This document shows positions 1 through 64,000 of a stretch of DNA of 64,000 bases, piece after piece. Each line of letters opens with the position of its first letter. Position 1 is the stretch's first letter. The position numbers and the translations under genes are program-made. A model generated the notes under the pieces. It was not told the origin of the DNA. It ran no database searches and was given only the letters and a program-made list of their open reading frames with translations. The stretch is from Strigamia acuminata (taxonomy: Eukaryota > Arthropoda > Chilopoda > Geophilomorpha > Linotaeniidae): contig OX442319.1 of NCBI GenBank assembly GCA_949358305.1, positions 2,976,001 to 3,040,000 on the forward strand, given 5' to 3'.

Positions 1-171
1 TGGACCCTAAGGAGTTGGGAACCTATGCCCAAATTTTTATTTTTTTTTCAAGAAAGAAAAAATTTCAACAAAAAAGAAAACTTTTCAACAGAAAAAATTG
101 AAATAATTATCACAAGCTCAAGGATACATATAACCGTAAGTTAATTTGTTAATTTTGTCAAAAGAGGTATA

Positions 172-474
172 TTGAATGATCTGTCATCACTTGCTGATGC
201 CATTCGTGACCCGGATCATCCTGTTCATTCCGTTGCTGAATTTTACAACTCAGATGACTCCACCCGGACCACCCGCCGTCATTCCTTCGAAGTCACCGCC
301 CCAGTCTCGACGTACATGGCCAGCATCTTTCCTTTCCGCTGCACAGCGATGTGGAATGCCCTCCCGCTGGAGATCCGATCCGCCACTTTTCACTGCTCAG
401 CCGCCAGGTGCCGGTCCCACTGCAAGCACCTACACAGCCGCCTGAAGAATCACATAAATAATATGAACCTTTAA
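172..474 (+). mobile_element. 3' tail of a non-LTR (LINE) reverse transcriptase ORF
   Basis: A 100-codon frame ends in a pattern typical of the C-terminal tail of Jockey/CR1-like LINE ORF2 proteins: a block with the order SF..., then MWNALPLEIR, then a Cys/His and Arg-rich run before the stop. No reverse transcriptase catalytic block lies upstream in the window, so this is a 5'-truncated copy, the usual outcome of target-primed reverse transcription. An AATAAA-like signal follows the stop. The call rests on the tail motif only. Confidence 0.5.
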
Positions 475-488
475 TAAACATTTTCAAT

Positions 489-785
489 TGGGGTCGTCCA
501 TAAATTATGTAACGCCAATTTTGGGCATTTTAGACCCCCTTCCCCCTCTGTAACAAGGCCGCAACAAATTCCCAAACCCCCACCCCTGTAATTAGGTAAT
601 AAAACTGAAATCACCCCCCCCAAAAAATTTTCATAAATCAGTCTCAAAACTGCGTATATTTGCAATTTTAAAACATTAAAAAAAATTTTTTTTCATGGAC
701 CGTAACATTATTGAGAACCTCCCTCTCCCTTACTAATGACCGTAACGAAATCTGAAACACCCCCCCCCCCCCCTTTGGAGCGTTG
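489..785. repeat. GTCCATAAATTA-type palindromic arthropod repeat
   Basis: The block opens with GGGTCGTCCATAAATTATG followed by C-rich runs and GTAACA-like words, and later repeats ATGGACCGTAAC and GACCGTAACG. From memory, elements with this opening and runs of CCCCC are abundant in arthropod genomes as inverted-repeat, non-coding elements. No coding capacity was seen. Confidence 0.45.
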
Positions 786-789
786 TAGG

Positions 790-1423
790 GTTTCTCTTCC
801 GGTATTTACCGGCATCAAAAACCGGTATTATTTAAAAAAAAATGAATGTCATAAATTTTGACACGGGGTGTTTGGACAAGAGTAATAAATCAATTTTATC
901 TCAGCCACGGCTACTATTTGAGGACGACTCTTAATTGGTAAAATACGGTAAATAGAAATAAAAATAAAAACTGAAAAACAATCCACTTGACAAAACCAGC
1001 TTACATATAAAAAAACCATCAAGCTTAAACCTTTATTTAGACAAGGCTTACATCAAAGCATTTTGTATAATACTCGTCACCAACAAATCGATAAAATACC
1101 AAAAAAAAGTTCGTTCATCATAAAAAAGTACAATCAACTTTACAAATGTACAATTTGACTTCCATAAAAAAGAAAAGAAAAAAATCCTTAAATAATTTAA
1201 CGAAATATTTTATTCCACAATATTTTTTAAATATCTCTCAATCTAAACCTCATTGAAAAAAAACCTCGTACCGCCCGAGCATCCACTCAATAAAAACAAT
1301 TTACACTTACACGTTATTTTGCACGAAAACATCGAGATTAAGCACATGGTTTCATCATAAGTGTAGCGAAACACACAAAACATCAACACTTTGCAACCTG
1401 TCCACCCAAAACTCCCTAAAAGA
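790..1423. other. Non-coding, 3' flank of the CCCH gene
   Basis: AT-rich sequence without a supported gene. On the minus strand an AATAAA lies near 1207-1212, about 210 bases past the stop of the upstream CCCH gene, and is a plausible poly(A) signal for it. Confidence 0.4.
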
Positions 1424-4380
1424 CTAACAAAATGGCGACGCGGTCGGATCGATTGTCTTGAACACATCTTTCAGGGAAGAATTATCCACCACCCCCGCAC
1501 CTGCACCCGCACCCGCACCCCCCGTCGCTTTACTCTCCTCCTTCGCCACAGTTTGAGTCAACGCACTTTTTTCCTTCTGCGCCTCCGCAGCACTGGCCCT
1601 GCGCTGCTGCAGCCGCTTGGTCCTCGCCCCCTCGTCCGGGTGCTTCGCCACCAAATACGGCGTGCGTTCCCTCACGCTGGGCAGCCCGCAGTGCCTTCCG
1701 ATGACCGGCGCGCTCGGGTTCCTCCCGCCGAGCCTCGGATCCGAGCGACCGGACCAGTGGTCCGGCTGTTTGGGCCTCATCTCGGTGGGACTCAGCAGGA
1801 ACGGGTTGGGCGGCTCCACGGGGGGCAGCACGATCGGCGGCAGACTGGGCATGAGCGGCTCCTTGGGCGGCGAGCCGAGCAGACTCGACAGGCCGTTTTG
1901 AGCGAGAGCCGGGAACTTGTCCGCCTCGATCGCCGCCGCCTTGGTTTCGTTTTCCTCCGCTTTCTTGTGGTTCTCTTTCTTGAGTCGCGGGTCGTTCAGC
2001 ACCCGCGGGTCCGTCTTGCACGCGGTGGACGCGAGCACGTGCGCGTAGTTGGGCAGCGAGATGGTCATGGCGCGGAGTTTGTACGGCTGTAACGTGTAGT
2101 TGCTGTCGTCGCTGTTGGTGTCGGCGGGCGGCGGCGGCGGCGGTTCGGGCTGGCCCTTCCGCATGTCTTCGTCCCTCCGACTAAAAGTGTCCGGTGCGAA
2201 TTGCTGCGCGTGGTGCAGCTCGGGGACCCTTTGCTCCACTTTGCGCGGCCGTTCGCTCCACACGCGTTCGAACGAGGCGCCTTCTCGAGGGTCCGCCCGA
2301 GATGTTTTCCGTTTGCGGGGGTCGCGCATGTCTCGATCTAGGTTCCGGTTCGAGAATCGGCCGGTGCCGGTTTGCGGCTTCGCGCCGGGCGGGCAGTTGC
2401 CCCCCTTGTACAAGAGTCCGATCATTTTGGCGATGTCTATCGGCGGGGGGATGTTGATCGCTGCCGAAGCCTGCGGAGGCTGAAAAAATTAAAATAAATT
2501 AAAATTTTGATTTTTCTTTCGATGAATCGGATTTACTTGTTGTTGCAATTTCTTCAGAACGTCCGTCAAGGGTTTGTCGCCTTCGGTGTCGTCGTCTTCG
2601 TCGCTCGAATACCAGTTTTCCTCTTTCTCGGCTTCCTCGTCCTTCTTTTGATCGTTTCGATCCGCTTCGTCCTGACTGTTTTCAGCTTCGCGTTGTTGCT
2701 GCGGTTGATTGAACACATTTAATTTCAAAACTAAATAATTAAATAAAAGCGCACCTGTTGGATTCTTAGGAACAATTCCCTCTGTTTCTTCGGAAGATGT
2801 GATGGAATGGCAATCGGCGTCCCCTGCACCTTTTTAATCTCACTTTCACTATCACTGGAAGCCAGTCTGTTCCTATCGTCGTCTTCGTCCGACCCCTTCG
2901 CAACCGCATCGATGGCGCTGTTCACGTCCAACAATTTCCTCATGTCCACATCCTGCAGTGGAAACTCAAACTCCTCCGTCCGATCGGGAGTCGGACTCCG
3001 CCCTTTGCCCTCCTTCGACTCACGGCCCTTCACCGGCGACTGCAACGTCTCCGAGTAGAAATTGGGCCGCACCGGGCTGCTGCCGTCCGGCGGACTGGGC
3101 ATCGGCGTCGTCGACGTGGGCGTCCCGACTTGGATGTCGAAAAGAGACGGAATTTTGCGTAAATCGGAATCGTTGTGACGTGGAGGCGATCCCAATAACG
3201 ATTGTTTTGACCTTTTGGGCGATTGCGGGTGGAATTCCTCCTCTTTAGTCGAATCCAAATACTAGAACAAAGAAAACAAAACGTAAATTTAATTTTTAAA
3301 AGCATTAATGGAAGTTTACCCTTTCTAGAACTCTCCTCATTTCATCCGACAACGGTTCGTGCGAGAACTTGCACTTTTCTTGCGAGTAACATTTCGCACC
3401 TGTGTGAAAAAATTTACAAGGAAATTCATCTAAGAGCGAATTAAGTCGAATTAAATTAATTTTTTTTTTTTTTAGTGAAATCGTTGAATAGAAAAGGATA
3501 CTGTGCATGAATAGACATTTGTCTCCTTTGGCGCAAAATCCGTTTAGATAGAATTTACACAAATCCTGTTTTCGCGCCGGCGCGCCCTCGTGCAGAAATG
3601 TACATTCGTTGCCCTTGTTGCATTTCCCTTCGAGAAAGAATTTGCAGTTCGTTTTGTGCCTGATTTCTCTCCGTTTGCCCTTCCCGGAGAACTGCTGCTT
3701 CTTCGCCTTCTTCTTCTCGGCTCCACCGGCGGTCCCCGACGCTTTTCTCTTCTTGCCGGCACTGGGGGTCGCCGGTGATTTCCTCACCCTGTTGTTTTTC
3801 CGCGCTCGAGCTTCGAAATTATTCGGAGGAGAACTGAAAAATCGAAACCAGAAATTTAAAAAAAAACTAAAATTAAAAATAAATCGATTTTCAACCTATT
3901 GAATTCCTCGGTTGATTCGAACGTTGTTGCGGGCGGTTTGAATTGCCAATCGTCGACCACTTTATCGTGGTCCACGTACCACGGATTTGTTTTCTTTTTC
4001 TGTAGAAATAATTTATTAATTAAAAAATAAATATCTCAAAATGGTAAGAAATTACTTTCGTCTTTTTGTTGTTGTTGTTGTTGTTTGTGATGTTGTTTTT
4101 AATGACGGGTGGTTCGGCCTTCTTCTCTTTATTGTCGGTTCCTTCGGGGTTTTCACCGAGAACGGGTTTTTTCTTTCTCTTTTTCTTCTTCTTTTTCTTC
4201 TTTTGACTTGAATCCGCATCCGTCAAGCACTTGTTAGTGATTTGTTGATTCTGCCACTCGTTTTCCACGTTTAAATTAGACATTGTTTTTTCCTCTTCCG
4301 AATCAACTATTTCTCCCTCTTCTACTTCGCCGCCTTCGCCTTCCTCGTCGTTCGAATGGTCCGATAATTCATTTTGACAA
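1424..4380 (-). CDS. CCCH zinc-finger protein, ZC3H4/ZC3H6 (Suppressor of sable) type
   Basis: Seven coding exons are read on the minus strand: 4380-4056, 3999-3896, 3833-3502, 3429-3320, 3261-2755, 2698-2537 and 2479-1424. All junctions are GT-AG, phases agree, and introns are 56-75 bp. The order is an acidic N-terminal stretch with EEGEIVDSEEE, a Lys-rich and Asn-rich run, an NPWYVDHDK segment, then three CCCH fingers. Two are C-x7-C-x5-C-x3-H and the third C-x8-C-x5-C-x3-H, joined across an intron as MHNEFPCKFFHTGAKC. An HEPLSDEMRRVLER block follows, then long Ser/Pro-rich and Gln-rich regions with DPR repeats, ending in DVFKTIDPTASPFC. This layout matches the ZC3H4/ZC3H6/ZC3H8 and fly Su(s) family, nuclear RNA-binding proteins that limit transcription of unstable or early-terminated RNAs. 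Exon 4380-4056 begins at codon position 3, so an upstream coding exon exists. The ATG near 4570 does not give the right phase, so the true start is unresolved. About 865 residues are visible. Confidence 0.88.
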
Positions 4381-4906
4381 CTAAAGAAAAAATTAAAATT
4401 AAAATTAAATTAAATTTAAATTAAATGAAATTAAACGTCAATTCCAAATCAAAATTAAATTCTTCCAGCAATGAAATACCTTAACGACTTTTGGTTTAAT
4501 GATTAAATCAAATAGTAATAATAATAACAATAAATTAATAATTAAAAAAAGCACTCAAAACACCGAAGCCATCGTAAAAAGAAACAAAAGTGCGGCACGT
4601 GATTTTATTGCTAGGCCTATTTTCCAACCGGATATAAACCTATTTATTTAATTTATTATTGTTATTATTATTTTCCCTCGAAATTATACGTCCATTCGAT
4701 GGAAATCGACTTCCCACGGATATACATCGCATAAAAAAATCAATTTCCACATTAAAAACCGAAAAACTCCCGAGGAAAAATCAGATTGGACAAACAAAGT
4801 CACGTGATCACATGACCAAAACGTCACCTCCTAGTGCCGCAATTGAATACTAATAAACCGAAGCCACGCCTTAGTGGTATCGTTTGATGACTAAAGTAGG
4901 TTAATT

Positions 4907-5060
4907 ACTTACCAAACGGTCTTTGTACCCAAAACGGGATGCAAAAAACTCAAAGCGTATTGTTTACTTCAGACGAAGAACAAAAGAAAATTTCAAAGAA
5001 GTTAAAAAAAAAAAACGTAAAAAAAACTAAGGGATAATAATAAATATTGATCCAAAGCGC
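4907..5060 (-). promoter_or_regulatory. Probable 5' UTR exon end and promoter side of the CCCH gene
   Basis: On the minus strand a strong donor, TTTG|GTAAGTAATT, has its GT at 4912-4911. No ATG lies in the roughly 150 bases before it. It probably ends a non-coding first exon of the CCCH gene. How it connects to the coding exon at 4380 is not settled. Confidence 0.4.
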
Positions 5061-6630
5061 CACCTTTCAAGGACAAACTTAAACTCTCCCTCACAAGACC
5101 GATCGAATTAAATCAATCCCTCCAGTTTAATTATCTCTTATTCAATTGACGCAGATGGAATGACCTACTTCAGCCTAGCAATTTTTGTATACATATGCGT
5201 ATTTCGTAACGTTATTTGGGTCTAGCCACAAAGCGCCCTCTGTTTTCAAAGAGACGACGCCATTTTGGTGCAAGTCTCAAAAATGTTTGAAAAAAAAAAA
5301 TTTTAAAAAAAAAATTTAAAAAAATAAAACATAAAAGCCATCGAATTAAAATAACACCTTTTCCTAATCATAGATCGGAAATCTCGCACCGATCCGTTCG
5401 AATTTCATGGCTGGGCGTCTTCACGAAAAACGAAGCATCGACCAAGTGCAAATTCAAAATGGCGCACAATGGTGATGCCTCGTAAGCTCCGCCCACGACG
5501 GGCCGCGATCCGAAAAAAGTGGATCGATTCCGTGCCGATTTCACAACACATCTTTACTGGGAACCATTAAAAACTCCACGCGAGCCTATTTTTATACTAA
5601 GGAGCAGTCTAAACGAGTCGCAACGATCGTTTCGGGAGAAATAGCTAGGGACAGGTCGCAAATGAGATGTTAATTTATGCGGCACTGACAGGATTGCTCT
5701 GCTGCTATCCAGTTTTACCTTTAAAACTAACGACATATATATATATACCAGGTCTAGTGAATTGAAGGAAAAAAATCCGAAAAATTTGTTTAAGTAGTCT
5801 GGAGAATTAAAAAAATGATTTGGAAAAGGTTGTTATGTGTTGGCTCCGTATTATGGCGGTACTCAACCTTTCTTTTTCTCCATCATCATCGTGTTTGAAT
5901 GTGTCTTTGTTTCCCCTCACCGCGCAGGGCGGGGGATTGGCAAACACGCTATCAAGGGCCATTTTGCACAGTTTATGAGGGCAGTTGGAGCACTGTTCAC
6001 AGTTAGAGTAGAGAACTATTTGTAGATGTTTGAAGAAGTCCGTTGGCTTGATTGTTGTTGGTTAAAAGACAGAGGGTGAAATGCTCTGTCAGTGCGTATG
6101 TGTAATGGCGCACACTGGCGGATTCAAACTAAAAATGGCTTTCTGGTGTGACGTCATTCTTTATACTTTCCCATTAGATCGGATGCCAGGGTGGTGAGAA
6201 AAGGTGGTTTGGTTGGAGCGGAATGTATTGATTTTTGTGATGGTGTATTTTGTTATTTTTTTTATTTACTTTTTTGGGGTTTGGATTAAATTTGGCGTGA
6301 ATTAGCGGGGATTTAAGCGACAATGTAAAAAAAAGTTTGCGAGCGATTGTTTGATTTTTTTGAAATAATGTTGGTATTTTTGTTTGTTACGAAAAATCAC
6401 GTCTTACTACAGTCCGCTCTCTGATTGTATAGTCGGAGATTGTTAATTTTTACCGTTTATTTAACCTCGGTTTTTTATTGGGTTCGGGCAAAAAGCGGAA
6501 CAGAAATGGTGTTTAGACGAGACGTTTTGTCCGTAAAGAAAAGGGAGCGAAGAAAAAGCTTCTGCATCAGCTATGTGTTAATTATATTTTTTTATTTCGC
6601 CACTATAAGGCGCCACTTATCGTTTTATTT
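5061..6630. other. No gene supported
   Basis: Moderately AT-rich sequence with GCCATTTTGG-type motifs near 5270 and 5455 that resemble promoter or initiator sites, and a short TA repeat near 5737. Small open frames show no recognisable domain and lack splice context. Nothing else was seen. Confidence 0.3.
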
Positions 6631-7219
6631 TTAATCTTCAACCTTCGCTATGGTTATCTCTTCAACCACAGGCAGCGCTAGAAGCTTGCAGAATACTCGT
6701 CTCAAAAAACAATAGACAAGCATAAATTTTACATCGGACATTTGCTGATCAGTTCCAAACAACAAATGAAATGCTAAATTAGTTACAGATGGCTGAAGCA
6801 TTAACTTAACGTAATCACCAAACTGCTTACAATTTATTTTATTATAAACTTTAAGAATTGCTGTATCTTCCAAATGTTCAAATAAATTAGCTTTTTCTGC
6901 TTCCAAAGACGGCATGATACCCTGCATCAGTTTAATGTCGTGTAAAGTTTCTTTCAGAATTTCTTGAAATGCCTTATAATTCTAAAATGTGAATAATAAA
7001 TTACTCCGTATTATATTTGACGATTTTAAGTTTATTTTGAGAACTTACATTTTCACTATTGTTTTCACAACATGGGAGACGAACGTAATTCTTTTTATGT
7101 GGCAAATCAGTAACTATAGACGCCCAATACATAGTTTATATTTAATAAATTTACCATAAAAAATATTTGTATATACCTTTGGGATTCTTGCAAGTGTTAG
7201 CTGTACACTTATTGTTCAT
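6631..7219 (-). CDS. Small three-exon gene, uncharacterised 152-aa protein
   Basis: The exons on the minus strand are 7219-7177, 7113-7049 and 6981-6631, with donors GGTATA and GTAAGT and acceptors TATAG and TTTAG. Total coding length is 459 nt, exactly 153 codons with the stop. The product starts MNNKCTANTCKNPK, has a short Cys-rich N-terminus including LPCCENN, and continues as a mostly helical domain with KAFQEILKETLHDIKLM and LFGTDQQMSDVKFMLVY. I do not recognise a family. No signal peptide or membrane span is clear. The paired Cys residues near the start could bind a metal, but that is inference. Clean splicing and full-length frame argue for a real gene rather than chance. Confidence 0.6.
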
Positions 7220-8408
7220 ATTGATCCTAATAAAGTGTTATTTTTGCTTAAAAATTATTTGAAATGTTTAAAATGTTTTTAGTTTTATTTATTTGTAATA
7301 AATTGTATGGGAAATTGATAAAAATGTTTTGAATAATCTGTTTAAATCGTTTCCAGAACTGCTGCAGATAAAAACAACGATCGTATGCAGCATTCAAATG
7401 TAAGCGCAAATGTGCACAGGTACAATGTTTGGGCCGTTAGTGTCAAACGTTGCCACAAGGTGGCGCTAAGGTGCTCCCGGAACGTTACATCAGTTTATTA
7501 GTGAATGAATGAAACAAAACAAGCAAGTGACTTTTCAAATGAATTAAAATGTATTAAACAAGAGCTTATCTTTGAATGAATTTCTCTAAACATTATTTTT
7601 TTAACTACAATTTATAATATGTCGATTTTTGTCATAAATTATCCATTTTAACCCATTCTTCCTGTTTTATATACTGTAAGCCAACCCCTTACAATAAATC
7701 TTGATCGTTACTGTAACAGCATGGTTTTATTCGTCTCGCAAGTCAATCAAATTTAAACAATTTTTAACAAGCAATTCTTTTTTTTTTAAATATTTCTCCC
7801 CTCATCATTACTACTGATTAAATAAATTGATTTAAACATATTTCTGAATTAATTTCTCTAAAAATAATTTTTTCAACTCTTCTGCAACACTACTAATATG
7901 ATAATATAATATTCCTATCCTCCTCACTCGCATCATTTAACAACAAATTGTGACGATTCTACTTTAGGCTAATTTAATAGCCATTTAAGATAGATAAATA
8001 ATCGGTTTAAACAAGACGTTGCTAGGAGTAGCAACAACCTAACCGAGATAAGCTTGCAGAAGTCTGTGTAAAACGTGAATTCATGACTGAGTAGAAATAA
8101 CTTACAATATTAATGTGGCATAACATATTTATTACTTATAATAACATAATTGGGTTCTTGACGCGTGTAAGCAGGCGGCATCAACTGGTTGAGGATCCGG
8201 GCGAAGCCAAAGGGATACGGCTGACTTGCGGCATCGTCACAAATAACGCTACGGAGACGTATTTGGTCCGCAGCACGATTATCTAATAGTGCGAAGAGTC
8301 CTTCGCATAAATAGGAATATTCGGCAGAATATTCCATTGTTTCAAATAAATAAAAGAAAAAAGTGATTAATGTAATATAACAAATGAATTGTTATATAAA
8401 TATTAATT
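7220..8408. other. Non-coding, contains one copy of a dispersed repeat
   Basis: AT-rich sequence. Positions 7312-7402 (AATGTTTTGAATAATCTG through a GATCGTATGCAGCATTCA end) recur at about 14690-14790. The rest shows no supported gene. Confidence 0.4.
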
Positions 8409-9363
8409 GGGCGGGGACCGTCACGACAATTGAGAGAACGTCGCGGGAGTTGTTGAGACTCCATCCGCCAGCATGCCTTACGACGACAAGATCTCGTGAT
8501 CAGGCGCCGAGTATTTAATTGTACGCTTTTAAATCGCTATCGGTGGTACCAACCACCAGGTAAACATTTCTATGGACTTACCGGTTTAAAAAGTTATTGC
8601 CAATACAGGATTACCAATGCCCGAGTAATTTGTTTAACACAATATATTTTATATATCGTTCACGGGTTACTAACCCGGAGGGTACAATGGGGCGGGGACC
8701 GTCACGATGGTCGAGAGAACCATCGCGGGAGGATTTGACTCCTCCATCCGCCAGCATGCCTTACGATGACGGGATCAGTAGATCGAGCACCGGGTAAAAT
8801 ATTAATTGGCCACTGCCATTGGATTACCATTATCCAGGTAGTTATTTATCGCAACATCTTGAAGGTATTACTCACGGGCTACCAACCCGGCGTGTTACCT
8901 GTGCATTAGGCTTTTACCGACTTTTAACGTGCGGAAGGACCAATCGAGAAAAGACGGGAACCTGCGAGGGCCAGGGGCGGATCTAGCTTTTCGGGGGCCC
9001 GGGGCTTGAGGTTTTTTCGGGGCCCCTTTCTCAAAATTTTTTCGCGACCTTTCTTCTTTTTTCTTTTTTATAGCAACCTTTTTTTTTTTTTTTTTTTTTA
9101 GTACATGGCCCAGAGTCTCGGGGGCCCCCTAAAATTTGGGGGCTCGGGGCTCAAGCCCCGATAGCCGGGTGCTAGATCCGCCACTGGCGAGGGCTGTTTA
9201 CAACAGCCATCCTGCAGCGGACTGAGGCCAGTTAGCTGAGGGACCTACTTTCATTTAGCAAGGTCGTACTGTATACGACCGTTATATTAAGCCACCGTAC
9301 AAAGTCTAACTGTCCCGTAGAACAGCAAGCTAACGTTACGGGGCCATTTCATGCGAACGCATG
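8409..9363. repeat. Hairpin-dense tandem repeat tract
   Basis: Two partial copies of a unit start at 8409 and 8691, sharing GGGCGGGGACCGTCACGA and CATCCGCCAGCATGCCTTACGA. The tract is packed with short inverted repeats: 8424-8443, 8446-8462, 8542-8557, 8663-8677, 8705-8725, 8728-8742, 8821-8835, 8875-8889, 9192-9208, 9262-9280 and 9350-9363. Several have a loop of TACCAA or TACTAA type with different stems. The tract is interrupted by a MITE at 8972-9186. It is non-coding, and the element it belongs to was not recognised. Confidence 0.6.
8972..9186. mobile_element. hAT-type MITE, copy 1
   Basis: The element starts CAGGGGCGGATCTAG and ends in TCCGCCACTG, terminal inverted repeats of the widespread CAGGGGCGGA hAT type. 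It is flanked by an exact 8-bp duplication GCGAGGGC at 8964-8971 and 9187-9194, the duplication length of the hAT superfamily. It has GGGGCCC-rich arms, a poly-T core and no coding capacity. A close relative lies at 47450-47654. Confidence 0.9.
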
Positions 9364-9399
9364 TCTATTACCGGAGTTAGCCTTCCCGAAATAGCCCTA

Positions 9400-10984
9400 C
9401 AACAGCAATAACAAAATAGTATTAATACTAATTGTGGAGAACTGAGGTGGCCTGATGTGTCAATAGAGAAAGTGAAATCAAACGATAACAACAATTCAAC
9501 ATTGAAATTAATATATAAAAAAATACATTTTCATTACAAATTATCTTGTCATAATAAATAAATAACCCTGTAATGTTGATTTTGAGAAACAGGAAATATG
9601 TAAAAACAGTTTCCCTCCCTCAAATAAGTGCCTAGACTCAACCCTTTTTGACAAAGTAACCTGGTGACTCAACATATTGCCGCCTCCAAAATCCCCAATT
9701 GCCGAACCCTTTTCAAACGCCAGCAGTGACCTTTCTAACGGGAGGGACTGACAAGGGCTCTAGCCCTGGCGCCCGGAACCGGAACCATATAGTTGGTCAA
9801 GAAAATTGAACATTTTGAACAAAAATTGGATGTTTTGAGTGTGGAAATGCCGTATACCTCCAGTTAAACACCAAAAATTGCCCGAATTGAAAAGAATGGT
9901 GGTTGCAACCACATTTCATGTTCCCAATGAATTCTGCTGGTTGTGTTTGGTGAACTGGCAGCAGCCCAGTAGCAACAGTTGCAACAGGATTGAAAAACTA
10001 CGATAGTCAAGCCGGGCGCATGACAAATTTCCGTTTTATTTCAAACACTGGGCAAGCCTTGAGGAGAGTCGACGACAATAACAGCAAGAGTCGAATCCAA
10101 ATTAAATAATGGCGAAGGGACATGGATTGATTGGCAGCATTTGCTGCTGCATGGCTTGGCCACCCAAGGATGATTTAAGTCACCAACACATACTATCCAC
10201 GCGCCAAACCATGTGACTAGGGGGGGGGGAAGATTACCCACAATGCTACGGATAAGCGTAAAATTTACACGTATTCAGCTGTGACACAGTTCAAATCCGA
10301 AATTTAATTTGATACGTTCAGGCGACGTGTTCCTAAAATTAGCTCTACAGTTCAAACCCGAGTCCATAAATTACAGAACTTGCATAAATTCGATTTTCTA
10401 AAAAACAAAACAAATTATAGTTTATAAGATTATACAATTTATTTGTGCTCGATGAAAACAACAAACATTAAATAAAAGAAGTACAATTATAAACGAACAA
10501 AAAAATTGCATTGGCAACAAAATCACCGCACCTTTGAATAAAAAAATGCCATTCCATGCACAAAAACGTGTATTTTTGTTGGGAAGTAAAAAAAAAGGCA
10601 GAACAACAAAATGTGATTAAAAATGAAGAAAAATGGCAAAATGTGGTTTAAACTAAAGAGAAATGGTTATATGTGATTCAGATCAAGACAAATAGGAAAA
10701 ATTAATGACAAATAGAGAAAAATGAGAAAATGAACAAATAAAAGCATACAATAAATCAACGTTTTCAGTGTAAGAATTATAAACATAATTAACAATGCAA
10801 AACTTTTTAATTTCTGCGCTTAGTTAAATATTTTTTCAGGGATCACTTGAATGGTTTGTTTCCAGTAGGTGCATTCAAACATTCTAAACCGACTCGTTTC
10901 TGTCGCTTTAGACTTTTTGAATGCAGCTAGTGTGGGTTAAGCTAATAGATGGTTTTTTAAATTTCCATTTCGATTGCTAGAAAT
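9400..10984. other. Non-coding, with a small TIR-like hairpin
   Basis: No gene is supported. At about 10875-10930 a GCATTCAAA...TTTGAATGC inverted repeat ends in GCAGCTAG, related to a GTAGCTGCATTC word at 12426 and to the MITE at 43207-43366. A run of nine G lies near 10220. Confidence 0.35.
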
Positions 10985-11090
10985 TGCACTTCAATGGCTT
11001 TTCTCCTGTATGTATGTCTAAATGTTTTCTTAGAGTCTCAATACGAGCACTAGAATAAGCACACCAATGGCACTTGAATGTTTTTATCCC
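10985..11090 (-). pseudogene. Lost C-terminal fingers of the C2H2 gene
   Basis: Directly past the TGA at 11093-11091, in the same frame, the sequence still encodes a finger-like FKCHWCAYSS...LRKHLDIH, a TGEKP linker and a further LKCNF before another stop. The TGA sits at the linker position where the other fingers have Thr. This suggests the gene once had one or two more fingers and was shortened by a nonsense change. Confidence 0.65.
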
Positions 11091-12023
11091 TCAATGGGTT
11101 AATAGATGTCTTTTTAAATGCCCACTTTGATTACAAGAATAAGCACACAAATGGCACTTGAATGGTTTCTCTCCGGTGTGGGTTAATAAATGTTCTTTTA
11201 AATGTTCACGACGACTCGAACAATAAGCACACAAATGGCACTTGAATGGTTTTTCTCTAGTATGGGTTAATAAATGTCTTTTTAAATTTCCACTTTCTCT
11301 GCAGGAATAATCACACAAATGGCACTTGAATGGTTTTTTGCCAGTGTGGATTAATAAATGTGTTTTTAGAGTTCCACTTTGACTGCAGGAGTAATCACAC
11401 AAATGGCACTTGAATGGTTTTTCTCTTGTATGGGTTAATAAATGTCTTTTTAAATTTCCACTTTCTCTGCAGGAATAATCACACAAATGACACTTGAATG
11501 GTTTTTCTCCCGTGTGGGTTAATAGATGTCTCCTTAAAGTCCCACTTCCAACACAGGAATAATCACACAAATGGCACTTGAATGGTTTTTCTCCCGTGTG
11601 GGTTAATAGATGTCTCCTTAAAGTCCCACTTCCAACACAGGAATAATCACACAAATGGCACTTGAATGGTTTTTCTCCTGAATGGGTTAATAGATGTCTT
11701 CTTAAATTGTTACTTTGAATGCAAGAATAATCACACAAATGGCACTGGAATGGTTTTTCTCCAGTGTGTGTTAATAGATGTCTTCTTAAACCCCCATGTT
11801 GATTGCAAACATAATCACACAAATGGCACTTGAATGATTTTTCTCCCGTGTGAATTCGCATGTGGACAGTCATGTAACTTTTAAGTCTAAATGAAAGTGA
11901 ACATATTTGACATTTGAAAGGTTTTTCACCCGTGTGTATGAGCATGTGCTGTTCCAAAAGTAAATAGCGTGAACATGAATAATCATACAGATTGCAACTA
12001 TAATCCTGAGGTTTTTTCTCCAT
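11091..12023 (-). CDS. C2H2 zinc-finger protein, about 11 tandem fingers
   Basis: The 310-aa product is almost entirely classical C2H2 fingers with H-TGEKPFKC-type linkers and cores of the form CHLCDYSC. The first finger is degenerate: Tyr replaces its second Cys. Ten complete fingers follow. Two neighbouring fingers are identical in the VGSGTLRRH region and two others share RESGNLKRH, showing recent internal duplication. Two linkers read TREKP and one TGKKP. Such proteins are nuclear DNA-binding factors, but the target is unknown. No KRAB, BTB or ZAD domain is visible. The exon is open upstream to an acceptor TTTCAG near 12076, and the first in-frame ATG is at 12023, giving the chosen start. 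Upstream exons appear non-coding. A premature stop seems to have removed C-terminal fingers. Confidence 0.85.
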   Translation of the reverse strand: MEKKPQDYSCNLYDYSCSRYLLLEQHMLIHTGEKPFKCQICSLSFRLKSYMTVHMRIHTGEKSFKCHLCDYVCNQHGGLRRHLLTHTGEKPFQCHLCDYSCIQSNNLRRHLLTHSGEKPFKCHLCDYSCVGSGTLRRHLLTHTGEKPFKCHLCDYSCVGSGTLRRHLLTHTGEKPFKCHLCDYSCRESGNLKRHLLTHTREKPFKCHLCDYSCSQSGTLKTHLLIHTGKKPFKCHLCDYSCRESGNLKRHLLTHTREKPFKCHLCAYCSSRREHLKEHLLTHTGEKPFKCHLCAYSCNQSGHLKRHLLTH

Positions 12024-12680
12024 TTTGTACTTCAGTAAAGTAACAATAAGTTTGCAGTTGTATGCTAATGATTCTGAAATTTAAAAAATAACAATTAATT
12101 AAGTAAGTAGAAATATGTAACCTTGTAACTTAATTGGGCAATCATTTAGTAATACTGATGTACTGCATACTCTGACCACGAAAAACGCACCCTACAATTG
12201 CAAATCTTTACATTCTGTAAAACGTTTTGTCGTGACAGCTATTCTTAAATTTGTTGCAACCAAAACTTTTATTACAATTGGTGCCAGCAATCACTAAGTT
12301 ACCAGACAAAATTATTTTGTTGCAAGTATTTGGTTGGTCTTACTAAATAAATTTGTTAAATGAAATTTGCAGAAAATGACCAAACATGTTTTTATTCTGT
12401 TTGAAATAGTTTTATTGATGCAACAACTAGCTGCATTCAAAAACTCTAAAACGCCTTGTTTCTGTCGTTTCTGTCGTCATTCCCATGTTAGACAACCAAA
12501 ATCTTTGATTTAATCAACTAAATTTATACTTGAGTTGACTAAACAGCCATCAAATAAATTTTTGTAGTTGCCACAACACTCTGATGGTTTTATCCATGTA
12601 GTAACCAGGGGTCAGTGTACAAACTTTCCGCCACAATCTTTAAATAATGTAGAAATATTGTGTAAAGTCATTTGGTTTAC

Positions 12681-13020
12681 CTGATCAAAAAGAATGCAGT
12701 CGAAATGAGTTCTGGTGGGCAAAGATCGAATTCAATTCCACGAGTTAGGCCTAACGTTCGATGCACTAAAATGGAATAAAAAAAAATTAGATTATTGCTG
12801 AAAAAGAAAATATATAGACTCCATTTACCTTTAGCAATCGACTGCTACCATTTTGATTTTTGTAGTGGTTAGCAACTTCCACACCTTTCAAACGAAATAA
12901 AAATGCGTTTGATCGTGCGTGAGCGAAAAAGTGCGATACATCCAACTTCAAAAAGACAAAGATAACGACGGTTGCCATAGAAACTAGTGCATTGCAACAA
13001 AAGCGAGTCATGGTAACGCT
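12681..13020 (-). other. Non-coding 5' exons of the C2H2 gene
   Basis: On the minus strand an exon runs 12765-12681 between acceptor TTTTAG and donor CAG|GTAAAC, with stops in all useful frames. A further exon ends at 12829 with AAAG|GTAAAT. The latter holds an open frame starting MTRFCCNALVSM that does not join in phase to the finger exon, so it is probably 5' UTR or an upstream ORF. The assignment to the zinc-finger gene is by position and orientation. Confidence 0.45.
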
Positions 13021-13559
13021 AACGCAGCAATAAGCACAATAAGCACAATACAGGAAAAAATTGCATATTTGTTTTTAAAAAAATTCTCGAATTTGTCAAA
13101 ATAAGTTAGTGAAATATCTGTCTAAATTTTGCTTAATTTTCCCAAATTTTTCTCCAATTTTTCTCAAAAAGTTTTAATAAATTTGAGAATTTTTTTTTAA
13201 AATTAAATCCACTAAATATTTTTTATACATTTGTTATCACAGAAAAAGCACTTTTTTATCAATAGATAAATTCACAGAAAACCTGCATGGTGTCATCTTG
13301 ACACGAGTACTTGAAATCACCTGGAATGGTTTTATCAACCGGATCGCTGTTTTTTAACTTCACTGCATGACCATGCTGTATTGGTCATCCAATCTTGAGC
13401 GCTGTACCCCCAGCGCCACCTATGTAATTTGACTAATAATAAATATTACTTGGTAGTTTAACTTTAACATGGCTGTCCGTTCTTTTCACCACTTCCACAT
13501 ATGAACAATATAATAGTAAGAATATACTAGAACGGAAATAGGAAGAGTGAAAAAATAGT

Positions 13560-14645
13560 TGAAACCACATTCAAAATTGTCTGAAAAAGTCACTGATTTA
13601 ATTACAAATCAAACTTTTGAAGAAAGATGTGCAAATGATGAGTACTCATTTTCAGTCATTTCGAAATGAGTCATTCCATGCAGCTGTCAACCATTTTGCA
13701 CATAAATTAGTCACGTTGAGCAAAATTGGAATTACCTGCAGGATTTATTTGGCGGCTTTGCACATGAATGAAAATGCCCAGAAAGACCAAGGATGGAAAG
13801 TTGTGCTACAACATAACTTTCCCAAAGTATAAAAAGGGGCAAAGTGCTGTTAAAAAATATATAAAAAACCCACGCACAAGTATGTAAAAAATTAATAGCA
13901 ACAGTTAATGAGGTCGCAAAGGGCAAGGTGATTTTAAATACAATCATTTTCAGTGTTCCCCCGCCGCTTAGCAGTCAATTTGAGAAGCCTGACAAGGAAG
14001 AGGCAATTCTAAAATGTGTAACAAGATTTCGAAATTAATATGTACAAAAATCATGTTTAACCAAGTGCAAAAGTGAAAGGGAAATTAAATGCTACTACCT
14101 GAGATCAAGCCTCGATCGAATAAGCAGAAGACCACTTAACGCTGCACCGAAAGACGACTTAGCATTAGCCAAGGAAATCAGGGATAAAGCCTTGACTACC
14201 ATGATCATTGCCACCAAATGCCTATTGGAATAACTTGAACAAGTGGTTAGAAACTTGTGTACAAGAAAATGTAAAAACTGAGAAGGCTGTTGTGTTCTGA
14301 AAGTTTAAATTTGCAACCAATGAAAGGAAAAGCAGGGTCGTTGATGGAGTCCTTTCACATTGGAATGGTGTGCTCATTTGTATTCGAAATCAGCAGCAGC
14401 TTGTAAAACTTTAAGTGACTCTGGTTTTATGATCTTACCTTGCAAGAGAACATTGGAGAAGACTACAAGTATGTTCCATTTTCTACATCCACCTGATTTT
14501 CATGCAATGTTTTTATCAAATGTTTCTGACTGCTCATTTGGATGACATTCCTAAACATCAGGAATATGTTGTCTTAGTTTCAGATGAAATGACCGTAAAA
14601 TCAGATTTAGTATACAACAAGCACACTGGATTAATTGTTTAAAAT
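13560..14645 (+). mobile_element. Decayed P-element/THAP9-like transposase fragment
   Basis: Broken frames carry pieces of the P-element-like transposase core: SKSAAACKTLSDSGF and ILPCKRTLEKTT at about 14380-14470, then, after frameshifts, IPKHQEYVVLVSDEM and DLVYNKHTGLI at about 14550-14640. The SDEM...DLVY...TG block is characteristic of THAP9/P-type transposases and contains one catalytic Asp. Several frameshifts and stops make it inactive. Confidence 0.65.
13825..14051. repeat. 226-bp direct repeat, copy 1
   Basis: The segment beginning AGTATAAAAAGGGGCAAAG and ending GTACAAAAAT is repeated in the same orientation at 17744-17969 with a few dozen differences. The two copies flank the DIRS-like element and part of the P-like fragment. 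Confidence 0.8.
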
Positions 14646-14689
14646 GTTATAAAATTATATTTACTTCTTAGGTTTATTAAATAATATAT

Positions 14690-14790
14690 CAAATCGATAA
14701 AAATGTTTGGAATAATCTGTTTCAATCGTTTTCAGGGTTACTTCCTTCAAATACGGTATCAACGATCGTATGCAGCATGCAGCATTCACT
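14690..14790. repeat. Dispersed repeat, second copy
   Basis: Resembles 7312-7402, sharing AATAATCTGTTTCAATCG-like and ACGATCGTATGCAGCAT-like words. It lies between the P-like fragment and the DIRS-like element and may be the terminal part of the P-like family. Confidence 0.5.
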
Positions 14791-14997
14791 CTCAGTAATC
14801 TCCGGCTTAACAGGAGATGGCGCTACTAGTCGGGTTACGTCACTTCCGGTTCTACTAACGGGTTGCGCGGTCAGGTTCGAATTGCTCTAGAAGAAAAATT
14901 TGTTAATTTTATCGTTTTTATCCTTTTTTCCCAAAGGATTGTTTTAATTCGAACCCCTTTGTAACAATTTATCTTTTTTATAGTTATAAAGTATTGT

Positions 14998-16473
14998 ATG
15001 TATTCACAATTTAAAGTTATGGAATACCCAGTCATTAACGATAATGAAGAAGACCACGCGGTCCACACGGACCAAACGGACCACACGATCGTTGTGACCG
15101 AAAAATCACCGCCGCCTTCACCAAGAAAGATGAATAAGCGGCTAGACTTGCTGACCAACAGCATGGCGGATCTACGCTCCATGATGCTTTCTTTGGTAAC
15201 TACCCAAACTGCGAGAACGGCCGTCGTTCAAACGCAAATTACCAACATCCCCGCGGGCGGACCAGGTGTCGTACCTGATCCGCTTACCGCTAACGGGTCA
15301 ACAACGTCGTTGAATCCCGGGATCACCAACTCCCTCGTTAACGGAGCCGGGCTTACAAACGGGAACCAGACTGTTCCGAACCCCGTCGGCCAGCCAACCC
15401 CAGCAAACTCCACGTGTGGATTTGCCGACGTGTCCATTCTTCTGGGCACAGAGACGACCTTCGGCGAAGCTTGGCCAACGGAATTGGAAGCCCTCGTCAA
15501 TAAATCGCTTTTCCATACGACCACGGAGTACAGGGACAAGCTTGTCGAGAAATTGGTAATTCCGGAGAATGCCAAATATCTAGATCCACCCAAGATGGAC
15601 AGAACGTTCTTTTCCGACCTACAACCTTGGGTAAAGGCTAGGGATACTACTACGCAAAAGATGCAAAGATCCATCCTGAAGACCTATATACCCCTAGCCT
15701 CGGCTATGAAGGACATTGTGTCCGGAAAGCTGGACCCCACCACCTTGTTGGGGCAAATAGCCGAAGCAATGACGCTTTTGGGATCAATGAATGCTGCAGC
15801 TACGCTGCGCAGGCGCACGGATTTCGCGGAGTCGCTGGCGCCAAGATATAAACAATTCGCGAAAGGGAAAATTGTATTCCCCTTTGATCTTTTCGGACTC
15901 GACTTGTCCAAGCAACTTAAAGAGTACGATGAATTAAAGAAAATGACTAACAAGGCGACCGTCGACAAATCGGAGTCCAGAAAGGACAAAGAGAGATCTT
16001 CCCGTCGTTACACGCCTTATACCCGGTACGACTCTAATAAGCGCTCGGAAAATTCCAGAAACTTTGAGTTTAAAAAGTCAAATTGTACGAACGCTGTGTG
16101 TTCTAAAAATGAATTTCTTTTCACTAATACCGATTCTCGTTGCAGATCGGGGGAAGAGCCAACGCGGGCGATCGCAGAAGAAGTAACGAATTCCGAATCT
16201 CCTGTTAAAATTGTAAGAAATAAAGAATTAATTTCTGAAAAAATGCATCTATCTTTTGAACCAGGAATTTTAAAGAATTACCTGCCAGCTTGGCGTAAGA
16301 TTACCAAGAATCCCTTTATATTATCTTTCCTGTCGGGAATTGAATTTGATTTGATCAGTGATCAACTTACTCAAGTCAAGAGGACGGAGTATAAAATGTC
16401 TGCAACTGAAACCCTTGCCATTTCTCAAGCTATTTATAAACTGTGCCACCAAGGCATAATTAAACAAGTTTAA
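14998..16473 (+). mobile_element. DIRS-like retrotransposon, gag-like ORF and RT linker
   Basis: A 491-codon frame with a Thr/Asn-rich N-terminus, an SPPPSPRK motif and a helical middle is consistent with the first ORF of DIRS elements. Its last part, ending AIYKLCHQGIIKQV, is the region just before a DIRS reverse transcriptase. A TAA at 16471-16473 interrupts it, but the same frame continues directly into the RT with GEFLSPIFAVPKPDG, so the original product was a single polyprotein or the stop is recent. DIRS elements use a tyrosine recombinase instead of an integrase. None follows here. Confidence 0.7.
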
Positions 16474-17740
16474 CATGTCAAGGGCGAATTTTTAAGCCCC
16501 ATTTTCGCTGTGCCTAAACCAGACGGGACCGTGAGAATTATACTAAATTTAAAGAAATTTAATGAGAGCTTAGAGTATCTCCACTTTAAGATGGCTTCCT
16601 TGAAAGACGCCATTAGTCTTTTAAAGCAAGACCAATTCATGTTTAAAATTGATCTTACTAACGCCTTTTACCTTTTGCCGATAAAGGCCGAATTCAAAAG
16701 ATTTGTTTGTTTTTTGTGGCAAGGCCAACTCTACGAGTACCAGGTCATGCCGATGGGACTAGCTAGCGCTCCACGGACTTTTACTAAAGTCAGGTGTCCA
16801 GTCTTCGCCGAATTGCGGACTTGGGGAATCTGTGGGATCCCTTATCTAGATGACGGGATTTTTTTATGCGACTCTTTCAACGAAGCAGAAGTCGCTTGTA
16901 GCGACGTTATCAATTTTTTTCAAGGTTTAGGACTTTGTATCAATTGTGAGAAATCTGAGTTTGCCCCCAAAACCAGAATGGAATTTCTGGGCCTAACTTT
17001 GGACTCAAGAAAGATGGAGGTATCTCTCCCAGATAGGAAAATTAAAAAGATCATAAAATTAGCTTCGCATCTCCTTTCACTGGAAAGCTTTGCTATCCAA
17101 GACTTGGCCGTATTTATCGGAAATCTGGTCTCCACCGAACCGGCGCTTTTCTGGAACATAAAACCACTAGAATCTTTTAAAACCGGCCAATTGTTCCTAC
17201 ACAATCATAACTACAGTACCTTGGTGCAAAATTATCCCGATATTATTGCTGAATTGTCTAGATGGACTAATCCTATTTATTTTTTACCCAAAAAATTGAT
17301 CCGCAGTGACATAGACACTGAAGTTTTTACTGACGCCTCTAATTTGGGTTGGGGAGCTAGTTGGAATTTCCAAAAAGCAAATGGTCAATGGACCCCTGAC
17401 GAAAGCTCGCTTCATATTAATGTTAAAGAACTAAAAGTGGTTTGCCTGGAAGGCTTTCGCGCCTTTCAACGGAAATAAACACATTTTGTTTCACTCAGAC
17501 AGCTCCACAGTCGTAAGTGTTTTTCGTAACCAAGGGAGTAAGGTCCAACTTCTCCACCATTATGGTCGATTAGTATGGGAAGATGCCCAAAGACTTGATA
17601 TTGACTTCTCCGTTGTTCATATTCCTGGCAAAGATAACACCGTGGCCGATTATTTGTCACGTAACTTCATCACGACTGACGGTGAATGGAGCTTATCAAG
17701 CCTCATGTTTAACTTAATTAGTAATCGATTTGTAGTATAA
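16474..17740 (+). mobile_element. DIRS-like reverse transcriptase and RNase H, frameshifted
   Basis: The frame 16510-17478 holds an RT with FKIDLTNAFYLLPI, MPMGLASAPRTFTK and the catalytic YLDDGI, followed by a DIRS-type RNase H start with FTDASNLGWGAS. A frameshift near 17475 moves the remaining RNase H into the frame 17486-17740, which has HSDSSTVVSVF and PGKDNTVADYLSR. These blocks are typical of DIRS1-like elements. The element is cut off at the 226-bp repeat starting at 17744, so the recombinase and split repeats expected of DIRS elements are missing. Confidence 0.8.
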
Positions 17741-17743
17741 AGT

Positions 17744-17969
17744 AGTATAAAAAGGGGCAGAGTGCTGTTAAAAAATATATAAAAAGCCCACGCACAAGTA
17801 TGTAAAAAATTAATGATAACAGTTAATGAGGTCACAAAGGGCGAAGTGATTTTAAATACAATCATTTTCAGTGTTTCCCTGCCGCTTTAGAGTCAATTTG
17901 AGAAGCTTGACAAGGAAGAGGCAATTCTGAAATGTGTAACAAGATTTCGAAATTAATATGTACAAAAAT
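17744..17969. repeat. 226-bp direct repeat, copy 2
   Basis: Matches 13825-14051 over its whole length in the same orientation, beginning AGTATAAAAAGGGGCAGAG. Similarity ends abruptly on both sides, marking a junction right at the 3' edge of the DIRS-like fragment. Confidence 0.8.
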
Positions 17970-18169
17970 GTGGTTTTAGTCGATATTTGATATTTTGAAA
18001 TAAATTTTTTTTATATTTATTAATTATCAATTACTAGTACAAAGTGTCTGTTTCCCCACACAATATGATTAGGCCCGTCATGCTTAAGTTTTTAGTGTTG
18101 TAAGACACTATTTAAAGGTCACACACTTCATTAGCTACTATTATGACTGATATTATTACCGAATCAGCA

Positions 18170-18420
18170 GTTTTAAGGTTAAAAATTTCGATTTTACAAC
18201 TAAAATGTTCCCTTTTAGTTTTAGTGTTAAAAATATTTGTTTTAATGGTAAAACTGCAGTTCGAATGGTGAAAACATCCGGTTTCACAATAAAACGTTCA
18301 TTTTAACAGTAAAATGAACGTTCTAACGATAATACTAACGTTTTAATGGTGAAACGTTCGTTTTTACTGCTAAAACGAACGTTTTACTAATAATAACATT
18401 CGTTTTTTGATCGTTTGTAA
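18170..18420. repeat. Word array: GTTTTA...TAAAACGAACG in both orientations
   Basis: About 250 bp built from a roughly 16-bp word seen as AAACGTTCGTTTTTACTG, TAAAACGAACGTTTTAC, AAAATGAACGTTCTAAC and similar, in direct and inverted order. Self-complementary and non-coding. Confidence 0.65.
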
Positions 18421-18449
18421 CCATCTAACTTTTATTTTTTAATTTGTAG

Positions 18450-18635
18450 GCTAAAGAGACATACGCGAATTATAAAAAGCGAAGGCTGATTGCATTGTCG
18501 CTACTAAATTGTGACAGCAAACGACTGAGCAACAAAATCGTTAGTATGAAAAGAAAATATGAAGAAATCAAAAAATGGATCAACGAGACAGGGCAAGGAG
18601 TGGAAGCAGATGACCCAGGATCATTTGAGGGATAG
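18450..18635 (+). pseudogene. Myb/SANT-like (trihelix) DNA-binding exon fragment
   Basis: After an acceptor-like TTTGTAG, 61 codons encode KRLSNKIVSMKRKYEEIKKW and ETGQGVEADDPGSF, a pattern of the Myb/SANT-like domain that accompanies Harbinger and related transposases. It ends at an in-frame TAG and its continuation is in another frame. Probably a transposon remnant. Confidence 0.45.
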
Positions 18636-18639
18636 TTCT

Positions 18640-19272
18640 TATGAACATCCATTTTGCATAATTTTGACTATTTTTATTTCTTTTAGATGTGGTAAAGAAA
18701 AAGTGCCACTACTTTTCATTTTGGATGTCACATTTTCCACTAGTCAAGCCGTGAACACATCCTACCAACGCCACGAAGTAGTTTCATCAATTGCTGCACC
18801 TTTTACTCAAACCATTTTTTCTAACATGGAAAAACAGATTGATGAAATTGGTGAGGAAGAAGATGGTGGGTCCTCAGATCCAGTTGATAAGGAGAACACA
18901 TTAGATCGGAGTTAAAGCTTGACAAAAAGGACTCGATTTGACAAGTTTTTGCATACGGTTAATGTATTTTGGAAATTACTTGGGGAGGTTCAGACTTTTG
19001 GGACACCCTGTATACCCAAACAACTGGCATTTTATCCCGGTTTGGCCGCTATTTTGAAAGCACCAAATCAGCAAGATATAGATGTACCACATCGTGACAT
19101 AACTTTAAGAGAGTTTGATTGCTATAAGAAATCAACAGCAACATCACTTGACCAAGATCCCTTATTGTGGTGGAAAATTCATATTTCTGCAATAACCAGC
19201 AAAGCTCTGCAAGCCAGACAAACAAAAGTGGGGGACATCAAAATGTCCATGACTTTAGGTAAGTTGCACTAA
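18640..19272 (+). mobile_element. Transposase-derived fragments, hAT-like
   Basis: The frame 18919-19272 contains ITLREFDCYKKS and DQDPLLWWKIH, resembling the C-terminal dimerisation region of hAT transposases (D-PL-WW). The preceding frame to 18915 has acidic EEEDGGSSDPVDKEN. A GGGACACCCTGTATA motif at about 18999, common at the ends of arthropod mariner-like elements, lies inside. The whole looks like a mosaic of decayed copies. Confidence 0.45.
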
Positions 19273-19744
19273 GCTTATTTACAGACATTTAAAGTTAGCT
19301 AAATGCGAAGGATCAACAATAGAAGATTGCATTCAGCGAATGCTTAAAAGTCACAAATGATGCAATTTTCTGTTTTAACTGAGGGCTACCGTAGAAAAGA
19401 CCAGCAGTTTTTTCCAGTGAGGGCTACTGGACAAGGCCCAGCACACTTTCTTGAGTTTAGTTTTTTTGTCGTAAGCTCTTAGTGGATTAGCTACAATAAC
19501 AAAAGTTGAAATATCTAAGCATGAACCGTAGAAAGAAGTAGAAAGAGAAAGAAAAACAAATGCAGCAAGCTCTTCATCGAGAGTGTAATATTATGCTGAG
19601 TTTAGCTATGAATCTTTAGCACTTGAAGTTACCAAAGAGGTTTTAGTCGACGCTTACAAAAAGAACCCAGATTTGAGTTACTTTCAGAATTGGTCTGATT
19701 CTTCGTTTTCACCTCAGCTTTTGCTTTAGGTATCACCTCAGCCA

Positions 19745-20043
19745 TTGGTTTTATCTCAGCCTTCGATTTCGCATCAGCCATTGGTTTTGAGGAAAGCTTC
19801 CAAAGCTTTCAATGCAGGCTGCCAGAACTCGTCTGATTCACTTAGTGATGAGAATAAAATGACAGTTATTTATCTACCACATAAGTCTGTGCCAAAACAC
19901 AATTGTCCTGAATGCAAGAAGAATATAGTAAACCTCTTCACGCCACTGTTAAAGGACCTGCAGCTCCTTGGCTGCAAAGTATCTGGCAAGATTTGCAAGC
20001 AGGAGGTTTTTCAGAGGACGCTGCCCAGTTGTATACGGCCGGG
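19745..20043 (+). pseudogene. Tyrosine recombinase fragment, N-terminal half, split by insertion
   Basis: The frame near 19950-20043 encodes LQSIWQDLQAGGFSEDAAQL and YTAG. It continues after the insertion at 20886 with RPATITTYTAGIKMWKEF. Together these look like the core-binding domain of a DIRS- or Crypton-type tyrosine recombinase. The codon after the junction is TAG where Trp would be expected. Target duplication ACGGCCGGG marks the break. Confidence 0.55.
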
Positions 20044-20876
20044 ATGATCCATAATGCGCGCGATATTCATAACCGCGAACGCACGATTCGCGGTTTAGAA
20101 TACTGCCACTGTTTATGCCCGCGACGTCGCGGTTACGAATGACTGTATATTCATAACCGCGACGTTCTTCGACTTCAATGATTATTCATAACCACGACAA
20201 CTTAGCGTATACCGTTATGACACGCCCGCGTAACGTTCGGCTTTTGTGCCGCCGTTGTTCGATTTGGATAGTGCGATTATATTGCCGAAAGTGACTGCGG
20301 GGTTTTTTGGGAGATTGGCCAAAGTTGTGACGGTGCAGAAGAAGAGTTTGTGCGAGTTGAAGGAGTTTCATGTGGTGAGGGTTTTTTGGTGAAGTTTTGG
20401 TAGAGTTTTGTGGTAATGGTTTGTTTTTTAGCCGTTTGGGGATGGTGCGTTTCAGAGGAGTGATGGAAATGGCGATGTTTTGGTGGATGGGCAGTACACG
20501 ATAAGCAGAACGTGGATTTATCAAGTGTTTGTTAATTTGCATTTTCGACTGAAGAGGAAGAAGGTTGAGAGTAAGAAAGTAGCTTTGCACGTGCTTGTTT
20601 GTATTGATTCGTTGTGTCAGACTAATGTGTAAACACTTATCATGAACTCATTTAATTAATTAGCAAACACTAAACAACAGCAATAATTGCTGTCGCGCAT
20701 ATGAATACAATACATATTCAAACACGTGACGTCGCGGAATTGAATATGTATTGTATTCAAAGTGTCGCGGATATGAATACTTTAACTATTAGTATCCGCG
20801 AATTTGAGGGTACAAATTGGAGTGAGATTCATAACCGCGACGTCGCGGATAAGAATACCGCGTATTATAGTGTCCC
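20044..20876. mobile_element. MULE/fold-back-like element with 9-bp target duplication
   Basis: The element is flanked by ACGGCCGGG at 20035-20043 and 20877-20885. Its ends are related inverted repeats (CATAATGCGCGCGATATTC and TATAATACGCGGTATTCTT). Inside both ends a word of the form ATTCATAACCGCGA or CGTCGCGGATAT recurs in both orientations. A 9-bp duplication is typical of Mutator-like and fold-back elements. It sits inside the tyrosine recombinase remnant. Confidence 0.75.
20234..20632 (+). CDS. Spliced coding fragment carried inside the 20044-20876 element
   Basis: Two exons, 20234-20374 and 20432-20632, are joined by a GTGAGG...TTTTTTAG intron of 57 bp, in phase, giving about 113 open codons to a TAA. 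There is no ATG at the 5' edge, so it looks truncated. The product includes LFDLDSAIILPKVTAGFFGR and, after the intron, PFGDGAFQRSDGNGDVLVDG. I do not recognise the protein. Codons favour GTG and TTG more than the surrounding transposon debris. The likely explanation is a captured host-gene piece, as Mutator-like elements are known to make, but a decayed element gene is possible. Confidence 0.5.
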
Positions 20877-20885
20877 ACGGCCGGG

Positions 20886-21127
20886 TAGCGCCCAGCAACC
20901 ATCACAACTTATACTGCAGGAATTAAGATGTGGAAGGAGTTTCAGGATCAAGGGCCGACTTCTGAGGGTCAAGAACCTTTGTTAACTGTGGCTAAGTATT
21001 CAGCATTTGAACTTTTGGTGGCAAGAACGGCGAATTTCATCGCCACGCGATTTATGGACCGAAAATCGGTTTCAACAATCAGTTATTACTGCAGCATGAT
21101 GTTAAAGTTTCTTTACTTAGGGATTTT
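20886..21127 (+). pseudogene. Tyrosine recombinase fragment, second half
   Basis: Continues the fragment at 19745-20043 with KMWKEFQDQG, FELLVARTANFIATRF and DRKSVSTISYYCSMMLKFL, the helical core-binding domain that precedes the catalytic domain. The catalytic Arg-His-Arg-Tyr part is absent; MULE-like sequence follows at once. Confidence 0.55.
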
Positions 21128-21780
21128 ATGAAAACAAATAGTGGTGTTATGGTTACCTCTAGGGATATTCGATATAACAAAACATTCAATCTTGGTGACA
21201 CAACTAACAATAGGGTCGAGTCCATGAATAATAAGATAAAAATTCTTGTAAAACGTTATTCACCTTTGGATTTTTTTTATTGCAATTTAAAGGTGTGGGA
21301 TAAACTTCATTTTGCAGCAGTTAGTCAGAAATTTAAAGTTAACAAGCTGAATCTATCTCTATTGTTCAGGCTGTTGCAAATGTTGCTACTTCTTATGCAT
21401 GCTATATAATTGTTGAGGAGATAAGATGTAGTATAATTTGCAAAACCATTACTGATTTATTAGATGGGCAGTTTTCTGTTGATATCACAGGGCACCGAGT
21501 TGCAAAAGCATCACCGAGTAGTTGCAATTGCAGTCTTTTTTTAATGCGAAAGCTGCCATGTTGTCAAATATTTGCTGTTCGAGATAAGTTAGGACTGACA
21601 TTGTTTGTTGCTGATTTAGTGCCTCAAAGATGGCTACGAACTTATTGTTGTGAATCGTGCATAAAACGTTTTACACAAATACGACATTTTGTGCTTTTGT
21701 CACATTCTTCCTGTGTGTGTGCTTCTAAACATAATACTTCGTTTGCATATACTGTAGGTAAGAACAGATACTTTTAGGCT
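21128..21780 (+). mobile_element. MULE / ZSWIM-type transposase remnant
   Basis: One frame (21128-21409) has YNKTFNLGDTTNNRVESMNN, close to the TTNNRLES block of ZSWIM1/3-type MULE transposases. A second (21480-21777) has a SWIM-like Cys-x-Cys and Cys-x-x-x-Phe region, SSCNCSLF and LPCCQIFAVRDKLGL, then RWLRTYCC. Frameshifts separate them. Not functional. Confidence 0.65.
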
Positions 21781-21806
21781 AGATAATTCAGAATTCAATT
21801 TTTTTA

Positions 21807-22133
21807 ATGTTTCCTCATAAGATGTTTGTTACTAGTGTACTGGATGAACAAGTGTTAACTGAAATCCATAATATTTTAGATGAAACGATTGATATAAATG
21901 CTAAATGCTTTACATGTGTAAGAAGTGAAACTGGGTTTTGGAGTAAAGTTGCAATTGCTTTAAATTGTGCAAACAACTTAAATGTTAGAATGTCACTTTA
22001 TAACAGTTGGCGCAAGAAATTGAAATATATTTATAATGATAATGCAACTAATAATGAGCCCTTGAATGAGGCAAACGATCTTCGTAATGTGCCCTTGAAT
22101 GTGGTAAATGATTCCAATACGCCCAGCTCATGA
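21807..22133 (+). CDS. Short uncharacterised ORF after the MULE remnant
   Basis: 108 codons with IHNILDETIDINAKCFTCV, FWSKVAIALNC and YNSWRKKLKYIYND, then an Asn-rich tail with two imperfect copies of NEPLNEANDLRN. The FW-VA-L...SLY-SWRKK pattern suggests a small helical DNA-binding domain of a transposon accessory protein. No family assigned. Confidence 0.3.
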   Translation: MFPHKMFVTSVLDEQVLTEIHNILDETIDINAKCFTCVRSETGFWSKVAIALNCANNLNVRMSLYNSWRKKLKYIYNDNATNNEPLNEANDLRNVPLNVVNDSNTPSS

Positions 22134-22229
22134 TACCAGTGCACGAGAGTCAGCAACTTCAAAAGGTGCTGTCGATCTTGCGCCCAGCTGCCAAACGCAT
22201 GGCTAGAACTGCAAATAACTCGCACATTC

Positions 22230-22514
22230 ATGGCCGGCCTTGATGATGGGAAATCGTTTTTCCTTTGGTTGGAGAAATCGATCGAAAGCGGAAAGGATTT
22301 CATCCTCCGTCAACAACTTTTATGGGCACACAGATATCCGATCGACGTCATAGAATCTAAGAGGATTCATTATAACAACAAGGGGGTATGGGTCCACAAA
22401 CGAGATGGCGCCGGCCATGAACCTAAAGTCACAACACAATCCAATAGAAATTTTTACATAAATGAAAGTTCCGAGCCCCGGTTCATGACCTCTGTTCTGG
22501 GAGAGAACAAATAA
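22230..22514 (+). CDS. Uncharacterised 94-aa frame
   Basis: Encodes a fragment with SFFLWLEKSIESGKDFILRQ and HRYPIDVIESKRIHYNNKG. No domain is recognised and no splice context is clear. It lies among transposon debris and is probably part of one. Confidence 0.2.
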   Translation: MAGLDDGKSFFLWLEKSIESGKDFILRQQLLWAHRYPIDVIESKRIHYNNKGVWVHKRDGAGHEPKVTTQSNRNFYINESSEPRFMTSVLGENK

Positions 22515-22607
22515 CCAACCCAGTCGACCGGTTAAACATTAAATATAACCAATTACTACTTCATAAATTTTTTTCTTAATAAAGTCTAAAAATTTTCAAA
22601 TTTAACA

Positions 22608-22850
22608 ATGCCAAAACTCAGCTCATCCATTGAAAAATCAGCCAAAGCTTTTGCTAAGCAAAAAGAAGTTGATAAGGAAAATCTGATATCAGAAGTATTT
22701 ACCAGGTCTTCTGTATGGGACAAATTCAACATGGATCATCAAGACAAATATTTAATTGATGCCCAGTGCAATAAAACAAGTCAGATTTTAGATTGCACAG
22801 GTGAGTCCAACTTCCACTCCAAGATGTTAGAGATGAAATTATGGCATTAG
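22608..22850 (+). pseudogene. MADF-like domain fragment
   Basis: The frame has LISEVFTRSSVWDKFNMDHQ and DKYLIDAQCNKTSQIL, the spacing of a MADF domain (a Myb-like DNA-binding module of arthropod transcription factors and transposon proteins). Cys stands where the second conserved Trp is expected. A donor-like GGTGAGT follows at 22800. Fragment only. Confidence 0.4.
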
Positions 22851-22859
22851 TTTCACCAG

Positions 22860-23814
22860 TGAAAATTTTACTTTTAGCTGGGAAAGCACGGAAAAGCATC
22901 CCAAACCCTAGACCAAAGTATGTTCTTACATATTTTTTAATTTACTTTTTGGACATCATCTCTTTTGTTCTCTCGAATTAAGATTATGGATGCAAACCAG
23001 CAGGTCAATAAATGTAAAATAACCTTTATAAAAAGTTTCTAGATTATAAAATTTACGCATCTCTTCATTTTTCCCATTTAGTGCAATCACAAATCAACGC
23101 CATACAGGAGACACATCGTTAAATATTGGAGCATGAGCAATGGATGGCTCAGCAAGTCGAAATCATGGAAAGCATAGTCCCACCTACGGAAGTGGTGATT
23201 ACAGATGCTGGGGAAGAGAATGCAGAAAACACTGCGATGGTTATAAAAGGTGGCGGCTTTAATAACACAGCAGAATTTGATTGATGGTGAAACTAAAGTC
23301 CCATTTTTTTATATTATTTCATAAATAAAATAAAATAAGAAATTGTTCATTTGACTGTAACAAACCTCCATCGCAAAAAAAGAAAATATACACAAAAAAA
23401 GTTGAAAAGTACTACCCAATGAAGACAATTGCAAACTAACAGCGGACCAAAAAGATGGCATTTTCTATTTGCGACTGCAAGTCAATAGCAATTGATACCA
23501 GAAAATAGATTCCTTTAAAGGAGTTTTTCGAAGTTTTACAACAATACCAACAGTACTAATATTATATGCGTACCATTGCACTTGGTAAATGCTGCACTCA
23601 TATAATCGATAGCAGTCTTACAGAACCAATACTATCTGCACTTGGTAAATGCTGCAGTCATACAATCGAAAGCAGTCTTACAGTACCGGGTGTCACAGTA
23701 TCTCAAATCACAAATTGGAAATTTCTAATAAATTAAACAATAACGGATGGCCAACAAAATGGAAACGAAAAAAGAAATAATAATGAAAGATTGAAAAATA
23801 AAGATATTTTGAAG
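22860..23814. other. Non-coding between transposon fragments and a tandem repeat
   Basis: AT-rich. A pair of near-identical lines with TGCACTTGGTAAATGCTGCA and ATCGAAAGCAGTCTTACAGT occurs at about 23576-23690, a local tandem duplication of roughly 60 bp. No gene supported. Confidence 0.3.
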
Positions 23815-24520
23815 ATGTAGAACCAACCAGAGCTCTCATTCAGTACCACTGGACCTAAAGTTCAGTGGGCCAGGGGCAACCACGAGGAGGTAGAGAGTTG
23901 GATTTGCTGCCCCCATGAAACAACACAATCGTAAAGACGCAAAATTCGAGGAAAAATGTACCATCAACGTGTACACATAAAACCTTCCAAAAACTTACGA
24001 TGGAAAAATATCACATGGTGGATAGACAAAATGGCGGCACACAATGAATCTATCAATACCACAAATAACCGCAAAGCATCCGATTGGATTACGCTGCGTG
24101 AAACTGATTACTGCTTAAAAAATAAATAAAAATAGAAAAATAATAGAAAAATAAAAGTTTACCAGACCTCTCAACGACCACGTATTATGAAGACTAGAGC
24201 TACGTTTCGCGTTTCGACTGGACCAAGAGGGTAACCACGTGGTAGAGAGTTCAAAAAGTCGCAAAATTCAATGGAAAATGAATCTGCACTCTCATTTAAA
24301 ACCTTTCAAAAACTTACGATAGCAAAATGTCACGCGGTGCAAGGACAAAATGGCGGCACCACGAACACATAACGAAACTGTCGACTTTCCATTTTCACAA
24401 ATAACCCGAAGCATCCCATGGAATTATGCTGTATGATACGGATTGTTGATAAAAAATAAATAAAAACAAAAGATTAAAAAGAGATTTATAAAATAAGTGA
24501 CTTCCATACCTACTACCGAC
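23815..24520 (-). repeat. Tandem duplication with repeated donor-bearing exon
   Basis: Two copies of a unit of about 350 bp start near 23815 and 24175, and the start of a third lies near 24500. Each complete copy has, on the minus strand, a GCCGCCATTTTGTC motif followed by TATC or CATC then GTAAGTTTTTG, a strong splice donor (near 23998 and 24318). It looks like a duplicated first exon and promoter of a minus-strand transcript, but no downstream coding exon was identified. Confidence 0.5.
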
Positions 24521-24599
24521 CACAGATTACGAAGACGACGACGTTTCGCGACGGTGATCATCGTGGGACTGAATTGGAAATGATCAACGACAAACCAAT

Positions 24600-25389
24600 A
24601 GAAAACGATTGCGTAGTTATGACGTTATGTTAGTTAGCAACGCATGCAGCGCCAACATGTGTTAAAAGTGTAAACTCATTTCGACATTTTACTGCATTTT
24701 ACGGATGCGCGAATTCAACTTTTTGGTATTTTGGTAGCCTAAACGTAGATTTCTTTTTTAGATTTTAAAAGTATTTTTAGCAAAAATTAAACGGATTTTA
24801 GCAACTGAAAATGCACATTTGTTCCCAAAAACGTATTAGTTTCAAATAATTTTTATCAATTTTCATTACAAAAAATAAATAATAAAAGGCTCGAGCTATT
24901 ATTTAGAAGATTTATTAAAGATTTCACGGATTTGTTATGGATTTGACGAGTTTGTGCTTTTCAGAATTCCAGGCAGATTTCGTTCAAGATTTTGATTGAT
25001 TTTAATATTATTTCCGAATCAATTTGCATGGATTTCAAAATCATCCAAAAAAGATGAAATACGGTAAACCTTAAAGGCGATTAACCATAATTCAGCTTTT
25101 GAGGCCATTCGCCTCCGAATACAGATGTAGAAAATATTTTGATACATAAATGACGACACGAGCACAAAATCTTTACAGAATCCAACCAAAATGATGGAAG
25201 GTGATTTATTTGCAAACGAAGAGAAAATTTGTGAGTTGACGAAATTATGTTTATTTTATTTTATTTATTTATTTAGTTCAAGTCCAGCAAGATTTTATTA
25301 TTCTTACAGTCCCGCTTGGCACCGCCATTGTCGCAAATTTGGTCAAAGCCACAATTTATTCGCCCTTTTCTTTTTATTGACACACAATT
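24600..25389. other. No gene supported
   Basis: AT-rich sequence with no convincing coding exon on either strand. Confidence 0.3.
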
Positions 25390-25790
25390 AAAGGGGTCAG
25401 GGTTTTGCCAGCCGTAAAATGGTTTAGCCTCTTCTGTTTTAGCCTCACTTCCTACTTTTTTTTGTTTTGTATGTTGGATAATATTGTGCCAGCCTCGGTC
25501 AATGCCAGCCGACTATTTGCCAGCCTTTTATTTTTTGTTTTGTATGTTGGATGTTGTGACGTGTTCAAAAGAGGCTAGAATATAATGGGCCGGCAAATAT
25601 AAGGCTGGCAAACTAAAGGGCCAGCAAATATAAGGCTGGCAAACTAAAGGGCCGGTAATTGTAAGGCTGGCAAACAAATATTTTATGACTACTTTTTATT
25701 ATTATTAATATTAAAAAAGGCCAAACACAAAGAGGCTGGATTAGAAGTTAGGAAATACAAACATCGAAGAGGCTAGAAGTTATAAGGCTG
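25390..25790. repeat. Word array: TTTGCCAGCC / GGCTGGCAAA
   Basis: The left half carries TTGCCAGCC and GTGCCAGCC words, the right half carries GGCTGGCAAACTAAAGGGCC repeated about four times in the opposite orientation. The whole 400-bp stretch can fold back on itself. It ends just downstream of the intronless gene at 25817. Confidence 0.65.
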
Positions 25791-25816
25791 GCAATGTTGT
25801 GCACCAATTAAAGGAA

Positions 25817-27397
25817 TCAGCTTAAATAAGTAGCCATTAAATCTGCAGTTTCCTCCTTGGTAAAACTGCACCAAGTGAAAACTTCTTCAATGTTTCCTTC
25901 AACAACATCACCAACCAATCGTTTTTGCAAATAATCAAACCCTAGATCTTTTTTAACCGTGTTCACTTCTTCCGCAGTTGGAAAACAAAAACTCAGAAGC
26001 TGGTCAATTTTTGGCCACTGCCTTTCCTCACCAACATCAAAACCAACGCAATCTCGACGAACCATAAAACGCAAGTCTCTTTTGAAAATCGCCATCTCTT
26101 TCTCCGAACTGATGCACACTTTTGCCACGTGCTCCAGCCACGTCCAATTGAAATCGCACTCGGAGCTGATATTTCGCGAAATACACCTCGACAAACATCT
26201 TCGTCTATTTTCCACACTTAAATCACGCAACAACAACACGATGTTATGAAAATCCTGCAACGTGCTAAAATCAACAAACAGAACTAAAAAAATACCGCTA
26301 CTCTCGATTACACTCTCGCAATAACGATTTCTCAGCTCCGTAGGAGCGTTTATCAATAAATCCGTCAAACAGTTTCTGACCGCACCAATATGGCCCAAGT
26401 TCTTCCAAGAACTCGTTTCGATCGTCGATGAAAATGCATCACTAAGATCGTAATTTGAAAACTTTTCCATGATGTAATTTACAGTCCTAGTAAAAAATTC
26501 CACGTACAAAAAATCGAAAAGGAAAATCCTGTAAATTCGCGATCCGACATCCGACGATAAAACAACATCGATTTGTTGCGCGTTCAATTGCGAGAGCAGA
26601 AAACATACCATGGAAGTCCCAAAACAATCGTTTTCTCCTCGAGTATTTAGGTTATCTTGGACTATTGCTGAAATCAACGCATCCAGTTCGCTTTCGGGCT
26701 GGACGAGTTTGAGGATTAATTCATTTCTCGCGTCGTCGGCCATTAGCGACCAAAAATATTCCACCGCGCTTTGGTTTTCGTATTCCATGGACATCAAAAG
26801 CATTTCGGACTTGGTGTGCTCGGATATTTGGCCCGAGCCAAACGTATGTTGTTTCCAAAAGTTAAACATGCGACTGTTTAAATAGGGTTCGGTTAGTGGA
26901 TCTTCTCGGTTCGAAATGTTGCTAAATTTGTCCCAAAGATCTTGCGCTCGATCCCACAAACAAAACACGCAGGAAATGTAAAATCGTCTGCTGATTGGCA
27001 GTTCGCGCGATCGGGAGAGAAGTCGTGCGGATTCGGTTACGTCCAGTCGCCCGTGTGTCGACCATTGCGTGCATTCTGATATGCATTTCAGCATTCGGAC
27101 GTCGAAGTAATTAAACACTTGCGGGGTTATGTAGTCTAACCAACTCCAAAGCTCGCTCGAAGTGTGTTTAACAAATGTGCGTAATGGAGGTTTCAAATAT
27201 TCTGGAACGAGCAAAACGTCCACTTGTTTGCAAATAGCGACTTCGAGTGTTGTCCAAAGGTGCAGTATTCTGTTTTCGGGAGAGAATTCCCAATTGGCAT
27301 AATTATTCTGAATCTTGAGATAATCTTTCCATAAATTGATCGCAGTTTTGGCTAATGAAATGTGCATGAAACTCGGCACATCCAAGACAAATTTCAT
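25817..27397 (-). CDS. Intronless 526-aa uncharacterised protein
   Basis: A single uninterrupted minus-strand frame from ATG at 27397 to TAA at 25817. The product is rich in helices, with LWSWLDYITPQVFNYFDVRM, WSTHGRLDVTESARLLS and ISRRFYISCVFCLWDRAQ, followed by an irregular array of helical segments. No signal peptide, membrane span or enzyme motif is visible. The central LDVTESARLL...RFYISCVFCLWD pattern resembles, from memory, large families of intronless uncharacterised proteins in arachnid genomes; that link is tentative. Lack of introns, next to genes with many short introns, suggests a retroposed or lineage-expanded gene. It is intact, so probably functional. Confidence 0.7.
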   Translation of the reverse strand: MKFVLDVPSFMHISLAKTAINLWKDYLKIQNNYANWEFSPENRILHLWTTLEVAICKQVDVLLVPEYLKPPLRTFVKHTSSELWSWLDYITPQVFNYFDVRMLKCISECTQWSTHGRLDVTESARLLSRSRELPISRRFYISCVFCLWDRAQDLWDKFSNISNREDPLTEPYLNSRMFNFWKQHTFGSGQISEHTKSEMLLMSMEYENQSAVEYFWSLMADDARNELILKLVQPESELDALISAIVQDNLNTRGENDCFGTSMVCFLLSQLNAQQIDVVLSSDVGSRIYRIFLFDFLYVEFFTRTVNYIMEKFSNYDLSDAFSSTIETSSWKNLGHIGAVRNCLTDLLINAPTELRNRYCESVIESSGIFLVLFVDFSTLQDFHNIVLLLRDLSVENRRRCLSRCISRNISSECDFNWTWLEHVAKVCISSEKEMAIFKRDLRFMVRRDCVGFDVGEERQWPKIDQLLSFCFPTAEEVNTVKKDLGFDYLQKRLVGDVVEGNIEEVFTWCSFTKEETADLMATYLS

Positions 27398-28059
27398 GAC
27401 GAAAAATTCAATAAGTTGGATAAGTGACGGACGAAAACTACCGGTAAGAATGATATTGCACCGTGGAAGTAGATATTAGTATACATATTAGTATAACTAC
27501 GTTTTGAAAACGTTACAAGATGTCGTCATTGTCATCGTACGAGATATGACGCCTGCGCAGACGATTTCCGAACTCCATTCATCAGCAAAATGAGAAAATA
27601 TAAAAAACGAGACAAATAAACAATAACAAAAACGATTGTGGTGGTTGCAAAACTGAGAGAAGAAATGCTGTCAACATAAATTGAAACAAAAACTAAATAA
27701 ATTCTCAACAAGAAAAATAATTATAAATTTATAAAAAAAATAAATTAAAAAAAACAATTTCCATTTGAAAAACGATGCAATCTTTTACCAAATAAAATGG
27801 CTGCAAAATCTTTAAAGGAAAAAATCTTTTCTCGCCTCGAGAAAATGTCAGCCCGAGCTTTGTAGGCGAACAAATGACGCTTTTCTCGGGCGCCAAATTG
27901 AAATTTTAGCTCAAAAATCTACCGGGCGTTGATTTATTTTTCGGACCAGACTCCCGGCGGATTTTGCAAATATCACTAATTCTTTTCTAAAATTCGATGA
28001 TTTTTACAAGAAAAACTATTATCTATACAAAAATCACCCATTTTTTGGAAAAAATTGTA
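27398..28059. other. 5' flank, no further gene supported
   Basis: AT-rich. A 22-codon frame starting MAAKSLKEKIF at about 27795 is too short to call. No other signal. Confidence 0.25.
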
Positions 28060-28155
28060 TTATTTTTTTATAAAACCATTCAAAATCTCCATCATTTCGT
28101 CGTCAGTGACTTTGAAATCAATCACATCAATATCCATGTCGTCGTTTCCTTTGTA
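28060..28155 (-). CDS. Possible last exon of an unresolved minus-strand gene
   Basis: After a TTTACAG acceptor the frame encodes 31 residues, YKGNDDMDIDVIDFKVTDDE and a short tail, to TAA. An upstream exon with donor ACAG|GTAATT at about 28224 does not join in the right phase, so the gene is either unresolved or broken. Confidence 0.3.
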   Translation of the reverse strand, partial: YKGNDDMDIDVIDFKVTDDEMMEILNGFIKK

Positions 28156-28546
28156 CTGTAAATAATGAAATAAATAAAAATTAAAAAAAAAAATCAAATT
28201 TCGGATAAAAAATTCCAAATTACCTGTAGCTCGTAAAATTATCTCTCCTATATCAATCCTCACCCATTACATGTGATCATTTTTCACACGAACGGAAATA
28301 CAAAGAAAAACATGTCATTGAATGAGACGAAAACTCGCGTACGAAACTCGGCACAATTGTGCACAATGACAAGCAGAGGCCACCTCACGGTAAACTAATG
28401 CAACCCGTCAAGCGTCATTACCGAGACAAGAACTAAAAATCCTCCATTTTACTATGCTTTATTAATTTATTCCAATAATCATATTTTACATCGTTTAATC
28501 CTGAAAACGATCGGAAAACATACATCAAATACATAAATATCACTTT

Positions 28547-30008
28547 TCAAACAAAAATAACATCCATTCTTAGAACTATAGAATCATTAAATAAATATTC
28601 TTCCGTCATCCTATCGAACGGAAAGAAATATCGTTCCCCACGACAAAACGTACTTCCCGGTTCAGCCGGCTTGTAAATCATACTTCTCCTAGCCGGCAAC
28701 GAATAATAATAATGATTTACATTGTTAAGCTGGTCGATTAAAGTTAAAGTTAAATTAAATGTACACGGCCATTTCAGATTCCCATCCTCGGGTCCCTCCA
28801 TGACCTGGAAGTAGGCCGACAAATACCGGCCCTTCGCGTCCCCTATGCCGTTGGGACCGATTAACAAACATGTGTGATAACCCTTACTGAAAAAATCCTC
28901 GCTGAACAGGACGAATTTTCGTTCACGTTCGGCATGGCGTTTAATTCGCGAAAAATTTTCAATTTTCCAAATATAAGTGACGCATTCGTTCACGTCTTGA
29001 CGTGGATCTTTTATAACGCTTTTCATGATTACATTCGAGGCTTCCTCTTTTATCGTTTTCTCGTCATTTTTCCAGTTTTCGGTCAAATTGTCATCATTTT
29101 CTGTGTTCACGGGAAATGTTTCTTTAATTTCTCCGTCTTCAAGCAATGTATCTTCATTTTCTCCGTTTTCGGGCAATATTTCGTCGTTTTCTCCGTTTTC
29201 GGCCAATGTTTCATCTTTTTCTTCGTTTTCGGCCAATGTTTCGTTATTTTCTACGTTTTCTGGCAATGTAACGTAATTTTTCCCTTTTTTGGTCAAAGTT
29301 TCGCTTTTTGTCGCTTCGACATTAATTGTTTCTTCACTTTTCATGTCGTCAATGACACTAACTGCAATAAAGAAAATAGGACAATTAATTTTAAATAAAA
29401 TATTTTAAATAAAAAACAAATTTTTTCCCATTTTTTCCCATTAAATTAAATTACCGATTCGAATTGATAATTCCTGCAGAATGCTTTTAATGCTGTCAAT
29501 GGCGTCGTCGATCAGATTTGTGAGTGAGTTAATGGCTGATGAGTTGGCAGCTAAAGTTCAAAAGTAAATTAAAATAAAGGTCAATTTTGGTACAAATAAA
29601 AATGTATTAAAAAATATATTGAAATTCAGGGACATTTACTTTGTGCTGCTCGCTGATTAAACAAGGAGTGCGCGTCATCGTGAAATTCTCTTACAACTTG
29701 TATGATTTGTTGTTGGGACAACTCCACACAGAATGGCTCACTGTCAGAATTGATTTCGTGTAACATTTCTTCGCCTATAAATTAATTATAAACGTAAAAT
29801 TAATTACAATTTTAACGCAAATGAGCTATTTCGAAGTTTTGTACCTTATCAGAACACGGTGACTGGAATTTAGAACACGTCGATCGTCTATATCATGAAT
29901 TAGAAATCAGTCAATATTAATTGAATTGATAAATAAATAGATTTTTTAATTTTTGTTTTTCCTGTGTTTCGGGTAAAAAGAACCAACCTTAGATGTTCGA
30001 GATGACAT
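28547..30008 (-). CDS. MATH (TRAF-type) domain protein with acidic decapeptide repeats
   Basis: Exons on the minus strand: a short first exon from ATG at 30008 (probably to 29984), then 29774-29640, 29550-29455 and 29361-28547, with phases that sum to 356 codons. The N-terminal part is helical. At about residues 122-181 come six 10-residue acidic repeats of the form xENxETLxEN. The C-terminal 140 residues are a MATH domain: YIWKIENFSRI, FSEDFFSKGYHTCLLI and YLSAYFQVMEGPEDGNLKWP are recognisable. MATH domains bind peptide ligands and are found in TRAFs, meprins and adaptor proteins; no RING, BTB or protease domain is present. The first exon's donor (G|GTTCTT) is weak, so the N-terminus is uncertain. 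The 5' end lies in a large inverted repeat that duplicates exon 1. Confidence 0.7.
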
Positions 30009-30430
30009 GTTGAGAACAGCGGTGTCGTACGACGGCACCTGGTGAGAATATGGTACAATGATGATTCACTCATGCTGAGCCAAAGTTAACTACGCATTTA
30101 TTAATCAATTTGTTAATTAATTAATTAATTAATTAAATTAATAAATTTAATTAATAAATTTAATTAATAAATTATTTAATTAACAAATTAATTAATAAAT
30201 GCTTAGTGAATCATCATTGTGCCATATTGTCACCAGGTGCTATCGTACGCCACCGCTGTTCGACATGTCATCTCGAACACCTAAGGTTGGTTCTTTTTAT
30301 CCGAAACACAGGAAATACAAAAATTAAAAAAAATCTATTTATTTATCAATTCAATTAATATTGACTGATTTCTAATTTGTGATATAGACGATCGACGTGT
30401 TTTAAATTCCATTCCAGTCACCGTGTTTGA
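29852..30430. repeat. Inverted duplication of the MATH gene 5' end
   Basis: The left arm, about 29852-30110, and the right arm, about 30185-30430, are near-identical inverted copies around a short core of TTAAT repeats. Each arm includes the ATGTCATCTCGAACA start, the putative first intron and ACGATCGACGTGTT. Differences of a few per cent suggest a recent event. Confidence 0.85.
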
Positions 30431-31090
30431 AGTGTATTAAAGATGGATTCCGACCGATGGCGTTGGATATAAAGGAGCGGACTCAGAGCTTGACCATCAC
30501 CTTGCTGCTTATTAGCATGAGTATTTATTAAAAGTACTGTGACGGTTACACTGTCATACACCTTGCTAGTTTAGGACGATTATTTCGCCAATAGATGGCG
30601 CTGATACGTTTTAGCGGTAATTTCAAATTTCGAAAATTTTTGAGTGAATAAAATATAAATTATTATTTATATTTTATTCCACTGCAATTTGAGACATTTA
30701 TTAAACACTTTTGGGATGTTTTAATACTAGTTGATTTATTTGTCACATAATTCTATTGAATTATGTGCAAACCTTACACCTGGTGAAGGCACCCTTCATC
30801 ACCCACTGTGAGTTGGACTCCTTTTGGATTATAGTCAAAAGGACTTAATCCAAAATGTGTCCTGCGTATCCAGTTCCTGTAGTGGACCTAGTAGAAGACT
30901 ATGTCCTGAGTATCCACTTCCTATGACCTAGGATTGGGTGGATTTAGCTGCCCAGTGATCCCATTGGATCACTGAACAGCTATTCTCCTCACCGAGTATA
31001 TATTCCCTTGCAAAACGGATATAGCTCGCTCTTGTTCTTGTTTTGTTTGATACTGATATTTACTTGAGCACATATTATACTTCCCTTCGT
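30431..31090. other. Non-coding with one perfect AT hairpin
   Basis: No gene supported. At about 30642-30678 a GAATAAAATATAAAT arm faces its exact complement across a 4-base loop. The right edge runs into the unit of the hairpin array that resumes at 33221. Confidence 0.35.
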
Positions 31091-31138
31091 TCCAACAATC
31101 CGTTGAAGAAATACGTGATATTTAGTGTAAGTATCTAG

Positions 31139-33220
31139 TGTAAACTATTACTAGCTGACTCCAAATAAACAAAATGGCGGACCCGCTGGTCCGCGACGCA
31201 CACACTAGCTTGTTAAATTCAAAGTGACTTTATTAACAAAACAAACTGATTAAATATGAGACTGGTCAGCCCTGATTGGCTGACCACAAGGAACAGCCCC
31301 CAATTGGCTGTCTACCCCCAAAACGTCTATCGGACATATTCGCGTATGTCCGCCCGTCGAAACCCGAAAAACTCCACACTCGGTCATCCGACTAAACGTC
31401 GGCGTCCTCGCCGACGCCTTGTCCTCTGCTCCCGACATTGCGTCGTCTTTGAACCTCCATTTCCTCATCCGATCACTTGATTTGAGTCTCGTACGCCGAT
31501 TTCGATTTGTCTTGTTTCCAACTCTTTGCCTGCGCTTTTTCTCACCGCTCGTTTTATTCTCGTGGCCCGTTTTCCGATCCTCTACGCCTCTCGTGGGTCG
31601 AATCAACGCCACCTCCTTCTCTTCCGCTCGCGTCCCCGTTGCATCGCCGCTCGTTATTCTAATTTTCCGTCGTTTTCCGTTCCTTCGTCGTTGGTTTTCC
31701 ATCCCTCCATCGCCGTTTGATCCCGCCATTCCTAGGCCTACGTTAATTTCATCCGGACTCGTCTCACTCGCTTCAGATCTCAAGTCAATTCCATCTAAAT
31801 TCACGCCTAATTCATCCGTCTTTGCATTTAGATTCGATTTAAATGTTTCGGCATTTGTCCCGTCTTCTTCGGCTCGGAAATCGCGTCTATCTCCGCCGCC
31901 CTCGAACGTCGCGTATCGTGCTTCTCTGCCCGGCAGGAGCCCGTCCAACGCGTTGTTTCCGTCAAATTCCACTGGCTGCGCATCCAATTCTTCCGATCTT
32001 GCATCGTCTGGACTCGTCTCGATTGCGTCTTCGTCGTGAATTATCGCCAACACGATCCCCGTTTCTTCCGCTGTCACCGACTTGCCCGAGTTGATTTCTT
32101 CGGCAGCTACTCGTGCTTTCGTGTCGACCTCGTTCATCGCGATTTCCCTCGGTCCGTCGTTGATTCCTGTTACCGGCTTCGCCGCAATTTCATCTTCGCT
32201 TTGAGCCGTCTCCTCTTCATCGCTTTCGTCATCTTCTTCGTCGTTTATGTCCTCTTCTGCGACTCCTAGCTCTATAATTACGGCTTGTCGCAACGCGATA
32301 ATCATATTGCGCTTTCGTTTCGACAGCGCAATATTCCGCCCAACCAACAGTGGCTTGATATCTTCGATTCTCAACTTGTCCCACTCAGCCTCAGTTGGAA
32401 ATTCTCTACGTCTGATCTTTGCTAAAACTGCCTTTGATGCGGCCCTCTTTTCGTTCGTAATCTTCGTCGTGTTCTTCACTTCTTTCGTCTTTTTTTCCAA
32501 CGACTGGTTCCATATCGCCGTAAATTCTGCTGTTAATCGCGCCGCTTCTTCTTCAATCTTCATCCATCTAGATGTTGGAATTTCTTCGCGTAGGAATTTT
32601 TCTAAAATCGCTTTTGTTCCGGCCATCGCAATTCGGCTAACCTTCGTAACACGTGTTGTTCCAGCGAATCGACTCTCGTTTCCCGAACCGTCCACGCGCT
32701 ATTTGCTACCCCGAACTCCGCTTCCGTTGCCAAAAACAATCGTCGCTTTTTCTACTTCTTCTACTTTTCGTCTACTTTCGTCTACTTTTTCGTCTACTTC
32801 TCGTCCCGTAACTCGGCTAACCCTCGTAACGCGTGGTGTTCCAGCGAATCGTCTCTTCTATTCCCGAACCGGCCACGTAGTTAATTGTTAACCCGAATTT
32901 CGTCTGCTTATTCATCTACTTTATCGTCGCTTAAGATCCATCTATCCCACTTCTGATGTAAACTATTACTAGCTGACTCCAAATAAACAAAATGGCGGAC
33001 CCGCTGGTCCGCGACGCACACACTAGCTTGTTAAATTCAAAGTGACTTTATTAACAAAACAAACTGATTAAATATGAGACTGGTCAGCCCTGATTGGCTG
33101 ACCACAAGGAACAGCCCCCAATTGGCTGTCTACCCCCAAAACGTCTATCGGACATATTCGCGTATGTCCGCCCGCCCCCTGGCGATCGTTATCGCCCGTC
33201 GAAACCCGAAAAACTCCACA
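31139..33220 (-). mobile_element. Short LTR element with a single gag-like ORF
   Basis: Two direct repeats bound the element: 31139-31378 (240 bp) and 32957-33220 (264 bp). They are nearly identical apart from a 24-bp insertion in the right copy. Read on the minus strand each starts TGTGGAG and ends TTTACA, the TG...CA rule for LTRs. A 4-bp duplication CTAG flanks the whole (31135-31138 and 33221-33224). Next to the 5' LTR on the minus strand is TCAGAAGTGGGAT, a plausible primer-binding sequence for a tRNA-Leu-like acceptor end. No protease, reverse transcriptase or integrase is present, so it must move with help from another element. The polypurine tract is not convincing. Confidence 0.75.
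31250..32695 (-). CDS. Gag-like ORF of the short LTR element
   Basis: 481 residues. The N-terminal half is helical and basic, with IPTSRWMKIEEEAARLTAEF and ALSKRKRNMIIALRQAV. A long acidic middle contains INDEEDDESDEEETAQ, followed by Ser/Asn/Asp-rich sequence and a strongly basic C-terminal part with RRRNGKRRKIRI and KTNRNRRTRLK. There is no CCHC knuckle. The stop lies inside the 3' LTR. Position, basic tail and lack of other ORFs suggest a structural or nucleic-acid-binding protein, but no family was recognised. Confidence 0.55.
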   Translation of the reverse strand: MDGSGNESRFAGTTRVTKVSRIAMAGTKAILEKFLREEIPTSRWMKIEEEAARLTAEFTAIWNQSLEKKTKEVKNTTKITNEKRAASKAVLAKIRRREFPTEAEWDKLRIEDIKPLLVGRNIALSKRKRNMIIALRQAVIIELGVAEEDINDEEDDESDEEETAQSEDEIAAKPVTGINDGPREIAMNEVDTKARVAAEEINSGKSVTAEETGIVLAIIHDEDAIETSPDDARSEELDAQPVEFDGNNALDGLLPGREARYATFEGGGDRRDFRAEEDGTNAETFKSNLNAKTDELGVNLDGIDLRSEASETSPDEINVGLGMAGSNGDGGMENQRRRNGKRRKIRITSGDATGTRAEEKEVALIRPTRGVEDRKTGHENKTSGEKKRRQRVGNKTNRNRRTRLKSSDRMRKWRFKDDAMSGAEDKASARTPTFSRMTECGVFRVSTGGHTRICPIDVLGVDSQLGAVPCGQPIRADQSHI

Positions 33221-33480
33221 CTAGAGTGGGTAGAAGACTCACAGACACACTGCCCGCCTCTTCATGCCAACATCCCGTTGTAGAAATGTAGTAACTAGAG
33301 TGAGTAATTCACAGACACATTTAAGTGTAGAATCTAGAGTGGGGTACAACCCACAGACGCACTCCCTCCAGCTTCATGCCAACATTCCGTTGTAGAATGC
33401 AGTATCTAGAGTGGAGTAAAATTCACAGACGCATTGGTAATGTAGTATCTAGAGTGGAGTATTTATATTTCACAGACGCA
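33221..33480. repeat. Tandem array of CTAGA-hairpin-AGACGCA units
   Basis: Five units share CTAGA, then a hairpin starting GTGRG and ending YYCAC, then AGACRCAYT. The hairpins are at 33226-33242, 33300-33312, 33339-33354, 33411-33426 and 33454-33473. Longer spacers contain TTCATGCCAACATYCCGTTGTAGAA. A matching unit end (CCAACAATCCGTTGAAGAA...GTATCTAG) lies at 31093-31138, so the LTR element inserted into this array. Confidence 0.7.
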
Positions 33481-34639
33481 TTATCAGGGTAATCGACGAG
33501 GAGTAATTTCCCGGTTACTCTCCCGCCAGCCAGAACCGAGTGGAGTAATCCCGGCAATGGATAACCTTTCCTGCGAGAAACTACTGATTCAATTCGTTGT
33601 TGGACGATGGAACATTTGAGCAAGGCTTAAATGTTGATTGCACTCGGGGCAAAAAATAGCTCGGCGCTATTTTAATTATTTCTTTATTTTTTCAGTTATT
33701 TATTCAGTTTAGTAAACACAATATCATGTTTAATTCAATGGAATTTACATGAATATTTGTTCCGATTGTTCCGTCATTTTTATGATCGCGCTGTGTAATT
33801 ATTAACAATATAACACACCCAAGCCTAACCATTACACACCCTTTGGAAGCCAGAACCATATTCAGACGACATCTTTTACGTCACCGTAATAAGAAAGATA
33901 CACATTCTTATTACGAGATTGAAAACCGCAAGTGATATTATTCCAGGGCTTTTGCCAAACGATTGTATAGTTTAACTTTAAGTTATCTTAGCCATTTGTA
34001 GGCATAGGTTTTATATAGATTTCATTCGTAATAAAACTGTCACATGATTTGAGAAACCACAAGTCTCTGTATTTTTACACTTTCACAGAGTTCCTACTTT
34101 AATTGTTAAGCAATTTGTATCTCCTAAAGTCAATCGTCACAGTACAACATAGGTGGCGCTGCACTGGTCAGCATCACAAATTAACAAAACAGACATGGAG
34201 TATGAGACACTCCAGTATTCTGATAATTAATTAATTAATTAATTAATTAATTAATTAATAAAAATTTGTTGTCTTCGGTAAATCAGAACGCAAGTTGAAT
34301 TAAATGGTAAAAACGAACATTAGAAGTCCATCTTGGTACAAAAGGTGTTGTGATCTCGAATTTACTACAACAAATAATAAACCACAACGGTTGCCACGAC
34401 AGGTCTTATCACACAACTGAATATTCTTCAAATCTTAAAACCAAACAACTCAAATGAGGAGAAATATTAATAATTATATTAATATTCCTTCTCAAGACTA
34501 AACTTGAATAAAATACACTTTATTTACTTTAAAATGAATAATTACTTTATTCGGGGCGAAATGTTAATAATACAAATAATACTATTAAATTATACAATAC
34601 TATTCTTAATAAATATGAAATATTAGTAATAATGGAAAT
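33481..34639. other. No gene supported; (TTAA)n microsatellite
   Basis: AT-rich. A perfect run of TTAA units occurs at about 34226-34260. No coding exon recognised. Confidence 0.35.
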
Positions 34640-35230
34640 AATAAACAATCTTCTCTCACGACGTGGCTGGCTTGTCAACGTGATTTGTACCTGTTTCGCC
34701 GAATCCTGTTTCGCCGAATCCCGTTTCGCCGAATCTGGAATTCCCGTTTCGCCGAAAATTGAATTCCCAATGAAAAAAGTGAGTAATCGATCAATTTTCA
34801 AAATTTTTCGTTCTTTCACATTTCCACACAATCCCTAAAAAGGGCTAACAAGGGGGGGCACCGCCCCCCCTTGACCCCCCGCGACCTTAACCTTACCGGT
34901 TTTTTGATGAAAAACCTTTTTTTGTGTGGAAATTTCCATACAATTCCTAAGAAGGGCTAACAAGGGGGGCCTGCGCCCCTCCTTGACCCCCCGCGGACCT
35001 AACCTTACTGGTTTTTTGATGTAAAACCTTTTTTTGTGTGGAAATGTGGAAAAACGAACAATCTGAAAAATTGATCGATTACTCACTTTTTTCATTGGGA
35101 ATTCAATTTTCTGCGAAACGGGAATTCCAGATTCGGCGAAATGGGATTCGGCGAAACAGGATTCGGCGAAATGGGATTCGGCGAAACAGGATTCGGCGAA
35201 ACAGGACATTACCGTCAACGTCGTGCTTCC
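34640..35230. repeat. Fold-back element built on GTTTCGCCGAATCC
   Basis: The left end has three copies of TGTTTCGCCGAATC-type words and ATTGAATTCCCAATG. The right end has about six copies of the complement, GGATTCGGCGAAAC or GGATTCGGCGAAAT, preceded by the inverted ATTGATCGATTACTCAC block. Between them a unit of about 115 bp (CTAACAAGGGGGG, CCCCCGCG, GGTTTTTTGATG) is repeated twice at about 34818-35033. Non-coding. No clear target duplication was found. Confidence 0.75.
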
Positions 35231-36546
35231 GTCTGCTTCTCCTTTTATAGCAAGCGGCGATAAAATAATACTCGCAAAAGGCGAGAATAAAGCCGAAATA
35301 TTCGGAGAAAACTGTGTTTTCACACTAAACCGACTTTACTCACGACTGCTAAATCCTCTCCGCGACAGCTGGCTATTTGGGTAATTTCTCTGCGAAGAGA
35401 AATTCCGTAGGCGGCTGGTTGTCGTTGTCACGTTCTGGCGACGTCTCGCAATTCAGGTCCCGTGGTGGTTCCGTAGGCTGCAGCGATGTCGCTTCTCGTC
35501 CTCGTCTGGCACACAATAAATTCAACTTTAAGTTTCCGTGAGACACAGCGTACTAGGAATCAAACTTCTACTTGATTCAACGCTCAAGGTTAAGCGCCCG
35601 CTTGTTCTAGTACAAGGCTAAAACTCTCCAAATTGGATAAACCAAGATGGCGTCCAAAACACTCTAAATTCTCAACTCAAACTGGCTGTTTGAGCAAGAA
35701 AAGGTCTAGCTATCAAATCCTGAGTAGCAAGACAAATACCTAGCTGCTTTTCCCTGACAGCAAGGTGAATCCAAATTCCTTTTGGCACAATATATCCCAA
35801 ATCAAAGAATTACTAGGTTTGAAACACTGGAGCAACAATTTGACAGGACTGACATGAGTGAAAAGGAGACTTGAACTGAAGTTTGCTGGGAATTCTCCCA
35901 GCATCCTAACATGTTAACTCCTTATTAGCAACCAGGATGCACATTCTGTGCAACTCCTTGGGCTGGTTGCTATGGTGATCCAGGCAACTGGCTCCTTAGT
36001 GACTCATTTGGCAAAATAGGAGAACTTAATTAATAAATAAAGAGTGTTCATTTCATAAATAAAGAGATCATTTTTTATGGGAAATAAAACACATGATTAT
36101 ATTTATTCTTGTTTTACAATGATTTAGGTAAATATGCATGAAAAACGTTTTTGATTGCCTCTGAATATTTTCTCAATTTATGTCCTTTAAATATACTTGT
36201 GGTTTTATAAAACACGATGAATAAACACATAAAACACTAAAATGTCTTTTCAATCCTTTTGGTGACCAGTTGGCCGCCACAAAGGTAACAACAAGAACAG
36301 CTGTTGTCACATTAATTATAATTCATACATGTTTTCATCATTTTCCTCACACAACCATTAATGAGATTTTTCTTATTAATTCCAAAAAAGTAAATAGTAA
36401 TTACCATTTAGGTACACCAGAAAATTGCAGAAATTAGATTCCAACTTAATGAAAATTAAGTTGGATAAAACGACACAACATGAACACAAACATAATAAAA
36501 TTAAATTAGTGTAAACAGTTAGTTAACTGGCCTCACCTATTAGAGA
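35231..36546. other. No gene supported
   Basis: Mixed sequence including AAGATGGCG-like motifs near 35646 and an AATTAAGTT inverted repeat near 36450. No coding exon or known repeat was recognised. Confidence 0.3.
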
Positions 36547-36963
36547 GTTTGCAGGATGCATTTTTCCCTTATTTTGCTCCACGATACACTATTTTAGTGC
36601 CACACCATAAGGGAAAAATCTTTAGTGTATCGTTTTCAACACTAAATAAAAATGTAGCGCAGCCAATCACAATTGAGAACACTATATTGTTGTCCCGATC
36701 AAACACATTACAGTCATAGGTACGTAGATTGAATGATAAGTGGCACTTTATAGGCATAATAATGGAATTTTATGCAGAAATTTGCACATTTACGCCCCCA
36801 AATTGAATTTTTAGGCCCAAAATTATAAACTGGCTGGCTGGCTGAAATAGTGTAGTGATAGGGGAAAATTGCAGCCCGCAAAAACTTAATTTATCATTTT
36901 TCCCTTACACTATTTTTATACTGTATAGTCTTTAACTGTAAGGGAAAAATGCACCCCGCAAAC
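36547..36963. mobile_element. MITE with GTTTGCRGG...TTTTTCCCTT inverted ends
   Basis: The left end GTTTGCAGGATGCATTTTTC and the right end, whose complement is GTTTGCGGGGTGCATTTTTC, form terminal inverted repeats of about 27 bp. Internal copies of the TTTTTCCCTTA/TAGTGTA block make it partly self-complementary. No coding capacity. Confidence 0.7.
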
Positions 36964-37455
36964 TTTATTTTTTTATTACCCATAATGATTTTGTATCATA
37001 TCGTGTTGTCATCCATATTTTATTAAAACTTAACATACAAGTTTGATGTGGTTTATCTCAATTCAACATCTTACATTAGGATCATAAAAAAGTAATACAT
37101 TTAAACCGAATGCTCCAAATCAATAAGCATCACCACAGTAACCGGTGAGAAAATTACCAACAAAATTGTTATTTCGACATATGATTCAATCAGACAAACT
37201 TGTTTAGAAGGCGCTTCTTCGAAAATAAAACAAGTAAGCTTTGATTTGATGTTCCAACAAGACCAATAAACCTTGGCACAATTCTGTTGCCGATCTTTTG
37301 CCACACGACAAGATAAGGTAAGAGAAAATCAGAAATGGCTAAACTCAGTGTAATCCTGTGTGAATTCACAGCTAATAATCAAGATTAGCAAAGTTTAGGT
37401 TTAGAAGTTTTGTTTGTCACTAGTACACCCACATTGTTGCTAACAAGTTCCAGTC

Positions 37456-40400
37456 ATGAACCGCATAAGAAAATTGAGAGCAAGGAAAATTGAAAGAATT
37501 GCCAGAGAGTTCATCCAGGTGCACAAAACAGAAAAAGTATTACACAACACATTGTTTCCACCATCTTCAATGTCAAATCGCTTAATAACCATTGTTGCAT
37601 TAACTCTATGCATTTACCAATGTTCGAATGTTATCATTCAGTATACAAAAAAGCCCATTAAAGTAGATGCAGCCTTCAGAGAGCAAGCAATTGATTATTA
37701 CCCCGCAATTCAGATTGTATCAGTTGAAACAGATGACAGTATGAAATACTTTGAAGACAACTCTGACTTGCAAGGTAAATGATTCTAAGCATTTTGTGAG
37801 GGTCACGCCTTAATGAATAATATTGCGAAATAAAAGTGGCTGAGGCCTACAAACACCAAAAATCCATCCCTGCATTGGATGTTGTAGAATTCATGATAAT
37901 AATTTGCAGTTTTAAGTAAAATCAATGCGTATTCAGTGGTGAATAATTCCTAAGGCAAAGGAGAGGCCCCAACTGTTTAGATGCCCCGACCATGGGGCCC
38001 CTAACGGACCTGTACATAAGCTTTTATGTAACTGTAAAGAGCTAAAAACCATGCATTTAAAATCAGATGAACCAATCTAATTGATTTTGTATTTATAACA
38101 TTTTTTATGACAGAAGTGTATTGTTCCAAGACAATAATAAATGAGACGTCTTTCTCATATTGAATTTGGATTGCAACTGTTTGTTTTAATAATAAAACAT
38201 ATGGTGTCCCCTCTGGTATTATTTCTAACACCAGAGGGAAATGATTACAATTTGGATACAATGCATGAAGCATGTTTCTATATGTTATACCTGAATGGAT
38301 TTAATATACTTTTTTTTTTATTTTAGAATGCAAACATAACTTGTACTTTTTCATAGACAACCATACTCAACTCACAACAGTAATAAATAAATATAATTTT
38401 ACAAAAATGATAAAAAGCATAACTTTTAAACGGGTAAGTTAACAAGCTGAATTGAAATTGAGCGCAATCACAAAAATCATTAAACCTAATTCTATCTGCA
38501 GGGGAATAAATACTATTCTAATAAGTTTAAACCTCGAGACGTTATGACATCCTACGCCATTGCAACTAAATTTATAAATAGTAATTTTATTTTCAATTTT
38601 CAAGTAGCTTTTGTGTAAATATTAAACTGTAAAACTGATTATCTCTTTTCCGATGAAAAATTACCACTTGGTCCTGAATCAAAACTACAAGTAAAAGAAA
38701 AAAAAAGAAAAATCTATCCAATTGGTCCGTTCTTTGCTGTAAGTAGTACTTCCTGTTTTAACATTAAAATGAGCATGTGTCAATCATTTCTTATCTTAAC
38801 ACAATCCAAGCATAAAACCACAATCTAACAACAATCTTAACTCTACATACAGTATATTCTAATCATTACTATTACAGGTAAGCATTCATGCGAAACAATA
38901 CAATCCATTCACTATGGTACCATCATCAGATATGCATTTTGCAGAACTGTATGAAGAAAATATATTTTCTTTTACTGCTAAAAAAGTAAGATGATTTAAT
39001 TAACAGACATTGAATCATTATGAAGTTTGTTAATGCAAGATTCTAAAATTAAAATAGCATACTAGCCTAACCTTACTTTTCCTTATCCACACTGCAAGAA
39101 ATTATAGATTTACAAAAATTAAAGTTTTTTAAATCTTTTGTTACAATATTTGTAAATTTATATTAAAGTTACATTAAATTTGAAATTTAACAATTAGATT
39201 TAAAAAAAGTTAAATTTAATATTTCACATCACATTTACATTAATTTAAGTTGCTTGTAAATGTTAATTTATGGGTTTATCACCAGCTGGGAACATATTTC
39301 AAAAATAGAAATCTAGAAAATTTACATTTGTTAAATTTGGGGTTGGTTCTAACAATTGTACTTCAACAATTAATTAGAATATCATTGTTGGAGTTACATG
39401 AAACAAAAAGATGATACAAATTCCATAGTTTTACATTTTAATTTGGTTTTAGAATTTGTATTAACCATGACATTGAGCTGTTGATTTTGTTCACTTTTCT
39501 GATCGAGGCTATGAATCCTCTGCATATCTTTACGATGTGTGAGATTTTTATGATGATTTCATGGGATTTATTTTCATGGAATTGTAATTTTAATATTTAC
39601 ATATTGTAAAATCATTTTTACAATTAACTTCACAAGCATTTAAATGTTTAATTTAAGACAAATTTAATTTTGTAAAGTTTATGTTTCCAACACTTTGTAA
39701 AGTGCCCTTTTACAAAATTAAATTTAAAGATAAATTTTATCCTTAACAAAATTTGCAAATTTGTAAATTTAATTTAATTTAATTTACAATTAATTTACAA
39801 TACCTTTAATTAAATTAAATCTAATTTTTCTTGCAGTGCCATCCTTACCTCGAAAGGACAAACTATTGATCTTAGCATATTTTATCCTACATACTTTTAC
39901 CTGCCAATAAACGTTTTGAACCAAAGCATTTTCCCCTGTCAATGGACGATTCCAAATAAAATCCAACTAAAAATTTTGACATTCAACTTTTGTTTTTAGT
40001 ACAGGTTTGTGAATAGAAGATTGTATCCTTGTACAGACATCTCTACTATGGAAAAATGTCACATGGACTGTTACTTACAAGAAATTAAGCAACGAAATTT
40101 TACATGCCAGTATGTTATTCGTCTGTTGTTTTTCATTTCTATTGTAACCAGCTACGCCCCTGCGCGCTGATCATTTACCTGCAGCGCAATGCACTTGGAG
40201 CAGCTCTCGCACCTCTCACGAGCCTGTTGCGGTCCCCCGCAGCCAAGTAGAGCTGTTGGCTCTAGATTTAACCAATAGGATCCTGGAAGTAACCTTCCAG
40301 AAGTGGTGGGCCCTGTAGTGCCCAGGGAGTTGTTCTAGCAACCAGCATGGCAAACGGTCGCATTCCGACTGTCTTTCCAAACTGTCTGCTCTGGCGACCC

Positions 40401-40875
40401 AAGCGATCGACATGACGATAGTAATCTATGGGTGATTTCATAAGATCCAAACCTTTCCACAGAAATCCATATCCTTTCAAATATGATCATAATTTAATTT
40501 CAGATTACCATTTCTGCCTAAGATGCAGGAAAATGGATGTGTCGCTGATAAATTAGCATGCAAGTACACAAAAGAAATCATTGATATAGCATGGACAGTT
40601 AATCCCCACTATACCTGCAATTGTTCGAGAGAATGCGAAAAAGTTACTTTCACTTCTCACCATTACTTCACTAATCTGTACACGGATACTAGCAACTTTT
40701 ATTTCTCATCCAGCAGGATACTTGAATTAACAGAATACTTTAGTTACGACTTTATTTCATTAATGTGTGACATTGGCGGCTACATGGGCTTCTATATAGG
40801 AATATCTTGTATCGCAATTGTTGAATCAGTTTGTCGTAACATTCAAAGAGGTTTTGAAATAGCTAATTACCACAG
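37456..40875 (+). CDS. DEG/ENaC (pickpocket-like) channel, first unit of a two-unit gene
   Basis: Exons: 37456-37774, 38327-38433, 38502-38738, 38878-38985, 40000-40109 and the first part of 40504-41317; all GT-AG, phases agree. The frame starts at ATG 37456. Membrane span 1 is at residues 42-61 (RLITIVALTLCIYQC), followed by the usual post-TM1 YYPAIQIVSV. The extracellular part has the Cys-rich region RLYPCTDISTMEKCHMDC and YTCNCSRECEK. TM2 at 40751-40834 contains CDIGGYMGFYIGIS; GIS fits the G-x-S selectivity filter of amiloride-sensitive channels. DEG/ENaC subunits form trimeric sodium channels for mechanical, chemical or peptide sensing. The N-terminal His-Gly gating motif is not visible. 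An in-frame TAA lies at 38616-38618 inside an otherwise well-coding exon. The frame does not stop after TM2 but runs straight into a second unit. Confidence 0.75.
39090..39838. mobile_element. AT-rich MITE in a DEG/ENaC intron
   Basis: Inverted ends CACTGCAAGAAATTATAG (left) and CACTGCAAGAAAAATTAG (complement of the right end). The interior is made of TTAATTTTGTAAA-like words in both orientations. No target duplication was clear. Confidence 0.7.
40150..40490. repeat. Solo-LTR-like repeat in a DEG/ENaC intron, empty-site relative
   Basis: Shares CTGTTGCGGTCCCCCGCA, CCAATAGG, TTCCAGAAGTGGTGGGCC and CCAGCATGGCAAACGGTCGC-like blocks with the two sides of the insertion at 45081-47358. Here the two sides are directly adjacent, so this copy lacks the fold-back element present there. 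Confidence 0.7.
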
Positions 40876-43800
40876 AAAGAAAAAAAGCCATTTTGAACAA
40901 CATGTCATGCAAAAAAGTAAAAAATTATGGAAGACAACAACTAGTCACAGTTATCAAAGTATCCCACCGCTATCAAAATCTTCTGTACAAATCAGAAGAT
41001 GTGTCATATTGTGTTCTTTCCTGTCATCTTGCTTTTTTATGTACTGTCGGATCAAGACTTTTGTAGATTATCCTGTATATGTGACCATTGAACTTTCTCA
41101 AGATAGATTTATCCAAATTCCAAATGTTGTTGTGTGCAGTTATCCTAAGTTAATACTAGATGAAAAGGAAAAGATGATGATGTCTAAAAATCTCAAAGTT
41201 ATCAGTGCTGAAAATGTAGACCTTTTAGAACTACTTGACTTGCCATCTGAATTTGCAAATGATGCTCATAAATTATGGAACGCAACAGGTGATATCGAAA
41301 ACTTTCAAACAGCACAGGTAAGACACCAAAAAAAATAACTGCACATGCAATGAATGTATTTTTTGTTTATTGCACCACAATTTGCATGATTATTTACTTT
41401 GCAAAAAGAAAACAACAAAAGTTTTAATGGTATCTGTATCTTTGTAAGTCATATTTGCAATGACTATATTTTACATGATATAACCTTTTGATCTAGAATT
41501 GTACTAGATAACTAGACTTTTAATTTCAGGATACGATAAAAGAATTGGCATCAAACAATATAGCACTTATTAAACCATCATTTGGAAATTTGTCCTATTT
41601 GGATACTGTGTTTGGAAAATGTATCAAAGTAGAATCGGGTAATTCCTTTAAAATCTTCCAACAACAAAAAATAAATAAATAAATAGAAGACATACATGGT
41701 AACTTTCCTTACACATCGCCGGAGCTATCTGACGAAAGGACACAGTCGGTTATGGAAATGCAACAATACCATCATCATAGATTTCCCGTAATCGTTGCGC
41801 GTTACCTCATTGTTGCGCACGTTCGTTGCATGTTACTTCAATTGTTGCGCACGTTCGTTGCGCGCTACTTCAATCATTGAATTTTTAATTTTGCTGTTGC
41901 TCAATTCGAATTTAAGTTTATTTATTATGATTGACGTGTATTTTGCGGTTATTCAATCTTTCATTATTTTAAATTTTGTAATTAATGAACAACACATTTT
42001 GCTGTTATTCAACTTAATTTATTTATTTCGCTCTTAATCAATGCCCGTATGCTCAATTGTTACATTAAGTTACAAATTCATTTTGCTATTAATCAATTTA
42101 GCTTTACAGTATAGGCATGTAAGGCCATATTTTCAATTCAAAAAATCTTTTTCAATTCACAAAAGTCTCTTTTATTTATCATTTCAACAGTAGCTAATGT
42201 TTTAATTCCAATTACTACTTCTAGATAACCTGGAATATCATCCATCAACTGCATTAACTGGCGTAGTTTACATGGGAAATGAAAAGCAACATGTTCAATA
42301 TTCAGTAATTGCATTTTTTGCTTTACTTTACTACTTGATGCATTTGGTTGATTACATTACATCACATTTTATACCTGAAGAAAGTGTATTGATACAGTTA
42401 GATTCCAAAATTCAAACACAATGCTTAGAATATATTGAAATAATACAAGGGTAACCTGGTATGGATTTTAGTAGGTATGGTATTTATGGTAGCAATACTT
42501 GTAGATTGTTACCCCAAAATCAAAATTACTGACACATTGAAGGGATAGTCTGTCTCTATATGTATATGTTTAAGGGATAAAATGCACATTAGTTGTTATA
42601 AATTACGTGTGTTAAAGAGTTTTTTTCATTAATTAAAACAAACAATTTTAAAGTATTTGATTGTTATGGGACTCTTATTTCTTATTTCGTGAGGGTGCAG
42701 TTAGGAAAAAAGAACAGCAACTGCTGATATAGACAAGTTGCAAATGCTCTTCTATTTTGCTCTTCTATTTATTGATGTTTCTCCCACTCGAAAGCACTGC
42801 TTTATTCCCAATGGGCACATGTGAGGCGCAATGACAAATAAACTCTTTGTGACCTGCTGCCATTTTTACCATGTGCATGCCTGGCATTCTCTGGGGTGTT
42901 TTTCCCCACAGTGCTTACTTCTGTGCTATGTCAGTGCCCCCTATCTCAATAATAAATCTCGAATAATAAAAATAATCTTAAGAAAATACTGTGCTTACTG
43001 AACGTGCATTCATAAAGTCGTTTAAGCTTGTTTAAAAGAATATACAGCAAAACAATTTTAAATAACTTTATGAATGTGCCTACTGTATTTTTCTAGATTT
43101 ACTTAATGAAAACACAAGAAAAAATTAACTTTAAAATTATGGAAAATCAACTACTTAGACCTATTACGAACATAAAACTAAGCAGACAGATGGTAAGCAA
43201 ATAAACAGTAGCTGCATTCGAAAAGTCATTAAGGCTAAACACATTTTTAATCACCATATTTTAATTGCGTGTCTGGGGGGTTGTCCAAGTCTAACTTAAA
43301 AAATGATAGTAGGCAACAAAATATTTTCAAATGCAAATTTAAACACGCTTTTCAAATACAGCTACTAAAATAAGTAATAAACAAATGCTGACAAAAGTTT
43401 TGCTGAAATTTCTTTATGTATTGTAGATACTCAAATTAAACACTCTGACAAATCCTTGTGTATCATTGGAAGAATTTAACTTGTGCGAAAAGAACTGTTT
43501 TGAAACCAAATTAATGGAAGAAAACATTCAGTGCAGGTTTGGTCGTATTTTTGCTATTCTACGTACAGTCATTAAAGTTTTTGTATTAACATTAGATTGC
43601 CTTTTTTCAATTTGTCACATTTGCCTTACTGCAAAACATCAATTGAAGCCAAACAGACACGCCGGTCATACCTCAATGTCCATCTAAATATTGATGCTGA
43701 GCACAGCTGTGAATGCAATCCACCATGCATTTATACAATTTACACACCATTCACTGAATATTCTAAATTGTTTTACAACTATTTAGATTTAGCAATTGCA

Positions 43801-43977
43801 ATAATTAAACTTGAAAGTAACTTCAAAGAAATTCTTGAAGAAAAGTTGGCTCTGCCGTTGGTCAAATTAATTTGCGACATTGGGTCAATATATGGCTTTT
43901 TCCTTGGAACATCAGCTCTATCATTATTTAAATTGCTAGAAAGTTACTTACGTAAAAGTAACTTTAGTAAATCTTAG
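40876..43977 (+). CDS. DEG/ENaC (pickpocket-like) channel, second unit of the same gene
   Basis: Begins inside exon 40504-41317, about 50 residues after TM2 of unit 1, with no stop between. Then exons 41530-41638, 42225-42450, 43097-43192, 43427-43536 and 43596-43977. TM1 is RRCVILCSFLSSCFFMYC (40994-41062), followed by IQIPNVVVCSYPKL. The Cys-rich part has NPCVSLEEFNLCEKNC and HSCECNPPC. TM2 is LICDIGSIYGFFLGTSALSL; GTS fits the G-x-S filter. The exon 43427-43536 is 110 nt and phase 2, exactly like exon 40000-40109 of unit 1, and both are followed by LPF, so the units are tandem duplicates. The join 42450 to 43097 is out of phase, so a small indel, a missed exon or decay must be assumed. Confidence 0.72.
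41790..42110. repeat. Short-word array in a DEG/ENaC intron
   Basis: Three tandem copies of a unit of about 32 bp with GTTGCGCACGTTCGTTGC (41794-41878), followed by four or five spaced copies of ATTTTGCTGTTATTCAA-like words. Non-coding. Confidence 0.6.
42990..43366. mobile_element. Two small MITEs in a DEG/ENaC intron region
   Basis: At about 42993-43080 GTGCATTCATAAAGT faces ACTTTATGAATGTGC. At 43207-43366 AGTAGCTGCATTCGAAAAG faces CTTTTCAAATACAGCTACT. Both are non-coding inverted-repeat elements, and the second shares its end with motifs near 10875 and 12426. Coding exon 43097-43192 lies between them. Confidence 0.55.
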
Positions 43978-44539
43978 AAGGTAAATTGTTATTTTCATTC
44001 ATTGTTTGATGTCCCAAAAATACTATCTATACATACAAGTATAACGAAATCATAACTCAATGGTAGCTGTTTCTTTTATCCACACACACATTACAGAACT
44101 TTGGCCGTAGTTATAATCTTAAAAACCAAACGTGAGGTGGACACCAGAATGCAGTTGACCATAAACTGAAAGTATCACTTTATAGTTACTCATGTAACTT
44201 AAATAAATGAATAGTTTGCAAAACTTATCTTGAAGAACGGATGGAGTCGGATTTAACTCCGTAACGGCTGGCACAAGGAAGACGCATGTATCGATTACAT
44301 TTACAAAAGTATAACTGATTTTTTATTCTTGTGCAGAACAATACAATAGAAGGATTAAGTCCCCCTTTTTTCCTATGAATTATTATGAGATTCTATGATT
44401 TCATTTTGTATTTCCGCCGCCTGGCGCACTGTGTTTAAATACCGTAATAAAACTTTACGAAACCACTTCCGGTTTTACGCTAACGCTAACACGTTGTCTC
44501 GTTATTCCACATCTACTTCAATCCGAACAATATTCAACA
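43978..44539 (+). mobile_element. Flank and 5' LTR of a Copia element
   Basis: The right edge ends in TATTCAACA directly before a primer-binding site at 44540, so the end of a 5' LTR is placed at 44539. Its start was not resolved. AATAAA and GT-rich sequence are absent from the proximal part. Confidence 0.45.
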
Positions 44540-44554
44540 GGTTATGGGTCTAGC
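44540..44554 (+). promoter_or_regulatory. Copia primer-binding site (initiator tRNA-Met internal)
   Basis: GGTTATGGGTCTAGC matches, with two differences, GGTTATGGGCCCAGC, the sequence by which Copia elements pair with the anticodon-side half of initiator tRNA-Met. It starts immediately after the LTR, as expected. Confidence 0.75.
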
Positions 44555-44700
44555 AACGTTATAACTGCGCAGGGAAGTAGCCGTAACATTATATCTGGCA
44601 TCATCTGTGCCAGAATCTAATTTTTTGGAAAAATTGTTGTTTTGAGAAATTTTCGTATAAGCCAGGTTGTGAGGAACTTTTTAGCCGGAAACTGATCAAG

Positions 44701-45080
44701 ATGGCTGAAGCAGCGAACCAAACAACAGGAAGTGGCCACACGACACATCATTTGCATCATTTAAAGAAGTTAGAGGGAATTTCCGACTTTAACAATTGGA
44801 AATTCGCGATGGAAATGCAGCTCGTGCGCGAAGGTTTCTGGGATTATGTTGGTGGAACGAAGATCAATGCCACAAAGAGTCGACTCGCACTGGCCACCAT
44901 TGCACTTGGAGTCCAAGAGCATGTGTACCAGGAAGTGCGTGGTTTTACAACTGCAAAAGAGGCGTGGGAGAATTTGACAAAACTTTACCAAAATAAAAGT
45001 TTGGGAAGCCAAGTTTCTTTATTAAAAGATCTAATTGACATCAAGTACAATGACTGCAAAAATATGGCCGAGCATATTGG
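44701..45080 (+). mobile_element. Copia gag, 5' part (interrupted)
   Basis: Starting at ATG 44701 the frame encodes LEGISDFNNWKFAMEMQLV, then ALATIALGVQEHVYQEVRG, AKEAWENLTKLYQNKS and LKDLIDIKYNDC, the standard gag (UBN2/DUF4219) pattern of Copia elements. It breaks at 45080 in MAEHIG and resumes at 47364 with QQLTDINYKIDDKMMAAML. No protease, integrase or reverse transcriptase of this element was found in the window, so it is also 3'-truncated. Confidence 0.85.
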
Positions 45081-47358
45081 TCGGAAAGTGACCATTTGTG
45101 ACCGGCTGCCCGCTCAGTCCGTTCACTTGCCTGCAACACACGGCGCTTCCACGGCTCTCGCGCACCTCGTGTGTTTTCTTGTGCGCACCTGTTGCGGACC
45201 CCCGCACCAGGTGGAGCTGATGGTCGTCGGCCCGGCCAATGGCAGAGTTTACAGTTGACGTCATGATGACGTCACACCCGTTCGAAAACGAGGCTAAGGG
45301 GTATAAACAAACCCAAATAGCATAGGATTCTCAATACAATGTACATAAAACCTGATTATTTCTTTGGCAAATTTTATTTTAAAGATGAATCGCACATTTT
45401 CAAAATTTTTATATGTTTATTAACATACTTTTACTTCTTTTTAATTATTTTCCACATTTTTTCACTGGTTTAAAATGTTTTTTGGTTTGGTCATTTTTGT
45501 CTTCAGATCAGCGGATGGACTAATTGTCAGCATTCAATCGTCAGCCGACAATTTTTGGCATTCTGCTTGCGAATTTTGGCCGTCAGCTGTCTACTTTTGC
45601 GTCCGACCATCAGCCGTCAATTGTCGCGGCCGTCAGCTGTAGTTTGTCTTCGCCCGACGATTTGTTGGCCGTCAGCTGACGATTTTTGGCCATCGCCGTC
45701 GACTGACGCGGCCATCGCCGTCGACTGTCGCGGCCATCGACTATCGCGGCCATCAGCTGTTGCGTCCGACTGCTGTTGCGTCCGACTGTCAGCAAACGAT
45801 TGTTGGCCGACAGCTGACAATTTTTGGCCATCGCTGTCGACAGTCGCGGCCGTCAGCTGACGATTTTTGGCCATCGCCGTCGACTGACGCGGCCATCAGC
45901 TGTTGCGTTCGACCGTCAGCTGGCGATTGTTGGCCGACAGCTGACGATTTTTGGCCGTCAGCCGACGACTGATGTGTCCGACCATCAGCCGTCAATTGTC
46001 GCGGCCGTCAGCTGTAGATTGTCGCGGCCTTTGCCGTAGATTGTCGCGGCCTTCGCCCGACGATTTGAGGCCGTCAGCTGGCGATTGTCGGCCGACAGCT
46101 GACAATTTTTGGCCGTTGCTGTCGACTGTCGCGACCGTCAGCTGCAGATTGACGCGGCCGTCGCTGTCGACTGTCGCGGTCGTCAGCTGGCGATTGTTGA
46201 CTGTCGACAGTCGGCAGCTGACGGCCAAAAATCGTCAGCTGACGGCCTCGACAGTCGACAGCGACGGCCGCGTCAATCTGCAGCTGACGGTCGCGACAGT
46301 CGACAGCAACGGCCAAAAATTGTCAGCTGTCGGCCAACAATCGCCAGCTGACAGTCGGACGCAACAGCAGTCGGACGCAACAGCTGATGGCCGCGACGGC
46401 GATGGCCGCGTCAGTCGACGGCGATGGCCAAAAATCGTCAGCTGACGGCCAACAAATCGTCGGGCGAAGACAAACTACAGCTGACGGCCGCGACAATTGA
46501 CGGCTGATGGTCGGATGCAAAAGTAGACAGCTGACGGCCAAAATTCGCAAGCAGAATGCCAAAAATTGTCGGCTGACGATTGACAGCTGACAATTAGTCC
46601 ATCCGCTGATCTGAAGACAAAAATGACCAAACCAAAAAACATTTTAAACCAGTGAAAAAATGTGGAAAATAATTAAAAAGAAGTAAAAGTATGTTAATAA
46701 ACATATAAAAATTTTGAAAATGTGCGATTCATCTTTAAAATAAAATTTGCCAAAGAAATAATCAGGTTTTATGTACATTGTATTGAGAATCCTATGCTAT
46801 TTGGGTTTGTTTATACCCCTTAGCCTCGTTTTCGAACGGGTGTGACGTCACAGTGACGTAACTGTAAACTCTGCCATTGGGAACCGGAAGTGCCCCTTCC
46901 GGAAGTGGTTGGCCCCGCAGAGGCCCAAGAGAGTTCTCTAACTTCCAGCATGGCAAACGGTCGCTTCCACGATCGCTCTTCGACGCTGGCGGCAATGACG
47001 AATTCAGTTGGCGTAGCGACTCTGTCGCCCGCCGGGACTTGATAGTCCACGTTCCCAATGTCCGACCTGCGTTCTCCGTGAACGCAGCAACGACACGGCT
47101 AAACGGTATTCCGACCACGTGTGTCATGGCGGCCATTGGCCGCCGTGCCACGCGGTCAGGTTAGGAATGGCTATTCGTAGCTATCGCATTGGGAAATGCA
47201 CTGGGAGACACCACATCATACCCCTAGACATCAATAAAGCTTACCTTAAACTAAACTTGTGTCTCTTGTGTATTTCGGAGTGAATTCTATCGTGTGTGTT
47301 GTGTCCAGCACCTCGTGGCTCTCCCCCAACCACGTGGCGACCGTCCAAACACTCACAC
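45081..47358. mobile_element. Insertion in Copia gag: solo-LTR-like repeat carrying a fold-back element
   Basis: Flanked by ATTGG at 45076-45080 and 47359-47363, a 5-bp duplication that exactly splits a gag codon series. Outer parts (45081-45235 and 46881-47358) match the repeat at 40150-40490. The right part has AATAAAGCTTACC and a GT-rich stretch to the end, like an LTR R-U5. The canonical TG...CA ends are not evident. Confidence 0.65.
45236..46880. mobile_element. 1.6-kb fold-back palindrome with CRE/TATA-like arms
   Basis: Outer arms are near-perfect inverted repeats of about 380 bp: CCAATGGCAGAGTTTACAG at the left faces its complement at 46862-46880. Each arm reads inward: CCAAT box, TGACGTCA (twice in the left arm), then GGGGTATAAACAAA. 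The inner 1 kb is a dense array of GTCAGCTGACGATTTTTGG and GTCGCGGCCGTCAGCTG words in both orientations. All long frames in it are by-products of the repeat. Architecture is that of fold-back transposons. Confidence 0.8.
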
Positions 47359-47363
47359 ATTGG

Positions 47364-47700
47364 CCAGCAGTTGACTGACATCAACTACAAGATAGATGAT
47401 AAGATGATGGCGGCGATGCTACTTGAGACGTTGCCTGAGGAGTTCAAGCCAGGGGCGGATCTAGCTTTTCGGGGGCCCGGGGCTTGAGGTTTTTTCGGGG
47501 CCCCTTTTTCGAAATTTTTAATAGCGACCTTTCTTATTTTTTAGCAACCTTTTTTTTTTTTTTTTTTTAGTACATGGCTCTGCGTCTTGGGGGCCCCTGA
47601 AATTTGGGGGCCCGGGGCTCAAGCCCCATTAACCCCTACGTAGATCCGCCCCTGGTTCAAGCCAATGATTATGACGCTGGAAAATTGTGGCAGCACAACT
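47364..47700 (+). mobile_element. Copia gag, 3' part (interrupted again)
   Basis: Encodes QQLTDINYKIDDKMMAAMLL and ETLPEEFKP, then is split by the MITE at 47450-47654 and continues at 47663 with MIMTLENCGSTT. This is the usual gag order. Past about 47700 the similarity is lost. Confidence 0.8.
47450..47654. mobile_element. hAT-type MITE, copy 2
   Basis: Starts CAGGGGCGGATCTAG and ends GATCCGCCCCTG. An exact 8-bp duplication GTTCAAGC flanks it at 47442-47449 and 47655-47662. The host sequence is the gag codon series EEFKP. Clearly the same family as 8972-9186. Confidence 0.92.
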
Positions 47701-48402
47701 GTTGACACGGGATTTCGCTCCTACTGTTGAGACGATCGACAGCAGGAATTCATTCTTGCTTTGCTAGCATTGAGCTAAGTGAGAGATTCATCGACGCGAC
47801 ACTGCGACAGCTACGTCGCGAAACCGAGCGTTAGAGCCAACGAAACGGACTCGTTGGGTGAGTATAATTTTGATTAAGCCGGAAATTTATCCGATCTCTT
47901 TTCATCATGTGAACGGAATTGAGTCTGAGCTTTATCACGGAAATTTATCCGTTTTCATCATTGGTCAACGCCATTTCGGATTTAGATCAAGCATCGTTTG
48001 AAGAGCGAAGACCGGGTTCGAGCGAGAAGTTATCGCCGCCATCGCTGTCCTTGACGGAAAATCAACGTCGCAGACGCCATTTTTATTTCATTTCGTATTC
48101 TATTAACGTTAATTTAATAATTACTTTAACTTAGTATTTTAGTATTTAGTTTAGAATATCTTTGTATTTTGTTGTAAAGTTCTAGTGTATTATTCAAGAA
48201 ATAACGAATAAATTTGTCATTATTGTTTTGAGAATATTTGATGTAATTATTGAATATTCTTGACCATTTTGAGATTAATTTAATTAAGAGAATTTATTGT
48301 AGGATAAGTCCCGTAGCAGCAACAGTGATTTTGAAAGAGAAATCAGGATCACTATAGTTGGGTGACATTTTGAGAACTCGTGCCAAGTTTGCAAGGCTTA
48401 TA
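47700..48402. other. Unassigned, possibly LTR-derived
   Basis: Contains two copies of GGAAATTTATCCG (47881 and 47939), a GGGTGAGTAT donor-like site near 47858 and AACGAATAAATTTG near 48205, as an LTR or retroelement leader might. No coding exon supported. Confidence 0.25.
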
Positions 48403-48775
48403 CCATGTTCACACCAATGAATCGAGTTTGGCTGGATCTGATCCGCCCAATTAGATCCAACTGAACAAAGTTCCAATATTCACTTGAATGGAGTTGTGTT
48501 CACACCAAAATGTGATTCAATCAAACCAAATCGGGTTTTAGTAGCAACAGGTTTTAGAAACACCTCGCAACAATGGAATGCTACAGAGTGCTGACATTAT
48601 TTAATGAATTACAATCCAAATCCAATCGTCGAATCGAGTTGTGGGAACTCTGTTGGCGAACAAAGTTGTTGGGCACACGGATCTAGATCTGTGAACAGAG
48701 TTCAGTGTTCACACCAATCTTGGATCTAGATCCGCAGCTTTGGATGAGATCAAAAAGCTTGGTGTGAACAGGGGA
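48403..48775. mobile_element. MITE with TGTTCACACCAA ends
   Basis: The left end CCATGTTCACACCAATG and right end TTGGTGTGAACAGGG are inverted. Internal copies of TTCACACCAA and GGATCTAGATCCG make it self-complementary. Non-coding. Confidence 0.65.
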
Positions 48776-48939
48776 TTACATCTTCAGGTGATCATTAGCT
48801 GCTAAACGTTATGCGTTTCATCTTGAAATGTATTGCAATTTTGGATTCATGTAGGGTTGACATCACCCAGCACTTCAAAAGTGTCATTTCAAATTTTAAG
48901 CTGTTTTACAACTGTGACGGTATGAAAATACCGTATGGT

Positions 48940-49110
48940 TATTTTAATAATATGTGGTTTCAACAAGACGGTGCAAGAAAAAGGGGCCAATTCTGATCAC
49001 CGAAACCGGTGATGTCTCATGCAGTAATTGAATTGTTTCCATGGTTGTATGGCAATATGGCATGTGGCACCGTCTTGTTGAAACCACATATTGGCCACAT
49101 CAATATAATC
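48940..49110 (-). mobile_element. Mariner/Tc1-superfamily transposase fragment with local inverted duplication
   Basis: On the minus strand 49093-49000 encodes MWFQQDGATCHIA and, after a frameshift, TMETIQLLHETSPVSVI, a well-known block around a catalytic Asp of mariner-like transposases. On the plus strand at 48950-48975 the same MWFQQDGA block occurs again, so the two are inverted copies. GGGACACCC, a mariner-end motif, lies near 49220. Confidence 0.65.
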
Positions 49111-49299
49111 CAATTTCGGCAGATAAAACCCTAAACTTTCAGCTGTCAAATCGTTGTTGTTTCAGGGTCGCCAACAATTTACTGCACAAATGGCGGCTAA
49201 TTCAAATCTTGCGTTATTTTTGGGACACCCTTTATATGAAATACAACAAAGCCTCATTGGTATGCCTCAAAGATTTTTGCCTTTTATATTAACCTTGCA

Positions 49300-50118
49300 T
49301 ATTTTGTTGTACCTACCTTTTGGTTAAACTTTATATTGTGCGACGCACTAATCACGCTTAGTTGCTTCGCCCTACGAGCAACACAGAATCCTATTTGGTA
49401 TTAAATTAAACTTTTTTTGGCTGAGACCCAGAGAAAGTAGGTTGGCGATGAAGTTGTGAAGAGATTGGTTTTGTTGCCTCCACTCCGACATGGCTGCCAT
49501 GCCATTGTTGTAGGATTTTCCCGCCAACTACCCATACTGCCTTTTCTGGATTCAATGTGATGTGGGTACCGCGTCTAAATACTGGGTAAGCCCACTTATC
49601 ATTTTACACTTAGGTACTTTGTTAGCATTTCCTAACGGGGTTTCCCAACAGTTAGGTTCTAAATGACATTCTAAATTAACTTGTGCTATGAGAAAGTGGC
49701 TCTAGTAGCAGTCAAAGAACCACTTCATAGTTAATCAGGCCTTATACTGTCTATTTGTGTTTCCTATCCCTGTGATAAGGAATTTCCCTTAGCTGTTATT
49801 TTCTGGTTGCAACCTGGTAGCATTTGGCACTGAGTAATCAGTGACTACCTAAATGCCAGTTAGCCCGACTGATTTAAAGATATTACATGGTAGCCGTTTG
49901 GACTCAAAGCAATCTGTGTCGCTCTAAATGCCTGAGTTGTGCTTTACTAATTTTGAGTACTTGCTTTGAACCATCTGGTGGTAGTTTTAAACACTACCAG
50001 TAAATGCAAAAAGGATTTTAACTAAAGCGCTCTTTACTAAAGCAGCAAAACCTGTTTAAAAGTTTTGCTGGAGTTTTAAGGGGCACCAATTTTGCAAGAA
50101 GAATGACTAATTAAATAA
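49300..50118. repeat. Hairpin- and pseudoknot-rich non-coding tract
   Basis: Perfect or near-perfect small inverted repeats are frequent: 49583-49594, 49632-49655, 49686-49730, 49828-49843 nested in a GGTAG/CTACC stem, 49980-49998 and 50043-50070. No coding exon was recognised and the element is unknown. Confidence 0.45.
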
Positions 50119-50389
50119 ATGATGATAGTAAGTGATTCTTATGTTATCGGATACCCCTCACTGCTGAACCTGCAATTCAGTAGCAAGTTCTACTGCTTTA
50201 AGAATGATGTTCAATGTCTCTGTGCTATTCTCTGTGTCATTTCCCAAGCCTTTAGCCTGCAAACCGACATAACAAGAGTTGGAAGCTGTTATGTCCCTTC
50301 CCTTAAAAAGCATGTTATTTCTGGTCAGAGCCAATACAATTGTTGTCACGACATCTTTATGCCTAAAAACCGAAGGGATTTCATACTAA

Positions 50390-51730
50390 GGTCGAAATGA
50401 ATAAGGTCGAAACGGGATTTCGACCTTATTCATTTCTACCCGAGTATCCCATCTTTGGGCGAAATGATTAAAGTCGAATTTACGTATACCGAAATGACTA
50501 GGGTCGAAATGACTAAGGTCGAAATGCTGTTTCTACCTTATTCATGAATAAGGTCGAAATGACTAAGGTCGAAATCCTGTTTCGATCTTATTCATGAATA
50601 AGGTCAAAACTCTAAGTTTTTATATGAATAAGGTCAAAACTCTAAGTTTTTATATGAATAAGGTCAAAACTCAAAAATTCAAAAACTCAAAAACATGAGA
50701 ATTTCCCATTTGAATCTCGTGTCTTCTCTCTTTCTCTAATCACAATCTTTGAAATGTTTTTTATCACATGTTTTATATTTCAGGAAACCAGAGTTTCTAG
50801 AAGAAACTATTTCTTATTTTTCTCTCTTTTTTTGTAAATAAGTAATAAAGTAACCTCATTTTCACCTAAAGAAAGTTCTTTTTATTGTGATATTAATTTA
50901 AATTTTTTTTGAAAGTTAATTGGCATTATAAAGTGTGTACACACTGGCCTGATCAAACAATCCAAAAAACACTGCCTAAAACACCGCATCTACAAGTATT
51001 ACAAAATGTGCGCCGGCAGGCTGATTAGCGCATTTACCCGGTGCTTCACTGCATCACATCAACCCCATATTTTTTTCGGTTTTTCATGTTTTTTACCTCG
51101 TTTTAACTCGTTTTTATCAATTTTTTTATGATTTCTAAGGTTTTTTTCCATTTTTAAACCGTTTTTTAAGGTTTTTAATGTTTTTTTTCCCCTTTTTTTT
51201 CCGGTTTTTTGATGATTTTTCAGGTTTTTTTCAAGTTTTAATCAGTTTTTCATGGTTTTTATTTTTTTTTTTGGTTTTAACCGGTGTTTTATCGTCTTTT
51301 ACGTGTTTTTCCAGTTGAAAAAGAGTATCTTACAGTTTTAACCGTTTTTAACCGTTTTCTCGCAATCGCCAATTTGACCCATCGCCAAAACGTTCATTAG
51401 ACGTTTTCATATGCCAATTAACATTCAAAAAAAAATTAAATTAATATCACAATAAAAAGAACTTTATTTAGGTGAAAATGAGGTTACTTTATTACTTATT
51501 TACAAAATTTCGACCTTATTCATATAAAAATTTAGAGTTTCGACCTTCTTCATGAATAAGGTCGAAATTACATAACTAAAATGACTAGGGTCGAAATGAC
51601 TAAGGTCGAAATCCTGTATCGATCTTATTCATGAATAAGGTCGAAATTAGATTTGCCGAAATGACTAGGGTCGAAATGAATAAGGTCGAAATCCCGTTTC
51701 GACCTTATTCATTTCGACCCAAGTATCCCA
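50390..51730. mobile_element. Fold-back element built on AATAAGGTCGAAATGA
   Basis: Both ends carry many copies of AATAAGGTCGAAATGACT-like words in both orientations, and each end terminates in a 60-bp hairpin followed by GTATCCCATC. Further in, ATATTAATTTAAATTTTTTT with GTTAATTGGCAT (about 50880-50925) faces its complement at about 51412-51470, next to GGTGAAAATGAGG/CCTCATTTTCACC. The core is made of GGTTTTTTATGGTTTT-like degenerate repeats. No coding capacity. Confidence 0.8.
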
Positions 51731-51959
51731 TCCCAAACCGAATTGCAATCGAACCCGATTGAGCCGCCATATTAATTCCCCTTTTCAGTTGTACAGTATT
51801 TACCATAACTTAAAAGAGTGCCTTCTCTTTGCCTAATTGTTTACATTCCTGCTTTGCCTTGGGCCATGAATTCCTCATGTGCCCCAGATCGAATGAGGAA
51901 TTCCGTGAAAAATGATTGGAAATCAAAAATATTTTAATATTATTCACATTTACTTGTGG

Positions 51960-52160
51960 TGCGGTGCGTTGCCAGCGACTAAGGCTGCCAGCGTCTATAT
52001 TTTTAGCATTTATTGAATATTTTTTTTTTTTTGCCAGCTTATTGGTATTTAGCGTTTTCAGTATTTAATAAAATATGTTTATATTCAGGTTTATGCCAGC
52101 CTTGTTATTGCCAGCGTCTACACTGCCAGCGTTTATAGTGCCAGCGTTTTTTCTGCTAGC
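51960..52160. repeat. Word array TGCCAGCGTTTATA
   Basis: Seven or more copies of TGCCAGCGTNTATA-like words over 200 bp, related in sequence feel to the GCCAGCC array at 25390-25790. An ACCGGGTGGCCCAC motif follows near 52193. Confidence 0.5.
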
Positions 52161-52404
52161 GTTTCTCTTTGCCACACGTTCACGCCAGATATACCGGGTG
52201 GCCCACATGTGTAGTATTTGTTTCATTAATGTTTCTGGTGCAGTTTTTACCGCTCTTTCGTTTGGTGTTTAGTTTTTGACGATCCGAGCCTGCGTTCTCG
52301 AGACATTTGCGATTTTAATCAATTTGTGTCCCAATTCACCAGGTTTGATTGCACTAGTCATTCCTGAATTTCAGATTGTGGTTCTTTTTGAATTTTTTCA
52401 GCTA

Positions 52405-52500
52405 GATTTTGCAAGGTTTTGTGCACTTTTGCTAGATTTTGTAAAATTTTGCTACATGTTGTAAAATTTTGCTAGGTTTTGTAAAATTTTGCTACATTTG
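52405..52500. repeat. Tandem repeat TTTTGTAAAATTTTGCTA
   Basis: About four tandem copies of a unit of about 21 bp. The flanking region 52500-53600 shows no supported gene. Confidence 0.7.
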
Positions 52501-53599
52501 AGAAATTTTATCTAAAGCAAAGTGGTACGGTACGAAAAGTACTGTGTATCTGTACCAGTACCGCTGCAGAAATCCTCACAATCTGAAATTCTGGACGCTA
52601 CAGCAGGAGAAGCTGGCGAATTTCGACGCTGGCAAAGCCCCGACCCTTACTTGTCTTTGTAAAGCCCCATTACATTTGGAGGCCTTGTTCTGCACTCACA
52701 GTACCCTGTGTACATTTGTATATGTATATTTTGGTTATGGTTATAATAATTAGTCATACTCATTTCTTTAGACAATTAAATGTATATAATATTTTATAAG
52801 TTATACACTTGTGGTTGGCTCATTATATCTATATTAAATCACATCTATCTATCAATTTATTGTCGCATTGTTTACGAAGTCAGATTATTACATTTTAGGT
52901 TTATTCACTTGTTTACACTTATTCCAGCCCCTAAGGCTATTTCTTGTCACCTGTCCAGTGACCTCCCACCTTTACTGCAAGAGCAGCATCTTAGTCAACC
53001 CTTAATATTGTTTTATATCATTCCCTAATTAACCCTCATCATGTATTCTCGTCACACAACAGTTTTTGTGCAATACAATACCAGGACCATGAAAGAAGTG
53101 TCACAAGAAATTGTAAAAGTTGTGGTGACCTCAAATATTCCTATTTGAGTGCGCACCATATTTCCAAATTGTCTTTTAAACATATTCAACAAGCCTATAT
53201 GTTTTATTTCAATGTAAATTGAAATAAAACATACATTAATAAAATATAAAACAAGACACAATATTACCCAAATAATATTGTGTTTTGCAGCAAGTTTTGG
53301 CCCAGCAACAGCGTCAACCAATCGCGCTGCAGCGTGCATTGCTTTGATGATGCTGCTAGGCGTGTGCCTGGGCGGAGCATCCCTTCCCCTCGCGCGTGCC
53401 CGGCTCAATTGTTGCACACGACCCGAAGGCGGCCGTGTGTGATCTTTGTGCAACTCGTCATCTGCGCAGCTTTTCTGAGCAGATTTAGAAGTGAGCCAAA
53501 CGGTTTTGGCCCACTCTTCCCGCATTCTTGATTCTGCTTCCAAACCATTCACATCTGTGTCAAACTTATGCCAACCATTGCTAAGTGTGATCTGTGATA

Positions 53600-54185
53600 T
53601 CTGGAAGAGTTGAGATTCATTGCTGGTCTGTACCCACTGTACGGAATAGCGCTTTCACTGCTTAAATTACTACGCGTAATTTAAGCCATTTCTGTGTGGA
53701 ATTGACATAGAGCTTGCTCTGTCAATTTGAAGGCTTTGTGTTGAGTTTAACTCCACAAGGCAGATTGTGTTAAGACGGATTGTTACGTCGAGCTTGCTCC
53801 GTAATAATCACTTTCACTGTGTGTGAGAAGTATTCTCGTGTCGAGCGTGCTCCACGAGGATTTTAGAATATTTAGCAACGTATTTTAGCGTCGAGTTTAC
53901 TCCGCTAAAATCCCGCGCTCACACGACGCCGTCGACGCCATCTTGGAGCCAACGGTCAACTGTGAGTGTACATTTGAAGAAGAAGCCAGATCGACCCCAA
54001 ACATTTTAAATAATACCTCCTTTGTATTTTGAACGATTAAAACTATCTAATTTTTCCTTTACTCTGTGTAAAATCATTCCCCTAGACAAACATTTGGCCA
54101 CAGAGTAGAAGTCCTGTACGGCATCTCTACGACGATTGCTTATTGAATTTACATAATTTAATAAGTAAAAACCCGGATCGCCGCA
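53600..54185 (+). mobile_element. 5' LTR region of the Ty3/gypsy element
   Basis: The right end is placed at CCGCA, 54185, two bases before the primer site at 54188. The left end was not resolved because no second LTR is in the window. It contains the hairpin array at 53660-53911 and a GCCATCTTGG motif at 53938, a common initiator-type site. Confidence 0.5.
53660..53911 (+). promoter_or_regulatory. Array of six hairpins, five with a shared loop
   Basis: Hairpins at 53660-53686, 53700-53727, 53733-53761, 53779-53808, 53832-53861 and 53882-53911. The last five share one plan: an outer stem of 7-9 pairs, a two-base bulge (TC, TA or TT) on the 5' side, an inner GAG/CTC stem, and a four- or five-base loop (CTTG twice, CGTG, TTTA, TTTAA). 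Outer stems differ completely in sequence yet stay complementary, with single G-T wobbles. The last three are each exactly 30 nt. The first is an 11-bp perfect hairpin with a different loop. Confidence 0.85.
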
Positions 54186-54187
54186 CT

Positions 54188-54205
54188 TGGGGGCCCGGCC
54201 GGGAT
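54188..54205 (+). promoter_or_regulatory. Primer-binding site, tRNA-Pro type
   Basis: TGGGGGCCCGGCCGGGAT differs at two positions from TGGGGGCTCGTCCGGGAT, the classical site complementary to the 3' end of tRNA-Pro. It starts with TGG, complement of the CCA tail, and lies two bases after the LTR end. Confidence 0.8.
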
Positions 54206-54277
54206 AGTTTTGATTGTTAAAATCCGATTTTTGCGAAAAAATCCTTTCTTTCCATTGTTCTTTTTCAATTTGACAAA

Positions 54278-57172
54278 ATGGCGACGCCAATGCAAATTGT
54301 AAAACGACAGCGAGGTCGACCAAGCACTCAGAAACGAGCAGCGACGGTTTTGCCGGCTCTCGAGCCTGAAATGCTTATGGAGAAAATTATTTCCGAGGAA
54401 ATAACACCAGTTCCAGATCCGAAACAACTTAAGGATGCTGAAAATGAAGTTGCTAGAGCATTAAGCGCTTCAAGTACGAGTTCTAACGACCAAGAACTCC
54501 CGCCACTTCCACTGGAGGAAGTGGAAAATACGTTACGTGAAATGGAAAGTGAATCGTCTCACGAATCACCTCCTCGCATGACCATGCTGGATGCTTTGAG
54601 AAATCAAGCACGCCAGGATGGCGCCCAAATAACGGACGACATGACGGTGGAAGAGATTCATCGCGCCATGATACGACTTCACACTGACCGAGCCGTTTCA
54701 AATTTAAAATTTGAAATGGAACGGAAAGAAGCAGAGCTTCAACAACAAAAAGCTGAGGTTGAGCTTCAACACATGGAACTCAATCGACAAAATGAGGAAT
54801 TTCTAGCCCAAAAAGCTAGAGAATACCGATTAAAAGGTGAAGTGGAAGATCTTTCTAAAATGAACGCTAGAAATGAACTTTCAATTCGCTCACACCAAGA
54901 GGCGCGAAGACAGCTCGAGCTTACCAAAAGTAAGCTGGAGCAGAAAAATAAAGAATTGATTGATTTGGCAGACCACTACCAACGCAATCATAATCAATTA
55001 GTGAGATATGCTGCTGAATTAGACACACGTGCTAAAACACAGCGTACTCGCGAGAGCAAAATAGCTAAGCGTGAAGATGAGATTTTCCACTCGCTGGATC
55101 AACCCAGTACGAGCGGACAAGTCAAGTCTAGCGACCCTGCTAAGCGATTACAACCAGAAGAATCGCAAAATCAAATAAATGAGAATGAAATTCTCCGAGC
55201 TGATTTGTTGCGCGCTCAAGAAGAGCTTGCAGAAATGAAAGATCGTTTGCAAGCAAGGAATTATACTGACCAATTGGTGCAACCAGAAATGGCTGCGCCA
55301 ACTGTCCCTATTTTGACCCCCGAAACAATAACAATTTCTGTTGTTTCAGAGTTAAGTAGCCAATCTGGATTATCGAGTGATGACGACCAACGTTCGCGTC
55401 GTCGCCATCGCTCAAAAAGAAAACGTCCTTCAGATTCTGAGGAACGGAGAGCTGATCGCAATCCACTTCCTGGTAATCGAAATCCTATTTTTCACAACAG
55501 TGACCGACTGTTGGGGATGGTAGACGATCGAAATAGACGGCATGAAACTGGTATTCATGTTACTCGAACGATACCACTGGCTCAACAGCAAGACTCGTCA
55601 AAAAGAAGTCGACGAGACACGAATCCAGCATGCGAACCACCCGACGGACATGAAAGCCCGCCAGGTGGGGGTCAGTATAGAAGAAATCCACCAGATGGAG
55701 GAAATTCAGATGGACACGGAGATGGACCACCTGGAGGTGGACGTCGACCGCCAGACGATGACGGCGACCCACCCGACCCACCTGAAACACCACATTTTAA
55801 CACGCCTTCAAATTCACAATCTGATTCAAGGTCGGATTCTGATGTGAATGCGCAACAAGAACGCGATAATCGACATCGATCTCATCGACGTCGACATCGA
55901 GGCCATTCTTCTCGGCGTAATACACATTATTACACCGCTGAAGAAATTGATCGATTATTAGCTGATCGTCGATCTTCCGATCGATCTGACGCTACTGCCG
56001 ATAATGCTGACATCGCATTACGACAGAAAATTGCCCAATATACTGCAATCAACTGGACACACGATCTAGTTGACGAAAGAACTATTAGATGGGATCACAT
56101 CAAACCCGCTTTATTCGATGGAGAATGGGAAGCTGGATCCACTCTTTTAGATGAAGTTTTACGAATTTCAAGGTTGAATGGCATTGCATGTCACACTGCT
56201 TTGAAAAGAGTAGTACCTAAAGCTCTTATAGACCGAGCTGAGAAATGGTTTTATTCTAAACAATTTCAAAATTGGAACCACTTTGTAGAAGAATTCATGA
56301 CTGAGTATGGAGAGTCAAGTGAAGACTTATTACAAATGTGGGATAATCTTTCTCAAAATAAAGGCGAAAGTCTTCGCTCTTATTTAAGAAGGACTGAAGA
56401 TTTATTGGTCACTCTCCCTTATACGATGGGAGACGCAGCCATTGATCGTCAATTCCGTCGTGGATTGACAGATTATTCAAAAAATGTTCTACTTTCTGTA
56501 CGAGCACCTTATCCGGGTGGTTTCGCTGAATTAGCCAAATTTATGCGAGCCAATCAAATAAGGATTGACGAAAATTATAAAGCTTATCTACCAGCTGATG
56601 AAAAAGTTGCGTATGCTAAGCGACAGCAACGGAGAAAGGAATTAGCTAAAGATACACGTTTTGCTAATACCCCTCTTTTGCAACCCCCAAAACGAGGAGA
56701 TTTTTTGGCAGAGACTGCTAAGGAATCTAAAAAGGGATCGGATGGGAAAAATCCACATCCAACCCCTAAAGCTCACTTAGCCGAAGTGACAGAAATGGAA
56801 ACTGTTTCTGAACCAGAGAAATCTGACTCGGAACCAGAAAGCGAGGCTGCAGCTGCTTTATTAGCCCGTAATAACGCAGTAGCTCGAAAATTTGGACCAA
56901 AGATGGCGCCTAAAAACGTTACTTTTGGTTCACCAAAGACAGACGCGCTCAGTAGATCGAAGTCGCCGACCCCTAAAAAGGACGAAGCCAAACGTTCAAG
57001 TTCGCCTTCGCCAAAAGTCGCGAAATCGCCTGCTACTGACCCGTGTAATATTTGTAAAAAATTGGGACATTGGGCTAAAGAATGTCCTGACAGAAAATCG
57101 AGCAAAGACAAGATTATAGAAGAGTTCGAGAAATCGATGAAATCAATCGGCGAACTTCTAAAAAACTTGTAA
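54278..57172 (+). CDS. gag: Ty3/gypsy gag polyprotein
   Basis: 964 residues from ATG at 54278. An N-terminal basic motif is followed by a long Glu/Gln/Lys-rich coiled coil (about residues 140-270), an Arg/Ser-rich and Pro/Gly-rich stretch (PPGGGQYRRNPPDGG), then a retrotransposon-gag capsid region with WKHI-like WTHDLVDERTIRWDHIKPAL, FVEEFMTEYGESSEDLLQMW and NKGESLRSYLRRTEDLL. One CCHC knuckle, CNICKKLGHWAKEC, is at about residues 923-936. It is long for a gypsy gag because of the coiled coil. The frame is intact. A slippery site overlaps its last codons. Confidence 0.9.
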   Translation: MATPMQIVKRQRGRPSTQKRAATVLPALEPEMLMEKIISEEITPVPDPKQLKDAENEVARALSASSTSSNDQELPPLPLEEVENTLREMESESSHESPPRMTMLDALRNQARQDGAQITDDMTVEEIHRAMIRLHTDRAVSNLKFEMERKEAELQQQKAEVELQHMELNRQNEEFLAQKAREYRLKGEVEDLSKMNARNELSIRSHQEARRQLELTKSKLEQKNKELIDLADHYQRNHNQLVRYAAELDTRAKTQRTRESKIAKREDEIFHSLDQPSTSGQVKSSDPAKRLQPEESQNQINENEILRADLLRAQEELAEMKDRLQARNYTDQLVQPEMAAPTVPILTPETITISVVSELSSQSGLSSDDDQRSRRRHRSKRKRPSDSEERRADRNPLPGNRNPIFHNSDRLLGMVDDRNRRHETGIHVTRTIPLAQQQDSSKRSRRDTNPACEPPDGHESPPGGGQYRRNPPDGGNSDGHGDGPPGGGRRPPDDDGDPPDPPETPHFNTPSNSQSDSRSDSDVNAQQERDNRHRSHRRRHRGHSSRRNTHYYTAEEIDRLLADRRSSDRSDATADNADIALRQKIAQYTAINWTHDLVDERTIRWDHIKPALFDGEWEAGSTLLDEVLRISRLNGIACHTALKRVVPKALIDRAEKWFYSKQFQNWNHFVEEFMTEYGESSEDLLQMWDNLSQNKGESLRSYLRRTEDLLVTLPYTMGDAAIDRQFRRGLTDYSKNVLLSVRAPYPGGFAELAKFMRANQIRIDENYKAYLPADEKVAYAKRQQRRKELAKDTRFANTPLLQPPKRGDFLAETAKESKKGSDGKNPHPTPKAHLAEVTEMETVSEPEKSDSEPESEAAAALLARNNAVARKFGPKMAPKNVTFGSPKTDALSRSKSPTPKKDEAKRSSSPSPKVAKSPATDPCNICKKLGHWAKECPDRKSSKDKIIEEFEKSMKSIGELLKNL

Positions 57173-57201
57173 GCGCGCATCCAGACGGTCTAGTGGATGC
57201 G
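57160..57201 (+). promoter_or_regulatory. -1 ribosomal frameshift signal between gag and pol
   Basis: The heptamer A AAA AAC occupies 57160-57166 in gag phase, two codons before the gag stop. Nine bases later CGCATCCA (57176-57183) and TGGATGCG (57194-57201) form a perfect 8-bp stem with a 10-base loop. A -1 shift leads into the pol frame, which is open from well upstream of this point. Confidence 0.88.
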
Positions 57202-60200
57202 ACGCCTACCGCCTCGGAAAATGAACTAACACCATCTCAAATTTTAGATGAATTTTTGAATACTCAGATTAAATTAGAATTAGAAAATAATTTAATATTT
57301 CCAAAAATTGATGTTTCCAGTTTAAGGCTTGTGCTGCAAAATGAAAACATCACTGAAGAATTTTTTAAAGAAAAAGTTCAACAATTAAAAGTTGATTGGG
57401 AATCTAAAATGAAAGATGCTGTTACTTTGCTAGATGGAAAAACTAGGCCAACACCTGAAATCACTGAAGGATCAGATAAAATTGATTTACCTGGTCTTGA
57501 TGAATGTATTGAAAAATTAATGGCTACAACGTTAGTCACTAATGATTTATTGGACGAATTACCATTGGATCCGCCGATAGAAATTAAGCCACCGCGACGT
57601 TTTAAATGCAAGTACGCGGACATACCAAACAGCAATGATTTGCCGACGATTCGATTGCAGACGGCAAACGGTATGATAACAGGGATGTTAGACTCTGGAG
57701 CTAATCGAAGCTTCATGGCCTACTCCGTAGTAATTTCGCTGAAACTGGAAGATGAAATTCGACCAATTGGACAGGGTGTGAGAGTTACGACTGCTTCAGA
57801 AGATGTAGTCCCTGAAGGAACTCTCCTACTTTCTTTTGCGTGGACACACGGGATGTTAAGTCATCCATTCATAATTTTAAGAAATAAATATCCTATTATT
57901 TTATTAGGATGTGATTTCATGAATCGACTCAATATTCAACCAAATCCTAAGACCATGTCTTGGAATTTTGTCAAGTCTTTGAAAGAAGATTTACCTTTTG
58001 TTCCTCAAGCGATTCTTGATCGTTATCAAGAGTTTCTTGATCCACCCGAAGAAATCATGAAACGCGACTTTATTAAAGCAAATCACATGAAAGCTGGTTC
58101 CGCCACTGCATGTCAAGCTAAAGTTGCCGATGAAGAAAACATAGTACAAAGACTTGTTAGCGACGCTAATTTGTCAATGGAAAATAGTTTAATGCTTGAA
58201 AAAGTATTAAAGAAACATGAAAAGATTTTATCACGCCGACCAGGTAGAACACACCTCGTTAGGCATGAAATTAAACTGGACACTAAAGTTCCAATTAGAG
58301 TTCCGTTTAAAAGCGTAAATCCACAGAAACGTGAAATTATCCGTCAAATCTGTCAAGATATGTTGGATAATGGGTACGTCGAACAAGCCACTGGAGACTA
58401 TGGAATGCGAATAGTTCTAGTGATGCGTCCGGATTGTGATCCGAGACTTTGCATTGATTTTAGACCACTCAATGCACATACATTATACGATCCTCCTCAA
58501 ATGCCGAGCATTGAGGAAATCTTGCGAGAACTCGGAAGATTTGAATGGGTCACAACAATAGATTTGTCAAAAGGCTATTGGCAAATAGAGGTTCATCCGA
58601 ACGACCGTGCTAAAACTGCGTTTTGGAGCCCTTTGGGTCGACTACAATTTCGAGTCATGCCCTTTGGTCTCGTAAATGCGCCGTCAACTTTCCAAAAGTT
58701 GATAGAAAAGATCTTGGGGGACGCCTATCGAAAATTCGCATGGGCCTACCTCGATGATATAATTATTATATCAAAAAATTTTGAAGAACACATGATTCAT
58801 CTGGAAGAAATTCTGAGTAAACTTGAAAATGCAAATCTTCATGTTCATCCAGAAAAATCGAAATTTGGCAGAAAAGAATTAACTTTTCTTGGTTACAAGT
58901 TAAGTGTTCAAGGAGTTAGTGTCGACCCTAAAAAAGTCGCCGCCATTAAAGAAATGCCAGCTCCTTCAAATTTGAAAGAGTTGCAAAGATTTTTGGGAAT
59001 GGTGAACTTTTTTCACAGATTACTCAAGAATCTAGCAGTCATGACAGAACCTCTACGTCCTTTACTCAAAAAGGATGTGGAATTTATTTGGTCAGAAATT
59101 CATCAAGAAGCTTTTGATCAAATAAAAGATGCTTTGACAAATGCAGAAACAATGGCCATGCCTGATTTGACAGAACCATTTATTGTGCATACCGACGCCA
59201 GCAGAAAAGGACTAGGCGCCGCGCTTATGCAAATGAGAGAAATCGATGATCAAAATATCGAAGTGCCTTGTGTTTATGCCAGCAGAAGTTTGCAACCTGC
59301 TGAGATAAATTACAGCGCCACAGAATTAGAATGCCTTGCGGTAATCTGGGCATTACGTAAATTTCGACATTATTTGGAATTTACCACATTCATAGTTAGG
59401 ACTGACCATCAAGCACTAAAATGGCTGATGCAGTTAGACGAACCTGCCGGAAGGTTAGCGCGTTGGCAAATGGAGCTGATGCGCTACTCTTTCGAAATAC
59501 AATATATTAAAGGTCCACTAAATGTTTTAGCGGATGCTTTATCCAGATCACCGATTGACAAACCGGAAAATCCTGAAGATGATGGAGATAATGACGAATT
59601 ATTATCTTATTGTCCATCACCACAACGAAATTGGAAAATGGGAAAATTTCATGAACTTCCTGTCTCCACACTGGAGGAAAAGGAAGATCACGAATTCGTC
59701 AATTATTGGACTAAAATTTATGACCCCTCTGAGGAATCAGATGACGTCATAAAAGCGCAAATTTCAAGGAGATTCCAAGTTCCTTCGTCAAATGTTTTAA
59801 TAAAAGCATTTGTCGCCAAAATTGTAGAGCGTCTTGATTGTGAACCCCCCACAAGGGAAGACATAATCAAGGCCCAGAAAGAAGATAAAGTTTGCCAATT
59901 AATGCGTAATTTTTTAAATTGTAATCAATTTCCGCCTGACGTCACAACGCGACTACAGAGGAAACAATATAGAAAACACGCAACCACCTTCTTAATTGAA
60001 GATGACTTATTAATGCAATTTCATCCCACAATGTCTGATGAATTGGGGGAGGATGGGAGAGCACTCAAAGTTTTTGTACCTCAGACATTGAAGTATAAAA
60101 TTATTTGGCTAATGCATGGCCACCCACTTTCTGGCCACCCAGGAATTGCAAGGACTCTTTATCGAGCACGCCGAATTTATACCTGGAAAGGCATGAAATC

Positions 60201-61641
60201 GGACATTACGAGATTCATTCGACATTGCGAGCGTTGTCAAGCTTGCAAACCTCGAACGAAAGGACAAATTGAAGCAGCGCAAATGGGTCCTTACAGCCCA
60301 TTTGACTGTCTAAGTGTTGATTTGACTGGCCCGAAACCTCGGACGCGCAAAAACAACACACATATTTTAGTCATACTTGACGTGGCAACTCATTGGCCAG
60401 AATTATATCCAATGTGTAACCCCACTGCTGGAAAAGTAGCAAATTGCATTTATCACCTTTCCATGAGCATGGGATTCCCTCGTAAAATTATTTCTGACAA
60501 CGGCCCGCAATTTCGTGCCCAAGTCTTTAAAAAATTTTGTGAAAAGTTCAAGATGGTTCCAACACCAACTTCAACGTATCACCCACAAGCTAACCCGGTT
60601 GAAAGGGTTAACCGTGACATCAAATATTTGGTTGCAATTTATTCATCGGTTCATTCCAAATGGGACGAATATTTGCGTGAATTTGCATTTAGTTTGAGAA
60701 CTACGGTGACGAGAGGAAGAGACTTCTCTCCCGCATTTCTTAACTTTTTTCGCGAACTCAGAGTACCTTGGGATCCAAGAATACCTGAAGGAATTTTGGT
60801 CGTAGATCCAAAAAACCCACATTTATACGTGCAAAAATTAGAAGCCGTTATCGCCGAAACATATCAGCACATGATGTCACACGTGTTAGATTTGCGTAGA
60901 CGAGTTAATCTTAAAAAAGAAGGTGAGAAGTTCTCCAATTTTAAATTAAACGATTTAGTTTGGAGAGATTCTCATGTTTTGTCGAGCGCTGCCCGCGGCA
61001 TTGCAGCTGGCATCGCTGATAAAAGAACAGGACCTTATGTAATAACCAAAGTATTACAGGGAGGATCCGTAGAATTGAGAAAGCTAGAAAATAACGAAAT
61101 ATTTCCAGCTGTCCATTCGTCTGAATTAACTCCGTATTTCCCGAGTTTCGATCAGGAAGTATGGTTAGAAGGCGAAGAAGTCGGTCAAAAGACTGAAAAT
61201 ATAATTAATACGTTAGATGACGATGAATTAAAGAAAATACCTGTCGATAATTCATCCAAACCACAAATGGAGTCAGACCTCGTGAATAACGACGTTGAAC
61301 TTCGTGACAGTTTCAAAAAGCTTGAAATTGCTAAAAAATTAAATAAAAAGGTGTTTTTAGAAAAGAAACAAAAAACATCTGAAATAAAAGACTCATCTGA
61401 CTCAGTCTCCGATGACAATGAAGACGGCGATTTAAATACAATAAATCCCTCGCCGACAAAGAGATATAATCTTCGGACTCGTAAACCGAGAGGAAAAAAC
61501 AACATGTGTCTTCTCCCCTCGATAACCTCGAGATCCAGGGATCAGCCTTATGACGTCAGGAGCAATTCCTCGAGCCCTAAGGTAACCAAACAACCAATGA
61601 GATTGGATGACGTCACTAACAGCGACGTTACCCAAACGTAA
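57193..61641 (+). CDS. pol: Ty3/gypsy pol: protease, RT, RNase H, integrase
   Basis: An intact frame of about 1482 codons, made by -1 frameshift from gag rather than its own start (the first codon of the listed span is GTG). Numbered from 57193: aspartic protease LDSGA with Asp 167; reverse transcriptase with IDLSKGYWQIEVHP and YLDD at 519-522; RNase H with HTDASRKGLGAAL (Asp 668); integrase zinc-binding HHCC at about 975-1018 (HGHPLSGHPG, CERCQAC); integrase core Asp 1043, Asp 1102 and Glu 1137, a D,D(35)E arrangement. The C-terminal tail is acidic and then basic. All catalytic residues looked for are present, so the enzyme set appears intact. No chromodomain was recognised. Confidence 0.93.
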   Translation: MDATPTASENELTPSQILDEFLNTQIKLELENNLIFPKIDVSSLRLVLQNENITEEFFKEKVQQLKVDWESKMKDAVTLLDGKTRPTPEITEGSDKIDLPGLDECIEKLMATTLVTNDLLDELPLDPPIEIKPPRRFKCKYADIPNSNDLPTIRLQTANGMITGMLDSGANRSFMAYSVVISLKLEDEIRPIGQGVRVTTASEDVVPEGTLLLSFAWTHGMLSHPFIILRNKYPIILLGCDFMNRLNIQPNPKTMSWNFVKSLKEDLPFVPQAILDRYQEFLDPPEEIMKRDFIKANHMKAGSATACQAKVADEENIVQRLVSDANLSMENSLMLEKVLKKHEKILSRRPGRTHLVRHEIKLDTKVPIRVPFKSVNPQKREIIRQICQDMLDNGYVEQATGDYGMRIVLVMRPDCDPRLCIDFRPLNAHTLYDPPQMPSIEEILRELGRFEWVTTIDLSKGYWQIEVHPNDRAKTAFWSPLGRLQFRVMPFGLVNAPSTFQKLIEKILGDAYRKFAWAYLDDIIIISKNFEEHMIHLEEILSKLENANLHVHPEKSKFGRKELTFLGYKLSVQGVSVDPKKVAAIKEMPAPSNLKELQRFLGMVNFFHRLLKNLAVMTEPLRPLLKKDVEFIWSEIHQEAFDQIKDALTNAETMAMPDLTEPFIVHTDASRKGLGAALMQMREIDDQNIEVPCVYASRSLQPAEINYSATELECLAVIWALRKFRHYLEFTTFIVRTDHQALKWLMQLDEPAGRLARWQMELMRYSFEIQYIKGPLNVLADALSRSPIDKPENPEDDGDNDELLSYCPSPQRNWKMGKFHELPVSTLEEKEDHEFVNYWTKIYDPSEESDDVIKAQISRRFQVPSSNVLIKAFVAKIVERLDCEPPTREDIIKAQKEDKVCQLMRNFLNCNQFPPDVTTRLQRKQYRKHATTFLIEDDLLMQFHPTMSDELGEDGRALKVFVPQTLKYKIIWLMHGHPLSGHPGIARTLYRARRIYTWKGMKSDITRFIRHCERCQACKPRTKGQIEAAQMGPYSPFDCLSVDLTGPKPRTRKNNTHILVILDVATHWPELYPMCNPTAGKVANCIYHLSMSMGFPRKIISDNGPQFRAQVFKKFCEKFKMVPTPTSTYHPQANPVERVNRDIKYLVAIYSSVHSKWDEYLREFAFSLRTTVTRGRDFSPAFLNFFRELRVPWDPRIPEGILVVDPKNPHLYVQKLEAVIAETYQHMMSHVLDLRRRVNLKKEGEKFSNFKLNDLVWRDSHVLSSAARGIAAGIADKRTGPYVITKVLQGGSVELRKLENNEIFPAVHSSELTPYFPSFDQEVWLEGEEVGQKTENIINTLDDDELKKIPVDNSSKPQMESDLVNNDVELRDSFKKLEIAKKLNKKVFLEKKQKTSEIKDSSDSVSDDNEDGDLNTINPSPTKRYNLRTRKPRGKNNMCLLPSITSRSRDQPYDVRSNSSSPKVTKQPMRLDDVTNSDVTQT

Positions 61642-61850
61642 CTTCCGGTATTTGAACTGATCACTTCGCGTCTGAGTTCACTTCGATCTCACACGTGTGC
61701 TAAGTGCTCATCTCCCAAAAAACCAAAAGCGACAACCGGATTATTTCAACGAGATTCTTCAATTGTAAGTAGTTTTTTCTTTGGAATTTTCCAAGGAAAA
61801 ACTAATAAATTAATTTTCGTTTTTCTTTTCCATTTGAATTAGTCGTTCAA
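61642..61850 (+). promoter_or_regulatory. Leader of the downstream gene with a 78-bp intron
   Basis: Past the pol stop there is no LTR match. A strong donor ATT|GTAAGTAG has its GT at 61765, and an acceptor GAATTAG at 61836-61842 lies eight bases before the ATG at 61851. This gives a spliced 5' UTR for the next frame. Confidence 0.55.
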
Positions 61851-64000
61851 ATGGAAGGAGAGGAACCGAAAGAAGGAAGCGAAGCCGGCGCCAACAGCCT
61901 CGAATTAGAGACAAATTCGACGCTGCTTGGTTCCGCAAATACTTCGAATACATCCGTGGATGTCACCGAAGAGTCCGCCGAAGCGTCCGCCGAAGCTCAA
62001 GCCGCTCTGGCCGACGCTGCTGCCCGTTTGCCAGTCACGCCGTCTCAGCCCCGACTACGAGGAGGCCTATTCGCCGATCCGAACGGCGAAACTCGTGCAC
62101 AGAGACACGACCGGGTAAATAATTCAAAATAAAATTACCTTTCAGTCATGAAAAGTAATTAAAAGTGCATTTTCACTCGGAAAAAGCGAAAAGTTCGTTG
62201 GTAACGCCTTCGCAAGAAGGCGCCGCCATTTTTATCATCAGATGGCGCTGTGTCTCATTTTTGAGGCGTTGCTACGGCAACGCTCCAAACACTGAAACAT
62301 AGCCGTCGGAAACAACGTTTTTCACGATTTTTCAAATATTTTGAAAAATTTAACGAATCTAAACTGCCGAATGAAATCTCACCCGTGATTTTATTCACTG
62401 AAAATTCGGAAATAATTATTTTACACGAAAAAATGGATTTTAATTATTTCTTCGAATATTTTACAGATCATCCAACTTCGGGAGACGCATCTCGACTTGC
62501 ACCCCGATGTTCCGACCGCTCCGGGAGTCTGGCGACATGCATTGCCGCCAGAAATCATCAAGTCTAAGGGAAGACTGACGTTTTGGGCGGCCCGACATAA
62601 ATTCTCCAAGGCCTTAAACAAGCGATGGGGAACGAAGTTTCGGATCGCTTATTTAATCGATGGATTCGGTCATCGCGACGCCCTCGAGTGGGCAATGAAG
62701 CGCGACACCTTCGGACCACTGCGAAACGTGTTGCTCGACTTCGCCTTCACAGTGATCGCTCAAGAAACGCGAGACCATCGCCGTTACTTCAACGCTCCTG
62801 CGTGGGAGCGTCGACAGATTTTGGAGGACATCTTCCAACGTCTTGACCAAACCAAGGCCGAGGTTGTACGCCTCTACCACGAATCTTTCCGTGTAACAAC
62901 GGACGGAAAGAAACGTTGGGTGCCGACATGCCAGTCGGAGATGCATCAGCTAGCCATGGGCGGATGTTTCCATGCTGATTTCGTGCCAAACCCGTATCCA
63001 GAGCCTGAGCCCCGGGTACAGGTCGCTTCCACCATCCACGTGGTGCCACCGCGCTCCACGTCGAGGTCACGATCATCGAGGTCGCCCTACAGTGGCCGTC
63101 GCTCCTCCCCAACACAGTCGTCGGGGGAAGGCGCCATTGGAGGGTTACCTCCACTCCAGAAGGCTCGTCATCGCTCACATCACCGACGCGAGCCGACGCC
63201 GCCAAAAAGACATTCGAAGTCCGTGTCGAGACCCACATCCCGAAGCCGACCTCGAGTGCAATCGCGCCAATCTTCCACGAGGAGTTCACTCTCGTCGCGT
63301 GAAGAAAAGTCCAACGCTTCTCAGCTTAGCGCTTCCACCTCCTCCTGCCAGATTGACTGGTCGGACGAGATAGCGAAGGAAGATCGTCGCATCGCCGCTT
63401 TGCAAGCCGGTCAAGGAGACGTCAACACCTCTTTGCCGTTCGCTTGCCGTCCAGTCACCAGCGACATGCGACCAGACCCATCGGTGCCCGTGCCACAAGT
63501 GACATCGGTCATCCGTTTTGAGGGATACGTCTCTCACGAACCATTTCCCGCACAGGAGTGCGCTGATCTCTGGAGGCGATTCTCATCGTTTCCCGAGACA
63601 GCCCAAACAATGTACCTCGCGCATCTGGACGAATACCAACTCGCTCAGATCCGCGAAGGAGAGAAGGAATGGCAATGGCTTGCCCGAGAGCTTGCGTCGT
63701 GCAAGTCCGACAAGCAACTGCAACGGACGCTGCAGAAAATGAACAGGAAATTGTCGGAGGGACTTCTTCGAATCCTGTTCCAAGGAGTCTTTCCCGACCC
63801 ACAGATTGCTCTGGCGGCCGCCACTCGATTGTGGACGGTGCCGTTAGGGCTTCCACGAGCCTTGCTGGACGATTGGGAGTCAGTTCGCCCCGATCCTCCA
63901 ACGATGCTCGCCGAATTGACGCAACAAGCCGAGGCGACTGGCGAAACTCCGGCTGGATCCGCCATTCGACTACGGCAGGAATGGGCTGCGCTGAAGCAGC
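61851..64000 (+). CDS. Uncharacterised Arg/Ser-rich protein, two coding exons, runs off the window
   Basis: Exon 1 is 61851-62114, intron 62115-62466 (donor CGG|GTAAAT, acceptor TTTACAG), exon 2 from 62467 to at least 64000 with no stop in over 510 codons. Exon 1 encodes an acidic, Ala/Ser/Glu-rich start (ESAEASAEAQAALADAAARL). Exon 2 opens IIQLRETHLDLHPDVPTAPG, passes through a globular region (TFWAARHKFSKALNKRWGTK, AFTVIAQETRDHRRYFNAPA), an SR-type stretch (SRSRSSRSPYSGRRSSP and similar) and a second helical region. I do not recognise the family. Codons are GC-rich at third positions, unlike the AT-rich gag and pol just upstream, so it probably has a different origin. It is either a host gene next to the retroelement or the first ORF of another element. 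Confidence 0.65.

Follow-up and report, generated by a model that had tools for sequence, protein, structure and literature searches.

Why should the LTR of a retroelement carry six hairpins in a row, five of them built to one plan, and what might such an array bind? The question arose in a 64-kb window, the whole stretch of DNA that was analysed (C8:2976001-3040000), in a host genome of 237.5 Mb. A preliminary description of this DNA had pointed to the hairpins and suggested several uses for them. Here, we determined where the array lies, whether its pairing is kept among copies and in which molecule, and which known RNA motif its conserved core resembles.

The array and the element that carries it

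The element is 12.8 kb long from end to end, and the array lies midway in its LTR. The main parts of the element are as follows.

53117..53120, plus strand: 4-bp target-site duplication AAGT; the second copy is past the 3' LTR, outside the window
53121..54185, plus strand: 5' LTR, 1065 bp, TG...CA
54188..54205, plus strand: primer-binding-site-like stretch after the LTR
54278..57172, plus strand: gag ORF, 964 aa, with Retrotrans_gag, a zinc knuckle and two arginine-rich patches
57193..61641, plus strand: pol ORF, with RT, RNase H and integrase (H2C2 and rve)
61851..64000 and on into C8:3040000-3040800, plus strand: third coding region, between pol and the 3' LTR

The 3' LTR (C8:3040865-3041929) shows no difference from the 5' LTR, and the insertion is thus young. 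Besides gag and pol, the internal region holds another large coding region, the third. The presence of gag, of a downstream pol with RT, RNase H and integrase, and of LTRs with a target-site duplication assigned the element to Ty3/gypsy (Metaviridae); the array is thus in a gypsy LTR, as the preliminary description had proposed. Its zinc-knuckle Gag, RT-RNaseH-integrase order, LTRs and 4-bp duplication are all like those of Metaviridae. Unlike Ty3/gypsy LTR retrotransposons, it has a conserved LTR hairpin array and a large third coding region. The latter is probably spliced. The part of it that was searched against Pfam (62467-63300) gave no match, and the ORF at 62467-63999 had no protein homolog at E ≤ 0.001 among 7995 candidates scored; by eye, the middle of the region has an arginine/serine-rich look. 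No homolog of the gag protein was found at E ≤ 0.001 among 7992 candidates scored, no pol relative was found in the viral contigs searched, and the tRNA 3'-end pattern cognate to 54188-54205 had 0 matches in the genome. The element is present in multiple copies: at least 40 copies match the array. Of 268 candidates, 40 were scored, with identities of 92-100%, and 26 of these 40 formed 13 pairs at distances of 11.0-12.7 kb, as expected of LTR pairs.

The six hairpins are arranged as follows.

53660..53686, plus strand: H1, 11 bp, without bulge and without GAG/CTC core
53699..53728, plus strand: H2, TAR-like core
53733..53761, plus strand: H3, TAR-like core; loop of 5 nt in the window copy and 4 nt in some others
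53778..53809, plus strand: H4, TAR-like core; least variable, 0.7% divergence
53832..53861, plus strand: H5, TAR-like core; competing fold
53882..53911, plus strand: H6, TAR-like core; competing fold

H2-H6 follow one plan, in which an outer stem of 8-10 bp is followed by a 5' bulge of 2 nt, by GAG paired to CTC, and by a small loop of 4-5 nt whose first and last bases are able to pair. Hairpins with a 2-nt 5' bulge, GAG/CTC and at least 5 outer pairs occur only at H2-H6 on either strand of the window. Dinucleotide shuffles of 53640-53930 (n=3000) yielded no such hairpin in 2990 cases and one in 10, as against five observed; chance hairpins were thus ruled out, and the comparison with shuffled sequences of equal composition that the preliminary description had called for turned out in favour of the array. 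Across the genome, the core GTCGAGCNTGCTC occurs 435 times and its reversed control 8 times, TCGAGTTTACTCCG occurs 123 times versus 0 for its control, and the wider RYRTHGAGYNNRCTCYRY occurs 1133 times versus 32.

When each of the six hairpins was folded alone it took the described form, and the hairpins of the preliminary description are confirmed. The array region folded better than its shuffles, with a z of -5.46 as sense RNA and -3.51 as antisense. The MFE structure of 53640-53920 contained all six hairpins, at mean pair probabilities of 0.79-0.99. H5 and H6 were present in the MFE structure of one of the four fragments folded. For 53640-53930 and 53481-53961 another structure took the place of both; it was more stable, by 3.9 and 5.3 kcal/mol, than the one with all hairpins enforced, and the pair probabilities were 0.01 (H5) and 0.16-0.17 (H6). 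For 53690-53915 the two hairpins fell outside the MFE structure despite probabilities of 0.75 and 0.83. The folding of 53640-53930, which the preliminary description had proposed as a check, agreed with that description in part. Two other arrays folded less strongly, which speaks against the reading given below: L045, with a z of -1.76 (9/200 shuffles as good), and L036, with a z of -3.14.

Two further landmarks of the LTR bear on where the array would lie in the transcript.

53281..53440, plus strand: block 5' of the array that is conserved among copies (0.4-2.1% divergence, in bins of 40 nt)
53962..54085, plus strand: putative leader intron, with a GTGAGT donor and a CCTAG acceptor

The upstream block appears promoter-like; a bacterial-type promoter scan gave no excess. 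On the other side of the array, the GTGAGT (53962) and CCTAG (54081-54085) motifs are conserved and the middle between them evolves fast, a pattern that makes 53962-54085 resemble a leader intron. In that case the array would sit in leader exon 1; it could instead lie in U3, at the 3' end of the RNA. Other conserved or inverted sequences were seen in this LTR. Conserved ACTCTGTG/CACAGAGT arms flank the putative 3' splice site (54056-54115), another conserved hairpin with a GCCAAA/TTTGGC core lies ~140 nt upstream of H1 (53487-53517), and two near-perfect AT-rich inverted repeats, at 53198-53233 (16-bp arms) and 53252-53287 (15-bp arms), lie at the upstream edge of the promoter-like block.

Pairing among copies of the array

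We collected 88 loci (L001-L088), some of which represent the same place twice. After L037, which belongs to another family, and six incomplete loci were left out, 81 remained, 69 of them distinct. Part of the loci had been picked by at least one core matching a pattern, and the set is thus biased towards intact cores. Of the 5244 stem cells in these 69 arrays, 5228 were paired, so that complementarity, which the preliminary description had asked to be checked in other copies of the LTR, is retained in them. Changes were then counted on a tree built from the non-hairpin columns. This revealed 51 two-sided events that kept a pair, 70 one-sided events in which pairing was kept via G-U, 14 events that broke a pair and one that restored it. 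When the 3' partner was slid by -3, -2, -1, 1, 2 or 3 columns as a control, the number of two-sided pair-keeping events was 0, 0, 2, 0, 0 and 0, respectively. The covariation that had been claimed among the paralogous hairpins of one molecule thus holds between LTR copies as well.

The two-sided events were distributed unevenly: one in H1, 30 in H2, 13 in H3, none in H4 and H5, and seven in H6. The 43 events in H2 and H3 are probably an inflated count, owing to exchange among paralogs; two paralog types alternate among copies at these hairpins, and both occur together in L036. For H5, all changes were one-sided, and 27 of 31 events kept the pair via G-U, while four broke it. H6 has two compensated pairs among copies. 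L036 has seven core hairpins, with both H2/H3 types side by side, and repeat number therein changed through duplication of a hairpin pair within the LTR. A hairpin replicon that multiplies by itself, as the preliminary description had considered, does not fit this pattern.

Divergence was measured in an earlier set of 55 distinct rows. The three longer spacers diverged by 12-27% and the hairpins by 0.7-9.7%; the short spacers diverged by 0.5% (53687-53698) and 4.2% (53729-53732). The first of these, the H1-H2 spacer, is nearly invariant, unlike the fast-diverging longer spacers of the array.

A less biased set was obtained from a diverged 524-bp LTR stretch that includes the array. Its best 20 of 40 listed matches (L119-L138; 19 distinct rows) were selected independently of the core, and a few of them are places already sampled. 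In these relatives, 1383 of 1418 cells were paired, and pairing was kept in 73 of 77 two-sided and 123 of 154 one-sided changes relative to the window. Differences, gaps included, amounted to 31-41% in the longer spacers, 28% in the flank before H1 and 14.5% in the flank after H6. The three inner base pairs were changed at 12 of 564 positions, as compared with 296 of 2272 other paired positions, and the first bulge base was T in 93 of 94 cases.

These counts also bear on the molecule in which pairing matters. Among the 69 arrays, Watson-Crick pairs changed to G-U in 51 events (21 columns) and to A-C in seven events (6 columns), a count that may slightly favour G-U at stem ends, as the window copy, with G-U accepted as a pair, served to define the stems; the corresponding numbers of cells in the diverged relatives were 79 and 14. 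Such an asymmetry is expected of sense RNA, and neither DNA nor antisense RNA predicts it. A DNA-level element whose palindromes serve as protein-binding DNA or form cruciforms, for instance in an insulator-like array, would agree with the DNA regulatory sites that LTRs contain, with GAGCNNGCTC being itself a DNA palindrome, and with an antisense strand that folds better than its shuffles. In the Su(Hw) insulator of Drosophila gypsy, sites for protein binding are repeated close to the element's 5' end, as an array of DNA sequence. The present array resembles it as a set of repeated sites near a gypsy 5' end, and differs in that pairing in the sense RNA is what is kept. Given that G-U is accepted and A-C mostly is not, and that the outer stems differ among paralogs, we consider a DNA-level element very improbable, and a DNA cruciform or an antisense structure was rejected on the asymmetry. 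Common descent of recent copies, with no selection on a shared palindrome, would be compatible with the youth of the window copy, whose LTRs are identical, and with the 92-100% likeness of the 40 scored copies. It is at odds with the diverged relatives, in which two-sided changes nearly always keep pairing despite spacers that differ by 31-41%, and with the shuffles, which do not reproduce the array. The tree events in the 69 arrays, together with the diverged relatives, refute descent alone, and we give it practically no credence. In conclusion, the hairpins are real and are kept as sense-strand RNA structure. This makes them a strong case of a covarying RNA element of the sense strand in an LTR, even if the ligand considered below proves different.

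The bulged core compared with TAR and arginine sandwich motifs

Core statistics were computed for 50 distinct arrays (250 hairpins) out of 68 loci, of which one had no match and four were excluded by length. The near-invariant core of H2-H6 comprises a purine, a U-N bulge and a GAG/CUC inner stem; variation is seen in the loop and at the second base of the bulge. The first bulge base was T in 249 of 250 hairpins, and the base below the bulge was a purine (A or G) in all 250. The second bulge base was C in 138 hairpins, T in 102 and A in 10, and departed from the commonest letter of its hairpin in 84 of 250 cells. The first bulge base and the three inner pairs (G-C, A-U, G-C) were changed in nine of 1750 cells, versus 347 of 5789 elsewhere in the hairpins. 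The statement of the preliminary description that folding is kept rather than sequence is hence strongly supported for the outer stems, and incomplete in that sequence itself is conserved at the first base of the bulge and in the GAG/CTC inner stem.

The loop took the forms CTTG, CGTG, TTTA, TCTA, TGTA, TGTG, CCTG, CCAG and several of 5 nt among copies. A fourth inner pair can form between loop positions 1 and 4 in most copies, and these positions co-vary from C-G (148 of 250) to T-A (102 of 250). Such pairing leaves little loop for kissing, which argues against the dimer-linkage or kissing-loop array that had been suggested.

The available part of one published account (PMC11885821) reports that in HIV-1 TAR, Tat binding is abolished by U23C, by U23A, and by a swap of G26-C39 or of G28-C37, while any base is tolerated at position 24 and U25 can be deleted; it also gives the UU bulge as the natural form of HIV-2 TAR, and a contact of a Tat arginine with G21 in one structure. 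In the accessible text of two further sources (PMC9378691; PMC6189040), an arginine sandwich is formed by a bulge pyrimidine that caps the n+2 pair, and the base preceding the bulge serves as the floor. Human 7SK has four such motifs within one helical turn, according to a portion of the latter source (PMC6189040), and HIV-2 TAR has three stem-loops in one model, according to an excerpt of another (PMC10970485).

We compared the array with these maps in the 345 hairpins of the 69 distinct arrays, from which the rules of this LTR hairpin element could be read; the likeness to TAR was a post hoc observation. A U23-type base, G26-C39, A27-U38 and a paired purine below the bulge, with G-U allowed below the bulge, were found in 340 of 345 hairpins, and the equivalent of G28-C37, a second arginine contact, in 335. 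H2 in 32 of the 69 arrays carries what we take to be the 12-base site of HIV-2 TAR. At the sequence level, the hairpins also have the bulge pyrimidine, the n+2 pair capable of a triple and the paired base before the bulge that characterize arginine sandwiches. The agreement of kept and free positions with the published functional map argues for a TAR-type reading.

Insofar as the excerpts available describe lentiviral TAR (PMC11885821), the array shares with it a 5' pyrimidine bulge that begins with U, stands above a paired purine, is followed by G-C, A-U and G-C, and is free at its second base. Unlike TAR, it consists of five core hairpins with a lower stem of R-Y-R in an invertebrate Ty3/gypsy element. 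The apical hexaloop of TAR, the Cyclin T1 site, is absent among the array loops, a counterpart of G21 is absent (249 of 250 hairpins have C or T there), and no Tat has been identified. The likeness to the arginine sandwiches of 7SK stem-loop 1, as partially described in the cited sources (PMC9378691; PMC6189040), lies in the bulge pyrimidine capping the n+2 pair and the base before the bulge forming the floor; in contrast to the human 7SK motifs, the array has one motif per hairpin in five hairpins. Rfam gave no match in the window at the gathering threshold and none in 53121-54300 up to E=1, and the 7SK covariance model had no match in the window; a known Rfam family was thus rejected.

Our preferred reading, to which we assign a probability of about 0.6, is that H2-H6 are tandem arginine-sandwich sites, of the type of the Tat-binding core or the 7SK bulge, in the sense RNA of a Ty3/gypsy LTR. 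Among the functions that the preliminary description had listed, a repeated RNA element for protein binding fits best, and sequence comparison would narrow it to an arginine-sandwich core of the TAR/7SK type. In such a site, the first bulge U would dock on the A-U pair two steps above, and an arginine would be stacked between this U and the purine below the bulge. With five copies, avidity may be gained for a protein that carries at least one arginine-rich patch.

The same core could be read by a protein in another way. The hairpins may be a packaging signal or binding sites for Gag, whose zinc knuckle or another RNA-binding fold would recognize the bulge together with GAG/CTC by means other than an arginine sandwich. 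Gag does carry a zinc knuckle, and repeated leader hairpins are typical of packaging signals. Zinc knuckles, on the other hand, usually read unpaired G in loops, and the loop bases of the array are not kept among copies. Moreover, use of the splice-donor-like sequence at 53962, which its conservation suggests, would place the array in spliced RNA as well, and this counts against packaging. Overall, we regard this explanation as unlikely. We consider it less likely still that the hairpins are sites for a host RNA-binding protein, acting in export, stability or translation and unrelated to arginine-rich peptides. A strongly kept core with outer stems that vary freely is a general feature of hairpins bound by proteins, and the arginine-sandwich ligand is only a candidate, both of which would suit a host protein; the near-invariant set, namely the first bulge U, the G-C and A-U above it and the purine below, is the very set of the arginine sandwich.

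Candidate ligands and a second repeat family

If H2-H6 are arginine-sandwich sites, our leading guess for their ligand is either the element's own Gag or the host HEXIM/P-TEFb system, and going by sequence features both are possible candidates. In the nascent 5' leader, an array with its ligand bound would modulate elongation or serve as a tag on the element's RNA. The arginine-rich patches of Gag lie at aa 371-385 and aa 531-548, and the 40 copies scored among 96 candidates had 97-100% identity over the gag stretch that contains both. Patches of this kind are common, and those of Gag could be non-specific. On the host side, the Rfam model Arthropod_7SK had one match in the genome (L139 = C1:11838213-11838506, minus strand; 58.8 bits, gathering score 44), which makes an arthropod host probable. 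The first stem-loop of the match includes ACAUUGAUC, an A-UU-GA bulge that resembles the A39-U40U41 bulge of the third sandwich of human 7SK in the portion of that account available (PMC6189040). The ACAUUGA of this match also occurs in H2 of many copies of the array. HEXIM had two matches in the genome (L140 = C3:29670377-29670757, minus strand, and C3:28238780-28239112), the best with an E of 1.6e-42; the better match lies within an ORF with basic stretches.

A more far-reaching proposal is that a gypsy element independently evolved a switch of the TAR/7SK type, in which the array, in nascent RNA, would free P-TEFb of HEXIM or recruit an arginine-rich protein encoded by the element, thereby licensing elongation from the LTR. 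We offer this as speculation that is unlikely to be right. TAR/Tat is treated as a lentiviral speciality, with 7SK/HEXIM as its cellular model. If the proposal is true, RNA control by arginine sandwiches arose separately in another group of retroelements, and it becomes testable whether elongation control by an RNA decoy is a general retroelement strategy. A limited literature search found no precedent for such an array in retroelements.

Cores of this kind were also found in a different, old repeat of ~1 kb (family B), of which L037 contains two. Family B has at least 46 matches of 69-100% identity (40 of 67 candidates scored). Its cores have a TC or TT bulge, differing stems and either GAG/CTC or GAC/GTC, the latter often where the array has GAG/CTC. 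At 30 loci, 15 cores (13 once two repeated copies are removed) were found in the matched zones versus four in the larger flanks. The 2-nt bulge was part of the MFE structure in 12 of 46 rows, representing seven different hairpins, which speaks against our reading; we suspect that this low number reflects decay and a 2-nt loop that is impossible for the folding program. Genome-wide, the GAC-type core showed no excess (60 versus 51 for its control), and none of the 20 longest ORFs was recognised as a coding part of family B itself. L113 and L114 were rejected as an LTR pair: they are identical over all 3102 bases, which indicates a duplicated segment. The occurrence of the same bulge core in family B is a hint that it is an older theme in this genome. 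The family (L037, L089-L118; for example, L093:1541-1648) is dispersed and LTR-sized, and has tandem units near 80 and 160 nt.

Elsewhere in the window, a long imperfect inverted repeat at 45236-46880, with arms of ~690 bp at 92%, consists of GTCGACAGCTG-like units and lies beside a copia-type gag ORF (44701-45258). An 84-bp tandem repeat at 11052-11852 codes, on the minus strand, for an array of C2H2 zinc fingers.
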